Below are positions 1 to 50,964 of a stretch of DNA of 50,964 nucleotides, one piece after another (the stretch's first letter is position 1; every line of letters starts with the position of its first letter). Source of the stretch: an uncultured Candidatus Actinomarina sp. (lineage in GTDB: Bacteria; Actinomycetota; Acidimicrobiia; Actinomarinales; Actinomarinaceae); NCBI GenBank assembly GCA_902580215.1, contig CACHJT010000008.1, positions 1 to 50,964 on the forward strand. Reading direction: 5' to 3'. Both the position numbers and the translations under genes were made by a program. The notes under the pieces were generated by a model, which was not told the DNA's origin, did no database searches, and saw nothing but the letters and a program-made list of their open reading frames with translations.

Positions 1-21
1 AATAATTATTTATTTCAAAAT

Positions 22-1368
22 CTATTTATAGGAGTCAAGTAAATAATCTTTTGTACACTCTTCGCTAAACAGATCTACTTCACAAGAATAAAATTCTAGA
101 TTAAATTTATCTTTTTCTGCTGTTTCTAAGTTCATATTTATCAAATTGATTATAAGAAAGATTATTAAAACTAATTCTGAATTGAATATTAATTTTTGCT
201 TTTTATTAAAAATGAAATATAAAAGTATACCGATATTAAAAGCAATTACTATGCTCAGGTCAGATAGGAAAAATGAAATATTTACCAATAACAAATATTT
301 ATATGATTTACTTAATCTATTGCTGAATAAAAATAAATACAAAGATATAAATATTACAATCAAAACAAAGTGTGTAGATTGCCTAATGTATTTAAACGGA
401 GTTAGAACCCAGAACCAAGTGTATGTTCCCATTATTCCAAGTAATACAGAAGTAAAAGAAACTCCAAATTCTCTATAAAATAGAAGCCTATTTTTAAAAT
501 ATACAAATAAAAAAACAAGCGGAGTCAGTGCTGCTCTAATTACAGATGCGGTAGTCCATTGAGAAACTTCGGATTTTTGTAAATTTTCGTATATTGTATT
601 GATACTAAAATTTAATGCACTTTGAACACCAGAGTCTTCTCTATTTATTAAGGTTCCAAAAAAATTATTAAGATAAGATGAAAATTCCTCGGTACCGATT
701 TTTAGATACATCAAAAAATACCATGAAAGAAAAGGCATTAAATAAAATAATGAGTTAAAAAAACTTTTTTTAAAACTACTTAGCTTGAACTTGGAGATAA
801 GAAATAAAATAGATGGAATTATCATTAGAAATTTACCAAATATTACAGATGAGCCCATGAAAAATAATGATAATTTTTTATTTTTATCAAAAATAAACAA
901 AGCATTCACAAAAATTAAAGTTGAAACTACCTCAGCAATAAGATACATAGTTGAAAACCACCAAGGAACTAAAAGAATTGAAACAACACTAAAAAAGAGT
1001 GCATAGTTTATGTTAAATTTTTTATTATCTTTAAATATGTATATAGCCATAAGAAATTGTAATAAGCAAATGTATACAAAATTTACAATCCTTGTAACTA
1101 TAAAGCTTTGAGTAAGATTCCAACCAATAACCCCGCCAACAGCTGATAATATTCCTGATGTTAATCCATAGCTATAATTTTCGTAAGAATTCGAAGGCAA
1201 AAAATCTAAATTCTTAAAAAAATTAGTGCTTGAAGTAAGTGAAATTAATTCGTCTTCCCATGGTTTAAGTGTATATGACGTGTTTAAGACAACTTGAAAC
1301 GATATTAGCAATCCAAGAATTGTAAATAAACTAACAACTCTGGATGTATTTGTTTCAGTCATCTTCAT
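22..1368 (-). CDS. GT-C type multi-pass membrane glycosyltransferase (putative)
   Basis: This 448-residue hydrophobic protein has an N-terminal membrane helix followed by an acidic Trp-Glu-Asp-Glu motif (residues 37-40) in the first extracytoplasmic loop. That layout is typical of polyprenyl-phosphate-sugar-dependent GT-C enzymes. About ten further membrane segments follow. The specific family is not recognised, so donor and acceptor are unknown; the glycan-cluster context supports sugar transfer or glycan assembly. It lies 16 bases downstream of the polymerase-like gene on the same strand, probably in one transcript. A second ATG at residue 3 sits 7 bases after TATACT, so a leaderless start at 1362 is equally possible. 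The call of membrane protein is firm; transferase is inferred. Confidence 0.55.
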   Translation of the reverse strand: MKMTETNTSRVVSLFTILGLLISFQVVLNTSYTLKPWEDELISLTSSTNFFKNLDFLPSNSYENYSYGLTSGILSAVGGVIGWNLTQSFIVTRIVNFVYICLLQFLMAIYIFKDNKKFNINYALFFSVVSILLVPWWFSTMYLIAEVVSTLIFVNALFIFDKNKKLSLFFMGSSVIFGKFLMIIPSILFLISKFKLSSFKKSFFNSLFYLMPFLSWYFLMYLKIGTEEFSSYLNNFFGTLINREDSGVQSALNFSINTIYENLQKSEVSQWTTASVIRAALTPLVFLFVYFKNRLLFYREFGVSFTSVLLGIMGTYTWFWVLTPFKYIRQSTHFVLIVIFISLYLFLFSNRLSKSYKYLLLVNISFFLSDLSIVIAFNIGILLYFIFNKKQKLIFNSELVLIIFLIINLINMNLETAEKDKFNLEFYSCEVDLFSEECTKDYLLDSYK

Positions 1369-1384
1369 GAGTATATTAAAATTT

Positions 1385-3445
1385 TTAATTATCTTTTAAT
1401 AATTTATCAATATTTAAGACAAATATAAGCAAGACTAAATTAGGAATATAAAGTAGGGCGTCACTTTTAATTAAATTTAACATAAAAAATATAATTAAGT
1501 ATTTTGGAACTAAAGATTTAGAGTTTTTAAATTTTAAAAGTATGAAAATTGACATTCCTAAAACACCAAACAGTCCAAAAAAAATAAGATAATTAAACAA
1601 AGAAGAGTGTGGAAGGAAAAGTCCAAAGTTATATTTAGAATTATGCCCAAAATAATACTCATTAAACTGTTGCGGGCCATAGCCAAATAAAAACTCAACT
1701 ATGGTTGGGTCATATTTTGCAAGAAAAATTCCCCACTTTTCTGCTCTATTTACAAAATAGGCAGATATGTTTACCAATGAATTCAAACTAGGAATTCCTT
1801 TTAAATTTGGACCATCATCATAATTTTTAGTCACATATCTCAGAGATGATGAAAGGTTGGTTTGTTCATTTGGTAAATCCAATAATAATCTGTAATTACC
1901 AAGCTTTTGATCTGTTTGCCCATATTGATTTGCAACAAAATTGTAGCTCATTTCTGTGGCTTGTACGCCTTCATATATTACGGCACTACTCAAATATTGG
2001 TAAGAAAATTCTTGGTATCTTGTTATATATAAAGCTGACAGAGCAGTTGAAATTATAAGATAAAAAAGAAATATTTTCTTAGCATTCCCGAATCTTTTAA
2101 AAAGAAAAAATGTTAACGCCAGTATTAAAAGTGAGATTAACGCAGCAAAGTTATTGGTCCTTACCAAACCATAAAATACAACTACAAAAAGAGCGAGTTC
2201 ATATTTATTAAGTTTTATTTTGGCACTTATTAAAAAAAGTAAAATAAACAATAGAACAAATGCAAAGAACTCTCCCATTCCTTCTGCACTTGGCGCAATA
2301 CCCCTCCATGTATTACCCTCAATACTTTGAAAGCTTCTCATTGGAAATTTATTCAAACCAAAAAAATAAAAAGTTAAATAGTTTGCAAATATGCTAAAAC
2401 TAGAAATAATTCCTATAAATAAAATACCTGAAGATGATATTAAAAAATTTCTTATAATTATTTTTTTATCAAAATTTTCGATTCCTTGGTTTATTGTAAA
2501 ATTAATTCCAACAATAAAAAGAAAGTATATAACTACCCAGTAAATCAATGAAGATATTGTTTGGCTTGAATTTATAAAACCTCTTAACTTATCTACATCA
2601 AATAGTATTTCACTTTCTGTGTAATTAAATACCCATACAGTTGAAATGCCAAGATAAAAAAGTGATATTTTTAAATTAAGCTTTTTACTTTTAATCGCCA
2701 CTAGGCCAAGAAAACTAAAAAATATTAAGTATATGTTTAAATTTAATGTTGAAAAAGTACCGTATATAAGAAAAACATAAGGCAAGTAATTTATTAAATT
2801 TCCAATTCTATGTTCTACAAGATCTTTAAAAACAAATACTATCGCAAAAATTGATAACAAATATCCATATAAAAAATAATTTTCTGTATAAAGCTCTCCA
2901 CTAAATTCATAACTAAATAACTCTATATCATAATCTCTTGATATTGATTTATAGAAATACTTTTCACCATAGAGGTGTAGGTAAAAGATTAAAGTTGAAA
3001 CCAATACCAGAGCATTGTTGATGTAAAGTTTTTTTTGTTTAGTTTTTGGTATAAATGAAAATAATATTAACCAAAAAATAGATTGTACTAATAAATCCAT
3101 ATGCATATTCTTTGAAATCCAGACTTTAATTTTGTCTGGTTTGAATTCTTTCCAACCATTCTCTACTAGCTGTGGTGGTTGATACTCAACCCAAGAATTT
3201 AAACCGAAACATTCAGTTGGCCCTTCAGCATTTGAGTAAAATTCAACTTTGTAATCATTACCAACTTGACCTATCAAATCAACAATTGTAAATGTACATG
3301 GGTACTCTTGATAAAATGAAGCATTCTCTGGTGTTAGTGGCCTTGGAGGAACGTCAGGAATTTTATAAAATTTAAATGATGCAAAAATTACAGCAAGTAA
3401 AAAAAATATCTTTAATTTATTAGTTTTATTCAAATTATTCTTCAC
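1385..3445 (-). CDS. O-antigen polymerase/ligase-like (Wzy/WaaL) membrane protein with N-terminal ectodomain
   Basis: This is a 686-residue membrane protein. It begins with one helix (about 11-26), then an extracytoplasmic domain of about 85 residues carrying NSW (83-85) and NGW (96-98), then about a dozen membrane helices. Near residue 625 it has a Pro-His-Ser-Ser-Leu-Phe-Asn-Tyr segment followed by a Phe-Gly-Leu-Phe-Gly stretch, preceded by Gly-Tyr-Gly-Pro near 596. These resemble the conserved large-loop and following-helix pattern of Wzy polymerases and WaaL ligases. The likely role is polymerisation of, or transfer of, lipid-linked glycan on the outer face of the membrane. It overlaps the upstream small gene by 11 bases, implying coupled translation. 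The N-terminal ectodomain is unusual for the family and resembles the neighbouring small protein. Confidence 0.6.
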   Translation of the reverse strand: MKNNLNKTNKLKIFFLLAVIFASFKFYKIPDVPPRPLTPENASFYQEYPCTFTIVDLIGQVGNDYKVEFYSNAEGPTECFGLNSWVEYQPPQLVENGWKEFKPDKIKVWISKNMHMDLLVQSIFWLILFSFIPKTKQKKLYINNALVLVSTLIFYLHLYGEKYFYKSISRDYDIELFSYEFSGELYTENYFLYGYLLSIFAIVFVFKDLVEHRIGNLINYLPYVFLIYGTFSTLNLNIYLIFFSFLGLVAIKSKKLNLKISLFYLGISTVWVFNYTESEILFDVDKLRGFINSSQTISSLIYWVVIYFLFIVGINFTINQGIENFDKKIIIRNFLISSSGILFIGIISSFSIFANYLTFYFFGLNKFPMRSFQSIEGNTWRGIAPSAEGMGEFFAFVLLFILLFLISAKIKLNKYELALFVVVFYGLVRTNNFAALISLLILALTFFLFKRFGNAKKIFLFYLIISTALSALYITRYQEFSYQYLSSAVIYEGVQATEMSYNFVANQYGQTDQKLGNYRLLLDLPNEQTNLSSSLRYVTKNYDDGPNLKGIPSLNSLVNISAYFVNRAEKWGIFLAKYDPTIVEFLFGYGPQQFNEYYFGHNSKYNFGLFLPHSSLFNYLIFFGLFGVLGMSIFILLKFKNSKSLVPKYLIIFFMLNLIKSDALLYIPNLVLLIFVLNIDKLLKDN

Positions 3446-3737
3446 TATAAATAATTCTTTTTCTAATTAAATAAATCAAAAAGCTTACAGATACTAATGT
3501 AAAATATATGAATTCTCCATTAAAGTAATCGGAGAAATAATTTGTCCACCCTCCGTTCACATAATTTGCGCACTCCAGCCAAGAGTTGACTAGAACAGTA
3601 TTGCCATTTTCATTAAACAATGTAAGCGGTTCAAAATTTGGATCAGCATTAAAGACAAAGTTAGGATTATTACCTATTTCTTCAAAATTTGGAACGATTG
3701 AAGACTCTCCACATATTGTTTCTGTTCTTTTATGCAT
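3435..3737 (-). CDS. Small C-terminally anchored protein related to the next protein's ectodomain
   Basis: This is a 100-residue protein with no signal peptide at its start and one membrane helix near its C-terminus (about 74-92), ending in a basic Arg-Lys-Arg stretch. An in-frame stop lies a few bases upstream of the ATG, so the start cannot move far. Residues 51-64 (NSW, then Gly-Gly-Trp) resemble residues 83-98 of the downstream polymerase-like protein (NSW, then Asn-Gly-Trp). In both, the motif is followed by a short spacer and a membrane helix. It could be a partner subunit, a duplicated ectodomain or a decayed duplicate. No family is recognised. Confidence 0.55.
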   Translation of the reverse strand: MHKRTETICGESSIVPNFEEIGNNPNFVFNADPNFEPLTLFNENGNTVLVNSWLECANYVNGGWTNYFSDYFNGEFIYFTLVSVSFLIYLIRKRIIYSEE

Positions 3738-3772
3738 AATTTAAAACTTATTTTAAGTTTACATTCTAATGT

Positions 3773-3813
3773 TTAATGAGTAATTAACTAAAAATTTTTA
3801 ACAAACTCATTAA
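3773..3813. repeat. 9-bp inverted repeat in a divergent promoter region
   Basis: TTAATGAGT (3773-3781) and ACTCATTAA (3805-3813) are perfect inverted copies separated by 23 bases. They lie between two divergently transcribed glycan genes. The spacing suits a dimeric regulator or two half-sites better than a terminator. The surrounding AT-richness makes chance possible. Confidence 0.3.
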
Positions 3814-3844
3814 TTAATTAATAATTCATTACAATACATTTGTA

Positions 3845-5176
3845 TTGAGTCTGAAAATGAAATTGAAATCTAAAACATACTACTTGAGGCATGAAAATGA
3901 AATTTTTAGATACATTAATTCAACTAAATCATGGATTCATATTATTAATAAAAATAATAATTATATTAATCTAACTAGTTATCCAAATAATCTTATTGAA
4001 ATTAATAACAACGTAGATTTTGAAAATGATTTTTCAGGAATAGAAAAAAAAGTTTATGACTTTATAGTTGTTACGGATATTTTAGAGCTAACAGAAGACA
4101 TTTATAAACTTTTAAAAAAGTTAAATAATTTATTAAAAGATGATGGAAAATTATTGATTACCACAGTAAATCCAAAATGGAATTCAATGATGTTATTGCT
4201 TGAATATTTTAAACTTAAAAAGCCATCTCCACCAAGATCTTATTTGCAAAATAAAAAAATTGATTCTATAGCTAAATCTTCAGGATTTGATGTTGTTTTA
4301 AATTATGGAAGACAAATATTTCCATTTAAAATTTTTGGTTTAGGAAGTTTAATTAATTTATTTTTAGAGATTCTATTTCTTAGGTTTAACCTTGGTATAA
4401 ATAATTATCTAATATTAAATAAAAAATCACTAAATGATACTTCTTGCTCTAAAACTATTATAATTCCCGCAAAAAATGAAGAATTAAACCTAATACCTCT
4501 TTTTGAAAGAATTCCTCGATTTCAATCAAAATATGAAATAATTTTTATTTGTGGTAAATCTAAAGACAAGACACTTGAGGTTGCTTTGGACATACAAAAA
4601 GACAATCCTGATATAAACATAAAAGTATTAGAACAGATTTCAAAAGGAAAAGGTCCTGGAGTATTAGAGGCATTTAAAGAAACCGATAATGATCTAGTTG
4701 CTATATTGGACTCTGATATTAGTGTCGAGCCGGAAACCTTAATCGACTTTTTTGAGATAGTTGAAAATAAAAATGCTGACTTTGTTAATGGAACACGGTT
4801 TGTGTACAAAATGGAGGAAGGGGCTATGAGAAAGCTGAATAATATAGGTAATATATTTTTTCAATTCATCATTTCTATAGTCATCTCAAACAAATTAACT
4901 GATTCCCTTTGTGGTACAAAGGTTTTTAAAAAAGAATTGATAGAGGACTTATATAAATGGCAAAAATTATTAAAAATTAATGATCCATTTGGTGATTTTG
5001 ATTTAATTTTTAGTGCAGCATACTCGGGAAACAAAATTGTTGAATATCCCGTACATTATAAATCAAGGGTTTATGGCTCCACTCAAATTTCTAGATTTAG
5101 AGACGGTTTTAAATTATTGTTATATTTTGTAAACTCTCTTTTGGTATTTAAAACTAGTAACAATGAAATTAATTAA
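3845..5176 (+). CDS. Fusion of a degenerate methyltransferase domain with a DPM1-like GT2 glycosyltransferase
   Basis: Residues about 70-190 resemble the second half of a class I methyltransferase: a YDFIVVTD strand, an LLKDDGKLLITT strand and an SGF helix. However, the SAM-binding glycine loop expected before it is absent. Residues 204-443 are a GT2 domain with a TIIIPAKNEE start, a DSD metal site (289-291), an NGTRF segment and the GSTQISRFRDG ending typical of DPM1 or polyprenyl-phosphate sugar synthases. The likely job is to load a sugar onto a lipid phosphate that feeds the GT-C enzymes beside it. The TTG start has no clear ribosome site; an ATG at 3857 is an alternative, and TACAAT at 3830-3835 may be the promoter. 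It overlaps the next gene by 14 bases. Confidence 0.75.
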   Translation: MSLKMKLKSKTYYLRHENEIFRYINSTKSWIHIINKNNNYINLTSYPNNLIEINNNVDFENDFSGIEKKVYDFIVVTDILELTEDIYKLLKKLNNLLKDDGKLLITTVNPKWNSMMLLLEYFKLKKPSPPRSYLQNKKIDSIAKSSGFDVVLNYGRQIFPFKIFGLGSLINLFLEILFLRFNLGINNYLILNKKSLNDTSCSKTIIIPAKNEELNLIPLFERIPRFQSKYEIIFICGKSKDKTLEVALDIQKDNPDINIKVLEQISKGKGPGVLEAFKETDNDLVAILDSDISVEPETLIDFFEIVENKNADFVNGTRFVYKMEEGAMRKLNNIGNIFFQFIISIVISNKLTDSLCGTKVFKKELIEDLYKWQKLLKINDPFGDFDLIFSAAYSGNKIVEYPVHYKSRVYGSTQISRFRDGFKLLLYFVNSLLVFKTSNNEIN

Positions 5177-6932
5177 AAAATATAAATTTTTATTAGTTTT
5201 ATTAATTTCAATTTTTATTTCACAGAATTGGATAAACTTGTTTTACATATCAAGTAGAAATCCTGATTTTTCAAAATATTATGATTACATAAATTATTTT
5301 ATGGGTCTAAATGTCGAAATTGATTATGGACAAAATTCTCTTTATTACTTTTTAGTAACCTCACTTTTAAAAAATAAAATTGAAATAATTACATTTGGTA
5401 ATCTAGATTTTGTTATCTCATTTAGTATTCAAAATCTCAACCTTCTTCTTTTTATATTTAGTTTATTTGGGTTTTATCAACTTCTTAAAGAAATGAATTT
5501 TAAAAATAATACAATATTTGTTTCACTTACATTATTTTGTTTTTTTCCCCAGGCCCTAATTGCAAGAGCATTAATGAAACCAGAAATATTTGTACTAGCT
5601 CTTTTCCCTTGGGTGATTATTTTTTTTGAAAGATTTTTAAAAAATAATTCTATCAACGAACTTTATAAAGCGATTCCATTTTTAATTTTAATATGTAATT
5701 CAAAAGCCTCTGCTGCTGGAATGACCATAGTTTATTTATTTTTTTCGTACTTTGAAATACTCAAAAAATTAAAATTAAAAAATTTCATAAATATTTTTGT
5801 TAGTTTTTTAATTTTATTTTCATTAGTACAGTTTGAAAACTTTAAAATAACAAATAATTTAATTTATGACAGAGTTTATGACAAAGAGTATGATTATAAA
5901 GCTGATAAATCAATTTTTTACAAAATTGGCCTTGATTCAGTTTTGAAAAAACCCTTATGGATTGACAAAACTGAAATAGATAATTACAACAAGAATGCTC
6001 AATCAATGTCAAATATTTTGATTCTTGACACTTTTGGGGACTATTTTGATCAATTTTTTGGAATGGACTTTTTTAAAATAGAAAGAAAAAGTTTATTTGT
6101 CAGTGGCGATGTTGAACGGCTTAACTCAAATAGACAGATTGGTTACAACGGGCCCTTTTCTGGATACTTAGTTGATCAGCTGGAATATGTTAGAAAAAAT
6201 GTTGCTGTATTATTGAGCCTAGTTTTTTTTACTTCCATGATTATTTTTGGTATTAAAAATAATAACAACAGGAAATTTATCTACTTTCCATTGATTTCTG
6301 GAACAATAATAATGTACTTTAATGCAATTGGTTTTCCAAGAAACAATTTCGACCCATATAAAGGAGATACATTTAAAGCATTCTATTTATTTTTCTTACT
6401 ATCTATTTCATTTTTGTATTTAAGTTCACATTTTTTTAAAAAGATTACTAAATTCAAGCTTCTTTTAGGTGCATTATTTATTATTTCTATTTTCTTTATT
6501 GGAGGTCATCCAAAAGAGAACAACCAGCAAATATCAGAGGGATTAATAATTAGAAATGAATTTTCAATTTTTTGTGAAGTTAATAATATTCTATTTTTTA
6601 ATAATAGACTTTTGGACTTTGTTCACACAAGTGGCAATATATCCAGTATAAAAAGTGATTGTAAATCTATGTCAGTATCTAAAGAAAGGTTCTATAGATC
6701 CTTTTTAAAAGTTGATATTCAAGATCAATACTATAGGAAGTGTCTTGAAAAAGGTGAAATAAGTATCTCTTACTCTAACTATCAAGAATGCAGAATGTTT
6801 ACGATAAATGAAATCAGAAAGAAATCAGAAAGAAAAGTTCCACTTTATCCATACTTATCAATAATTATTTTGAGTTCATGTATTGGCATTGTGATTCGCA
6901 ATACATCTATTTTTAGTAAAGAAAAAAATTAG
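5163..6932 (+). CDS. Multi-pass membrane protein, probable GT-C glycosyltransferase
   Basis: This 589-residue protein has an N-terminal helix, a first loop rich in Asp and Tyr (Asn-Pro-Asp-Phe-Ser-Lys-Tyr-Tyr-Asp), about nine further helices, and a C-terminal extracytoplasmic region of roughly 100 residues with several Cys, ending in a last helix. The layout resembles GT-C membrane transferases, but no catalytic motif is convincing. It overlaps the GT2 gene by 14 bases, so the two are probably translated together and may act in series: lipid-sugar maker, then lipid-sugar user. Confidence 0.45.
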   Translation: MKLIKKYKFLLVLLISIFISQNWINLFYISSRNPDFSKYYDYINYFMGLNVEIDYGQNSLYYFLVTSLLKNKIEIITFGNLDFVISFSIQNLNLLLFIFSLFGFYQLLKEMNFKNNTIFVSLTLFCFFPQALIARALMKPEIFVLALFPWVIIFFERFLKNNSINELYKAIPFLILICNSKASAAGMTIVYLFFSYFEILKKLKLKNFINIFVSFLILFSLVQFENFKITNNLIYDRVYDKEYDYKADKSIFYKIGLDSVLKKPLWIDKTEIDNYNKNAQSMSNILILDTFGDYFDQFFGMDFFKIERKSLFVSGDVERLNSNRQIGYNGPFSGYLVDQLEYVRKNVAVLLSLVFFTSMIIFGIKNNNNRKFIYFPLISGTIIMYFNAIGFPRNNFDPYKGDTFKAFYLFFLLSISFLYLSSHFFKKITKFKLLLGALFIISIFFIGGHPKENNQQISEGLIIRNEFSIFCEVNNILFFNNRLLDFVHTSGNISSIKSDCKSMSVSKERFYRSFLKVDIQDQYYRKCLEKGEISISYSNYQECRMFTINEIRKKSERKVPLYPYLSIIILSSCIGIVIRNTSIFSKEKN

Positions 6933-6951
6933 GAAATTTTAAATAAACTAT

Positions 6952-7707
6952 TTAATCTATTTTAAAAATTAAAATTTGGCCTAGATGATTTGGGGCAACA
7001 AAGTACTTTTTGTCATTTTTTAATTCATTACCTAATTTAGTAATACCATCGGTGAACCATCCACCATAATCATCTAAAACGACTAACGCATTCTTTGTAG
7101 TATTCTGCATAATATAATTCAATGACTCTTTTGCTGAAATATAAGTATCAACATCAATATGCGCAAAAGATATTGGCTTTTTTATCGAAACGTTCTTTAT
7201 TGATTCAGGAAAAATACCTTCAATTATATTAAATTTAGTGCCAGCTATATTTTCAACCTCTTTTAAATGACTTATTTCTGCATCGGAGTATTCATCGTTT
7301 TTAAAAAAACTATCTTTATCAGATGAATTTGCAACTCCTTTAAAAGTATCACACACAAAGTAATCAATATTTTTTTCTAAATTTGTGTATGCTACTAAAC
7401 CCGAAACTCCACCCCTCCAAGAACCAACTTCAACAAAAGATGTATCATCAATTAAATAGTTTTTGGCAAAATCGTATATTGTATATAAACGAGATTTTGG
7501 ATTCAAAGTATATTCCGAAAACATATTATATGCTTCAATAAATGTGTTGTCAGATCGCCAGGGTAAGTAGAAATATTCAAAAATTTCTATACCATAATCA
7601 TTTCTTTTTTCTTTATACCTTAAATTGATTTGGAATAACTTAAATAAAACACCGGTAATAATCTCGAGTCTTTTTCTAGCTTTATTTACTTTATTTAAAT
7701 TAAACAT
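6952..7707 (-). CDS. TylF/MycF-type SAM-dependent O-methyltransferase
   Basis: This is a 251-residue class I methyltransferase. It has the SAM loop FVEVGSWRGG (91-100), a CDTFKG segment near 119, the metal-binding HIDVD (183-187) and an LDDYGGW segment (211-217). These are hallmarks of the macrocin-O-methyltransferase (TylF) family, which is Mg-dependent and methylates sugar hydroxyls. Given the cluster, the substrate is probably a sugar of the surface glycan or its precursor. The gene is convergent with the preceding membrane gene, 19 bases apart. Confidence 0.82.
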   Translation of the reverse strand: MFNLNKVNKARKRLEIITGVLFKLFQINLRYKEKRNDYGIEIFEYFYLPWRSDNTFIEAYNMFSEYTLNPKSRLYTIYDFAKNYLIDDTSFVEVGSWRGGVSGLVAYTNLEKNIDYFVCDTFKGVANSSDKDSFFKNDEYSDAEISHLKEVENIAGTKFNIIEGIFPESIKNVSIKKPISFAHIDVDTYISAKESLNYIMQNTTKNALVVLDDYGGWFTDGITKLGNELKNDKKYFVAPNHLGQILIFKID

Positions 7708-7742
7708 TTATCTTTTCTTTCACAACGATTTTAACTCTAAAA

Positions 7743-9095
7743 CTAAAACCTGAATGGAAAATGAGATAAATAGGAAGAAAAATTATGAAAAAAAGTAAAA
7801 ATAAGGTAAAACACAATTGGTTTATAGAGGACATGCTTTGCTTCTCGCAACATAACTAATTTTATAGATGCAGGTACAAGTAATAAATTAAAAAATTGAA
7901 CCATATAAGTAGCTTTATTTGTATCTCCTGTTGGGAGGTCTGGGTAGCTTATTAAAAACCATAAATATCCAAAAAAAGTAATAATGACTGAAAAAGATAT
8001 ATATCTTGAAAAAACACTATCTTTGTGATGTTTTCTAAAATTAAAAAAACAAAAAATAAGAAAAAATGTAGCTAATAAAGAAACTAGATTTACTCTAGCT
8101 AAATAATCTCCAATTAATAGTTGGTTACGTCCAAGTTCTAATCTTCTGCTAGTAAATGAAAAATAACCCCAGTAATCTCCCCAGAAGTCCGAATAGAATA
8201 TGCTTATGAATTGATTACTAAAATTTGGTCTTATCGGTTTAGAAAACAATAAATTAATATCTGATGAATTTGGTACGTAAAAATTAAATGGCTGGTTTGA
8301 AAAACTAAATCCTATAGGTTCCTTGTTAAAAGCTGTAAAAGAACCATATCTAATCAAAAGAGAAAAATAGTACCACGATGAAAGTAGAAACCCGATCAAA
8401 AAACTAGAGAATATAAATCTAATGTAATTATTTTTTTGTTTTTTCTTTATATAAAATATTAAAATAAAAAAAGCTGGAAATAAGAGGAATGCCCACTGTC
8501 TACTTAATGCCAAAAAACCAATAATTAAACCGAAATATAAAATTCTAATTTTATCTAATTCAAAGTTATCTTTCTCTGCTTGAAGAAATAAGTAAAGTAA
8601 GAAACTCATAAAAAACAAAATATATGGTTCGCCTCTCAATTGAACTATTGTCTTGTAATTTACTGCCATTAATACTACAAGGATTAAATATTCGAATTTA
8701 ATATTTTTTTTATTATCAAAAAATAAACTAATTGTTTTAATGTTTATATATATTGATAAAAGATACAAAATTAATTGAACTACTTGCGTAACAGTCCCAT
8801 AAATTGGACGGCAATCTTTTAACAATGTAGCAGAATTTAAAACATTTCTACATACTACTTGAGCAGCAGAAGGAACAATATAGCCTAAAGGAGGGTTAAA
8901 AAATTCTCGAGAATTTTCTCTATCAGGTAAGTTTATTTCATAAGGCAAGTATCTCGAGAAATGATCTACATAGTTATAATGGGATTCAGCATCATAACCT
9001 TCAATAGAGTCATAATGCATTATGTTGTATATACCTACTATTAAAATTATGGCAATCAAAACTAAAGATAATTTATTTACATTTCTTTCAGTCAT
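7743..9095 (-). CDS. GT39-like membrane glycosyltransferase (putative)
   Basis: This is a 450-residue multi-pass protein. After the first helix comes a loop with Gly-Tyr-Asp-Ala-Glu-Ser-His-Tyr (33-40), followed by an FFNPPLGY segment. An Asp/Glu pair in the first periplasmic loop plus a Pro-Pro-Leu motif is the usual signature of polyprenyl-phosphate-mannose-type transferases (GT39/ArnT-like). About ten helices follow. It shares a 38-base divergent promoter region with a GT2 of the kind that makes lipid-linked sugar, which would supply its donor. The exact sugar is unknown. Confidence 0.6.
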   Translation of the reverse strand: MTERNVNKLSLVLIAIILIVGIYNIMHYDSIEGYDAESHYNYVDHFSRYLPYEINLPDRENSREFFNPPLGYIVPSAAQVVCRNVLNSATLLKDCRPIYGTVTQVVQLILYLLSIYINIKTISLFFDNKKNIKFEYLILVVLMAVNYKTIVQLRGEPYILFFMSFLLYLFLQAEKDNFELDKIRILYFGLIIGFLALSRQWAFLLFPAFFILIFYIKKKQKNNYIRFIFSSFLIGFLLSSWYYFSLLIRYGSFTAFNKEPIGFSFSNQPFNFYVPNSSDINLLFSKPIRPNFSNQFISIFYSDFWGDYWGYFSFTSRRLELGRNQLLIGDYLARVNLVSLLATFFLIFCFFNFRKHHKDSVFSRYISFSVIITFFGYLWFLISYPDLPTGDTNKATYMVQFFNLLLVPASIKLVMLREAKHVLYKPIVFYLIFTFFHNFSSYLSHFPFRF

Positions 9096-9121
9096 TTAGA
9101 TCAATCATTGCCATATCTATT

Positions 9122-9127
9122 TATAAT
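9122..9127 (+). promoter_or_regulatory. -10 box for a leaderless GTG-start GT2 gene
   Basis: TATAAT ends 6 bases before the GTG at 9134. There is no Shine-Dalgarno sequence and no room for a leader. This fits the TANNNT-N6-start pattern repeated through the window. Confidence 0.55.
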
Positions 9128-9133
9128 ATTTTA

Positions 9134-9862
9134 GTGGAGAAAAACAATATTTCTTTGACTGTAATTGTTCCATTTTATAATGAAGAAAAATTCTTAAGTC
9201 AATCTTTGGAGAGGTTAATAAAAATAAATACATATAAAGAAATAATTCTAGTTGATGATTGCTCAACCGATAATAGTTATAAAATTGCAAATAAGTTTGC
9301 TAATAATTACAAAAATATAAGTTTGTATAAAAAAACAAAAAATGAAGGCAAGGGAAGTTGTATAATCTTTGCTAAATCCTTTATTCAAACAACACATGCT
9401 ATAGTTCATGATGCAGATCTAGAATATGACCCAGAAGATATAAAAAAACTCTTTGAAATATCTAAAAATTATCCTGATTGTATTATTTCAGGTTCAAGGA
9501 CTATAGGGGATAAAAAGAGAATAAAAAAATACAAATCTCTAAAGTTTATTAATTTTATATTAACCAGTCTTTTTTCATTCCTTAATTTTTATAAACTTTC
9601 AGATATAGCTAGTTGTTATATCTTGATACCTGCAAAATTTTTAAAAGAACACATTTATGAAGAATCTGGATTTGGTCTTGAGGTAGAAGTTTTGTCAAAA
9701 TTTTTAAGAACTAATAATAAAATAATTGAAACTCCAATAAATTATCAAGGCAGAACTTATTCAGAAGGAAAAAAAATAAAGATTAAAGACGGCATTAATA
9801 TTCTTTTAAAAATATTTAAATATAGCAAACTTTTTAACCCAGGTAGCAAATTAAGCTATTAA
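9134..9862 (+). CDS. GT2 glycosyltransferase, DPM1/polyprenyl-phosphate-sugar synthase-like
   Basis: This is a 242-residue GT2 protein with a VIVPFYNEE start, an ILVDDCSTDNS nucleotide-binding segment (38-48), GKGS near 73, a metal-binding HDADLEYDPED stretch (92-102), and a C-terminal Gly-Arg-Thr-Tyr followed by a Lys-Asp-Gly segment. These match the DPM1-like branch that transfers a sugar to polyprenyl phosphate at the membrane surface. It starts with GTG, probably leaderless. Its stop shares the palindromic TTAA with the stop of the convergent methyltransferase gene. Confidence 0.78.
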   Translation: MEKNNISLTVIVPFYNEEKFLSQSLERLIKINTYKEIILVDDCSTDNSYKIANKFANNYKNISLYKKTKNEGKGSCIIFAKSFIQTTHAIVHDADLEYDPEDIKKLFEISKNYPDCIISGSRTIGDKKRIKKYKSLKFINFILTSLFSFLNFYKLSDIASCYILIPAKFLKEHIYEESGFGLEVEVLSKFLRTNNKIIETPINYQGRTYSEGKKIKIKDGINILLKIFKYSKLFNPGSKLSY

Positions 9863-10818
9863 TCTTTTACGATAATAAGATCTAGGTATTCTTCTGTAAA
9901 TGCTTTGTGGTGCTTTACAAATTTACTTATATACATCTTATAAATTTTTTTATAAATAAAAGTATTAATTAGTCCTTTAGAGAAAACAAGTCGATTTAAG
10001 CTACCTAAGATTTGTAATTTATCTAAATTTTCAAAAGCTAATTCAAATTCATGGAAGCTAACTCCTCTACCTCTTCGTAAAAATTGTTTCATATATAAAT
10101 ATTCATTGTCAAGATATTTAGAATTAAAAGATTGCTTGTTGCTTTTTATAGAATATAAATATGCTAAATCATCGGGGAGCCATTGAAAAAAAGGCAACTC
10201 AGATGTGTGTGTATCCTCTATCCAAAGTCGATTAGGCGCTTCTACAACAATAAGGTGGCCTTTATATTTTAATGCATTCCACGCTTGCTTAAGAGAGTCT
10301 ATCCTTTCTTCGGTCGTCATATGTTCAAGGGTTGCATAGTAGATAATTATGTCATACTGTTCTTTAAGATTTTTGATTTCTGTAGCAGAGAATTTTGAAT
10401 ATTTAATATCTAAATTTAGTAATTCTGCTCTAATCCTTGCAACTTCTAAAGAAGCATTATCAATATCTATACCAGTAACTATCGCTCCTTGCTCAGCAAA
10501 AGTAACAGAGCTTGAACCCGTACCACTGCCAATTTCTAGTAGTTTTTTGTCTTTTAAACCTACCTCTTTAGACAACCAGGGAATTATTTTTGTTCTTGAT
10601 ACAAATATTCTACCTGTAATGTGATCTTCTAAATCTGTTTGGTTAATGTCAGTATCTTTAATGTAGTAATTTTCTAATAATCCAGTCTTTATATCCCCTT
10701 TATAAGTATCGGACAAAAAAATATAATTTTTTTTAATTTGTGATGGTACTTTTAAATAACTTACAAAATTGTATATTTTTTTTAAGAGATTTATCATTAT
10801 TTTTCTTTTAAGAATCAT
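9859..10818 (-). CDS. Class I SAM-dependent methyltransferase
   Basis: The SAM loop LLEIGSGTGSSS lies near residue 90. It is followed by the GIDIDNASLEVAR acidic strand and a YYATLEHM segment, which are standard features of the UbiE/COQ5-like (Methyltransf_11/25) fold. The protein is about 319 residues, with an extra C-terminal part of about 100 residues that probably binds the acceptor. The open frame begins with TTG at 10830; the in-frame ATG at 10818 is preferred here, and another ATG lies at 10797. The substrate is unknown, probably a glycan sugar by context. Confidence 0.75.
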   Translation of the reverse strand: MILKRKIMINLLKKIYNFVSYLKVPSQIKKNYIFLSDTYKGDIKTGLLENYYIKDTDINQTDLEDHITGRIFVSRTKIIPWLSKEVGLKDKKLLEIGSGTGSSSVTFAEQGAIVTGIDIDNASLEVARIRAELLNLDIKYSKFSATEIKNLKEQYDIIIYYATLEHMTTEERIDSLKQAWNALKYKGHLIVVEAPNRLWIEDTHTSELPFFQWLPDDLAYLYSIKSNKQSFNSKYLDNEYLYMKQFLRRGRGVSFHEFELAFENLDKLQILGSLNRLVFSKGLINTFIYKKIYKMYISKFVKHHKAFTEEYLDLIIVKD

Positions 10819-10943
10819 CTTAATATGCAAAATTATAATTTAGATATTTTACTTCTACCTAATATGTTTATCAGAATTACATACAAAATTCTTGAATGTA
10901 AACTCATTAATGTTTGTGTAAAAAAATTTGAATTTGGTGCTAA

Positions 10944-11789
10944 ATGTCAGACTATATAGATTTCCATAATAAAAATATTCTATTTCAAAAGGTAATTAGA
11001 TCTATAATCTTTTTATCTTTAAAGCTACCAAAAAATATCTACTGCTTATTTTGGAATTCAATTTTTTATTTAATTGGTAATTCTGTAAGGATCAAGAAAA
11101 CTAAAAATGATACCCTTTTAATTTCTGATCAAAGCCAAAGTATTGAAATTGTTTATAAAAAAAGGTTTGAATTTTATATGCAAAATATAGAAACACGGCT
11201 TGAGCACTTAACATTTGAATATATGTTGAGTCAGGTTGAATTTTATCAAAACGATGTAATTATTGACTGCGGAGCAAATATTGGAGAACTTTATCTTTCA
11301 ATTCTTAATCAAAGTAATAATTTATTATTAAATTATTATGGTTTCGAACCAGTGCCTAACGATTTTTATACTATGGCTAGAAATACAAATAATTTAGTAT
11401 TAGAACCATTAGCTTTAAGCTCAAATGACTCTGAAAAAAAGTTTTTCTTAAGGCCTAATACAGCAGATTCCTCATTTGAGCCAACTAGTGGAAATAGATC
11501 TATAAATGTTAAATGTGTGACAATAGACCAATATTTTAAGGATATTAAGAGAATAAAATTACTCAAATTAGAAGCGGAAGGTTATGAATTTGATGTTTTA
11601 ACTGGGGCAAAGAAAAGTTTAGAAAAAATAAAGTACATAACAGCTGACTTGGGTTTCGAATTATCAAATAACACAGAAAGCAGCTTTGATGATGTAAACA
11701 AATTTTTACTGCAAAACGATTTTGAACTTATTGATAGTACAAAACGAAATACTTATTTATACAAGAACAAGAACTACGAATTCGATTAA
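10944..11789 (+). CDS. FkbM-family methyltransferase
   Basis: This 281-residue protein has VIIDCGANIGELYLS near residue 107, GFEPVPND near 137, and an LKLEAEGYEFDVLTGA segment near 206. This is the classical FkbM arrangement; family members O-methylate sugars or polyketides. The N-terminal 90 residues include a hydrophobic stretch that may hold it near the membrane. The 113-base stretch upstream separates it from a divergent methyltransferase and shows no gene. Confidence 0.8.
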   Translation: MSDYIDFHNKNILFQKVIRSIIFLSLKLPKNIYCLFWNSIFYLIGNSVRIKKTKNDTLLISDQSQSIEIVYKKRFEFYMQNIETRLEHLTFEYMLSQVEFYQNDVIIDCGANIGELYLSILNQSNNLLLNYYGFEPVPNDFYTMARNTNNLVLEPLALSSNDSEKKFFLRPNTADSSFEPTSGNRSINVKCVTIDQYFKDIKRIKLLKLEAEGYEFDVLTGAKKSLEKIKYITADLGFELSNNTESSFDDVNKFLLQNDFELIDSTKRNTYLYKNKNYEFD

Positions 11790-11854
11790 GTTGTTTAAAA
11801 AAATTTAATAATCGGGTGTCGCTCAGAAATATTTAATTATGAGATAATTTATAA

Positions 11855-12829
11855 ATGAGCTATGTGAATGTTTATCAAGCGATTAATTCTTATTTAGCGT
11901 CAGATAATGTTATTTTGTGGGGTGCAAGCTCATCTGGATTAAGAGTGCTGTCTAACTTAAGTTATTTTTTTGATATCTCAAAAAAAAATATTAATTTTTA
12001 CGATTCTAATCCAAAAAAAACTGGTGAAACCCTTCAAAATATAAACATAATATCAAAAGAGGAATTTTTAGATATTATGAACAAACCTAAAAGCTTGTGT
12101 ATAGTAGCTTCGTCACTTATAAATGACATAAAAAAAGAATTAGATGAAATGTGTTTAAAAAACTGGGTTTTTTCGCACGGGTTAATATACACAGACAAAT
12201 TATTTGATAAGTTTGATATTAATTTTTTAAATATTTATGAATTAATTAAAGGTAAAAGTAACTTAGATGCAGATGAATTATTTACTTTATATGATTCGTC
12301 AATATTAGTTAAAAACTTACCTGGCGAGGCTGCAGAAGTTGGAGTTTATAAGGGCGGTTCCGCCTATTTAATATCAAGTCAATTACAAAATAAAAAAATT
12401 CATTTATTTGATACTTTTGAAGGATTGCCGAATGATGGTGAAGATCAACTAGCGAATGAACCGACTGAAGGATGGTTAGATGATACAAGTGTCGACGAAG
12501 TTAAAAACTTTGTACTTAAATCTGGAATTCCAGAAAAGAATTTGATAATTCACCGTGGATATTTCCCGAAAGATACTTTAGATCAAGTACCTAAAAGCAC
12601 AACTTTTTGTTTAGTACATCTAGATACTGATAGATATAAGTCTACTCTTGAAGGATTGGAATATTTTTATAATCGTTTAGTTTCGGGTGGAAGAATTGTA
12701 ATTCATGATTACAACTGTATCGGTACACCAGGAGTAAAATTAGCAGTAGATGAGTTTTTAAAAAAATTAAATTTATCACATTTGCTTATTTCATTATCTG
12801 AATCACAAGCAATGCTTATAAAAAATTAA
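11855..12829 (+). CDS. TylF-type methyltransferase with N-terminal Rossmann-like domain
   Basis: Residues 1-115 form a Rossmann-like unit (ILWGASSSG at 20-28, then an NFYDSNPKKTG segment) like the sugar-binding/dehydrogenase-type domains found on some sugar methyltransferases. Residues 150-324 are a TylF/MycF domain with AEVGVYKGGSA (160-170), DTFEGLP, HLDTD (255-259) and a VIHDYN segment. It is the second TylF-like enzyme of the cluster and probably methylates a sugar. GATAAT at 11843-11848 ends 6 bases before the ATG, suggesting leaderless transcription. Confidence 0.8.
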   Translation: MSYVNVYQAINSYLASDNVILWGASSSGLRVLSNLSYFFDISKKNINFYDSNPKKTGETLQNINIISKEEFLDIMNKPKSLCIVASSLINDIKKELDEMCLKNWVFSHGLIYTDKLFDKFDINFLNIYELIKGKSNLDADELFTLYDSSILVKNLPGEAAEVGVYKGGSAYLISSQLQNKKIHLFDTFEGLPNDGEDQLANEPTEGWLDDTSVDEVKNFVLKSGIPEKNLIIHRGYFPKDTLDQVPKSTTFCLVHLDTDRYKSTLEGLEYFYNRLVSGGRIVIHDYNCIGTPGVKLAVDEFLKKLNLSHLLISLSESQAMLIKN

Positions 12830-12896
12830 TATTTGTTTAGAATTAAAAATAGGTGGTGTAGGTATCAATAAAAAAAAGAACAATAAATTAGAGGTT

Positions 12897-13598
12897 GTGT
12901 GCATAATTCCTGCAAGGTCTGGATCAAAAAGCATACCTCACAAAAATATTTATAATCTTGGTGGACATCCATTAATTGCTTGGAGCATCAAAGCTGCTCT
13001 CAACGCTGATAGTATCGATCGAGTAATAGTTTCTACTGATTCAGAAGAGTACAAAGATATATCAATTGAGTATGGTGCAGAAGTTCCTTTCTTAAGGCCT
13101 AAAAATATTTCCGAAGATAATTCAACGGATTTAGAGTTTTTCCAACACGTAATTGGGGTATTTAAAGAAACATCATATAATCCTGATTTAATTATCCACC
13201 TAAGACCAACAACACCCCTGAGAGATTCTAGAGTAATTGACGATGCTATTAACAATTTTGATTCAACTTTGTATAGCTCAATGAGATCTGTTCACAGATT
13301 ATATAACCCTATTGAAAAAGCTGTAAGAATAGAAAACCAAACTTTAGTTTCAGGGATTGATGGAGATTCAGCTATAGAAAAATATACTAATGCTCCAAGA
13401 CAAAAATTCCCAGAATATTATGAGCCAAACGGTTATGTAGATATAGTAAAGCCTGATTTAATATCTGAAAAAAATTTACTTATAGGAAACAATTGCTTGG
13501 GATATATAACTGATAAAGCAATAGATGTAGATGATATCGAAGATTTTGTTTTTCTTGAATATATTATCAAAAAAAATGGAATCTCTTTACCAAAATAA
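12897..13598 (+). CDS. CMP-sialic-acid/ulosonate synthetase-like cytidylyltransferase (NeuA family)
   Basis: This 233-residue protein opens with CIIPARSGSKSIPHKNI, the nucleotide-binding motif of NeuA/KdsB-type CMP-sugar synthetases, then RVIVSTDSEEY, EVPFLRP, and HLRPTTPLRD. It would activate a 2-keto-3-deoxy sugar acid as its CMP derivative. The start is uncertain. The GTG at 12897 leaves only one residue before the first strand. In-frame codons run upstream to a GGTGG stretch (12852-12856) without a normal start, so a rare start such as ATC at 12864 cannot be excluded. It converges with an SDR gene. With the NeuB-like gene at 15.2 kb it forms a make-and-activate pair. Confidence 0.82.
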   Translation: MCIIPARSGSKSIPHKNIYNLGGHPLIAWSIKAALNADSIDRVIVSTDSEEYKDISIEYGAEVPFLRPKNISEDNSTDLEFFQHVIGVFKETSYNPDLIIHLRPTTPLRDSRVIDDAINNFDSTLYSSMRSVHRLYNPIEKAVRIENQTLVSGIDGDSAIEKYTNAPRQKFPEYYEPNGYVDIVKPDLISEKNLLIGNNCLGYITDKAIDVDDIEDFVFLEYIIKKNGISLPK

Positions 13599-13625
13599 AA
13601 AAATAGAAACTCTCAACAGAAATTT

Positions 13626-14393
13626 TTATAAACCTTTAGCAGTCCATCCACCATCTACATAAAAATCTTGGCCAGTAATATATGAAGAAGCATCGGAGCT
13701 AAGGAAGATAACTGTACCAATTAAATCTTCAGATTCACCCCACCTTCCTAACATTGTTCTATCAGACCTCTCCATTTTCATTTTTGTATCATCCCAACTT
13801 TTTGCAGTCATATTGGTTTTTATATAACCTGGCCCAACTGAATTTACCCTTATATTAAATTTTGATAAGTCGTAAGCAGCAGATTTAGTTAATTGTTTGA
13901 GAGCTCCTTTAAAAGCGATATAAGCAGGATTGCCTGGAAATCCAAACTCTGCAGCTAAACTCGTTATATTTATAATTGAACCAGATTTTTTTTTGGTCAT
14001 AGTCTCACCTATTTTTTGAATAATTTTGTAGGGAGCAAACAAATTTATTCTGTAGGTTTTTTCCCAATCTGAATCTTTATAGTCGAATAAATGATTGCCG
14101 TATGTTACTCCAGCATTATTAATAACAATATCAAAATCATTATTTTGTTGTAAAAAACTATCAAGTTGTTTCGAATCGCTTAAATCGAAGGAATACCGAT
14201 TTACTTTAGTCTTTGTTTTTTCTTCAATTTCCTTAGATACAACTTCTAAATTTTCATTATCTATATCAATCAAGGTAAGATTGCATCCTGCATCTCCAAG
14301 TGCTGATGATAGGGCCTTCCCATTTCCATTTGCACTGCCAGTAATCAAGGCATTTTTTCCCTGAATCGAAAACATATTGTATATATCTAACAT
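13626..14393 (-). CDS. Short-chain dehydrogenase/reductase (classical SDR)
   Basis: This is a 255-residue SDR with TGSANGNG (18-25) for the cofactor, NNAG (92-95), a catalytic Ser at about 145, Tyr158 and Lys162 in YIAFK, and GPGYIKTNM after it. The C-terminal YITGQDFYVDGGW is typical of the FabG-like branch. Its place between the CMP-sugar synthetase and NeuB-like genes suggests it oxidises or reduces a ulosonate or nucleotide-sugar precursor. The precise substrate is unknown. Confidence 0.8.
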   Translation of the reverse strand: MLDIYNMFSIQGKNALITGSANGNGKALSSALGDAGCNLTLIDIDNENLEVVSKEIEEKTKTKVNRYSFDLSDSKQLDSFLQQNNDFDIVINNAGVTYGNHLFDYKDSDWEKTYRINLFAPYKIIQKIGETMTKKKSGSIINITSLAAEFGFPGNPAYIAFKGALKQLTKSAAYDLSKFNIRVNSVGPGYIKTNMTAKSWDDTKMKMERSDRTMLGRWGESEDLIGTVIFLSSDASSYITGQDFYVDGGWTAKGL

Positions 14394-14438
14394 TTTTTTG
14401 AACGTTTTTAAAATTCTATAATTTATACTAGCTTTTAT

Positions 14439-15014
14439 TTAGTTGGAGTTAAACTCTAGTTCACAAACTTTAGCAATTAATTGACCAACTGTTATGTGAA
14501 CTTGCTGAATTATGCCTGTAACTGGGCTGTCTACTTTAAAACAGTAATCAGAATATTTTTCTACTTCACTATTCTTATTGCCTGTAAAAGAAATTACATA
14601 AATACCCTTACTTTTAGCAAACTTTGATGCTTCAATAATATTTTCACTGTTCCCAGAAGTTGATATGCAGATTAATATATCACCTTCATTTCCTATGGCA
14701 TCAACTTGCCTTGAAAATATCTCATTAAATGAATAATCATTACCTATAGCAGTAATAATTGATGTATCAGTAGTAAGTGCAATTGCTGGTAGTGGTACAT
14801 TGTCAATTTCAAATCTACTTACAAATTCTGCAGCAATGTGTTGAGAGTCTGCTGCTGAACCGCCATTACCACAAATAAGAATTTTATTTTTACTCTTTAA
14901 AGATAATATTATTTTTTCGCAGATTTCAGAAATTTCCGTACTTTGGTTTTCTAGTTTTTCAAAAGCAAGAGAACTTTCTTGTAAATATTTTTGGATTTCA
15001 TTTTTATAAATCAT
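14439..15014 (-). CDS. GmhA-like SIS-domain phosphosugar isomerase
   Basis: This 191-residue SIS protein carries CGNGGSAADSQHIAAEF (49-65), ALTTDTSII, an ISTSGNSENI segment and a C-terminal QVHITVGQLIAK helix. These match sedoheptulose-7-phosphate isomerase (GmhA), which makes D-glycero-manno-heptose-7-phosphate. No HldE/GmhB partner is in the window. The gene lies next to ulosonate genes, so it may instead isomerise another phosphosugar for them. TAGGAT, 10 bases before the ATG, may be its promoter. Confidence 0.78.
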   Translation of the reverse strand: MIYKNEIQKYLQESSLAFEKLENQSTEISEICEKIILSLKSKNKILICGNGGSAADSQHIAAEFVSRFEIDNVPLPAIALTTDTSIITAIGNDYSFNEIFSRQVDAIGNEGDILICISTSGNSENIIEASKFAKSKGIYVISFTGNKNSEVEKYSDYCFKVDSPVTGIIQQVHITVGQLIAKVCELEFNSN

Positions 15015-15147
15015 TTAGTTCAAGATCCTAAGTAAAGAATTACCTTTAGTTAAGTTGATTTTTAGATTTTCTCTCATAGTTGAATATTAATCTTTATTAA
15101 TAAAATTAAGAAACTTATTATTAAATAGGTGAAAATAATAAGCTATA

Positions 15148-15153
15148 TATAAT
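15148..15153 (+). promoter_or_regulatory. -10 box for the neuB-like operon
   Basis: TATAAT is followed after 7 bases by the ATG at 15161. The usual distance to the transcription start puts that ATG at or next to the 5' end of the RNA. The upstream ATG at 15152 overlaps the box and is therefore unlikely to be used. Confidence 0.55.
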
Positions 15154-15160
15154 GTTAAAG

Positions 15161-16027
15161 ATGGATTGCTTCAATAAAAATTTCAATGTAAATAATTCAG
15201 ATATTTATATAACTGCAGAAATAGGCATTAACCATAACGGTGATCTAGAAATTGTTAAGGAATTAATTGATCAAAGTAAAAGTGCTGGTGTTGATGCCGT
15301 TAAGTTTCAAAAAAGAACAATTGAGATAGTTTACTCTGAAGATGTATTGAGTCAACATAGGGATTCTCCTTGGGGTACAACACAAAGAGAACAAAAAGAA
15401 GGGCTTGAATTATCCCTAGAGGATTATAAAGAAATTGATTCATACTGTAAAAAAATAGGCATTGACTGGTACGCTTCTGCCTGGGATATTCCTAGTCAAG
15501 ATTTTTTAAATAATTTTAACCTAAATGTAAACAAAATTGCATCTGCTATGACTACAAATATTGAATTTATTGAAAGAGTAGCAAGCGAACAAAAACCAAC
15601 ATTTATTTCAACAGGGATGTGTACTTACGAACAAATCCAAAAAGCTGTTGACGTTTTCAATAATAAAAATTGTGAGTTTGTTTTAATGCATACTAACTCC
15701 GAATATCCATCAAAAGAAGAAAATCTTAATCTGAATGCTATTAATACCTTAAGTAATAAATTTGATTGCAATGTTGGGTATTCAGGTCATGAAGCAAGTG
15801 TGTCTCCATCAATAGTTGCTGCAGCAATTGGTGCGGTAAGTATTGAAAGGCATATAACTTTGGACAGATCTATGTATGGTTCAGACCAAGCTGCATCATT
15901 AGAAGTTCATGGTTTGCGTACCCTAGTAGGATCAATTAGAAAATTGAAATATATTCTAGGTGATGGTGAAAAGGTAATTACTGATGCTGAAACAGAAGTT
16001 GCCAAAAAACTTAGATACTGGGAATGA
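15161..16027 (+). CDS. NeuB-like ulosonate/nonulosonate synthase lacking the SAF domain
   Basis: This protein aligns by eye with sialic/legionaminic acid synthases: ITAEIGINHNGDLE, then DAVKFQKR, an FISTGMCTYEQI segment, LMHTNSEYPS, VGYSGHE and IERHITLDRSMYGSDQAAS. Such enzymes condense PEP with a hexose or hexosamine. It is about 288 residues and stops right after the linker (Lys-Lys-Leu-Arg), so the C-terminal antifreeze-like SAF domain of typical NeuB (about 60 residues) is missing. The stop overlaps the ATG of the HAD gene (ATGA). The ATG at 15161 is chosen because the promoter hexamer overlaps the earlier ATG at 15152. Confidence 0.82.
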   Translation: MDCFNKNFNVNNSDIYITAEIGINHNGDLEIVKELIDQSKSAGVDAVKFQKRTIEIVYSEDVLSQHRDSPWGTTQREQKEGLELSLEDYKEIDSYCKKIGIDWYASAWDIPSQDFLNNFNLNVNKIASAMTTNIEFIERVASEQKPTFISTGMCTYEQIQKAVDVFNNKNCEFVLMHTNSEYPSKEENLNLNAINTLSNKFDCNVGYSGHEASVSPSIVAAAIGAVSIERHITLDRSMYGSDQAASLEVHGLRTLVGSIRKLKYILGDGEKVITDAETEVAKKLRYWE

Positions 16028-16320
16028 AAAAATATTGTTTTGATATTGATGGCACTATTTGCTCAAATACCGATGGAAATTATGAAGACGCTAAACCATA
16101 CTTAGCAAGAATTAAACAAATCAATTCTCTTCACAAAGAAGGTAATAAAATAATTCTATTTACCGCAAGAGGGACAACAACAGGAATTGATTGGAGACCA
16201 CTAACAGAAAAGCAACTAAAAAATTGGGATGTTTCCTATGATGAGTTGCTCTTTGGCAAGCCTGAAGCAGACAAATTTATTGACGATAAAGCAGAGGATA
16301 TTTTTAATTGGTTTGAATAA
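16024..16320 (+). CDS. Small HAD-superfamily phosphatase-like protein
   Basis: This 98-residue protein has a DIDGTICS motif (7-14), ILFTARG near 43-49 and a C-terminal Lys-Phe-Ile-Asp-Asp-Lys segment. These are the core HAD motifs without any cap domain. It is translationally coupled to the neuB-like gene. A phosphatase that removes the phosphate from a ulosonate-phosphate product is the natural guess, as in the KDN or KDO routes. Small HADs of this type in glycan clusters have also been annotated only as capsule proteins, so the role is inferred. Confidence 0.7.
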   Translation: MKKYCFDIDGTICSNTDGNYEDAKPYLARIKQINSLHKEGNKIILFTARGTTTGIDWRPLTEKQLKNWDVSYDELLFGKPEADKFIDDKAEDIFNWFE

Positions 16321-16323
16321 ATT

Positions 16324-17046
16324 ATGTATAAAGTAACTGATTTAATAAATCACTATAATCAACTGGTTTTTTTTGCACTAAGACGATATGAAAGTGATAA
16401 TTATGCCAAAATGCGAGAATATTTTGCTTCCATTTTCATTAAAGATATTTCAGAGCATATTGATATCAACTCAAATCTCAAAATAATAGATGTAGGAGGT
16501 TCAAGAGGAGAATTTTCTAAATTTTTAGGAGAAAATTTTAATTGTGACGTAATTAATTTAGAACCCTTCGAGCAAGATCATGTGTGGGAAACAGTGCATG
16601 CTGAAGCACACAATATGCCATTTGAAACAGATAGTTTTGATTTAGTTTTATTTAGAGGAGTAATGGAGCATATAGAACCAAAGAAGCAGCAAATATCTTT
16701 AAAAGAAATCTATAGAGTAATGAAAAAAGATGGTTTGGGTTATCTAGTAATTCCACCATGGTTTAATCCGCATGCAGGTCATGGTTTGAAACCATTTCAT
16801 ATTTTTCCTTTCAAAGTTGCAAAATTTCTAAGAAATATATTCTTTAACAAAAAGGTAAGATATAACTCCTTAGAAGAAGTTTCGTTGTATAAAATCACAT
16901 TTAGAAAAATGAAAAAAATGATTGAGCAAGCAGGTTTTCAAATTGTTGATATGAAAGACACCCATTTGCGTTTTCATTTTATGTGTAGAGTTCCTTTTTT
17001 AAGAGAATTTCTTATTCCAGCTGTTGCATTTATAGTAAAAAAATAA
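16324..17046 (+). CDS. Class I SAM-dependent methyltransferase (Methyltransf_11-like)
   Basis: This 240-residue protein has IIDVGGSRGEFSKFL (53-67), an NLEPF acidic strand, then MPFETDSFDLVLFRGVMEHI near 98-117, all standard for this fold. The gene starts 3 bases after the HAD stop and is the third gene of the neuB-like operon. It probably methylates the sugar made or transferred by this set. The C-terminus has a hydrophobic patch that could touch the membrane. Confidence 0.75.
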   Translation: MYKVTDLINHYNQLVFFALRRYESDNYAKMREYFASIFIKDISEHIDINSNLKIIDVGGSRGEFSKFLGENFNCDVINLEPFEQDHVWETVHAEAHNMPFETDSFDLVLFRGVMEHIEPKKQQISLKEIYRVMKKDGLGYLVIPPWFNPHAGHGLKPFHIFPFKVAKFLRNIFFNKKVRYNSLEEVSLYKITFRKMKKMIEQAGFQIVDMKDTHLRFHFMCRVPFLREFLIPAVAFIVKK

Positions 17047-17069
17047 ATACTTATATTTTCTATTTTTAT

Positions 17070-17540
17070 TTACCTAGTTAAATTTAAATAACATGGTTTT
17101 TCGTTGTATATGATTTCTTCTAAATACATCTCTTCTTGAGTTTCCGGTTTAAAAATTTTAATATTTTTAAAATTCGACATTACTTTTTCGTCATCAGTCG
17201 CGTAATGTGAAAATCCTAATGCTCCATAATCTTCATCCCTACCACTACCTACAATTTTTATAGGTATGCATTCATGATCAATTAAGTTTCTTATAAACTC
17301 ATAAGGTCTGTAGAGTATGAACGGCGTTATTGAATAAATAATTGGTATTTTCCCTTCCATTGCTAAACCTGCTGCCATCCCTACAATTAGTTGCTCTGCA
17401 GCACCAGGATTAATATATCTTTCAGGAAACTCCTCTTTTAATTTATCAAACAAACCATACCCTACATCTCCGACTATTAAATAAACGTTTTCATCTTTTG
17501 ACATAATTTTAAATAATTCATCAGCAAACTCTCTTCTCAT
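17070..17540 (-). CDS. Transketolase-like subunit 2 (pyrimidine-binding domain only)
   Basis: This 156-residue protein has GDVGYG, the NPGAAEQ segment with the TPP-activating Glu (E49), a MAAGLAMEGKIPIIYSIT stretch and GSGRDEDYGALGFSHY, all of the transketolase middle (Pyr) domain. The third, C-terminal transketolase domain is absent, making it about half the usual split-subunit length. It overlaps the N-terminal subunit gene by 4 bases (ATGA). Together with the RfbH-like gene upstream, it could add a two-carbon ketol unit to a deoxy-keto sugar. Confidence 0.75.
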   Translation of the reverse strand: MRREFADELFKIMSKDENVYLIVGDVGYGLFDKLKEEFPERYINPGAAEQLIVGMAAGLAMEGKIPIIYSITPFILYRPYEFIRNLIDHECIPIKIVGSGRDEDYGALGFSHYATDDEKVMSNFKNIKIFKPETQEEMYLEEIIYNEKPCYLNLTR

Positions 17541-18172
17541 AATGAATCCAAAGCCTTTAAATATTGCTCTTCAGTAAAGTTAACGTAGTGGGCCGATAGT
17601 CCGGTTAATCCGTATATCTCAACTGTTGTTTTTATAAATTTAACATTTGGGAGAAATGATTTTAATCTTTTTTCTAGATACACTAGGTCAACTGAATCAT
17701 ATGCGGCCCAGCCATTTGCATTTACATATATATGAATGTTTTTAAGGTTATTTTCATTAATATACTTTAAAGACTCCCAAACTGAACCCTCAGAACATTC
17801 TCCATCAGATATCATGCAATATACATCTTTATTCTCATCTGCAATAGCTCTTCCAACAGCAACCGTAATTCCCATACCAAGACTTCCTGTTGAGCAGTGG
17901 ACTTTCTTTTGTTCATTTCTTTTTGGGTGCTCACCCATTTCATCAAGTAAGTGTTGTGCGTTAAATCCAAAATACTTCTCAAGGACAACATATAATGCCA
18001 CTGCAGCATGACCATTTGAAAGTATGAAAATGTCATTTTCTTTCATATTTGAATATATTTCATCAATTGTTTCTATTGAAGAAAAATAGCTTCCAAGGTG
18101 ATGCAGTTTATTTTTATATGAAATTTCTAATAGTCTTCGAATTAATTGTTTATCAGTTTGAGTTTTTTTCAT
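17537..18172 (-). CDS. Transketolase-like subunit 1 (TPP pyrophosphate-binding domain)
   Basis: This 211-residue protein has SNGHAA (52-57), CSTGSLGMG (93-101), SDGECSEGSVWESL (122-135) and an Asn at about 151. These match the transketolase N-terminal domain, with Ser-Asp-Gly in place of the usual Gly-Asp-Gly at the ThDP/metal site. It is shorter than the usual roughly 270-residue split subunit. It overlaps the RfbH gene by 4 bases upstream and subunit 2 by 4 bases downstream, so the three form one translationally coupled unit. Confidence 0.78.
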   Translation of the reverse strand: MKKTQTDKQLIRRLLEISYKNKLHHLGSYFSSIETIDEIYSNMKENDIFILSNGHAAVALYVVLEKYFGFNAQHLLDEMGEHPKRNEQKKVHCSTGSLGMGITVAVGRAIADENKDVYCMISDGECSEGSVWESLKYINENNLKNIHIYVNANGWAAYDSVDLVYLEKRLKSFLPNVKFIKTTVEIYGLTGLSAHYVNFTEEQYLKALDSL

Positions 18173-19476
18173 TTTGTTTTAGTTTTTACAAATTCGTGAA
18201 TTGTTTCAATCATGTAGTCAATCATTTCTTTTGATAAACCAGGAAAAACTCCGAGCCAAAATGTACTTAATGCCACAGTATTTGAGTTACTAAGGCTACC
18301 AACTTCTCTGTGCTCAACATTTTGATAAGCTGGTTGCCAGAGTAGGTTGCCAGCAAATAAGAATCTTGAATTAATTTTTCTTTCATCTAAGTGGTTAATT
18401 AACTCTGGTCTTGAAAATGGAGCATCTTGTTTAACAGTAATTGGGAAACCAAACCAGCTAGGGTCAGAACGATCGTCTTTAATAGGTAATATAAAAAATT
18501 CCTCAAGGTGTTTTAATCCGTCGTATAAATGCTGCCAATTATTTTTTCTTTTATCTATAAAACTATCAAGCTTTTCTAACTGAGATAATCCAACTGATGC
18601 CTGTAAATCAGTTAATTTAAAGTTGTATCCAATTTGAGAAAAAATATACTTATGATCAAACCCATAGGGAAGATTTCCCAGTTGCCAGTCATATCTTCTA
18701 TTGCAAGTATCTGACTCACCTGGTGCACACCAACAGTCTCTACCCCAGTCTCTAAAAGATTCTAATAACTTATTCATAACAGGATTATTTGTAACAACAG
18801 CACCTCCTTCACCCATTGTTATATGATGAGCAGGGTAAAAACTAAAAGTTCCTGCATCTCCAAAAGTTCCTGTATATTTATTATCATATTTTGAACCTAG
18901 AGCGTCACAGGAATCTTCTATCAAAAATAGTTCATTATCTTTACAAAAGTCCATTACCCTCTCAAGATCAAAAGGATTTCCTAAAGTATGTGCAATCATT
19001 ACTGCCTTTGTTTTTGGGCTTAGTGCATCTTCAAGATAGTCCACATTTATATTGTAAGTTCCCATCTCACAATCTATAAAAACAGGAATACATCCGTTCT
19101 GAATTATTGGATTTACGGTGGTTGGGAAACCTGTTGCAATTGTAATTACTTCATCACCCTTTTTAATAGCTCTATCTTTTAATTTAGGAGATGTTAAAGA
19201 TGAAAATGCTAATAAATTTGCCGATGAACCAGAATTTACTGGAACTGTATGTTTTATGTTTAGAAATTTTGAGAATTCTTTCTCAAAAGCATCGGTGAAC
19301 CTTCCCTCAGTAAGCCAAAAATCTAAAGAGGAGTCAATTAATGATTCTATATCTTTATGATCGAAAGTCCTTCCACTAATAGGAACATCTGTTTTTCCAG
19401 GAATGAATTTTTCTACAGGAAACTCTTCATCATAATGTTTTTTAACAAGTTCAATTATTTTTTTTCTAGTAGACAT
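18169..19476 (-). CDS. rfbH: CDP-4-keto-6-deoxyglucose 3-dehydrase (E1, RfbH/DdhC type)
   Basis: This is a PLP enzyme of the DegT/E1 family. In place of the usual PLP lysine it has His-His in the segment PAHHITMGEGG (H217/H218), the signature of the 3-deoxygenating E1. It also has four Cys at 190, 248, 250 and 258, in the spacing known to bind the [2Fe-2S] cluster of E1. The reaction removes the C3 hydroxyl of CDP-4-keto-6-deoxyglucose on the way to 3,6-dideoxyhexoses. The open frame extends 34 residues further to 19578, but family alignment favours the ATG at 19476. The CDP-glucose-forming genes (rfbF, rfbG) and the E3 reductase are not in this window. Confidence 0.88.
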   Translation of the reverse strand: MSTRKKIIELVKKHYDEEFPVEKFIPGKTDVPISGRTFDHKDIESLIDSSLDFWLTEGRFTDAFEKEFSKFLNIKHTVPVNSGSSANLLAFSSLTSPKLKDRAIKKGDEVITIATGFPTTVNPIIQNGCIPVFIDCEMGTYNINVDYLEDALSPKTKAVMIAHTLGNPFDLERVMDFCKDNELFLIEDSCDALGSKYDNKYTGTFGDAGTFSFYPAHHITMGEGGAVVTNNPVMNKLLESFRDWGRDCWCAPGESDTCNRRYDWQLGNLPYGFDHKYIFSQIGYNFKLTDLQASVGLSQLEKLDSFIDKRKNNWQHLYDGLKHLEEFFILPIKDDRSDPSWFGFPITVKQDAPFSRPELINHLDERKINSRFLFAGNLLWQPAYQNVEHREVGSLSNSNTVALSTFWLGVFPGLSKEMIDYMIETIHEFVKTKTK

Positions 19477-19737
19477 TAAGCCCAATAATAATAGATTTAG
19501 AAATTTGCTTCTATCAATAATGTTTTTAAGAAAAGAAAGTAAGGGGTCACTATTTCCACAGATACCAGGCGTTTTCATACCTTAGAGCTAATTGAACATT
19601 GAGTTTTTTAAATTAAATATATTTAAAAGTTAGTAGTTAATTAGTAAGTAAATTTATTTGTTGTGAATTATCGCTCATTTGTGAGAGGCTCTAAAACGCA
19701 ATGAGCAGTAAATAACAGAGACTTCTTTTGTGAGTGT

Positions 19738-19759
19738 GTGACAGTTTTGTGACAGTTTT
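19738..19759. repeat. Tandem 11-bp repeat GTGACAGTTTT x2
   Basis: Two perfect head-to-tail copies lie at the 3' end of the 127-residue membrane protein gene. A related pair lies just beyond its 5' end (20195-20216). Short tandem repeats flanking tRNA-derived att-like sequence resemble arm-type sites of tyrosine integrases; this is inference. Confidence 0.6.
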
Positions 19760-20142
19760 TATTCTTTTTCAACTAACTTGTTAACCAGAATAAACAATGA
19801 TCCTCCTATAAGAGTCCATAGTATATCATTCCAATCAAAAACACCTCTTCCAGGTGTGTATTTTGCAATGAATTCGTTACCTATTAGGCCAACCATAGAA
19901 ATCACTACTGACCACTTCAATCTATTTTTATAAACTGATGAATTAGATTTAAATACCTCTGGAATGCTTACATAAAAAAAACTTGGTATGCCGATGCCTG
20001 GAAAGAAGTTAGGAGCTACTCCAAGAAAATAAATTACAAGATCGTTTCCACCAACATAACTGGGTCTAATGTAGCTTTGAACCAAGCCAAATAAAAAAAA
20101 TGAAATTCCAAATATTGTGTAGTACAGAAAGTGTTTCTTCAT
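19759..20142 (-). CDS. Small four-helix membrane protein of unknown function
   Basis: This 127-residue protein has about four membrane segments. A Phe-Asp-Trp-Asn-Asp-Ile motif before the last helix is vaguely like VanZ-type proteins (Asp-x-x-Asp before a Gly-rich helix), but not enough to name it. It stands alone between two sets of GTGACAG tandem repeats and next to a tRNA-Phe fragment, so it may be cargo of a decayed integrated element. The promoter TATATT sits 6 bases before the ATG. Confidence 0.6.
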   Translation of the reverse strand: MKKHFLYYTIFGISFFLFGLVQSYIRPSYVGGNDLVIYFLGVAPNFFPGIGIPSFFYVSIPEVFKSNSSVYKNRLKWSVVISMVGLIGNEFIAKYTPGRGVFDWNDILWTLIGGSLFILVNKLVEKE

Positions 20143-20148
20143 ATATTG

Positions 20149-20154
20149 AATATA
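20149..20154 (-). promoter_or_regulatory. -10 box (TATATT) for a leaderless membrane-protein gene
   Basis: On the minus strand TATATT is followed by 6 bases and then the ATG at 20142. Confidence 0.45.
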
Positions 20155-20194
20155 TTACTTTATTGGCTATTACAAGTGTCTGTCGAGAAGTTTT

Positions 20195-20216
20195 GTGACA
20201 GTTTTTGTGACAAAAG
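20195..20216. repeat. Tandem repeat GTGACAGTTTTT / GTGACAAAAG
   Basis: Two GTGACA units are spaced 12 bases apart, 22 bases from the tRNA-Phe fragment at 20238. They match the pair at 19738-19759, so this repeat family brackets the small membrane protein gene. Confidence 0.5.
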
Positions 20217-20237
20217 TCTTTAATTTGTTTAAAAACC

Positions 20238-20283
20238 TTGTGGCCAGAGGCAGAATCGAACTGCCGACCCCTTGTTTTTCAGA
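20238..20283 (-). pseudogene. Duplicated 3' part of tRNA-Phe (att-like direct repeat)
   Basis: A 46-base stretch is identical to 21230-21275, which covers the 3' end of the intact tRNA-Phe gene: discriminator base, acceptor 3' strand, T arm, variable loop, and the anticodon arm through the anticodon loop. Beyond 20283 the match breaks up, although a weakly tRNA-like segment follows. A 3'-tRNA copy in direct orientation about 1 kb away is the usual footprint of site-specific integration at a tRNA gene. Confidence 0.85.
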
Positions 20284-20400
20284 TATGGGCTAACCATTTG
20301 ACCTTAGTTCATTTTACATTAACTTACTTTAAATATCGCTACTTACTAGAGGCTTTATTCGAGCAACTAGAGTATCTACAAACAACTGTCGTAAAGTGAT

Positions 20401-20422
20401 GTGTGCGATTTGTGTGCGGTTT
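20401..20422. repeat. Tandem 11-bp repeat GTGTGCGATTT / GTGTGCGGTTT
   Basis: Two head-to-tail copies differ at one base and lie about 120 bases inside the left att-like copy. A perfect version lies at the other end of the element (21167-21190). Confidence 0.6.
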
Positions 20423-20461
20423 TTTATAAGCATTTGATAACATTGTCAACTCAATTCAACA

Positions 20462-20495
20462 GGGTCAAGAATCCCAAGAGGGTCAAGAGGGTCAG
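20462..20495. repeat. Three short direct repeats of GGGTCA(A)GA
   Basis: GGGTCAAGA occurs at 20462-20470 and 20480-20488, followed directly by GGGTCAG at 20489-20495. They lie about 75 bases upstream of the GNAT gene. They could be binding sites for a regulator or recombination accessory factor; nothing more can be said from sequence. Confidence 0.4.
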
Positions 20496-20569
20496 AAAAT
20501 ATTATGCAAAGAATATATACATTCTCTGCTTGCTATATTTGAGATATAGATAATTTTCGGGGGTGCTCA

Positions 20570-21013
20570 GTGGTTTCAATTCGTCCGTTAAGTGTGTCAG
20601 ATTATGATGATTGGTTAGAGGTTTATAGAGTTTATGCAGAACACTACCAATCAGAACTAACTGAAGAGGGGGTGTCTACAACTTGGAATTGGTTGATGGA
20701 TAACGAAAACCCTCTGACTGGAATTGTTGCCGATTTTGAAGGCAAATTGATTGGTCTCGCACATTTCAGGGCATTACCTAATCCACTTAGAGCGATAAAT
20801 GTAGGTTTTTTGCACGATTTAGTGGTTATACCTCAAGAGAGAGGAAGCGATACCGCACAACTTTTGATTGACGAAATAAAATCAATCGGCAAACGAGAGA
20901 AATGGACAAAAATCCGATGGAATACAAGAGATGATAATTATCGTGCCCGAGCATTTTATGACAAAGTTGCGACAAAAACTAATTGGACTGTGTATGAAAT
21001 AGAATTGGACTAA
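20570..21013 (+). CDS. GNAT-family N-acetyltransferase
   Basis: This 147-residue protein has IRPLSVSDYDDW at its start, GIVADFEGKLIGLAHF (a central beta pair), an LHDLVVIPQERGSDTAQLLIDEI segment carrying the acetyl-CoA-binding turn, and a WNTRDDNYRARAFYDKV ending. This is the full GNAT fold. The acceptor is unknown. The GTG start is preceded at a good distance by a GGGGGTG ribosome site, unlike most genes here, which lack one. The base composition looks richer in G+C than its neighbours. It is the only gene inside the tRNA-Phe repeat pair, so it is a candidate acquired cargo gene. Confidence 0.82.
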   Translation: MVSIRPLSVSDYDDWLEVYRVYAEHYQSELTEEGVSTTWNWLMDNENPLTGIVADFEGKLIGLAHFRALPNPLRAINVGFLHDLVVIPQERGSDTAQLLIDEIKSIGKREKWTKIRWNTRDDNYRARAFYDKVATKTNWTVYEIELD

Positions 21014-21028
21014 ATTACCCCTCCCTAA

Positions 21029-21053
21029 ATACCTCTGAAAGGAACAGAGGTAT
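21029..21053 (+). terminator. Hairpin after the GNAT gene
   Basis: ATACCTCTG (21029-21037) and CAGAGGTAT (21045-21053) form a perfect 9-bp stem with a 7-base loop, 16 bases after the GNAT stop. No clear T-run follows on either strand, so it is either a weak terminator or a recombination/RNA-stability structure. Confidence 0.45.
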
Positions 21054-21166
21054 GGATATATATCAAAATATTGAAATAATATATTCCGACTTTCTCTAAA
21101 AATACCCATTACTTATGCGACGCTAAAGAGGGTATGTAATCTCAACTTACTTGGCTAAAAGTCAAT

Positions 21167-21190
21167 GTGTGCGGTTTTGTGTGCGGTTTT
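21167..21190. repeat. Tandem 12-bp repeat GTGTGCGGTTTT x2
   Basis: Two perfect head-to-tail copies lie 40 bases from the start of the repeated tRNA-Phe segment. They match the pair at 20401-20422 at the other end of the element. Confidence 0.65.
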
Positions 21191-21232
21191 AACTAGTTTG
21201 TTTGTGAAGACCAATAGAGCCTATGTTTATTG

Positions 21233-21305
21233 TGGCCAGAGGCAGAATCGAACTGCCGACCCCTTGTTTTTCAGACAAGTGCTCTACCGACTGAGCTATC
21301 TGGCC
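21233..21305 (-). tRNA. tRNA-Phe (GAA)
   Basis: This 73-base gene folds as a full cloverleaf with acceptor GGCCAGA/TCTGGCC, anticodon stem CTTGT/ACAAG, loop CTGAAAA with anticodon GAA, T arm GGCAG-TTCGATT-CTGCC and discriminator A. The 3' CCA is not encoded. Its 3' part is duplicated at 20238-20283. Confidence 0.97.
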
Positions 21306-21310
21306 ATTTG

Positions 21311-21385
21311 CGGGGACGACGGGATTCGAACCCGCGACCTCCTGCGTGACAGGCAGGCGTGAACTCCAGACTTCACCACGCCCCC
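21311..21385 (-). tRNA. tRNA-Asp (GTC)
   Basis: This 75-base cloverleaf has acceptor GGGGGCG pairing with CGTCCCC, anticodon stem CCTGC/GCAGG, loop CTGTCAC with anticodon GTC, T arm GCGGG-TTCGAAT-CCCGT and discriminator G, as expected for Asp. CCA is not encoded. It lies 5 bases upstream of tRNA-Phe on the same strand, probably in one transcript. Confidence 0.97.
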
Positions 21386-21489
21386 ATTGATTTAATTAAT
21401 GATAATACATTAATTTACTAATAAATTAGTAAATTTCTAATTTATAAATATATATTTTAAATATACATTCAACTATTAATATTGAAATC

Positions 21490-22923
21490 ATGGGTTTAAT
21501 TAATTTATCAAAATATTTACTAAGGTTTTTATTACTTCAATCCTCGGTGACATTTATTACAATTTGGTATTTTGATAAATTTTTAATTGGTGAATATGTA
21601 AGTGGTTATGACATAATAATTAGAAATTTACTTGAAGACCGAGCTAGATTTTACGAATTTATTCCTTACAATTTTGTTAAAATTGACGTTTATTTGGCAC
21701 TTTTTGTTTTCGCATTCTTAATAATTCTTTATAGTACTGATTTTTATAGTTATGCAAATGACCTAGTGTTGACAACTAATAAAGGATTTTTTGACGAGTT
21801 TTTACCAATTTATCTAATATGGACTGCTTCATACCTTAGCTTTTTACAGATTTTTAGATTTACAGCAGTTTCAAGAGGTTATTTAGTAATTTTTACTTTC
21901 ATAGTTCCTTTAATCTTGGTTGGTTTTAGAAACACAGAAACAATATCAAGACTACTAGGTAGAAATCCTTCAAAAGAAAACTTTATTTCATTCAATTTGG
22001 ATAAAGACTCAATCTTTAGAGAACTGAGATTATTAAAGTATAGAAATAATTTAAAAAATTATAACAATACTTCAGACACTAAAGAGATAAAAAAGCTAAT
22101 AGAAAAAGAGAATAAGGAAAATGAAATTAGTCTTGTAGTTATTGTTTTAGAAGAAACAAAACATTTTTCAAAAGAGTTTGAAACTTATCTATTAAATCTA
22201 AATAAAAAAGTCTTATTAATTTCTGAATTAGATTTTAAATTCAACTCAATATTTATTTACAGGACAAACAGGCTATCGAATAACAATTTATTTTATATAA
22301 ATAACGATATTCAAATCGGGTCACGCTATATTCTGAAAAGAGTTATGGATATCACAATTTCAATAATTTTACTTCCCATTCTAGGAGCAATTTTTTTAGT
22401 ATCTAATTTATTTGTCATATCTGTTGCTGGATATCCCTCAATTATTAAACAAAAAAGAATTGGCCTTCATGGCAAAGAATTTTATATGTATAAATTAAGA
22501 ACAATGCATGCCTCTTCTCATGAAAAAAGAGGAGACTTAAAAGAATTAAATCAAAGAAGCGGTCCATTATTTAAAATTGATGATGACCCAAGATTCATAA
22601 AAGGAGCTAAATTATTAAGAAAATTTAGTATTGATGAAATACCACAGTTTATAAATGTTTTCAAAGGAACTATGTCTATAGTAGGGCCGAGGCCGCTTTT
22701 CCCTGAAGACAATTATTACTTCGATGAGCACTATCTCAGAAGATTAAATGTATTACCAGGTATTACGGGACTTTTACAAATTAATGAGAGAAATACTTCA
22801 GACTTTGAGACATGGTTTAAGTACGATCTTGAATACATTGAAAATTGGAACTTGCTGTTGGACATAAAAATTATTTTAAAAACACCGTTTTTTCTTTTTA
22901 AATCAAAAGTTTCTGGTAAGTAG
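21490..22923 (+). CDS. Polyprenyl-phosphate sugar-1-phosphate transferase (WcaJ/WbaP type)
   Basis: This is a 477-residue protein. The N-terminal part has four to five membrane helices, followed by a cytoplasmic linker (about 150-280). The C-terminal catalytic domain (about 281-477) starts at KRVMDI. It carries PSIIKQKRIGLHGKEFYMYKL (split by family motifs), KIDDDPR, a KFSIDEIPQ helix, a GTMSIVGPRP motif and PGITGLLQI, the bacterial sugar transferase signature (PF02397). It starts glycan assembly by putting a sugar phosphate on the lipid carrier. TAATAT ends 7 bases before the ATG. Its stop is only 3 bases from the 3' end of the convergent tRNA-Lys gene. Confidence 0.88.
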   Translation: MGLINLSKYLLRFLLLQSSVTFITIWYFDKFLIGEYVSGYDIIIRNLLEDRARFYEFIPYNFVKIDVYLALFVFAFLIILYSTDFYSYANDLVLTTNKGFFDEFLPIYLIWTASYLSFLQIFRFTAVSRGYLVIFTFIVPLILVGFRNTETISRLLGRNPSKENFISFNLDKDSIFRELRLLKYRNNLKNYNNTSDTKEIKKLIEKENKENEISLVVIVLEETKHFSKEFETYLLNLNKKVLLISELDFKFNSIFIYRTNRLSNNNLFYINNDIQIGSRYILKRVMDITISIILLPILGAIFLVSNLFVISVAGYPSIIKQKRIGLHGKEFYMYKLRTMHASSHEKRGDLKELNQRSGPLFKIDDDPRFIKGAKLLRKFSIDEIPQFINVFKGTMSIVGPRPLFPEDNYYFDEHYLRRLNVLPGITGLLQINERNTSDFETWFKYDLEYIENWNLLLDIKIILKTPFFLFKSKVSGK

Positions 22924-22926
22924 TAG

Positions 22927-22999
22927 TGGGTCGGGTGGGAATCGAACCCACGACCTTGAGCTTAAAAGGCTCCTGCTCTGCCGATTGAGCTACCGACCC
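22927..22999 (-). tRNA. tRNA-Lys (TTT)
   Basis: This 73-base cloverleaf has acceptor GGGTCGG/CCGACCC, loop CTTTTAA with anticodon TTT, T arm GTGGG-TTCGATT-CCCAC and discriminator A. The outermost anticodon-stem pair is a G-A mismatch. CCA is not encoded. Confidence 0.96.
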
Positions 23000-23058
23000 A
23001 GTTATTTAATAACAAAGAACATTATAAACATTAATATTCTTTATACAGAATAGAATGT

Positions 23059-23373
23059 TTACTCTTCCTCTAGGAACGAATCTATATTTAAATTATCGGA
23101 AATTTTATTTTTTGTTTCAGTTAGCAAGGTTTTAAGTTCAGAATTTATATTATTGACAATTTCTTTTGTTTCCTTTTTAATATCTTCATCTGTTACGGTA
23201 GATTCTACTGTTTTAATTATGTTGTTTATAAGTTGAGATGTGTTGTCAATTGTAGTTTTAAAAGTATCTTTTAAGTCTTCAACTAAGTCTTCTTCATCAA
23301 TTCTAGATTTTATTTTTTTTGCAACATCAGCAATATCGCTAGATATATTAGACCACTTTTGTTCATCATCCAT
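23059..23373 (-). CDS. Small acidic helical protein of unknown function
   Basis: This 104-residue protein is highly charged, with regularly spaced Ile/Leu suggesting long amphipathic helices or a coiled coil (for example 60-100). There is no signal, membrane segment or Cys. It could be a stress or scaffold protein; no family is recognised. A promoter, TATAAT at 23381-23386, lies 7 bases before the ATG, so it has its own leaderless transcript. Confidence 0.6.
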   Translation of the reverse strand: MDDEQKWSNISSDIADVAKKIKSRIDEEDLVEDLKDTFKTTIDNTSQLINNIIKTVESTVTDEDIKKETKEIVNNINSELKTLLTETKNKISDNLNIDSFLEEE

Positions 23374-23380
23374 ATTGCTT

Positions 23381-23386
23381 ATTATA
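23381..23386 (-). promoter_or_regulatory. -10 box (TATAAT) for a leaderless small acidic protein gene
   Basis: On the minus strand TATAAT is followed by 7 bases and the ATG at 23373. It lies just upstream of the MpaB-like gene's stop, so the two genes can be transcribed separately. Confidence 0.5.
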
Positions 23387-23390
23387 TTGC

Positions 23391-24233
23391 TTAGTATTTT
23401 GCTTTGTCACTAAATTTTAAGTTAGGATTCTTAGTAATTCTCTGATTTGCCCACCGAGCAGGAGCTATGAGACGAAAGAAAGGTGGAAGAAAAGGTCTCG
23501 TAAATTTCAATAAAAAAAGATTGAAGCTTACTAAAGAAGTTTTTAATTTTGAGTTTTTAATGCCATATAAATCTTTAAACTCTTTCGGCAGAGTATTGAA
23601 AGCTGTAAATGATATAAATGGCCAAATTGGTTTAATATGTTTTGGTACCGGACCTCCTCCGATAATATCATATACATCCATTGCTACATCTGTTTTGACT
23701 AAATAACTATTTTCTCTAGATTTTTGAATTACCCACTCTTTTAATTCATTATGAGTTTTAGGCATTAACCCTTTGTCAACTAAAACCATTTCAGCAGCAA
23801 GGGAGTTTTCTTCGTGATATTTATTTTTTTCTTCATCCGAAAGTTTTTTCACAGTTTTTTCATAGAAATAAATTGAAGAGATTTGTAAACATGCATGGAC
23901 CCATAAAAGTTGTTCGTGATCTAACGCATCGTAATAACCCCCTGTAATTTCATCTTCTCCTTTAATTACTTCATGTAACTTATTAATCCTATGCGCACTA
24001 TCGTCTGCTTCCGCCTTAGTTCCAAAAGTTACAGAATTTTGAAGTGACAATGTTCTTATTAGTCTTTTCCAGGGGTCCCTTTGATAAAAAGATGTTTGCC
24101 TTGCCCCAGCGGCTATAAGAGGGTGTGCAGCATGCATAAGTAAAGCTCTTGCTCCGCCGAATAATACAGTAATTTCCTTATTGACCTTCCACATCATTGA
24201 GTCGGGTCCAAAGTAGCCTGGGTCTGCATTCAT
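23391..24233 (-). CDS. MpaB/latex-clearing-type oxygenase-like protein (DUF2236)
   Basis: This 280-residue protein carries the DUF2236 pattern: FGGARALLMHAAHPLIAAG near 30-48, a YQRDPWKRLIRT segment, an FGT motif, HEVIKGEDEITGG and WVHACL with the second conserved His. The family includes bacterial oxygenases with a b-type haem (rubber oxygenase Lcp, MpaB) and is common in actinobacteria. The substrate is unknown. TAAAAT (24241-24246) sits 7 bases before the ATG, suggesting leaderless expression. Confidence 0.82.
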   Translation of the reverse strand: MNADPGYFGPDSMMWKVNKEITVLFGGARALLMHAAHPLIAAGARQTSFYQRDPWKRLIRTLSLQNSVTFGTKAEADDSAHRINKLHEVIKGEDEITGGYYDALDHEQLLWVHACLQISSIYFYEKTVKKLSDEEKNKYHEENSLAAEMVLVDKGLMPKTHNELKEWVIQKSRENSYLVKTDVAMDVYDIIGGGPVPKHIKPIWPFISFTAFNTLPKEFKDLYGIKNSKLKTSLVSFNLFLLKFTRPFLPPFFRLIAPARWANQRITKNPNLKFSDKAKY

Positions 24234-24377
24234 ATATAATATTTTATCTTTAATACTGTTTATTAATAATTAAATTTCTTAAGTAGAGTTTTTAATTAGA
24301 TAAAATTAGATTAATGCATAAATTAATTGCTATAATTTTCTCTAATTTAATGAGCCCTTACCTACTAAAAGAATAAT

Positions 24378-25514
24378 TTGTTAAAACTTACTTACATAAC
24401 TTATCAGGTTTTTCCAAACGAAAAAGCTAATACTATTCAAACAATTAGAATGCTGGAATCTTTATGTTCTTTTGGCATTAACGCTCAACTCATTTTTCCA
24501 GATAGAGGATATGTAAAAAATGACAATGAAGCAATAATAGAATTTTATGAAATTAAAGAAAAGTTTAAGATTTCTAAATATTCACACAAATTACCTTTTA
24601 ACAAAATTAATTTAAGAAAATTAGAAAAGATAAACTTTTTAATTAGCTCTTTTATATGGTCACTTAGTGCAGTTAGAAAATGTTATAAAACAATAACTAA
24701 AGAAGAAATTTTAATGACTAGAACTCACTGGGTTCTTTATTTTGCATCAAAATACAAAAATAAAATCATTTATGAATGTCATAAATTTAGTAAGATTGAT
24801 AATTTTATTTTTAAAAGACTTCAATTTAATGAAAATGTAATAATTATATTCCCCAATGAAGAGTTGCAAAAACAATTCAACCTTTTAGGGGCGCTTTCGA
24901 AAAATATATTAATTTTGCAAAGTGCTTTCGATGAAAAACTATATCTATCAAATGATTTTGAGAAGGTGAAAAATAAAGTAGTTTTTGTTGGAAACTTATT
25001 AAGGTTTAACAACTCTAGAAATTTAGAATTTTTAATAAATACATTTCATGACGCCAGGTTAGAAAAATTTAATTTAACAATAATAGGTGGACCAGATAAA
25101 GTTGTAAATGAATTAAATCATTCTCTGTCTAAAAATACTAAAGTAGTTGGTAGACTACCTCAAAAAGATGCGATAAAAGAGATGCAGTCTGCTGAAATTG
25201 GGTTGTTGATAAATGATGGAAGAGAAGTCCATTCTTATTTACATACCTCACCAATCAAATATTTTGAATACTTAAGAGGTAGATTAAAAATTTTAGCTGC
25301 AGACTTTCCATCCCATAGAAATCTTCCATTAAGTAAGAATAATTTCTACTTTAATGAAAATGATAAAGAAGATTTTATCAATAAATTAATAGAGGCTTCA
25401 AATACAAAATTTCATTATGAAAAAGGTTTGGAAAATTACTCATATAACTCAAGAACTAAAAAACTTTTGGATCATATTGCACGCCTGGAGGGACTCGAAC
25501 CCCCAACCCTCTGA
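24378..25514 (+). CDS. GT4-family glycosyltransferase whose end overlaps tRNA-Arg
   Basis: This is a 378-residue protein. The C-terminal half has VVFVGNLLRFNNSRN near 195, FNLTIIGGP, VVGRLPQKDAIKEMQSAEIG and a TSPIKYFEYL segment, which is the GT-B/GT4 donor domain. The N-terminal half has YITYQVFPNEKANTIQT. It starts with TTG; a stop upstream rules out extension. The last roughly 12 residues are encoded antisense to the tRNA-Arg gene, and the stop codon lies inside it, suggesting that the original end was near residue 366. It probably adds a sugar to the same glycan as its neighbours. Confidence 0.78.
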   Translation: MLKLTYITYQVFPNEKANTIQTIRMLESLCSFGINAQLIFPDRGYVKNDNEAIIEFYEIKEKFKISKYSHKLPFNKINLRKLEKINFLISSFIWSLSAVRKCYKTITKEEILMTRTHWVLYFASKYKNKIIYECHKFSKIDNFIFKRLQFNENVIIIFPNEELQKQFNLLGALSKNILILQSAFDEKLYLSNDFEKVKNKVVFVGNLLRFNNSRNLEFLINTFHDARLEKFNLTIIGGPDKVVNELNHSLSKNTKVVGRLPQKDAIKEMQSAEIGLLINDGREVHSYLHTSPIKYFEYLRGRLKILAADFPSHRNLPLSKNNFYFNENDKEDFINKLIEASNTKFHYEKGLENYSYNSRTKKLLDHIARLEGLEPPTL

Positions 25515-25553
25515 TCCGAAGTCAGATGCTCTATCCAATTGAGCCACAGGCGC
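25480..25553 (-). tRNA. tRNA-Arg (TCG)
   Basis: This 74-base cloverleaf has acceptor GCGCCTG/CAGGCGT (one G-T pair), anticodon stem TCTGA/TCAGA, loop CTTCGGA with anticodon TCG, T arm GGGGG-TTCGAGT-CCCTC and discriminator G. CCA is not encoded. The first 35 bases overlap the convergent GT4 gene. The arginyl-tRNA synthetase gene lies about 800 bases away. Confidence 0.95.
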
Positions 25554-25585
25554 AAGAATTTCTTCTAATCTAAATTTAATACTTA

Positions 25586-25591
25586 TATAAT
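25586..25591 (+). promoter_or_regulatory. -10 box (TATAAT) upstream of the WecG/TagA gene
   Basis: TATAAT ends 10 bases before the ATG at 25602, leaving a leader of at most a few bases. Confidence 0.5.
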
Positions 25592-25601
25592 AGTTGCAAC
25601 T

Positions 25602-26336
25602 ATGAAAACTACTAAGGTGCTTCAAACAAATGTAACTGAGACAAATATAGATCAGGTCTCGAAAATACTTAACACTTCAACAAAAAACCGTGTAGCTATT
25701 TGTAATGCAAATACATTAGTTAGAAGTGTTAGAGATCTAGAAGTTAGAAATGTAATAAATAACTTTACAATCAAAACACCTGATGGTTTCCCTGTTGCAA
25801 AAGCTCTTTCTTTTTTAACTAAACAAAAATTTTCAAGAGTTGATGGCTATAAAGTCTTTTTACAAACAATTGAAGATGGGTTGAGCAGTGGTACAAGACA
25901 TTTCTTTTTTGGAAATAATGAGAAAACAACACAGTTGATGATTAATAGATTAACTCAAAATTTTCCTGATGTGAAAATTGCTGGTTATCTATGCCCAGAA
26001 TTCATGAGTGCTAACGATCTGGTTGAAAATTATAAAGAAGAAATATTTTCTATAAATACTGACATAATTTGGGTCTCTCTTGGGTTCCCTAAACAAGAAC
26101 TCTTCATAAATACACTCTGTAATGAAATAGATACCCCAATTAACTTTGTTGGTGTAGGAGCAGTTTTTGAGTGGGTAGCGGGAACAAAAAAGAAAGCTCC
26201 TGAGTGGATTGCTAATATGGGGTTTGAATGGCTACTTAGATTATTTCAAGACCCAAAAAGACTTTACAAAAGATATTTAATCGACAACACATTATTTATT
26301 CTTTACTTTTTGAGACAAGTGTTCTTTCGTAGATAA
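25602..26336 (+). CDS. WecG/TagA/CpsF-family glycosyltransferase (GT26)
   Basis: This 244-residue protein has NANTLVRSVRD, TPDGFPVAKA near 61-70, SRVDGYKVF, HFFFGNNEKT, VSLGFPKQELF and VGVGAVFEWVAGTKKKAPEW, which is the full GT26 pattern. Such enzymes transfer ManNAc(A) or similar to lipid-linked sugar as the second step of glycan assembly. That fits with the initiating transferase at 21.5 kb. A C-terminal amphipathic part rich in Arg probably docks on the membrane. Confidence 0.88.
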   Translation: MKTTKVLQTNVTETNIDQVSKILNTSTKNRVAICNANTLVRSVRDLEVRNVINNFTIKTPDGFPVAKALSFLTKQKFSRVDGYKVFLQTIEDGLSSGTRHFFFGNNEKTTQLMINRLTQNFPDVKIAGYLCPEFMSANDLVENYKEEIFSINTDIIWVSLGFPKQELFINTLCNEIDTPINFVGVGAVFEWVAGTKKKAPEWIANMGFEWLLRLFQDPKRLYKRYLIDNTLFILYFLRQVFFRR

Positions 26337-26364
26337 TCATTAAAATAAGATAAGAAAAAGCTAT

Positions 26365-28005
26365 ATGAATAATATTTTTAATAATTTAACTACTTCTCTA
26401 TCAGAGGAGTTTAAAAAATTTGATCTGGATGAAGCTATACAGTTAAGTATGTCAAAAATAGCAGGATATGATTTACAAATTAACAACCTCGTAAAATATA
26501 ACAAATCAGACTTTTTTGATGTTCTACAAGAAAACGTAATAGAAACAATCAATTCATCAAATATTTTCTTACCTGTAGAAAAAAATGAAATGGGGTTTCT
26601 CAATTTAAGCCTTAACCATATTTATCTCATGAAAAATATAACAAATACGCAAAGTGATTTTGAAAATGAGCAGAGTAATAAAATTATTTTTGATTACGGT
26701 GGGCCAAATATTGGTAAACCATTGCATGTTGGACATATGCGTACATTAAATATTGGAAGAAGTTTATACAATATTCACTCTTTTATTGGCACTGAAGTAG
26801 TAAGTGATATACATCTTGGAGACTGGGGTATGCCAATAGCTCAAATTATTACCTATTTAGAAAAGGAAAAAATAGAGTTAGAAAGCTTAGACTCAAGCCA
26901 ATTAGAGGTAATTTATCCTAAAGCAAGTGAGGAATATAAACAAAACAATGAATTCAAAACTCGAGCTCAAGAAATAAATAAGCTCCTAAATAATAATGAT
27001 CAAGAACTACTAAAAATGTGGGAGTCTATTAAAGGAATTTCTATACAAAGCCTAAAAGAAAATTTTGAAATATTTGGCCACAGCTTTGATTATTGGTTAG
27101 GTGAGAGTGATGTGAATAATTTAATTCCAAAAATGATTGAGGAATTGTTAAAAGACGAAAAAATCATATATGACGATGGGGCTTTGATTAGTGCGGAAGA
27201 TACAGATCCAAAAATCTTAATCACTAAATCAGATGGGTCATACCTATATATAACTACAGATCTAGCAACTATTTTATTTAGACAAAAAAATATAGGATAC
27301 GATAAAACTTTTTATATTGTCGACAATCGTCAATCACTTCACTTTGAACAATTATTTAGTTCAATTAAGTATTTTGAATTTAACAATCTCGAACACGAAC
27401 ATATTTCGTATGGAACTTTAAATGATAGTGACGGAAACCCATTTAAAACTAGGGAAGGTGGTACGAAGCCTTTAAGTGAACTATTTAAAGAAACTTATGA
27501 TTATATTGAAAAAATTAATAATGATTTAGACAAGTCTATAGTTTCACAATTGACAAATTCGGTACTTACCTACAGTGATTTAATTACCAATAGAAAGACG
27601 GACTATAAGTTTGACTTAGAAAAATTTACCAATGTAAATGGAAAAACAGGTATCTATGTTCAATACTCACAAGTTAGGGCAAAAAAGCTTTTGGAAAATA
27701 TTGCAACTAAACACAGTGAACTAAATGATTTAATTCTTAATGATGTAGATAAGGAACTGCTGTCAAAATTATATTTGTTTACTTACTTTTTAGAACAGTC
27801 AGCCGTTCTTAACGAACCTCATCATCTTGCAAACTATTTGTACGAAATCTCAAATTTGTTTAATCAGTTCTACGAAAGCGAAAAAATATCAGAAATTGAA
27901 GATTCAGACCAGTTATCTTCAAAAATGTATATTACCAATTTATTTTTGACAACTAGTCAAAATGTAATGTGGTGCTTGGGAATAACTCCAGTAAACCAAA
28001 TGTAA
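26365..28005 (+). CDS. argS: Arginyl-tRNA synthetase
   Basis: This 546-residue class I synthetase has a shortened N-terminal domain, then DYGGPNIGKPLHVGHMRTLN (about 110-129; HVGH is the HIGH motif), a DIHLGDWGMPIAQI segment and YITTDLATI. It also has TREGGTKPLSEL, the degenerate KMSK region typical of ArgRS, and a C-terminal anticodon domain with YVQYSQVRA. It charges tRNA-Arg in the cytoplasm. It stands downstream of the GT26 gene (28-base gap) and converges with a small membrane protein. Confidence 0.95.
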   Translation: MNNIFNNLTTSLSEEFKKFDLDEAIQLSMSKIAGYDLQINNLVKYNKSDFFDVLQENVIETINSSNIFLPVEKNEMGFLNLSLNHIYLMKNITNTQSDFENEQSNKIIFDYGGPNIGKPLHVGHMRTLNIGRSLYNIHSFIGTEVVSDIHLGDWGMPIAQIITYLEKEKIELESLDSSQLEVIYPKASEEYKQNNEFKTRAQEINKLLNNNDQELLKMWESIKGISIQSLKENFEIFGHSFDYWLGESDVNNLIPKMIEELLKDEKIIYDDGALISAEDTDPKILITKSDGSYLYITTDLATILFRQKNIGYDKTFYIVDNRQSLHFEQLFSSIKYFEFNNLEHEHISYGTLNDSDGNPFKTREGGTKPLSELFKETYDYIEKINNDLDKSIVSQLTNSVLTYSDLITNRKTDYKFDLEKFTNVNGKTGIYVQYSQVRAKKLLENIATKHSELNDLILNDVDKELLSKLYLFTYFLEQSAVLNEPHHLANYLYEISNLFNQFYESEKISEIEDSDQLSSKMYITNLFLTTSQNVMWCLGITPVNQM

Positions 28006-28006
28006 G

Positions 28007-28549
28007 CTATAAAAATATTTGAGTAGAAATAATCCAAATTATAAGTATCAAACTATATGAGTAATTATTTATAATACTCAAATTTTTTCCAAAATTGTGA
28101 AATAAAAATAGTACCAACGGAATTGCTATAAATCCGGAAAATGAAACCGCTCTAGCGATTACAAGATATTCATTCACAAATACATTTTGATTTCTTAACA
28201 AAATCTGAAACAAGACTAGAAAAAATAATGAAACAAATATTACCGATACTACATTTGTCAGTAAATTTCTAAAAGATCTGTTCTCTATAAAATATTCATT
28301 AAAAAATTCAACAGGAACAAATAAAACAAATATAGAAACAAAAAGCGTAATAAACGACCAAAAGAGACCTTGGCCACTCCAGCTTATAAGCGCTTCATTT
28401 ACTATTCCTGACGACTCTAAAAATAAATAAACTGAGAAGCCTAATAGAGATGTGCCAAGAACAAAACAATACAATCCCAATACGGAGATAATCTGACTGC
28501 GATTTATAGATAAATTGTTTTTTGTTATTTTGCTAACATCGTATTGCAT
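28007..28549 (-). CDS. Five-helix membrane protein of unknown function
   Basis: This 180-residue protein starts with a short polar segment and then has about five to six membrane helices. There are few charged residues and no recognisable motif. It converges with argS (one base apart) and diverges from the Nfu-like gene. No function can be assigned. Confidence 0.6.
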   Translation of the reverse strand: MQYDVSKITKNNLSINRSQIISVLGLYCFVLGTSLLGFSVYLFLESSGIVNEALISWSGQGLFWSFITLFVSIFVLFVPVEFFNEYFIENRSFRNLLTNVVSVIFVSLFFLVLFQILLRNQNVFVNEYLVIARAVSFSGFIAIPLVLFLFHNFGKNLSIINNYSYSLILIIWIISTQIFL

Positions 28550-28579
28550 ACAGACATATTAACTGTTTTTATATTAAAA

Positions 28580-28585
28580 TATTAT
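28580..28585 (+). promoter_or_regulatory. -10 box (TATTAT) for a leaderless Nfu-like gene
   Basis: TATTAT ends 6 bases before the ATG at 28592. This supports that ATG over the longer frame starting at 28544. Confidence 0.5.
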
Positions 28586-28591
28586 TTAAAT

Positions 28592-28834
28592 ATGGATTTA
28601 ATAGACACTCCAAACCCAAACGCTAAAAAAGTATTAGTTGAACACGACTATGAAATAGCAATTTACATTAATAAAGATGATCAAGAAGTTGATGGTATTG
28701 CAAAACAATTAATTGAGATAGATGGTGTTGAATCTATATTCACAGGTCCTAGTTTTTTAACTCTTACGAAAGAGGAAAGTAGTGATTGGAATATCATTAA
28801 TAACGATATATTAAATAAGTTTGATACAATATAG
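28592..28834 (+). CDS. Nfu N-terminal domain protein (Fe-S scaffold-associated)
   Basis: This protein is about 80 residues. It has DTPNPNAKKVLVEH, AIYINKDDQEVDGIAKQL, a GVESIFTGPSFLTLTKEESSDW pattern and a final WNIINNDI helix. This is the Nfu_N domain, usually fused to the NifU-like CxxC domain. Here the CxxC domain is absent, so the protein cannot hold a cluster by itself and may act as an adaptor. The longer open frame to 28544 adds 16 hydrophobic residues that do not fit the domain. Confidence 0.78.
   Translation: MDLIDTPNPNAKKVLVEHDYEIAIYINKDDQEVDGIAKQLIEIDGVESIFTGPSFLTLTKEESSDWNIINNDILNKFDTI
28825..28830 (+). promoter_or_regulatory. -10 box (TACAAT) overlapping the end of the Nfu-like gene
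   Basis: TACAAT ends 6 bases before the ATG at 28837. It overlaps the last codons of the upstream gene, giving the next gene its own leaderless transcript. Confidence 0.5.
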
Positions 28835-28836
28835 CT

Positions 28837-29448
28837 ATGGAAACCTTTAATCCAGATCCTAAACCAGGAAGAATCGTACTTCCTCTTGTTTTAATTGGTA
28901 TGATTGCAACAACATATACTTTTATCAACAGAGTTTCAACAAATAACAACCTAGAAATAGTTGCTGAAGAAACCCCAGTAGAAACGGTTGCCGAAGAAAC
29001 AAGTGTTGAAGACACTTCTACAACTTCTACAACCACGACACTTCCTGATAATTATGTTGCTTATCTTGAAGAATTAACTGCAGAAAAGATCCAAGCAACT
29101 GAACTTGGTAAAGATGTTTTAGAAGCAAATGACAATTGGGACAATCAAAGTGTTACATACCAAGAAGCCAAAGATGAGTTTAAGGCAAATATTTCAACCG
29201 CAGAGCAATTTGTTACAACTGTTTCTGAGCCTGGACCGCCAAATGAATTTGCTTACCTAGTTACAAGCCATGAAGAGTTAAAAACTCTCGTAAATTTGAT
29301 TTACGAAGATACTGTAGAGCTACTTGCCGGTCTTGAATCTTCTGATACAGGAGAGCAAAGGGCTGCAGCTCTTGATTCGTTCAATAGAAACTTAGATCAG
29401 TTTATTAAAAAGATCGAAGAAGTGGTTGCATCAGCAACTTCTAGCTAG
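28837..29448 (+). CDS. Membrane-anchored extracytoplasmic helical protein
   Basis: This 203-residue protein has one membrane helix (about 13-33), then an acidic, Thr-rich linker (about 43-70) ending in a run of Thr and Leu-Pro. It ends in an extracytoplasmic helical domain of about 130 residues. Thr-rich linkers ending Leu-Pro after a membrane anchor are common in secreted actinobacterial proteins. The folded domain resembles no family I can name. Its end overlaps the convergent glutamine synthetase gene by 8 bases. Confidence 0.6.
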   Translation: METFNPDPKPGRIVLPLVLIGMIATTYTFINRVSTNNNLEIVAEETPVETVAEETSVEDTSTTSTTTTLPDNYVAYLEELTAEKIQATELGKDVLEANDNWDNQSVTYQEAKDEFKANISTAEQFVTTVSEPGPPNEFAYLVTSHEELKTLVNLIYEDTVELLAGLESSDTGEQRAAALDSFNRNLDQFIKKIEEVVASATSS

Positions 29449-30469
29449 AAGCTGCTGAACAAACAGTATCAATCATTAACATTGCAATAACGTAAGGATC
29501 GCCATTAGCATTAGGTCTTCTATCTTCTAGATAGCCTTTTTTATCTACTTCAACCTGCCATGGAATTCTAATAGATGCTCCTCTATCACTTACTCCGTAA
29601 GAAAAAGTGTCATAACTTTGAGTTTCATGGTCACCTGTTAGTCTTTCTTCAATGTTTGCACCATAATTTTTTACATGCAAATCAGCATTTTTACCAAGAG
29701 CTTCACATGCTGCAACAATTGCATCGTATCCGCCATCTTCTCTCATTTGTTTAGTCGAAAAGTTAGTATGCATACCAGCGCCATTCCAATCACCTTTTAC
29801 AGGTTTTGGAGTTAGTGTTGCAGAAATATTCCAATCTTCAGCGATTCTGTATAGTAACCATCTTGCAACCCAAATTTGGTCACCAATATCTGGTGCACCT
29901 ACAGGTCCAATTTGGAACTCCCACTGTCCAGGCATAACTTCAGCATTTGTACCTGAAATACCTAATCCAGCTTCTATGCAAGCTGTTGCATGAGCTTCAG
30001 AGATCTCTCTTCCATAAACTTCATCGGCACCTACACCACAGTAATAACCACCTTGAGGTGCTGGGTATCCTGATGGAGGAAATCCCAAAGGTTGTCCGTA
30101 TTTAAGTGAGTCATAAGACTGTTCGTAAAATGTATACTCTTGTTCCATTCCAAACCAAGGCTCGAATTCACCAAAATTTTCGGCTGACTCTACCAATGCA
30201 GCTCTAGTATTTGATGCATGTGGTGTCATGTCTACATTCATTACTTCACACATCACCAAAATATTTTCGCCTCCTCTAACTGGGTCGGGAAATTGTGCTA
30301 CTGGCTTTAGCACACAATCAGATTGGTCACCTGTTGCTTGTTGAGTGCTAGAACCGTCAAAACCCCAAATAGGAGGCTCTGTTCCTTGATCGATTATTTT
30401 TGTTTTACTCCTTAATTTTGCGGTCGGAGTTAGACCGTCAATCCATATATATTCTGCTTTTATCTTCAT
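29441..30469 (-). CDS. glnII: Glutamine synthetase type II
   Basis: This 342-residue enzyme matches the eukaryote-like GSII family. It has EYIWIDG near the start, IWGFDGSSTQQATG (33-46), a CVLKPVAQFPDP segment, WFGMEQEYTF, GPVGAPDIGDQIWVAR and NGAGMHTNFST, with metal- and ATP-site residues in place. It makes glutamine from glutamate, ammonia and ATP. TACATT (30476-30481) lies 6 bases before the ATG, so the RNA is probably leaderless. The divergent gene is a GlnR-like regulator, which is the likely controller. Confidence 0.93.
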   Translation of the reverse strand: MKIKAEYIWIDGLTPTAKLRSKTKIIDQGTEPPIWGFDGSSTQQATGDQSDCVLKPVAQFPDPVRGGENILVMCEVMNVDMTPHASNTRAALVESAENFGEFEPWFGMEQEYTFYEQSYDSLKYGQPLGFPPSGYPAPQGGYYCGVGADEVYGREISEAHATACIEAGLGISGTNAEVMPGQWEFQIGPVGAPDIGDQIWVARWLLYRIAEDWNISATLTPKPVKGDWNGAGMHTNFSTKQMREDGGYDAIVAACEALGKNADLHVKNYGANIEERLTGDHETQSYDTFSYGVSDRGASIRIPWQVEVDKKGYLEDRRPNANGDPYVIAMLMIDTVCSAASS

Positions 30470-30475
30470 GAAAAT

Positions 30476-30481
30476 AATGTA
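30476..30481 (-). promoter_or_regulatory. -10 box (TACATT) for leaderless glnII
   Basis: On the minus strand TACATT is followed by 6 bases and the glnII ATG at 30469. Confidence 0.5.
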
Positions 30482-30502
30482 ATATATATTTCAAGCAATG
30501 TT

Positions 30503-30529
30503 GTTACAGAATTATTAAATAATTGTTTC
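30503..30529. promoter_or_regulatory. Possible GlnR-like operator between glnII and its regulator gene
   Basis: GTTAC, ATTAA and GTTTC are each separated by exactly 6 bases (11-base period), which resembles the half-site plus 6-base spacing known for actinobacterial GlnR boxes. The site covers the region upstream of the glnII -10 box and the regulator's own 5' end. The middle unit fits poorly and the region is AT-rich, so this is only a candidate. Confidence 0.25.
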
Positions 30530-30532
30530 GAG

Positions 30533-31162
30533 ATGATAGATACATATATAAACATAGATAAAGAACATAAAAACTTCGAAGACTTATTGAAGTCTTCTGG
30601 TGTAAAAAAACTCGTCGTTAAGAATATAAAAACCCCAAAACAAATACATTTAGTTGTAACATCGCTTTCTAAATACGGTGAAACTAAGAAAAATTTGTCA
30701 GATTTAGAATCCTCCACAAAACCTTTTCCTACTTTAATTATTGTTAATGATGTAGATTTTGAACAAACAGTTGACCTAATTCAAAACCCTCAAATTGAAC
30801 TAATCTCGATTAATAGCAAATTAGAAGAAGTAGGTGCAAGAGTTCACGCACTAGTAGGTGATAGTGATTCAGAAATACTTGAATTCAAAGACCTCAGTAT
30901 TAATTTAAAAACGTATGAAGCTAAAGCGGGTGATGTGTTACTCGACCTAACATTCATGGAATACGAGTTATTAAAGTTTTTTGTTGTGAACCAGGAAAAT
31001 GTTTGGTCAAGAGAGCAGCTTCTCGAAAAGGTTTGGGGTTACGATTATTTCGGTGGTGCAAGAACAGTTGATGTTCATGTTAGAAGGCTAAGAGCAAAGC
31101 TAGGTGACAAAAGAAATGATTGGATTAAAACAGTTCACTCAGTCGGTTACAAATTTAACTAA
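30533..31162 (+). CDS. OmpR-type orphan response regulator, GlnR-like
   Basis: This is a 209-residue protein. Residues 1-110 look like a receiver fold but lack the clear phospho-acceptor Asp pattern. Residues 125-209 are a winged helix: LDLTFMEYELLKFFV, SREQLLEKVWGYDYFGGARTVDVHVRRLRAKL and TVHSVGYKF. Actinobacterial GlnR is exactly such an orphan OmpR-family regulator with an atypical receiver, and it controls nitrogen genes including glutamine synthetase. Divergent position next to glnII supports that reading. No sensor kinase is nearby. It overlaps the convergent Fe-S carrier gene by 8 bases. Confidence 0.72.
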   Translation: MIDTYINIDKEHKNFEDLLKSSGVKKLVVKNIKTPKQIHLVVTSLSKYGETKKNLSDLESSTKPFPTLIIVNDVDFEQTVDLIQNPQIELISINSKLEEVGARVHALVGDSDSEILEFKDLSINLKTYEAKAGDVLLDLTFMEYELLKFFVVNQENVWSREQLLEKVWGYDYFGGARTVDVHVRRLRAKLGDKRNDWIKTVHSVGYKFN

Positions 31163-31502
31163 AGCTATTACCGCAACCACAGGTTCTGGATACATTTGGA
31201 TTATCAATGGAGAATCCTGTTTCCATTAACCCTTCCTTGTAATCTAAAGTTGCACCTTTAATATGTTCTAGGCTTTGACCATCAACAACAATGTTGACCC
31301 CGTCGTACTCTTCTATTACATCACCATCAAATTTGTCTGTATCAAAGAACATTTCGTAGGAATAGCCAGAACAACCTCCTGGTTTTACTCCCATTCTGAG
31401 AAAGCTATCATCTGCTGTCTCTTCTGATTTTAGTTCTACAAGCTTTTTTACAGCGCTATCAGTTGCAAGAACTGCTCTTGATGATTTAATTTGTATATCC
31501 AT
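31155..31502 (-). CDS. A-type iron-sulfur carrier (IscA/ErpA family)
   Basis: This protein is about 115 residues. It has KPGGCSGYSYEMFFD (conserved first Cys) and RTCGCGNSF near the end (the paired Cys), with the YKEGLMETGFSIDNPN segment before it. This is the full A-type carrier pattern; such proteins deliver Fe-S clusters to targets. TATAAT (31509-31514) sits 6 bases before the ATG at 31502. The TTG two codons earlier is therefore an unlikely start. Confidence 0.92.
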   Translation of the reverse strand: MDIQIKSSRAVLATDSAVKKLVELKSEETADDSFLRMGVKPGGCSGYSYEMFFDTDKFDGDVIEEYDGVNIVVDGQSLEHIKGATLDYKEGLMETGFSIDNPNVSRTCGCGNSFS

Positions 31503-31508
31503 ATGCAA

Positions 31509-31514
31509 ATTATA
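31509..31514 (-). promoter_or_regulatory. -10 box (TATAAT) for the leaderless A-type carrier gene
   Basis: On the minus strand TATAAT is followed by 6 bases and the ATG at 31502. It is back-to-back with the mrp promoter at 31568-31573. Confidence 0.6.
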
Positions 31515-31567
31515 ACAAGAAAACGGATATTCAATAAATTAATAATTACATCTTTCACAAATGTACT

Positions 31568-31573
31568 TAGAAT
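31568..31573 (+). promoter_or_regulatory. -10 box (TAGAAT) for leaderless mrp
   Basis: TAGAAT ends 6 bases before the ATG at 31580, giving mrp-selA-selB a leaderless start. Confidence 0.55.
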
Positions 31574-31579
31574 ATTCGT

Positions 31580-32707
31580 ATGACACAAAGTGATATATTG
31601 CTAAAACACTTATCTACAGTGTTTGATCCTGAGCTAGGAGCTAATATTGTTGAGCTTGGGATGGTTAAAAAAGTGGATCATGAAGAATTTACTGTCAAAT
31701 TAGACCTGGCTTTGACGATTGCAGATTGTCCCATGAGAAGTCAAATTGAAAAAGAAATCACTAGAAAACTGACATTACTTGAAAATGTTGAAACAGTTGA
31801 AATTAATGTTGTTGCTATGGATCAAAAAGATAGAACTGCTGTTATGGAAAAAGCAAGAAAAAAAGCAAGGGAAAACGCCCAACCAACAAAGATTGATCCA
31901 AGAACTAGAGTAATCGCAATAGGTAGTGGTAAAGGTGGTGTCGGCAAATCTACTTTATCTACAAATATTGCACTTGGGTTATCAAGAAAAGGATTTAAAA
32001 CAGGGCTTCTCGATGCTGATATTTGGGGATTTTCTATTCCTAGACTTCTAGGAATTAAAGGAAGAATTGAAGCAAACGAAAATAAACTAATGGTTCCATT
32101 TGTCTATGACAACTTAAAAGTTATTTCAACCGGACTTATCACTAGTGATGAAGACACTGCACTCATGTGGCGTGGATTAATGTTAAGCAAGGCATTGGAA
32201 CAATTTCTAACAAATGTGGAGTGGGGAGATCTTGATTACTTAATAATTGACCTTCCACCGGGTACAGGCGATATTCAAATGGCATTAAGTAGATTACTTC
32301 CACAAGCCGAACTTATAGTTGTTACAACTCCGCAGCTTATGGCACAAAAAGTTGCAACTAGAGTTGCTGATATGGCAAAAAGAAGTTTTATACCGCTTTT
32401 AGGTGTAATCGAAAATATGTCGTACTTTGAAACAAATACTGGCGATAAATTTAATATATTTGGCCAAGGTGGAGGAGATGCACTAGCAGAACAGTTTGCT
32501 CTTCCAATGCTAGGGAAAATTCCTATCAGTGAAGATACAAATGATATTGCAGATGATGGGACACCTTTAATACTTCAAGAAAAAAATACCCCTACTAAAA
32601 CAGAAATTGAAAAACTTATTTCTGTAATAGCTGAAAAGTTGCCTCCAATAGTAGACGAAACCTGTACTGGGCGTCTAGCAAAGGTTTTTGAAGAGCTTGC
32701 TAAGTAA
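31580..32707 (+). CDS. mrp: Mrp/ApbC-family P-loop ATPase (Fe-S cluster carrier)
   Basis: This 375-residue protein has an N-terminal MIP18/DUF59 domain (1-85), a charged linker, then GSGKGGVGKST (about 112-122), a DADIWGFSIPRLLG segment, and DLPPGTGD. The region after ENMSYF, where many Mrp proteins have a Cys-Pro-x-Cys pair, has no Cys, as I recall for actinobacterial Mrp. It handles Fe-S cluster transfer. Its stop and the selA ATG share a base (TAATG), so mrp, selA and selB are one coupled operon. Confidence 0.92.
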   Translation: MTQSDILLKHLSTVFDPELGANIVELGMVKKVDHEEFTVKLDLALTIADCPMRSQIEKEITRKLTLLENVETVEINVVAMDQKDRTAVMEKARKKARENAQPTKIDPRTRVIAIGSGKGGVGKSTLSTNIALGLSRKGFKTGLLDADIWGFSIPRLLGIKGRIEANENKLMVPFVYDNLKVISTGLITSDEDTALMWRGLMLSKALEQFLTNVEWGDLDYLIIDLPPGTGDIQMALSRLLPQAELIVVTTPQLMAQKVATRVADMAKRSFIPLLGVIENMSYFETNTGDKFNIFGQGGGDALAEQFALPMLGKIPISEDTNDIADDGTPLILQEKNTPTKTEIEKLISVIAEKLPPIVDETCTGRLAKVFEELAK

Positions 32708-34002
32708 TGGAAAATATTTCAGTAAATAACTTAGTTGAATCAACAAACTCTAATCTTCCTCGAGATATAAAGATTGAATTCGCAAAGAATATTCTTTCAT
32801 CAATTAAAAATCCTGAGGATGCAAAAAAAGAGTTCGAATTATTAATTAACAAACTAAGTTTGAAAAAACAAAGAGAAATTATAAATGCAACCGGTACTGT
32901 ACTTCATACAAACTTAGGTAGATCCCCAGTAAATGTGTCTTTTTCAGGAATGTACACAAATATAGAATACGACTTAACAACTGCTTCAAGAGGTAATCGC
33001 AATGATTATTTAACAGAGTCTATGAAGGTTTTATTAGAAGTTGAAAATGTAGCTTTTGTAAACAACAACGCTTCCTCTCTATACCTATCTTTACTGTGTC
33101 TAGCAAAAAAACATAGTAAAGATACAGTCATAGTTTCCCGAGGTGAAATCATTGAAATTGGAGGTTCATACAGGCTTCCAGATATAATATCTGAAACTGG
33201 CATGAATTTAATTGAGGTTGGTACAACAAATAAAACTCGTTTAAGTGATTATGAGGGTGCCTTAAGAAAATATCCTAACTCTGTTGTGTTAAAAGTTCAT
33301 AGAAGTAATTTTTCAATTAGTGGATTTACCGAAGAAGTTGGAATTGCTGAACTTGCTGATTTAAAAAATAAATATGAAACTTTACTAATACATGATCTGG
33401 GTAGTGGCCTAGTCATTGAAAACTCTTTTCTATCAAAACACGGTCTATCCATATTTGAACAAGAGCCTAGAGTGCAGCAATCCATAAAAGATGGCGTTGA
33501 CATTGTTATGTTCTCTGGAGATAAGTTGTTTGGCTCAGTGCAATCTGGAATTATTGCTGGTAAAAACGAATTGATTAATTCATTAAAAAACTTCAGTATC
33601 TTCAGAACATACAGATGCTCAGATATAGTTTTATATGAACTTCAAAAAACTACAGAATTATATATTCAAAAAAATGAAGAGGATATTCCATTTTGGAACC
33701 TTCTAAAAAAGACTTACTCGGAGCTAGAAAGTAGATTTGAAAAAATAACCGAAAATAGCAATATTAAACACAAAATAATTAACGGTGAAAGCCTAATTGG
33801 AGGTGGGACACTTCCAAACATAACTCTAAGTTCTCCTGTAATGGTTCTAGATGTTGATAAACCAGAAAAAGTTTTGATGAAACTAATTAGTAACGAATAT
33901 CCAATCATCCCAAGAGTTGTTGATGGAAAAATAAATATTGATTTGAGGAGTGTATTCGAAAATCAAGATAATGAAATTACTAAATTTCTAAATTCATTAT
34001 GA
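32707..34002 (+). CDS. selA: L-seryl-tRNA(Sec) selenium transferase
   Basis: This 431-residue PLP enzyme has INATGTVLHTNLGRSP (about 58-73) and a DLTTASRGNRNDY segment. It also has LIHDLGSGL and MFSGDKLFGSVQSGI, where the Lys (about 273) holds PLP. SelA converts Ser-tRNA(Sec) to Sec-tRNA(Sec) with selenophosphate. The gene overlaps mrp by 1 base and selB by 4 bases. No selC tRNA, selD or selenoprotein gene was recognised in the window. Confidence 0.93.
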   Translation: MENISVNNLVESTNSNLPRDIKIEFAKNILSSIKNPEDAKKEFELLINKLSLKKQREIINATGTVLHTNLGRSPVNVSFSGMYTNIEYDLTTASRGNRNDYLTESMKVLLEVENVAFVNNNASSLYLSLLCLAKKHSKDTVIVSRGEIIEIGGSYRLPDIISETGMNLIEVGTTNKTRLSDYEGALRKYPNSVVLKVHRSNFSISGFTEEVGIAELADLKNKYETLLIHDLGSGLVIENSFLSKHGLSIFEQEPRVQQSIKDGVDIVMFSGDKLFGSVQSGIIAGKNELINSLKNFSIFRTYRCSDIVLYELQKTTELYIQKNEEDIPFWNLLKKTYSELESRFEKITENSNIKHKIINGESLIGGGTLPNITLSSPVMVLDVDKPEKVLMKLISNEYPIIPRVVDGKINIDLRSVFENQDNEITKFLNSL

Positions 34003-35678
34003 CCGTATTAGCGACAGCTGGCCATGTTGATCATGGCAAGTCCACATTAGTTAATTTCTTAACAGGACAAGAGACTGACCGCTTAAAAGAGGAGAAGCAA
34101 AGAGGCCTAACCATTAGCCTTGGCTATACATACTTTGATTATAAAGAGAAAAGATTTTCAATTGTTGATGTGCCGGGTCACTCCGATTATTTTAAAAATA
34201 CAATTAGTGGCTTCTCCAACGTTGATGGAGTTTTGTTTTGTGTTGACTCAACCCAAGGTTGGTCTCAACAATCAGAAGAACATTTTTTATCACTCATAAA
34301 TCTAGGAATTAATAATCTACTTTTTTTCCTGACTAAAACAGATAAAAAAGATATCGTGTTTGGAAAAAATGAATTGATAAATAAATTAATTGACTTCAAA
34401 GAGATTAATTACTCATTGGTTGAGTTTAGTTCAATAAATAGTGATAAAAAATCAGTACAAAAAATTATTTATGAATTTTTTAACAAACCTGAGTCAAATA
34501 TAAATCCTCCTTCTTTGTGGGTTGATAGAGTATTTTCTATTGAGGGGATAGGAAAAGTAATTACTGGAACAGCGAGTAAAAATATGAGTTTTGACAAGGT
34601 GTTTGTAAATGATCAACAAACTCAATTAGATATAAGGGAAGTAGAGTCAGTGGGTCAAAAATTGAATACTTTAATTACCTCATCTTCAAGAATTGCAATA
34701 TCTTTAAAAAATAATAAAAGTGATCCCAGAAAAGGAAGTTTGTTAACTAATCAATTAATTGAAAAAACTACTTATATGCTTATAAGACCAAATACAGATT
34801 CGACTTTATTTTTGGAAAAAGGAACTTTAAGAATTTATGTTGGCACACACACTCAGATTATTAAGAAATGTAAAACCATTAAAATCGACAACAAAATGTT
34901 CTTGCTAGTGCAATTAGAAAAAAGTATTCCTGTCCTGACTTTACAAAAAGTTTTAGTACATAACCTGTCTAAAAATATCTTCATCGGAGGAAGTGTTGTT
35001 CACTCAACGAACAATAGTTATTTAATAAAAAAATTAAACAGAGATTTTCGGATGAAAGATAATATAAACTCAGAAGAGATATTTACTTTAATTCCTGAAA
35101 ACCTATTAGCCAGTAACAGCGAGAAATTTAAAAGAATTGGAAAATTCTTCATTAAAAACAATGATTTAAAAACTTTAGAAGAAAATATTAAATCAAACAT
35201 TATCGAAATTAATAAGACTGGTGTTGGTAGTTATTTTTATAAAAATTTTTATATAGAGGAAAAAGAATTAAAAAAACTTATTGTTGACTTCAAATCCATA
35301 AAAATTCAGAAGGATCAAATTGTTGAAAATAAGATATTTGATATAGATAGCCAACTTCTTGCTGAAATTAAATCCCAATTGGGTAATGCCCTAAATGTGA
35401 ATGAAGTGGACTTAAAAAAATATGATACAGAAGCAATTAAATCTTTATTTATGAATGGTTGTCTATTTAGAGTTACAAAAAACATAGTTATTTCGGAAGA
35501 CCATAAAAATCAACTAACCGAGATTATTGATTCTTTACCAGATAAATTTTCAGTAACAGATTTTAAAGAACAGTCATCTCTTACGAGAAAATATGCCATT
35601 CCATATTTAGAATTTTTAGATAAAGAGTTAGTAACACAAAAAATAGATTCTAGTGGATTAAGAACAAAAACAAATTAG
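33999..35678 (+). CDS. selB: Selenocysteine-specific elongation factor SelB
   Basis: This is a 559-residue translational GTPase. It has AGHVDHGKSTLV (7-18), a DRLKEEKQRGLTISLGY switch, DVPGHSDYF and a TKTDK nucleotide motif. Domains II-III extend to about 330. The C-terminal part (about 340-559) looks like winged helices that in other SelB proteins bind the SECIS RNA; the end reads SRK-like (LTRKYAIPYLEFLDKELVTQ). It is somewhat shorter than the enteric protein. It delivers Sec-tRNA to in-frame UGA codons. It overlaps selA at ATGA, and its stop overlaps the convergent whiB stop. Confidence 0.92.
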   Translation: MTVLATAGHVDHGKSTLVNFLTGQETDRLKEEKQRGLTISLGYTYFDYKEKRFSIVDVPGHSDYFKNTISGFSNVDGVLFCVDSTQGWSQQSEEHFLSLINLGINNLLFFLTKTDKKDIVFGKNELINKLIDFKEINYSLVEFSSINSDKKSVQKIIYEFFNKPESNINPPSLWVDRVFSIEGIGKVITGTASKNMSFDKVFVNDQQTQLDIREVESVGQKLNTLITSSSRIAISLKNNKSDPRKGSLLTNQLIEKTTYMLIRPNTDSTLFLEKGTLRIYVGTHTQIIKKCKTIKIDNKMFLLVQLEKSIPVLTLQKVLVHNLSKNIFIGGSVVHSTNNSYLIKKLNRDFRMKDNINSEEIFTLIPENLLASNSEKFKRIGKFFIKNNDLKTLEENIKSNIIEINKTGVGSYFYKNFYIEEKELKKLIVDFKSIKIQKDQIVENKIFDIDSQLLAEIKSQLGNALNVNEVDLKKYDTEAIKSLFMNGCLFRVTKNIVISEDHKNQLTEIIDSLPDKFSVTDFKEQSSLTRKYAIPYLEFLDKELVTQKIDSSGLRTKTN

Positions 35679-35929
35679 GTGTAGATTGCTTCTCTTTTTC
35701 TTTCTACCTCATTAAGGCCTCCCCAAACCCCAAAAGGTTCGGAAATTTCATTTGCTTCTTCAAGACACTCAATTTTTACTGGGCACCCACTACAAACAGC
35801 TTTTGCTTTGGCCTCTCTTTTTTCACGATCTTCTTTTTTTTCAAAAGTTGCAGGTGGGAAAAATAGGTTGCTACTGTGTTGTCTGCAAAGAGCATCGTAC
35901 TGCCAAGTTGAAACTTTTATTTGAAGCAT
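35675..35929 (-). CDS. WhiB-family iron-sulfur transcription factor
   Basis: This 84-residue protein has four Cys in WhiB spacing (C15, then C46-x2-C49-x5-C55) and the GVWGG turn (67-71), followed by a basic Glu-Arg-Lys-Arg segment. WhiB proteins are found almost only in actinobacteria and their phages; they bind a [4Fe-4S] cluster and act with the sigma factor. The Trp before the first Cys (WQYDALC) resembles the WhiB1/WhiB2 group. This is the strongest lineage marker in the window. Confidence 0.92.
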   Translation of the reverse strand: MLQIKVSTWQYDALCRQHSSNLFFPPATFEKKEDREKREAKAKAVCSGCPVKIECLEEANEISEPFGVWGGLNEVERKREAIYT

Positions 35930-35988
35930 ATGTAAACAGTAAAGGCTGAAATCTATCTGTAAAAAGATTTTTTTCGCGAAGTAAACCT

Positions 35989-37149
35989 TTAAATTATGAG
36001 TTTTCCATCCTCTTCAACAAGTTTGTACTCATTTCTTATGTTATAAGAATTGCTTTCAACTCGATCTACAACAATTTTTTTTCCGTTCAATCTAACCAAT
36101 GCTTGATTGTTGTTAATTAACTCTAGCAAAGTAACTTTAGAGTTTACCAGCGATGACATAGCACTTGTGTCAGTAGTTAATCGAGATCTAATAACAGTAG
36201 GTATTGCAACAAAGTAGAAGAAAGCAATTATCAATGAAGAGCCGAATAATAGAAAGTGATTAATTCGAAGTAAATAATCTGAAAACATAATTAATGATGA
36301 TCCATGCATCACAATCAAAGCTGCGACTCCAAGTGGTCCGAAAAAACCTCTGGATAGTACTTTTATAAACATCAAGAATGAGATTAAGAAAATTAATAAA
36401 CCAATGTAATTTAAGTTATATTCATGAAACGTCATTGAAGAAAAAGCAATTAACAATGCACCGTTAAATGCCATTAAGCCAGGGCCTATTGCAAACAGTT
36501 CTAAACCTATTAACGCGAAACCAAGAGCAAAAAATAAGTATGTGAATACAGGATTTGATATAGCAATATAAAATCTTTCAAAAAGTGAGGGTTTAATAAA
36601 TCTGATTTGATTAATTTCCTCAGAACTTAAATCGAAACTCAAAGATATTTGCCTGATTCTAGACGGTATCTCTTGACTACCTAACTTTTCCACAAATGCA
36701 CCTATAGAACCAACGATTAAATAATCCTTATAAATACCTTCCTCAGCTGTAACTAAAACATCATTGTTGGTACAAGTATTTGTTTCACAAATAGTTTCAA
36801 ATAAACCTAGGCCTTTATTATTTGTAATAATTGTTCCAGGAGATAAACCTACAAAATCAAAATTGCGTAAGACACTCAAATTAACTTCTCTTTTGTTTGG
36901 TCCGACCCAAATTGCTTTTGGAGCATCCATGTTGTTTAAAATTACTTGTAATTCATCTATTGAATTTACATTTACATCTGAAGCATTGTACTGCACGACA
37001 AAAAGGTTCTTTTCTTTCTCACTATTCTCATCAACATATCTTTCAAGAGCATTGATATGGCCACTAGAAAAAATTCCTTCAATTTCAAATATATTGACAT
37101 TCGCAGTATTTATCACTGCCAGAAATAATATGGGTAATAGTTTTAACAT
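35989..37149 (-). CDS. NfeD-like membrane protein with degenerate protease domain
   Basis: This 386-residue protein has a signal peptide-like start (1-17), an extracytoplasmic domain of about 170 residues related to ClpP-type NfeD proteases, then about five membrane helices (about 195-315) and a C-terminal soluble OB-like domain (about 325-386). The Gly-Ser and Lys of the catalytic dyad, and the Asp-Thr-Pro-Gly-Gly motif of active members, are not visible, so the protease part is probably inactive. NfeD partners usually sit by a stomatin-like gene; none is present here. Confidence 0.65.
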   Translation of the reverse strand: MLKLLPILFLAVINTANVNIFEIEGIFSSGHINALERYVDENSEKEKNLFVVQYNASDVNVNSIDELQVILNNMDAPKAIWVGPNKREVNLSVLRNFDFVGLSPGTIITNNKGLGLFETICETNTCTNNDVLVTAEEGIYKDYLIVGSIGAFVEKLGSQEIPSRIRQISLSFDLSSEEINQIRFIKPSLFERFYIAISNPVFTYLFFALGFALIGLELFAIGPGLMAFNGALLIAFSSMTFHEYNLNYIGLLIFLISFLMFIKVLSRGFFGPLGVAALIVMHGSSLIMFSDYLLRINHFLLFGSSLIIAFFYFVAIPTVIRSRLTTDTSAMSSLVNSKVTLLELINNNQALVRLNGKKIVVDRVESNSYNIRNEYKLVEEDGKLII

Positions 37150-37190
37150 TTTATATACTTAAATATATAGGATAGTAGTCTTTTAAAACT

Positions 37191-37514
37191 GTGAAAATTT
37201 GCTTAATAACCGACAATACATGGGTAAAAGATTCACTCATTAAATTAATTGATTTTGAGTGTAATTTTACTCACTTAGAAGATGCAAGTGATTTGAGTAT
37301 TTCGTATGATTACATTTTTGTAGACATGCAGGTAAACAACAACGGTGGGCCTTCTATTGTAAGAGAGCTAAAAAGAAGTGAAATAGTTATTGACTCAACT
37401 ATTGTGCTTTTGATTGATCGAGAAGCAGATAGTTTTCAAGCAAAACGAGTTGGTGCAGATAGCTATTTACTTAAACCTCTAGAAAAAACTAAATTAAAAA
37501 ACCTTTTTACTTAA
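37191..37514 (+). CDS. Stand-alone receiver-like domain
   Basis: This 107-residue protein folds like a response-regulator receiver. It has an early Asp (D8), a candidate phospho-acceptor Asp (D45, in YIFVDMQ) and a conserved Lys (K95, in GADSYLLKPL). The usual Thr/Ser before the fourth helix is replaced (LLID). There is no output domain and no kinase nearby. It may be a phosphorylation sink or a phospho-independent adaptor. It starts with GTG. Confidence 0.65.
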   Translation: MKICLITDNTWVKDSLIKLIDFECNFTHLEDASDLSISYDYIFVDMQVNNNGGPSIVRELKRSEIVIDSTIVLLIDREADSFQAKRVGADSYLLKPLEKTKLKNLFT

Positions 37515-37545
37515 ACGAATAATATTCTAAAATCAATAATACATA

Positions 37546-38793
37546 TTGAGTACTAACCTAATAATCGCACTTATAGCAATTTGCTTGTTTTTCTCTGCTT
37601 TACTTTCAGGCTCAGAAACTGCAATAACCTATGTTCCTAGGGAAAAAATTCATCAACTGTCTGATTCAAAAAGAAATAATAAAATTAAAAAGGCTAAAGA
37701 CGATTTAGAGCAAACAATTGGCGGAATTCTTGTTGCTAATAACTTTGTTAACATATTAATGGCTTCTTTATCTACAATTTTATTTGTTAATTTTCTAGAT
37801 GGAGATGAAACTGCTGGGTCTGCATTATCAACTATAGTTATTACTCTTCTCGTATTAGTTGCAGGAGAGATTACTCCAAAAACTATTGCCTCTAGAAACC
37901 CAATTAAGTTTTTATCAAGAACTGCTTTTATAATAGATTTTTTATCAAGAGTCTTTGCTCCCTTTACAAGCTTGATAACAAAATCTATTGACAGAACATC
38001 TAGAGATGGAGATATGGATGGTGACGGTGAAATAACTGAAGCTGATATACAGGCACTAACTGCTTTAGGTGAAATGGAGGGTCAGATATTACCTGCAGAA
38101 AGAGAAATAATTGATTCATTGCTAGATTTTTCAGATCGTCCAATTAAAGAGATTATGACGCCGAGAGTTGATGTGTTGTTTTTATCACTTCCTATTGAAA
38201 TAAACGATATAAAACAAATAGTAGATGAAAAGAGAATATCTAGAATGCCGGTGTCTAAGTCTGAATCATTAGATGACACATTTGGAATCGTATATGTAAA
38301 AGACCTTTTTAACTTGAAGGCAAGTTCTGATTCAGTAGAGGTAGAGAATTTAGTAAAAGATGTTATATATCTACCTGAATATACAACAGTTTTATCTGCA
38401 CTAAATATTTTAAGAGAAAACAAAGCTAGCTTTGCTTGTGTTATTGATGAAAACGGTGGTATTGAGGGTGTCATAACGATTAAAGATGTCCTTTCAGAAT
38501 TTGTCGGCGACCTACCTGATGAGCATGACCAAAGGTTCTTAGGAATTAGAAGGATAGGCCCTGGTCAATGGAGAGTAGATGGCAAAACAGACATTGATGA
38601 TTTTGAAGAATTTTTTGGTTTAGAAGAAAGTGATAAAGATATCGCTACAGTTGGCGGATTGTTTTTAAGTCATTCCGAACAGCTTCCTGCAGAAGGTGAA
38701 AAAATAACCATTGATGGTTTAGAAGTAACAGTAACTGAGCTGGATAATAGAAGAATAGAATCTTTTATTGTAAAAAAAATAGCAAAGAAATAA
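37546..38793 (+). CDS. CorC/HlyC-type membrane protein (CNNM + CBS pair + transporter-associated domain)
   Basis: This 415-residue protein has an N-terminal DUF21/CNNM domain with four helices (about 1-145; SGSETAITYV and EITPKTIASRNP are typical). It then has a CBS pair (about 195-325, starting IKEIMTPRVDV), then the CorC_HlyC domain (about 335-415, with DIATVGGLFLS). Such proteins are linked to Mg export or to tolerance of divalent metals. It starts with TTG at 37546, 31 bases after the receiver gene on the same strand. No clear Shine-Dalgarno is seen. Confidence 0.88.
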   Translation: MSTNLIIALIAICLFFSALLSGSETAITYVPREKIHQLSDSKRNNKIKKAKDDLEQTIGGILVANNFVNILMASLSTILFVNFLDGDETAGSALSTIVITLLVLVAGEITPKTIASRNPIKFLSRTAFIIDFLSRVFAPFTSLITKSIDRTSRDGDMDGDGEITEADIQALTALGEMEGQILPAEREIIDSLLDFSDRPIKEIMTPRVDVLFLSLPIEINDIKQIVDEKRISRMPVSKSESLDDTFGIVYVKDLFNLKASSDSVEVENLVKDVIYLPEYTTVLSALNILRENKASFACVIDENGGIEGVITIKDVLSEFVGDLPDEHDQRFLGIRRIGPGQWRVDGKTDIDDFEEFFGLEESDKDIATVGGLFLSHSEQLPAEGEKITIDGLEVTVTELDNRRIESFIVKKIAKK

Positions 38794-38820
38794 TTTAGGC
38801 AAATCAACTAATATTATTCC

Positions 38821-39102
38821 ATGGAAATAATTTATGCATTAGTCCCCTTGCTGGGTGGTTGGCTTGTATATGGTTTAATTGCTTCATTATTTCTTAAAAG
38901 AGCAAGTAGTCGTGATTACTTACTCCTAATATCTTCAGGTTTAGTTGGCGGATTAATCGGTGGTTCTATTGGGAACAATATGGATATTCCACAAAATCTC
39001 TGGTGGATGAGAGAAGTTATAAAAATAGGCGTTACGATTGTGGCAATGTATACAATTCAAATTATTAGATTACAAATTTATAATTTTAGAAATAATACTT
39101 AA
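38821..39102 (+). CDS. Small membrane protein of unknown function
   Basis: This 93-residue protein has three membrane helices, with a Gly-rich middle segment (Gly-Leu-Val-Gly-Gly-Leu-Ile-Gly-Gly-Ser). It follows the CorC-like gene by 27 bases and could be its partner. Its stop overlaps the convergent hypothetical gene by 4 bases. No family is recognised. Confidence 0.55.
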   Translation: MEIIYALVPLLGGWLVYGLIASLFLKRASSRDYLLLISSGLVGGLIGGSIGNNMDIPQNLWWMREVIKIGVTIVAMYTIQIIRLQIYNFRNNT

Positions 39103-39377
39103 TTTTTAGGCACCCTAGCGGCTTTTAGTAAATTGCCGTTTTCATCAATTAGCCCACATCGTTTTGAAAGTAATTTAGTATTAAAGGCAAATAAGTTTTT
39201 TCTCCATGTTGCAATATAGCCATATCCACCAACTTCATCTAGTTTGGATAATGCGCCATCTAAAGTTGCAGTAGATTCTGCAATTACAACTGGGAGAGAA
39301 TCGTACTCTGCATCCCACTTTTCTGAATCTGTAATTTTGTTTGATTGCAAGAGTGCGTTTTTAAGCTCATCACTCAT
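39099..39377 (-). CDS. Hypothetical protein coupled to HPr
   Basis: This protein of about 92 residues has no membrane segment and no Cys apart from one near the end. Its start overlaps the end of the HPr gene, and GAGGAT on the minus strand precedes the ATG at 39377, so it is the last gene of the mannitol PTS unit. There is no known family. Its place suggests a PTS-linked regulator or an unrelated read-through passenger. Confidence 0.55.
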   Translation of the reverse strand: MSDELKNALLQSNKITDSEKWDAEYDSLPVVIAESTATLDGALSKLDEVGGYGYIATWRKNLFAFNTKLLSKRCGLIDENGNLLKAARVPKN

Positions 39378-39654
39378 TTTCAATCAAATCCTCAAACTTT
39401 GACATATAAACCTCTTCATCATTTCCATCCAAAACAAGGGTAAATGGTTTATCTTTAGCAATACCCAAACTTAAAATACCGATCATACTCTTCCCGTCTT
39501 TTTCAACTACCTCTTCTTCACCAGTTTCTTTATTTACTTTATTAAATTTAACTAAAACTGTTCCGTCAAATTCTTGTGCTAATTTTACAAACAAACTTGC
39601 AGGCCTAGCATGTAATCCTACTTCATCTTTAACAGACAATATTTTTTCTATCAT
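39370..39654 (-). CDS. ptsH: HPr phosphocarrier protein of the PTS
   Basis: This 94-residue protein has the active-site segment VGLHARPAS with His15 and a SMIGILSLG segment carrying the Ser equivalent to Ser46. An insertion of about 8-10 residues precedes that Ser. HPr takes phosphate from enzyme I and passes it to EIIA. Its ATG directly follows the mtlD stop (TAAATG), with AGGAAA as a weak ribosome site. No HPr kinase gene is nearby. Confidence 0.94.
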   Translation of the reverse strand: MIEKILSVKDEVGLHARPASLFVKLAQEFDGTVLVKFNKVNKETGEEEVVEKDGKSMIGILSLGIAKDKPFTLVLDGNDEEVYMSKFEDLIENE

Positions 39655-40728
39655 TTAATTTCCTAATGCTTGAATGTATTTATCACTATAATTATCAACT
39701 TTCCAAAATTCATTATAAAAATAACTTTTATCATTTGATAGTTGACTCTTTTTAAATTCAGTAAATCCATCTACATCTTCAAAGCTATTTTTGAAAACAA
39801 TATCTAGTACTTCTTTAAATGTCTCTACCTGTTCATTTGCTGAGATTAAAAGTCGTAGTGGCTTTTCAAATCTTTCGTCTTTTGAAAATTTAATTTCTGG
39901 GTTTCTAGCAATTCTTGTCACCTCATCTTGAATTTCAGGTAATGAAAACCTATTTAATATAGTTTGTTTAAAATCATTTAAATCTTCAGTACTGTTTGAA
40001 AATAATCTATAAGCTTTTGAAAGTGAATCTATAGATTTCTCTGCAAACTCGAGTCCTTCGTGATTATTCAAAATTTCATGAATGTATTTAATTTCTCTTG
40101 ATAAACCAAAATATGCTAATTTTAAATGCAAGCCATTCAGTAACCATAACTTTTTGTAAAACTCGTGCTCATAATTTCTGTAAGATACAACTTTTGATTC
40201 ATTTAATGGTTTTATATCTTTGCTTTCGTCTAATACTATTGAGCCGTATTCTTCAACTGTTACAGCTAATGAAGTTGTGTTTTGTGGTGGAACAATTTTA
40301 TCAACCACAGCATCAATTAATACAAGTTGACTTAGACTCTTTTTGTTTGAATTACTAGTTGATGCCCTGTACATATTTTCAAAAGCAATAAATGGTTGAG
40401 TTTTTTCGGTTTTAATATTAGATACCAAATTAAAAATATCTTTTACAAACTTGGGTCCAACTGATGTGGTGATCAAATCAGCTTGTGCTATTTTCTCGCA
40501 AAGAGGGTCTTTATCTTCTAAAAGTAAACCACTAATGTTTTCTACTAATAAATCTGTAGATGAATTTAAACTAATAGAGCTAACTTTATATTCTTTTAGT
40601 AAATTTATTTGTTCAATCAGTTGTTTGTTTACATCGACAAATATAACTTCATAATTATTGTCTTGAAGAACAGGAGCAATAAAACCTCTCCCAATATTTC
40701 CAGCACCAAAATGAATGGCTAATTTCAT
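39655..40728 (-). CDS. mtlD: Mannitol-1-phosphate 5-dehydrogenase
   Basis: This 357-residue enzyme has IHFGAGNIGRGFIAPVLQ (5-22) for NAD, an FIAFENMYRA segment and a VDAVVDKIVPP motif. The long-chain polyol dehydrogenase C-domain follows, with a Lys-Leu-Trp-Leu-Leu-Asn-Gly stretch. It oxidises mannitol-1-phosphate to fructose-6-phosphate. It overlaps the EIIA gene by 4 bases and abuts HPr, within the transcript downstream of the hairpin at 41502-41535. Confidence 0.93.
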   Translation of the reverse strand: MKLAIHFGAGNIGRGFIAPVLQDNNYEVIFVDVNKQLIEQINLLKEYKVSSISLNSSTDLLVENISGLLLEDKDPLCEKIAQADLITTSVGPKFVKDIFNLVSNIKTEKTQPFIAFENMYRASTSNSNKKSLSQLVLIDAVVDKIVPPQNTTSLAVTVEEYGSIVLDESKDIKPLNESKVVSYRNYEHEFYKKLWLLNGLHLKLAYFGLSREIKYIHEILNNHEGLEFAEKSIDSLSKAYRLFSNSTEDLNDFKQTILNRFSLPEIQDEVTRIARNPEIKFSKDERFEKPLRLLISANEQVETFKEVLDIVFKNSFEDVDGFTEFKKSQLSNDKSYFYNEFWKVDNYSDKYIQALGN

Positions 40729-41168
40729 AGATTTTCAGATAAAAGATCGAATATCTTGTCTACTGAGGTCTCACTCCAAAGTTTTTTTGCTTCTTCTGGG
40801 TCTTCAATTGCATCTGCTAATGAAGCCAAAACATTCATATGATCATCTGAATTAGCAGCAATTCCAACCACAATGTAAGCCCTTTCTTCATTCCACTCAA
40901 CACCATCTGGAACCTGAATTATTGAAATTCCCGTATTCTTAACATATTTAGAGCCCTCAGCCATACCATGTGGTATTGCGACGCCGTTTCCTATGTATGT
41001 TGCAAATGATTGAGTCTCAAGTTTTTCAAGCATTGAGTTTATATACTCTTGCTCAACATAGCCATTTTCGAATAGTATATTTCCAGCAGCTACCGTTGCC
41101 TCTTTATTATCTGTGAATGACTTTTTTGTTTGTATTGATTCTTTTATCAATACGTTTTTTTGACTCAT
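40725..41168 (-). CDS. mtlF: Mannitol-type PTS EIIA component
   Basis: This 147-residue protein has GNGVAIPHGM, with the phosphorylated His67, and the surrounding EIIA-2 fold of the fructose/mannitol family. It carries phosphate from HPr to EIIB. It overlaps EIIB by 4 bases (ATGA) upstream and mtlD by 4 bases downstream, so it is translationally coupled on both sides. In Escherichia coli the same domain is fused to the EIICB chain. Confidence 0.92.
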   Translation of the reverse strand: MSQKNVLIKESIQTKKSFTDNKEATVAAGNILFENGYVEQEYINSMLEKLETQSFATYIGNGVAIPHGMAEGSKYVKNTGISIIQVPDGVEWNEERAYIVVGIAANSDDHMNVLASLADAIEDPEEAKKLWSETSVDKIFDLLSENL

Positions 41169-41485
41169 GAAGAGGTTATCTCATTATCCTCAGACAGATC
41201 TGTAATTAGTTTTTTTAAGTTCGGATCATTCATAAACATAGTAAATTGAATTAAAACTGAACCTTCCGGGGCTGCATTCCTAGCTGCACCAGCTAGTCCA
41301 GTATGACAAACTACTACGTCTGCATCATCAGGTATTTGAGTTGCAGGTGCATGAACAATTTCAACATCTAATCCAGCTTTTTTTGCTTTTTTAATTAGGC
41401 CATTTTTAACCATAAGACTTGATCCTGCTCCTGCTTCACATGCAAGACAAATCTTTTTTACTTCTGATCCTCGTATTGAGCTCAT
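41165..41485 (-). CDS. mtlA: Mannitol-type PTS EIIB component
   Basis: This protein is about 106 residues from the ATG at 41485. It has KKICLACEAGAGSS, where the Cys at residue 16 accepts the phosphate, and an HTGLAGAARNAAP segment. The open frame runs to 41533, but GGAGG (41491-41495 on the minus strand) sits 5 bases before the ATG at 41485 and decides the start; it is the clearest Shine-Dalgarno in the window. The longer frame would also read through the hairpin. EIIB is separate here, whereas many MtlA proteins are single chains with EIIC. The symbol refers to the corresponding part of MtlA. Confidence 0.9.
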   Translation of the reverse strand: MSSIRGSEVKKICLACEAGAGSSLMVKNGLIKKAKKAGLDVEIVHAPATQIPDDADVVVCHTGLAGAARNAAPEGSVLIQFTMFMNDPNLKKLITDLSEDNEITSS

Positions 41486-41493
41486 ATATTCCT

Positions 41494-41535
41494 CCAAAAA
41501 AAATTGACTTGGGAGTATTACCTCCCAAGTCAATT
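41494..41535 (-). terminator. Perfect 14-bp hairpin plus T-run inside the mannitol operon
   Basis: AATTGACTTGGGAG (41502-41515) and CTCCCAAGTCAATT (41522-41535) pair perfectly around a 6-base loop. On the transcribed (minus) strand the stem is followed by eight T, then GGAGG, the ribosome site of EIIB. This has the layout of an intrinsic terminator placed between the EIIC gene and the rest of the mannitol PTS genes. It would let EIIC be made in a different amount from EIIB, EIIA, MtlD and HPr, or it may protect the EIIC messenger end. Confidence 0.85.
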
Positions 41536-41553
41536 ATAACTTAATAGTTTTAG

Positions 41554-42615
41554 TTAGACAGTTGGTATATTACTCTCAATGACAGTATCTACACCTGCGT
41601 CTGTTTCTTTAATTGGACGTGCCTTAAGCAAGAGAACACCAACTACTGCCGATGCTGCTGTTGCTATGGCTACACCAGCTAACACTGGGAACGCCCCACC
41701 TCTTGGAAGCATAGCAATGTATGCGAAAATACTTCCTGGTGAAGGAGGTCCAACTAGACCAGCTCCAGTTGCTACGAACCAGAGGTCAGCTGAAATTCCA
41801 CCTGCCCACATAGCGATGATCATAATTGGATGACCAAGGACATATGGGAAATAGATTTCGTGGATTCCTCCAAAGAAATGAATAATGATTGAGCCAGGTG
41901 CGGATTCTTTCCACATACCAGTTCCAGCAAACCAATAAGCTAGAAGCAATCCAAGTCCAGGACCTGGGTTAGTTTCTAACAAGAAATAAATTGATTGGCC
42001 AGATTCTGCTGACTCAGCTGCACCTAGAGGTGTTAACACACCTTGGTTAACAGCATTATTCAAGAACAATACTTTAGCAACCTCAATAGGAATGTCTGCT
42101 AATGGAACTAATCCACTATCAACAAGTGCTGCTGCACCATTTCCTAATGCTTCTGTGATTGCGTCAAGTACTGGACTTATAACATTATAAGCTATGACAG
42201 AAAGACCCCAACCTAAAATACCAAGTGAGAAGTTATCATATAACATCTCAAAGCCTTCAGGAATGCTGTCTTGTAATCTGTCGTCAACTTGCTTCATTAC
42301 CCAAGCTGCTGCTGGTCCCATGACCATAGCGCCTAGGAACTGAGGTGAAGAAGTTGCAACAATAATAGCTGTTGTAACAACTGCACCGATCACACCACCT
42401 CTATGACCGTGTACCATCTTTCCACCTGTGTAACCTAACAGAAGTGGAAGGAGGGTTAGAATCATAGGTCCAACCATGGATGACAAATCTTCATTTGGCG
42501 TCCAACCAGTTGGAATATAGAGTGCTGTAATCAAACCCCAAGCGATGAATGCGCCAATGTTAGGAATAACCATTCCTGACATAGCACCGCCAACGCGTTG
42601 TATGGATTCTTTCAT
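41554..42615 (-). CDS. mtlA: Mannitol-type PTS EIIC membrane component
   Basis: This 353-residue protein has about eight membrane segments. It starts RVGGAMSGMVIPNIGAFIAWG and contains HGHRGGVIGA, a GPAAAW segment, an NNAVNQGVLTPLG stretch, NPGPGLGLLLAYW and a GGIHEIYFPYVL motif, all diagnostic for the MtlA EIIC domain. It brings mannitol (or a related hexitol) into the cell with phosphorylation by EIIB. GGGGG upstream is a probable ribosome site. It is the first gene of the operon and is separated from EIIB by a terminator-like hairpin. Confidence 0.93.
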   Translation of the reverse strand: MKESIQRVGGAMSGMVIPNIGAFIAWGLITALYIPTGWTPNEDLSSMVGPMILTLLPLLLGYTGGKMVHGHRGGVIGAVVTTAIIVATSSPQFLGAMVMGPAAAWVMKQVDDRLQDSIPEGFEMLYDNFSLGILGWGLSVIAYNVISPVLDAITEALGNGAAALVDSGLVPLADIPIEVAKVLFLNNAVNQGVLTPLGAAESAESGQSIYFLLETNPGPGLGLLLAYWFAGTGMWKESAPGSIIIHFFGGIHEIYFPYVLGHPIMIIAMWAGGISADLWFVATGAGLVGPPSPGSIFAYIAMLPRGGAFPVLAGVAIATAASAVVGVLLLKARPIKETDAGVDTVIESNIPTV

Positions 42616-42779
42616 ATTTACAATCCCCCTAACGATTGATTTTTATATTGATTAATTTATAAAATAATCACTCTTAATTATATGAAAATAAATCCTTGGA
42701 TTCAGGCAAATTTAGTGAAAATTTTACATTTTATGTAACTCTAAGGCAAGACTTAGGTCTCATTATCCCTAAGACTTTG

Positions 42780-42785
42780 TATAAT
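42780..42785 (+). promoter_or_regulatory. Consensus -10 box (TATAAT) for the redoxin gene
   Basis: TATAAT lies 30 bases upstream of the ATG. A Shine-Dalgarno-like GTGAGG precedes the start, so this gene has a leader, unlike most here. CTAAG (42741-42745) and CTTAG (42752-42756) form a short inverted repeat in the region shared with the divergent mannitol operon, a possible operator. Confidence 0.5.
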
Positions 42786-42815
42786 TGTGAAATATTTAAC
42801 AAAAAGTGAGGAAAA

Positions 42816-43409
42816 ATGGACGTAGAATCAACAATGTTGCCTTTAGGTACTAAATTGCCTGAGTTTAACCTAAAAGGAATTGACGAAAAATATTATAAAA
42901 ATAGCGATTTTTCCGAAAATAATGGTCTTTTAGTGATGTTTATATGTAATCACTGTCCTTTTGTAAAGCACATCAATGAAGGATTGGTTGATTTTACTAA
43001 TGATTTAATAGCTAAAAATATTGGTGTTATTGGTATTAACTCAAATGACAGCTCACAGGAAAAATATGCTGAAGACAGCATTGAAAAGATGAAAGAGTAT
43101 GCATCTGAATTAGGGTACCAGTTTCCTTATGTAGTTGATGAAGATCAAACAGTTGCAAAGAATTTTACTGCTCAATGCACACCAGATTTTTTCCTCTTTA
43201 ATAGCGATTCAGAGCTTATTTATAGAGGACAGTTTGATTTCTCAAGGCCTGGAAATGACAAACCCGTAACTGGAGAAAGTTTGGCCCAAGCAGTAGATGC
43301 TTATCTAAATTCTAATGAAACTATATCTCCGCAATATCCAAGCATGGGATGTAACATCAAGTGGAAAATAGATGAGGAGCCTGATTACTTCCTAGAAGTT
43401 AAGGGTTAA
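42816..43409 (+). CDS. Thioredoxin-fold redoxin (AhpC/TSA-like) with CNHC motif
   Basis: This 197-residue protein has FICNHCPFVKHI with C44 and C47 as the redox pair, GVIGINSNDS, a YVVDEDQTVAKNF segment and a CTPDFFLFN stretch. This is the family of thioredoxin-like redoxins common in marine bacteria. It is likely a thiol-disulfide reductase or peroxidase in the cytoplasm; no signal peptide is seen. It has a good ribosome site (GTGAGG) and overlaps the convergent YjbQ gene by 4 bases. Confidence 0.85.
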   Translation: MDVESTMLPLGTKLPEFNLKGIDEKYYKNSDFSENNGLLVMFICNHCPFVKHINEGLVDFTNDLIAKNIGVIGINSNDSSQEKYAEDSIEKMKEYASELGYQFPYVVDEDQTVAKNFTAQCTPDFFLFNSDSELIYRGQFDFSRPGNDKPVTGESLAQAVDAYLNSNETISPQYPSMGCNIKWKIDEEPDYFLEVKG

Positions 43410-43930
43410 TTTAAATCCTGAATCTGAACAAAAAGTCTTCTGGAGCGAGCGCAGTCTAACTCTACAAAGAAAAGTCTCTGCCATCTTCCAATAATTAATT
43501 CAGAATTAATTATTGGTAAAGTGACACCAGTAGATCCAATTATTGTACCTCTCACATGTGACCTACCATTTACGTTTTCATCCTCTTGCATATTTTCTGT
43601 TCTTAAATCCCAATCATCATGCTCATAATAAGAATCAGATGGTACAAGTTCTTCAATCTTTTTCTTAAAGTCATTGATGTATCCTGTTTCGGATTCATTA
43701 ATAACAACTGCAGTAGTTGTATGAGGTGTGAAAAGTGTTACAGACCCATGTTTAATATTACTTTTAGCAACAATTTCTAAAACAGCTTCAGTGAAATCAC
43801 AAAATTGATTAGTTTCTTCGGTATCAAAATGTAGTGCTAAAGTAGCTGACTTGTTACTTTCTGATTTGTAGAGATCAACTAACTCAAAATCGAGTTCTTG
43901 AGCTCCAATTCTTTGTTTGTTATTTTTCAT
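43406..43930 (-). CDS. YjbQ-family protein (UPF0047)
   Basis: This protein is about 174 residues. It has TPHTTTAVVINESE, an SHVRGTIIGSTGVTLPI segment with the conserved His, and IIGRWQRLFFVELDCARSRRLFVQ, the whole YjbQ pattern. Members were reported to have weak thiamine-phosphate synthase activity; the true role is open. The frame extends to a TTG at 43939, but the ATG at 43930 is preferred here. Confidence 0.85.
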   Translation of the reverse strand: MKNNKQRIGAQELDFELVDLYKSESNKSATLALHFDTEETNQFCDFTEAVLEIVAKSNIKHGSVTLFTPHTTTAVVINESETGYINDFKKKIEELVPSDSYYEHDDWDLRTENMQEDENVNGRSHVRGTIIGSTGVTLPIINSELIIGRWQRLFFVELDCARSRRLFVQIQDLN

Positions 43931-43963
43931 CAGTATCAAACTTCATAATAACTCTTTGTGAAA

Positions 43964-45193
43964 TTAATCACTATCTAATATTTGATTTTGATAGTCCCAA
44001 TATTCACATAGTTCATTATCTTGTGCATCCACTTCATCAATTGCTATTGGGTTTCCTTTTGCTATAGCTTTAGTGACAACATTGTCTTCTGCAATTCCGA
44101 TTGGGAGAAGGCCCTTTGATGATGATGTCTTCTGTGCTTTTCCATATATATAGTCTCCCCCAATTGAACCAAGGTTTGTGCCTGGTTCAATGTCTTGTTT
44201 AGCATGTGCAACAACTTCAACGTTCCAGCTTTGTGCACTCAACTTGGAATACTTTTCCAACATAATGTGTCTTATTGTTCTTGGTATTTCAAGGCTTGTT
44301 AAATGATAGGGTCTGGCTAAAGTCCAGTAGGGACCTTTGCCCATTTTTAGATACTCCATTTCATAATTTACATAATCATCCTCGGAATAGATTACTGCAA
44401 AAACACCTGGAGCAATTCCAAAAGCGAAATCAACAACTTGTGATTCATCCAGTAAGCCTCCATCTTTTTTGGGGATGTAGAACTGATTTATATTTTCATA
44501 TGTCGCCTCTATACCATGCATGCCATCAATATCTATATTGAAACCCAGAAAATTAGCGAGTGCAGCCATCTCGACCATCGTTTTAGTTCCATCAACAAAA
44601 CTGGTTAACATTTTTGGATTCATTTTTTTTAAAGATGCTTCTTTTGTTAATGAACTCGGAGTAGCAAATGTATCAAATGGGTTATTTTTACCTTTTCCAA
44701 TTGATATAACGTCAAAAGACAACTCTCTAGCAAAGTTATATAGATCAAGAGCAGCTACGGGTTCATCGCCATCAGCAACTGTCACTATTGCATTGTTTTT
44801 TTCTGCTTCTTTTCTTAAAGCTAAGCCGATAGTTGCCTCAGTTTCCACGTTTAATAAAATTAAATTAATACCTCGATTTAAAACATTCTTAGCAACAAGA
44901 GCCCCTGCAGCAGGTGTACCTGTTGCTTCAATTACAATGTCCAGTTCAACATTATCCAGACCTGCAATACTGTCAGAACAAAGAGGCTCATTTTCTTTGT
45001 GTTTTTTATACCTATCAGAAGCAATATCAAGTTGTTTTTGATTCCTATCAATAATACATACGAGGTCTACTCCATACATTTTTGATACTTGGGCTACAAT
45101 TCCTTGTCCCATTTGACCTGCTCCAACAAGCCCTACTTTTACATTTTCATTTCGATCTTCTATAAAATTTTTAAATTTATCTAATTGGTTCAT
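43964..45193 (-). CDS. SAF-domain oxidoreductase, DRL-type DXP reductoisomerase candidate
   Basis: This is a 409-residue protein. Residues 19-160 are a Rossmann domain (VGLVGAGQMGQGIVAQV) like homoserine dehydrogenase. The middle catalytic part has GKGKNNPFDTFATP and SFVDGTKTMVEMAALANFLGF. Residues about 325-400 form a SAF domain (AKQDIEPGTNLGSIGG, GLLPIGIAEDN). This architecture is that of COG4091, the family to which the DXR-like enzyme DRL of Brucella belongs; DRL makes MEP from DXP. Position directly next to ispD (2-base gap), which uses MEP, strongly favours that role. Other COG4091 members may act on different polyols, so biochemistry is needed for certainty. Confidence 0.7.
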   Translation of the reverse strand: MNQLDKFKNFIEDRNENVKVGLVGAGQMGQGIVAQVSKMYGVDLVCIIDRNQKQLDIASDRYKKHKENEPLCSDSIAGLDNVELDIVIEATGTPAAGALVAKNVLNRGINLILLNVETEATIGLALRKEAEKNNAIVTVADGDEPVAALDLYNFARELSFDVISIGKGKNNPFDTFATPSSLTKEASLKKMNPKMLTSFVDGTKTMVEMAALANFLGFNIDIDGMHGIEATYENINQFYIPKKDGGLLDESQVVDFAFGIAPGVFAVIYSEDDYVNYEMEYLKMGKGPYWTLARPYHLTSLEIPRTIRHIMLEKYSKLSAQSWNVEVVAHAKQDIEPGTNLGSIGGDYIYGKAQKTSSSKGLLPIGIAEDNVVTKAIAKGNPIAIDEVDAQDNELCEYWDYQNQILDSD

Positions 45194-45195
45194 TT

Positions 45196-45864
45196 TTAAA
45201 TAACGGCTTTCTCAATAATTTCTAAATCACTTTTATAAGTAATTTTTAAGTTATTCTCCTCACCTCTAACTACTTGGGTTTCATATTTATTAAAGTTGAA
45301 CATGCTTTCTGTTGTGTCAACCATACCAGTAATATTATTTTTTGATAGAAATGAATAACACTCAAACAATTCTTTATATTTATAAATTTGAGGTGTCTGA
45401 ATATCTACAATTTTTTTATGAGTAACAATTTCATCATTTTCTATATCATAAAATTTACTGTTGTCTAAGTAAGGCGCTGCAGATCCATGTTCTTTCGCTG
45501 TATTAACTAAGCTTGTTAAAAGCTCAGAGGACATAAAAGAACGAGCGGCATCGTGTATTGCAATCAAACAATTATCTGAAGCTCTATCTTGTAAATACTG
45601 AAGTGCACAGTACTCACTTTCTTGTCTCGAATCTCCACCGAGTATAATTGAAACACTTTGATGTTCAGTGAAAAGTTTTTCTAATGCCGACTTATTTAAC
45701 TTAGAAGAAACTATCAATACTTCATCAATTTCATTATTGTCTAAAAAGGTTTCAACAGGATATAAGACTAGCTCTTTGCCATTTACTTTATAAAAAAGTT
45801 TGTTTACTTCTGCATCAAAGCGGGTGCTATCACCTGCTGCAAGTATTACGCCATAAGTTTTCAA
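45196..45864 (-). CDS. ispD: IspD, 2-C-methyl-D-erythritol 4-phosphate cytidylyltransferase
   Basis: This 222-residue protein has GVILAAGDSTRFDAEVNKLF with the nucleotide-binding turn, ILGGDSRQESE, IAIHDAARSFMS, a DIQTPQIY segment and NLKITYKSDLEIIE. These are the motifs of IspD, which converts MEP and CTP to CDP-methylerythritol. TarI (ribitol-5-phosphate) is the nearest alternative. The adjacent DRL-like gene fits IspD best. It follows ptsI by 7 bases. Confidence 0.85.
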   Translation of the reverse strand: MKTYGVILAAGDSTRFDAEVNKLFYKVNGKELVLYPVETFLDNNEIDEVLIVSSKLNKSALEKLFTEHQSVSIILGGDSRQESEYCALQYLQDRASDNCLIAIHDAARSFMSSELLTSLVNTAKEHGSAAPYLDNSKFYDIENDEIVTHKKIVDIQTPQIYKYKELFECYSFLSKNNITGMVDTTESMFNFNKYETQVVRGEENNLKITYKSDLEIIEKAVI

Positions 45865-45871
45865 TATAAAA

Positions 45872-47491
45872 CTATATTATGAACTTTCGTACACTTTGTG
45901 AATTTTTTTGAGATAGTATTTCGTCTATATTTATATTTTTCAATGCTTCTTTTGCTTTTAGCAAGGATGAGACTATTGCTGGAGCTTGTGATGGAGCAAG
46001 GCTAAATATTCTTAACCCCAAAAGATAAAGCATATAAGCTCCTTCTGTATCTGAGGCCATATCACCACAGACTGATACTTCAATATCATTTTGATTAGCA
46101 GTATTGATGATGTTGTGTAATAGCTTTAAAAAAGAAGGATTTAGAGCATCATGATATTTGTTTAAAGATGTAATTCCTCTATCAGCTGCAAATGAATACT
46201 GAAGTAAATCATTAGTACCAATTGAGAAAAAATCAACCTCATCGATATATATTTCTGGAGATATAGCAACTGACGGAGTTTCTACCATAATCCCTAATGT
46301 GGGAATTTCGGCTCCTAATTTGTCTGCTACAGAAACCACCACTTCTTTTGCTTCTTGAAAGTCTTCAAGAGTTGCAACCATTGGAAACATTATTTTTACT
46401 TTTCCACTAATATTCGAATTCAAAATTGAACTGATTTGAGTTTCAAAAAGTTTTCTGTTTTCTAAAGTAAGCCTGACCCCTCTTACTCCTAAAAATGGGT
46501 TCTCCTCCTGAGGAAGATTTAAGTAATCAACTTGTTTGTCTCCACCTATATCTAATGTTCTATAAACAATAGTTTCCTCAAACTTATCATTAAGTAGGTT
46601 GTTTGAATTAATTAAGCTATCTAATTCAGGTTCTGTTGACTCTTCTATATAAAGAAATTCGGAACGAAACAAACCTATTGATTTTATTAATGAATCGTTA
46701 AAACTCTTAATCTCGTCCGTTGAGCCAATGTTTGCCCTAAGTTCAACATCTAATTTATTCAAGTTTTCTTCTGTGTAGTTTTCAAGCTGTTTAGTTATGG
46801 TTGCTTTATACTCTTCAACAATTTTTAATGAGCTTTCATCAGGATTAATTGTTAATTCCCCAGTTGAACCATTGATTATAACTTCTTCAACATTATCTAT
46901 ATCAAAGTCAGCAATACTAATCCCTAAAATACATGGAATGCCATAATTTTTAGCCACAATTACAGCATGAGAAGTTGGACCACCTTCTTTTACAACAAAT
47001 CCTTTAACAAGATTTAAATTCATCGATGACGTTTCATTTGGTGTTAGCTCATTTGCAAAGATGACTTGAGGAACATCTGCATCAAACTCTACAGATATAT
47101 CTTGGAGGGTAAATATTAATTCTTTACCGATTGCTTCAATATCCTCTGATCTTTGTTGAAAATACTCATCATCCATTTGTTTAAATACTTCTGATTGTTC
47201 CAAAAATACGTCATAAATTTTTTCTAAGTTTGCTTCATTTAGTTCGGATAAACTATTTATTAATTCAGGATCATTAAGAATTAAAATATATGCCTCTAGA
47301 ACTTCTGCTTCTATTTCTCGAGATGATGAATTATATTTCTCAATAATACTTTTATATTTTGCAGTTAATTCTTTTATTCCTTCATCAAGTGAGATAGTTG
47401 CAGCAATAGAAAAATCCAGCGTTCTTTCTATGTTTATTGGCTTTCCAGTATTAACTCCAGGGGATACTCCAGTGCCTTGTAAAACTCTCAT
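45872..47491 (-). CDS. ptsI: PTS enzyme I (phosphoenolpyruvate-protein phosphotransferase)
   Basis: This 539-residue protein has GGPTSHAVIVAKNYGIPCILG with the phosphorylated His175, FRSEFLYIE, a TLDIGGDKQVDYL segment, NPFLGVRG and a FFSIGTNDLLQYSFAADR stretch. It takes phosphate from PEP and passes it to HPr. It is slightly shorter than the usual 570 residues. TAACTT lies 6 bases before the ATG. The ispD and DRL-like genes follow on the same strand, an unexpected pairing with enzyme I. Confidence 0.93.
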   Translation of the reverse strand: MRVLQGTGVSPGVNTGKPINIERTLDFSIAATISLDEGIKELTAKYKSIIEKYNSSSREIEAEVLEAYILILNDPELINSLSELNEANLEKIYDVFLEQSEVFKQMDDEYFQQRSEDIEAIGKELIFTLQDISVEFDADVPQVIFANELTPNETSSMNLNLVKGFVVKEGGPTSHAVIVAKNYGIPCILGISIADFDIDNVEEVIINGSTGELTINPDESSLKIVEEYKATITKQLENYTEENLNKLDVELRANIGSTDEIKSFNDSLIKSIGLFRSEFLYIEESTEPELDSLINSNNLLNDKFEETIVYRTLDIGGDKQVDYLNLPQEENPFLGVRGVRLTLENRKLFETQISSILNSNISGKVKIMFPMVATLEDFQEAKEVVVSVADKLGAEIPTLGIMVETPSVAISPEIYIDEVDFFSIGTNDLLQYSFAADRGITSLNKYHDALNPSFLKLLHNIINTANQNDIEVSVCGDMASDTEGAYMLYLLGLRIFSLAPSQAPAIVSSLLKAKEALKNINIDEILSQKNSQSVRKFII

Positions 47492-47561
47492 AGAATAAAG
47501 TTAGTTAATTAATTAATTATTGCAATAGTTGTAATTTTAATAATTAATTAATGTTCAAAAT

Positions 47562-47966
47562 ATGGAATATAATTTTTTATTACTTGAAGACAACAAATTG
47601 TCTATTAAAAAAAATAAAACCTTTTTGCAATTAACCCAAGAAAATATAGACAACCTTAAAGCAGATTACTCACTGATTTCAATCAATGAAATTAAAGGCA
47701 ATTACCCTCTTTCCTCAAAAGTGATAGGACTTCTCAAAGATAATGAAGTTGTAATAAACTTTGAAAAAGTGTCTAGCGCATTGAAAGAATTGGAGAGCAA
47801 TAAAATCATAGCTCATTTAAGTCGTGAAAATTTTAGAAAAATTTCTTTTCCAATTTTTGTTCAGTCTGAATATTTAAAAACCTATTTAAAAGATTCTGGT
47901 CTACAATTTGAACTCAGTTTATTTTTAGAAAATTCTAATTTTCTGAAGATTGAACTTGATTCTTAG
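47562..47966 (+). CDS. Hypothetical protein
   Basis: This is a 134-residue soluble protein, rich in Lys, Glu, Asn and Leu, with no Cys and no membrane segment. TAATGT sits 7 bases before the ATG, giving it its own leaderless promoter next to that of ptsI, to which it is divergent. Its last 32 bases overlap the convergent EamA gene. I recognise no family. Confidence 0.55.
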   Translation: MEYNFLLLEDNKLSIKKNKTFLQLTQENIDNLKADYSLISINEIKGNYPLSSKVIGLLKDNEVVINFEKVSSALKELESNKIIAHLSRENFRKISFPIFVQSEYLKTYLKDSGLQFELSLFLENSNFLKIELDS

Positions 47967-48789
47967 TATCAAAAATAACTTGGGTAATTCCAATAAGTAA
48001 CACAATAGCAAATCCAACATACTGAGATGCTCTTAATGATTCATTTAAAATCATTGCTCCAATTATTACTCCTGTTACGGGTTCAAGATAAGTTATTGTT
48101 CCAATAGACACAGGTGGTATAAATTTAATTACATACCAATAAGTCGTTAACCCAACCCCTGTTAGAAAAAATCCAAGGAACACGCTAACCAATAAATTGT
48201 CTAGCATCCAAGAAAATCCTTCATACGTAAATGGAGATAGAATTATTGCTGCAAAAAAGACTTGGACAAATGCAACATTAAGTCCCCCAAATTGGACTGA
48301 CTTTGAAGATCCATAAATTATTAAGATCGCCAAAGAAATTGCACTAACTAGTCCATAAACTACACCTAAAGCTGATGAGATTGTAGAAAAATCTAAAAGA
48401 AGATACAGGCCAAAAAAACCAGTAAAGATAAGTGCCACTTGAAGTAGTTTGATATTTTTTCCACGGAACAATTCAATTATCAAAATAAATATTGGATAGG
48501 AGAAAACTAATCCAATTCCAACAGCTACTGTATTCAACTCTATAGATTTGAACATTGTTGACCAGTGTATGGCTAGTAAAGGGCCTAGAAAAATTCCAGA
48601 ATAAAGTAAATCTTTTGTAATCTGCCTTTTCTTAAGAACAAAGATTAACAAGAAAATAGTTCCAAGAAAAGTTCTTATACCTACCAAAGACATAGAGCTA
48701 ACATCAGACGTTCTGATGATTAAGGGAATAGATCCCCAGCAAATTGCTAATAAGCTAATGAGGAGGTATGCCCTAAGTTTTTTATTCAA
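47935..48789 (-). CDS. EamA/DMT-family transporter
   Basis: This 284-residue protein has ten membrane helices in two repeats of five. RAYLLISLLAICWGSIPLIIR starts the first repeat and AISLAILIIYGSSKS the second. A TYLEPVTGVIIGAMILNESL segment at the end is the conserved EamA signature. Family members export metabolites or import small solutes; the substrate is unknown. It begins 2 bases after the dnaB stop, so it shares the ribosomal-protein operon. Confidence 0.85.
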   Translation of the reverse strand: MNKKLRAYLLISLLAICWGSIPLIIRTSDVSSMSLVGIRTFLGTIFLLIFVLKKRQITKDLLYSGIFLGPLLAIHWSTMFKSIELNTVAVGIGLVFSYPIFILIIELFRGKNIKLLQVALIFTGFFGLYLLLDFSTISSALGVVYGLVSAISLAILIIYGSSKSVQFGGLNVAFVQVFFAAIILSPFTYEGFSWMLDNLLVSVFLGFFLTGVGLTTYWYVIKFIPPVSIGTITYLEPVTGVIIGAMILNESLRASQYVGFAIVLLIGITQVIFDTKNQVQSSEN

Positions 48790-48791
48790 AC

Positions 48792-50150
48792 TTATTGTTG
48801 GTCTTGTTTAGAGTAATTACTAAATTGTGTAAATTCTTTACTGAAGAAAAGATCGACTTTTCCAGTTTGTCCAGATCTATTTTTGACAATGTTTACTTCT
48901 GCAACACCTGGTGTTTCAGTGCCTGGGTTGTAATAATCGTCTCTATAAAGCATCATGACTATGTCTGCATCCTGCTCAATTGCTCCAGACTCCCTTAAGT
49001 CACCTAAACGAGGTCTTTTATCTTCCCTAGCCTCGGCTGCTCTGTTTAACTGTGAAAGTGCAAATATTGGAACTTTAAGTTCTCTTGCTAAGTTTTTTAA
49101 GTTTCTACTTATTTCAGCAATTTCTTGCTGTCTGTTATCGCCAGACGAACTTTGCATTAGTTGCAGATAATCAACAAGTATAAGGTCTAGGCCTTTGGAA
49201 GACTTTAGTCTTCTAGATTTTGCTCGTATGTCTGTAACTGTAATCACAGGAGCATCATCAAAATACAGTGGAAGGTTATTAACTTTTGATGCAGCCTCTA
49301 CAACTCTTGACCATTTTTCAGGTCCTAGTTGACCTTTTCTAGCATCTCCGGAAGTAACTTTTGCTTCAGAAAATAAAACTCTTTGAACCAATTCTTCTTT
49401 TGTCATTTCAAGCGAGAAAAATGCTGCTATCTTTCCATCTTTTGCTACATTGGTGGCAATATTTAAAGCTAAGGAGGATTTACCCATGCTTGGTCTTGAA
49501 GCTAGTACTGCTAAGTTTCCTTCTTGTAAGCCAGAAAGATAATAATCTAAATCTGAAAAATATGTTGGGAGTCCTGATAGCCCAGTTCCTCTATTTTCAA
49601 TTTCTTCAATTCTTTCTATCGCAGATTCAAGTACGTCATTTACACCAACCAATCCATCACCAATTGCATCATCAGAAGCTGTAAATATTGTTTGTTCTGC
49701 TTCATCTAAAACACTATGAATTTCTTTATCCATAGCCATGGCTAATAACTCAATTCTTCCACTCGCTTTTAAAAGTTTTCTTCTATGTGAATGCTCTAAA
49801 ACAATCTCTATATATCTTTCAAAATTTGCAGAACTAGGAACATTCTCAACAAGTCTTGCAATATAAGAAGCATTTACAGATGAGTTTTTTGTGTCTTTAA
49901 AAATTAGTTCCGAAACAGTTACGGTATCTATGGGATTACCTGTATCAAAAAGTCCTTTCATTGCTTCAAAAACACTTTGATTAGAAGGACTGTAAAAATC
50001 TGCTGGCTTTACTTCTTCCATGAGTCTTGTTACAGCATCTCTTGAAAGTAATGCACTACCTAAAAGAGCCTCTTCTGCTTCTAGGCTATGTGGAGGAACT
50101 TTACCTAAAGATTGGTTATCTCTAGATGAAAGCGCCTCAGGACCAACCAT
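48792..50150 (-). CDS. dnaB: Replicative DNA helicase DnaB
   Basis: This 452-residue helicase has the N-terminal DnaB domain (VPPHSLEAEEALLGSALLS), a linker, and a RecA-like domain with ASRPSMGKSSLALN (Walker A, about 212-225), a DLILVDYLQLM Walker B segment, and ALSQLNRAAEAR followed by a DLRESGAIEQDADI motif. It unwinds DNA at the replication fork. It has no intein, although such insertions are frequent in actinobacterial dnaB. It shares a base with the rplI stop. Confidence 0.96.
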   Translation of the reverse strand: MVGPEALSSRDNQSLGKVPPHSLEAEEALLGSALLSRDAVTRLMEEVKPADFYSPSNQSVFEAMKGLFDTGNPIDTVTVSELIFKDTKNSSVNASYIARLVENVPSSANFERYIEIVLEHSHRRKLLKASGRIELLAMAMDKEIHSVLDEAEQTIFTASDDAIGDGLVGVNDVLESAIERIEEIENRGTGLSGLPTYFSDLDYYLSGLQEGNLAVLASRPSMGKSSLALNIATNVAKDGKIAAFFSLEMTKEELVQRVLFSEAKVTSGDARKGQLGPEKWSRVVEAASKVNNLPLYFDDAPVITVTDIRAKSRRLKSSKGLDLILVDYLQLMQSSSGDNRQQEIAEISRNLKNLARELKVPIFALSQLNRAAEAREDKRPRLGDLRESGAIEQDADIVMMLYRDDYYNPGTETPGVAEVNIVKNRSGQTGKVDLFFSKEFTQFSNYSKQDQQ

Positions 50151-50602
50151 TATTTTGTATCTGGGACTATCTCTAAAGTAATATCGAAACTTGTATCAGG
50201 TCCTAAAACTACCTTTACAGTATGTAAGCCAATTTCTTTTACCTGGTTTTCAACATTGATTTGGTCTTCTTCAAGTTTAAATCCTGAAAATGTTTCGACT
50301 GCTTCAGTGATCTGCTCATTACTGATAGCAGCGTATAAAGTTCCTTCATCAGTAGATGTCTGAGAAATTACGATATGTGCATCAGCAAGTGCTGTCTTGA
50401 TTGACTCCGCTAGTTCAGAGTTTATTTGTGCTTGTTCTTGCCTTTTCTCTTGAAGCTTTTGAGCAAACTCCAAATTATTTGCTGTTGCAACTATTGCTAA
50501 TTTTTTAGGTAAGAGATAGTTTCTTGCATAACCTTTTGCGACATCAACAACATCTCCTTTTCGCCCTAATGGCTGAACATCTGAGTTTAGAATTAATTTC
50601 AT
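50150..50602 (-). CDS. rplI: 50S ribosomal protein L9
   Basis: This 150-residue protein starts with [21 protein letters not shown] and [13 protein letters not shown], the L9 signature, followed by the long central helix and the C-terminal domain with [13 protein letters not shown]. It binds 23S rRNA near L1. It overlaps rpsR by 4 bases (ATGA) and touches dnaB. Confidence 0.97.
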
Positions 50603-50880
50603 CTTCTGTTGTAACTTTGCTTATACGAACTTGTTGTTACATAAGGTAAAAGTGCTAGCTCTCTTGCAACTTTTATTAACCTAGCTACCTTTGCTTGTTC
50701 TTGTTTTGTAATACCAGTTATTAAGCTAGATCTGATTTTTCCTCGATCAGAAATAAACTTTTCTAAAAGTTTTACATCCTTATATGTTGCATTTTCAATC
50801 TGTTTTTTTGTAATTCTTCTTGGTTTTGGAGCTTCATATTTTGAAGACCTTCTACCAGTGTTTCTTTTTGTATTTGCCAT
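50599..50880 (-). CDS. rpsR: 30S ribosomal protein S18
   Basis: This protein is about 93 residues. It has [26 protein letters not shown] and [27 protein letters not shown], the S18 pattern. It has no Cys, so it is the zinc-free form. The frame could begin at the TTG at 50886, but AAGGAG (50889-50894) lies 8 bases before the ATG at 50880, and that start is chosen. The ribosome site overlaps the ssb stop codon, coupling the two genes. Confidence 0.95.
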
Positions 50881-50892
50881 TTTCAAATCTCC

Positions 50893-50964
50893 TTAAAACG
50901 GTGCTTCGTCTTCTTCATAATTTTCTCTAGCTACAGGCTCTTGGCTAGAAGGCATTCCACCAGA
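50893..50964 (-). CDS. ssb: Single-stranded DNA-binding protein, C-terminal end (partial)
   Basis: The last 23 codons of an open frame are in the window. The tail is acidic and ends Glu-Asp-Glu-Ala-Pro-Phe, the conserved SSB tip that recruits replication and repair proteins. The upstream part lies beyond the window end. Gene order ssb-rpsR-rplI-dnaB is the common actinobacterial arrangement. Confidence 0.88.
   Translation of the reverse strand, partial: SGGMPSSQEPVARENYEEDEAPF

Follow-up and report, generated by a model that had tools for sequence, protein, structure and literature searches.

A type II DXP reductoisomerase beside ispD in Candidatus Actinomarina and its apparent link to predicted methylerythritol-consuming gene sets

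The window, by which we mean the whole 50,964-nucleotide stretch of DNA analyzed here, has a GC content of 30.8% and comes from a 1.0-Mb, 87%-complete genome of an uncultured Candidatus Actinomarina sp. Three of its genes, ptsI, ispD, and drl, follow one another on the minus strand (Table 1), with gaps of 7 bp between ptsI and ispD and 2 bp between ispD and drl. An earlier sequence-only reading had placed a 409-residue ORF 2 bases from ispD, with both genes following ptsI, and these coordinates reproduce. Next after drl is a yjbQ/UPF0047 gene and beyond it a redoxin gene in the opposite direction, past which lie genes for a mannitol-type PTS (IIC, IIB, and IIA), a mannitol-1-phosphate dehydrogenase-like gene, and an HPr-looking gene. 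The size, base composition, and PTS content of the genome agree with Candidatus Actinomarina, in whose published genomes PTS genes for mannitol and sorbitol occur (PMC7771536). Besides its Pfam match, the window IspD scores 146 bits with TIGR00453, below that model's cut-off of 181, and it is the sole full IspD-type match in its own genome, the second match being partial (37 bits). The window belongs to one of two clades of the genus discussed below (clade 1), and ispD and drl are neighbors in 10/10 clade-1 loci drawn; the pairing is not chance.

Table 1. Genes and domain of the drl locus, in window coordinates
Feature	Position	Strand	Evidence
drl, type II DXP reductoisomerase (DXR-II/DRL), 409 aa	43964..45193	-	DRL_cat, PDB 3UPY, fold, trees
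DRL catalytic domain, residues 142-303, holding K167, K169, T205, H226, R294, Y296	44285..44770	-	PF21135 match
ispD, MEP cytidylyltransferase, 222 aa	45196..45864	-	PF01128 118 bits; tree
ptsI, PTS enzyme I, opens the gene run; found in related operons too	45872..47491	-	TIGR01417 389 bits; synteny

The drl product matches PF21135 (DRL_cat) at 196 bits and the Rossmann family NAD_binding_3 (PF03447) at 36.6 bits, and neither of the canonical DXR domains, PF02670 and PF08436, was found in it. When the PDB was searched with its sequence, Brucella abortus DRL (3UPY) was the only match (E = 2.7e-75). An AlphaFold model (pLDDT 95) superposes on full-length 3UPY with a TM of 0.93 and an rmsd of 2.6 Å, with 33% identity across the structural alignment, and the next, unrelated structure reaches a TM of 0.42. 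The architecture proposed from sequence, a Rossmann domain with a C-terminal SAF domain, is thus borne out for its first half; Pfam does not detect SAF in the window protein, although the model superposes on the full length of Brucella DRL and Pfam detects the domain in 24 of 25 aligned members.

Carretero-Paulet et al. distinguish DXR-II, in which MEP formation has been demonstrated for 11 members, from DLO1 and DLO2, four representatives of which gave no complementation; in DXR-II they implicate K191, K193, and T229 in substrate and fosmidomycin binding and R320 and Y322 in the dimer interface, with H250 and G121 as typical residues (PMC3847144). Window K167, K169, T205, H226, R294, and Y296 correspond to Brucella K191, K193, T229, H250, R320, and Y322, and all seven key residues (with window G97) are kept in the window protein and in five other clade-1 proteins that were checked, while they are mostly not kept in DLO-like proteins (n = 10). 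From these data we regard it as confirmed, by family, fold, and key residues, that the product of the window gene is a type II DXP reductoisomerase, although its enzyme activity and direction are inferred only. The DRL-like identity first suggested is therefore upheld, since Brucella DRL is the best match in both sequence and fold and the residues and tree concur. The same reading had set the enzyme apart from DXR, the fosmidomycin target; this stands as to DXR-II identity, and as to the drug the contrast is merely one of degree because DXR-II is also inhibited, though less strongly (PMC3847144).

A canonical dxr elsewhere in the genome would have undercut the proposal that DRL provides an alternative entry to the MEP pathway. 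We found none with PF02670 or PF08436 in the window genome, and PF08436 matches in 0 of 42 genus genomes, as compared with 75 of 77 sister genomes of the class. With DXR-I absent from 42/42, gaps in draft genomes are not a ready explanation. DRL is present in 33 of the 42. Farther along the pathway, IspF occurs in 24 of 26 genus genomes searched and IspH in 23 of 35, the window genome being included in both counts, and IspG occurs in 21 of 25 but is missing from the window's own assembly. The mevalonate pathway was rejected for lack of any HMG-CoA reductase among 35 genus genomes. DRL is very probably the organism's only MEP-forming enzyme: it would convert DXP and NADPH to MEP, which the adjacent ispD product would turn into CDP-methylerythritol for isoprenoid synthesis, both steps being inferred without enzyme data.

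DXS could not be found either. With TIGR00204, 0 of 42 genus genomes pass the cut-off, compared with 44 of 77 sister genomes, and PF13292 gives weak matches only in the genus. Since no DXS was found, the DXP supply of the organism is unexplained. Enzymes of DXS type that remain in the window genome are a transketolase, a fused PDH-type E1, and a split transketolase-like pair. The pair (window 17070-18172, minus strand) consists of a 211-aa N-part and a 156-aa Pyr-part and is set in a sugar/surface-polysaccharide gene block. We rejected it as a genus-wide DXS on account of this setting, its lack of a C-terminal domain, and the absence of a counterpart in most relatives. The 640-aa enzyme was rejected as a hidden DXS because it is a transketolase (TIGR00232, 671-696 bits), and the weak PF13292 matches beside drl in relatives are not a split DXS but E1alpha (PF00676, 272 bits).

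It is about an even call whether another TPP enzyme, or a RibB-like one, stands in for DXS and supplies DXP, a reading that would complement our best explanation. In E. coli, mutant aceE (PDH E1) and mutant ribB make DXP and substitute for DXS (PMC3424233), and the genus does have a fused PDH-type E1 and a transketolase. About 32 of the 77 sister genomes (Acidimicrobiia-like) also lack DXS. Nearly all of these retain DXR-I, and they possess later MEP-pathway genes, so unidentified sources of DXP may be widespread in the class. Against such a substitute, no candidate has test data behind it, and in the complete DXS-less sister genome G044 the transketolase is the sole PF02779 enzyme. The surroundings of dxr and ispG in a complete DXS-less genome, where a DXS substitute was sought, hold only housekeeping or unrelated genes.

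Compared with the DXR-II of Brucella abortus (3UPL, 3UPY; PMC3847144), the window enzyme is alike in fold, in its substrate and dimer residues, and in the reliance on DXR-II without DXR-I. It differs in its limited sequence identity, in having no DXS, in lying beside ispD, in a SAF domain that Pfam cannot detect, and in its actinobacterial lineage, for which no DXR-II appears in the 2013 survey. Compared with canonical DXR (DXR-I, IspC), the expected reaction is the same but the catalytic domain is unrelated. The proposed alternative entry is supported by the missing DXR-I and by tree, residues, and fold, with the activity itself inferred. It is an incomplete account in two respects: DXS is missing from the genus, and DXR-II often sits in a catabolic-looking operon.

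Such an operon is found within the genus. In clade 2, the locus reads ptsI-ispD-gutM-EIIC-EIIB (in two pieces)-EIIA-drl-E1alpha-E1beta-lipoyl protein. Across 119 genomes, 16/16 EII-GUT genes lie within about 3 kb of DRL, two of them in distant families that also have DXR-I. For a wider scan we used one genome per species from 84,980 species and kept the best 80 of at least 572 confirmed relatives. Among the matches listed, 43 DXR-II loci have 4.5 kb or more on each side; of these, 25 carry a Gut PTS, and 19 of those 25 also carry E1alpha/E1beta, whereas among 8 DLO-type loci the number is 0 (Fisher p = 0.004, which is only a guide because the loci are related). Other DXR-II loci among these matches have kinase, SIS-domain, and Zn-alcohol dehydrogenase genes, or housekeeping genes. 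The operon-bearing lineages among them include Chloroflexota, Bacillota, Spirochaetota, and Actinomycetota, and plasmids add the Alphaproteobacteria.

Rhizobium K15/93 has gutM-IIC-IIB-IIA-ptsP-regulator-DXRII-E1a-E1b-E2, and Terrarubrum is similar. On Agrobacterium pAtCFBP7129b, an ABC transporter and a PfkB kinase replace the PTS and are followed by DXRII-E1a-E1b-E2-lpdA-lipA, an arrangement resembled by that of Sinorhizobium americanum with a sugar kinase; several such gene sets are on rhizobial and Agrobacterium plasmids. Two species in the published list fit as well, the DXR-II of NGR234 adjoining E1a-E1b and a Listeria copy adjoining gutM-IIC-IIB-IIA. The window protein shares a DXR-II clade with the proteins of Gut-PTS/E1 operons in Rhizobium K15/93, Nocardia amamiensis, and clade 2, and the Nocardia, Amycolatopsis, and clade 2 operons have IspD nearby, as in the window, but the window lineage itself is without the PTS, E1, and lipoyl genes.

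Some loci have other contents. On a Ligilactobacillus salivarius plasmid (L214, 6971-14545), DXR-II and a Gut PTS occur with a fructose-6-phosphate-aldolase-type gene and a transketolase in place of the E1 complex, possibly an alternative way to cleave DXP. In L169, L174, L181, L193, and L200, DXR-II lies by weak E1-like genes that resemble split transketolase halves, and four of the five, L181 being the exception, also contain a member of a PfkB-type kinase cluster. Mixes of FGGY kinase, SIS-domain protein, RpiR regulator, and Zn-alcohol dehydrogenase surround DXR-II in L157-L160, L183, L191, L194, L201, L204, and L206, apparently a further sugar or polyol context.

The E1alpha genes that neighbor DXR-II fall mostly into one clade (support 84) made up of 41 DXR-II neighbors and one C. 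difficile plasmid gene, C. difficile being in the 2013 list of species with DXR-II (PMC3847144). Strict monophyly of all DXR-II-near E1alpha was rejected, since one of them, a second copy some 7 kb from DXR-II, clusters with AcoA-like genes. The operons of relatives resemble acetoin dehydrogenase (AcoA/AcoB) in their E1alpha/E1beta/E2/E3 organization, but the GHFEGD and GF.HLY motifs of AcoA-like proteins are replaced in the operon-type E1alpha by GHSKSD and GT.HLS, and the window has no such E1alpha. The C. difficile plasmid (L219, 5995-10930) carries an MFS transporter, a sugar-binding regulator, and E1a-E1b-E2-lpdA of the DXR-II-linked type, with no DXR-II in the stretch read.

We interpret these operons as follows. 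2-C-Methylerythritol would be imported and phosphorylated to MEP, by the PTS or by a transporter with a kinase; DXR-II, presumed to run in reverse, would oxidize MEP to DXP; and the E1/lipoyl complex would act as a "DXP dehydrogenase" yielding acetyl-CoA and glyceraldehyde-3-phosphate. If the substrates of DXR-II are unchanged, few other chemistries are compatible with the combination of uptake and phosphorylation, DXR-II, and a TPP/lipoyl complex. Deoxyxylulose as the imported sugar is disfavored because DXR-II would then be unneeded. As a 1-deoxyketose, DXP suits acetoin-dehydrogenase chemistry, since formation of 1-deoxyketoses has been reported for both PDH and acetoin dehydrogenase (Yokota and Sasajima 1986, of which we know what is cited in PMC3424233). 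Methylerythritol catabolism is thus the most likely substrate and direction for the operon, inferred in the absence of growth or enzyme data. We found nothing relevant on methylerythritol catabolism in the literature within our scope, which left out most subscription papers, and the predicted methylerythritol-consuming gene set, which is widespread, is apparently undescribed. On balance we lean, by a modest degree, toward a primarily catabolic role for DXR-II in at least five phyla, from 2-C-methyl-D-erythritol through MEP and DXP to acetyl-CoA and glyceraldehyde-3-phosphate with a GHSKSD-type E1alpha, from which the window genus recruited its drl and ispD in replacement of its own dxr and ispD.

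Could DXR-II be mainly a salvage or catabolic enzyme in the window organism too, with imported methylerythritol giving MEP that feeds IspD directly and is also oxidized to DXP? DXS would then be unneeded, in keeping with its absence, and the idea draws on the sister-clade operon, which joins a Gut-type PTS, E1alpha/E1beta, IspD, and drl, and on the closeness of every EII-GUT gene found to DRL. We nevertheless consider it unlikely. The uptake/phosphorylation and E1alpha/E1beta genes of the methylerythritol operon are absent from the window locus and from its genome: there is no Gut-type PTS, the PTS near drl is of mannitol type and accompanied by mannitol-1-phosphate dehydrogenase, and no separate E1alpha/E1beta pair of the operon kind stands beside the three DXS-type enzymes named above.

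Trees of DXR-II and DLO proteins were built with 52 and 115 rows, with references from Brucella, NGR234, and Listeria and with DLO references recognized by their tree position and context and not by a label in the literature. In the 52-row tree, the window protein is inside DXR-II, where clade 2, Nocardia, Amycolatopsis, Tamaricihabitans, and another Pseudonocardiaceae share its starred set (100/99), and the 115-row tree concurs in placing it in the DXR-II clade apart from DLO. Grouping with COG4091 members of different function, which would have refuted the original proposal, is therefore not what we observe. The sister group of clade 1 is clade 2 (94/87, not starred), and the stem leading to clade 1 is long, at 1.7 changes per site, so a functional shift is possible. 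Although COG4091 includes paralogues that fail complementation (PMC3847144) and the clade-1 branch is long, it is highly improbable that the window protein only resembles DRL while being a DLO-type oxidoreductase with another function, given its starred placement, its retained key residues, the adjoining ispD, and a fit 19.8 log units worse (p-AU 0.049) when clade 1 is constrained with DLO rows. The DLO-type relatives L215, L216, and L218 lie by rfb/nucleotide-sugar genes, or by a TRAP transporter and a quinol-monooxygenase-like gene, settings that hint at DLO functions.

IspD bears on the origin of the locus. The genus IspD groups with the operon-linked IspD of an Acidimicrobiales MAG (93/88) and not with the chromosomal IspD of the class (99/97), although AU tests (p = 0.06 and 0.10) are not decisive. 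The clade 1 locus lacks the PTS, E1, and lipoyl genes. The simplest story that we infer from tree and synteny has drl and ispD coming from a catabolic operon and displacing the canonical genes, after which clade 1 would have shed the catabolic part, so that ptsI-ispD-drl would be the remnant of an operon of the type that the sister clade still has intact. The long clade-1 stem may reflect this change of role, and drl and its locus seem to descend from a methylerythritol-consumption gene set.

We conclude, with a probability of roughly 0.8, that DXR-II is the sole enzyme converting DXP to MEP and feeding IspD in this organism, at a locus derived from an operon; the missing DXS in the genus, the long clade-1 stem, the IspG missing here, and the lack of enzyme data count against this. 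As an enzyme, the window protein is a further member of DXR-II; as a pathway entry, with no DXS, no DXR-I, and a probably operon-derived pair, it is new. Chloroflexus has the mevalonate pathway only and yet a complementation-positive DXR-II, and Finegoldia and Anaerococcus have DXR-II with neither pathway (PMC3847144). If true, the catabolic reading would explain this published puzzle of DXR-II in genera without the MEP pathway. It would also predict a degradation route for methylerythritol. This compound is a plant metabolite and a product of atmospheric isoprene oxidation. For Candidatus Actinomarina, our best explanation, if true, would mean that a streamlined marine genus makes isoprenoids without either canonical entry enzyme.
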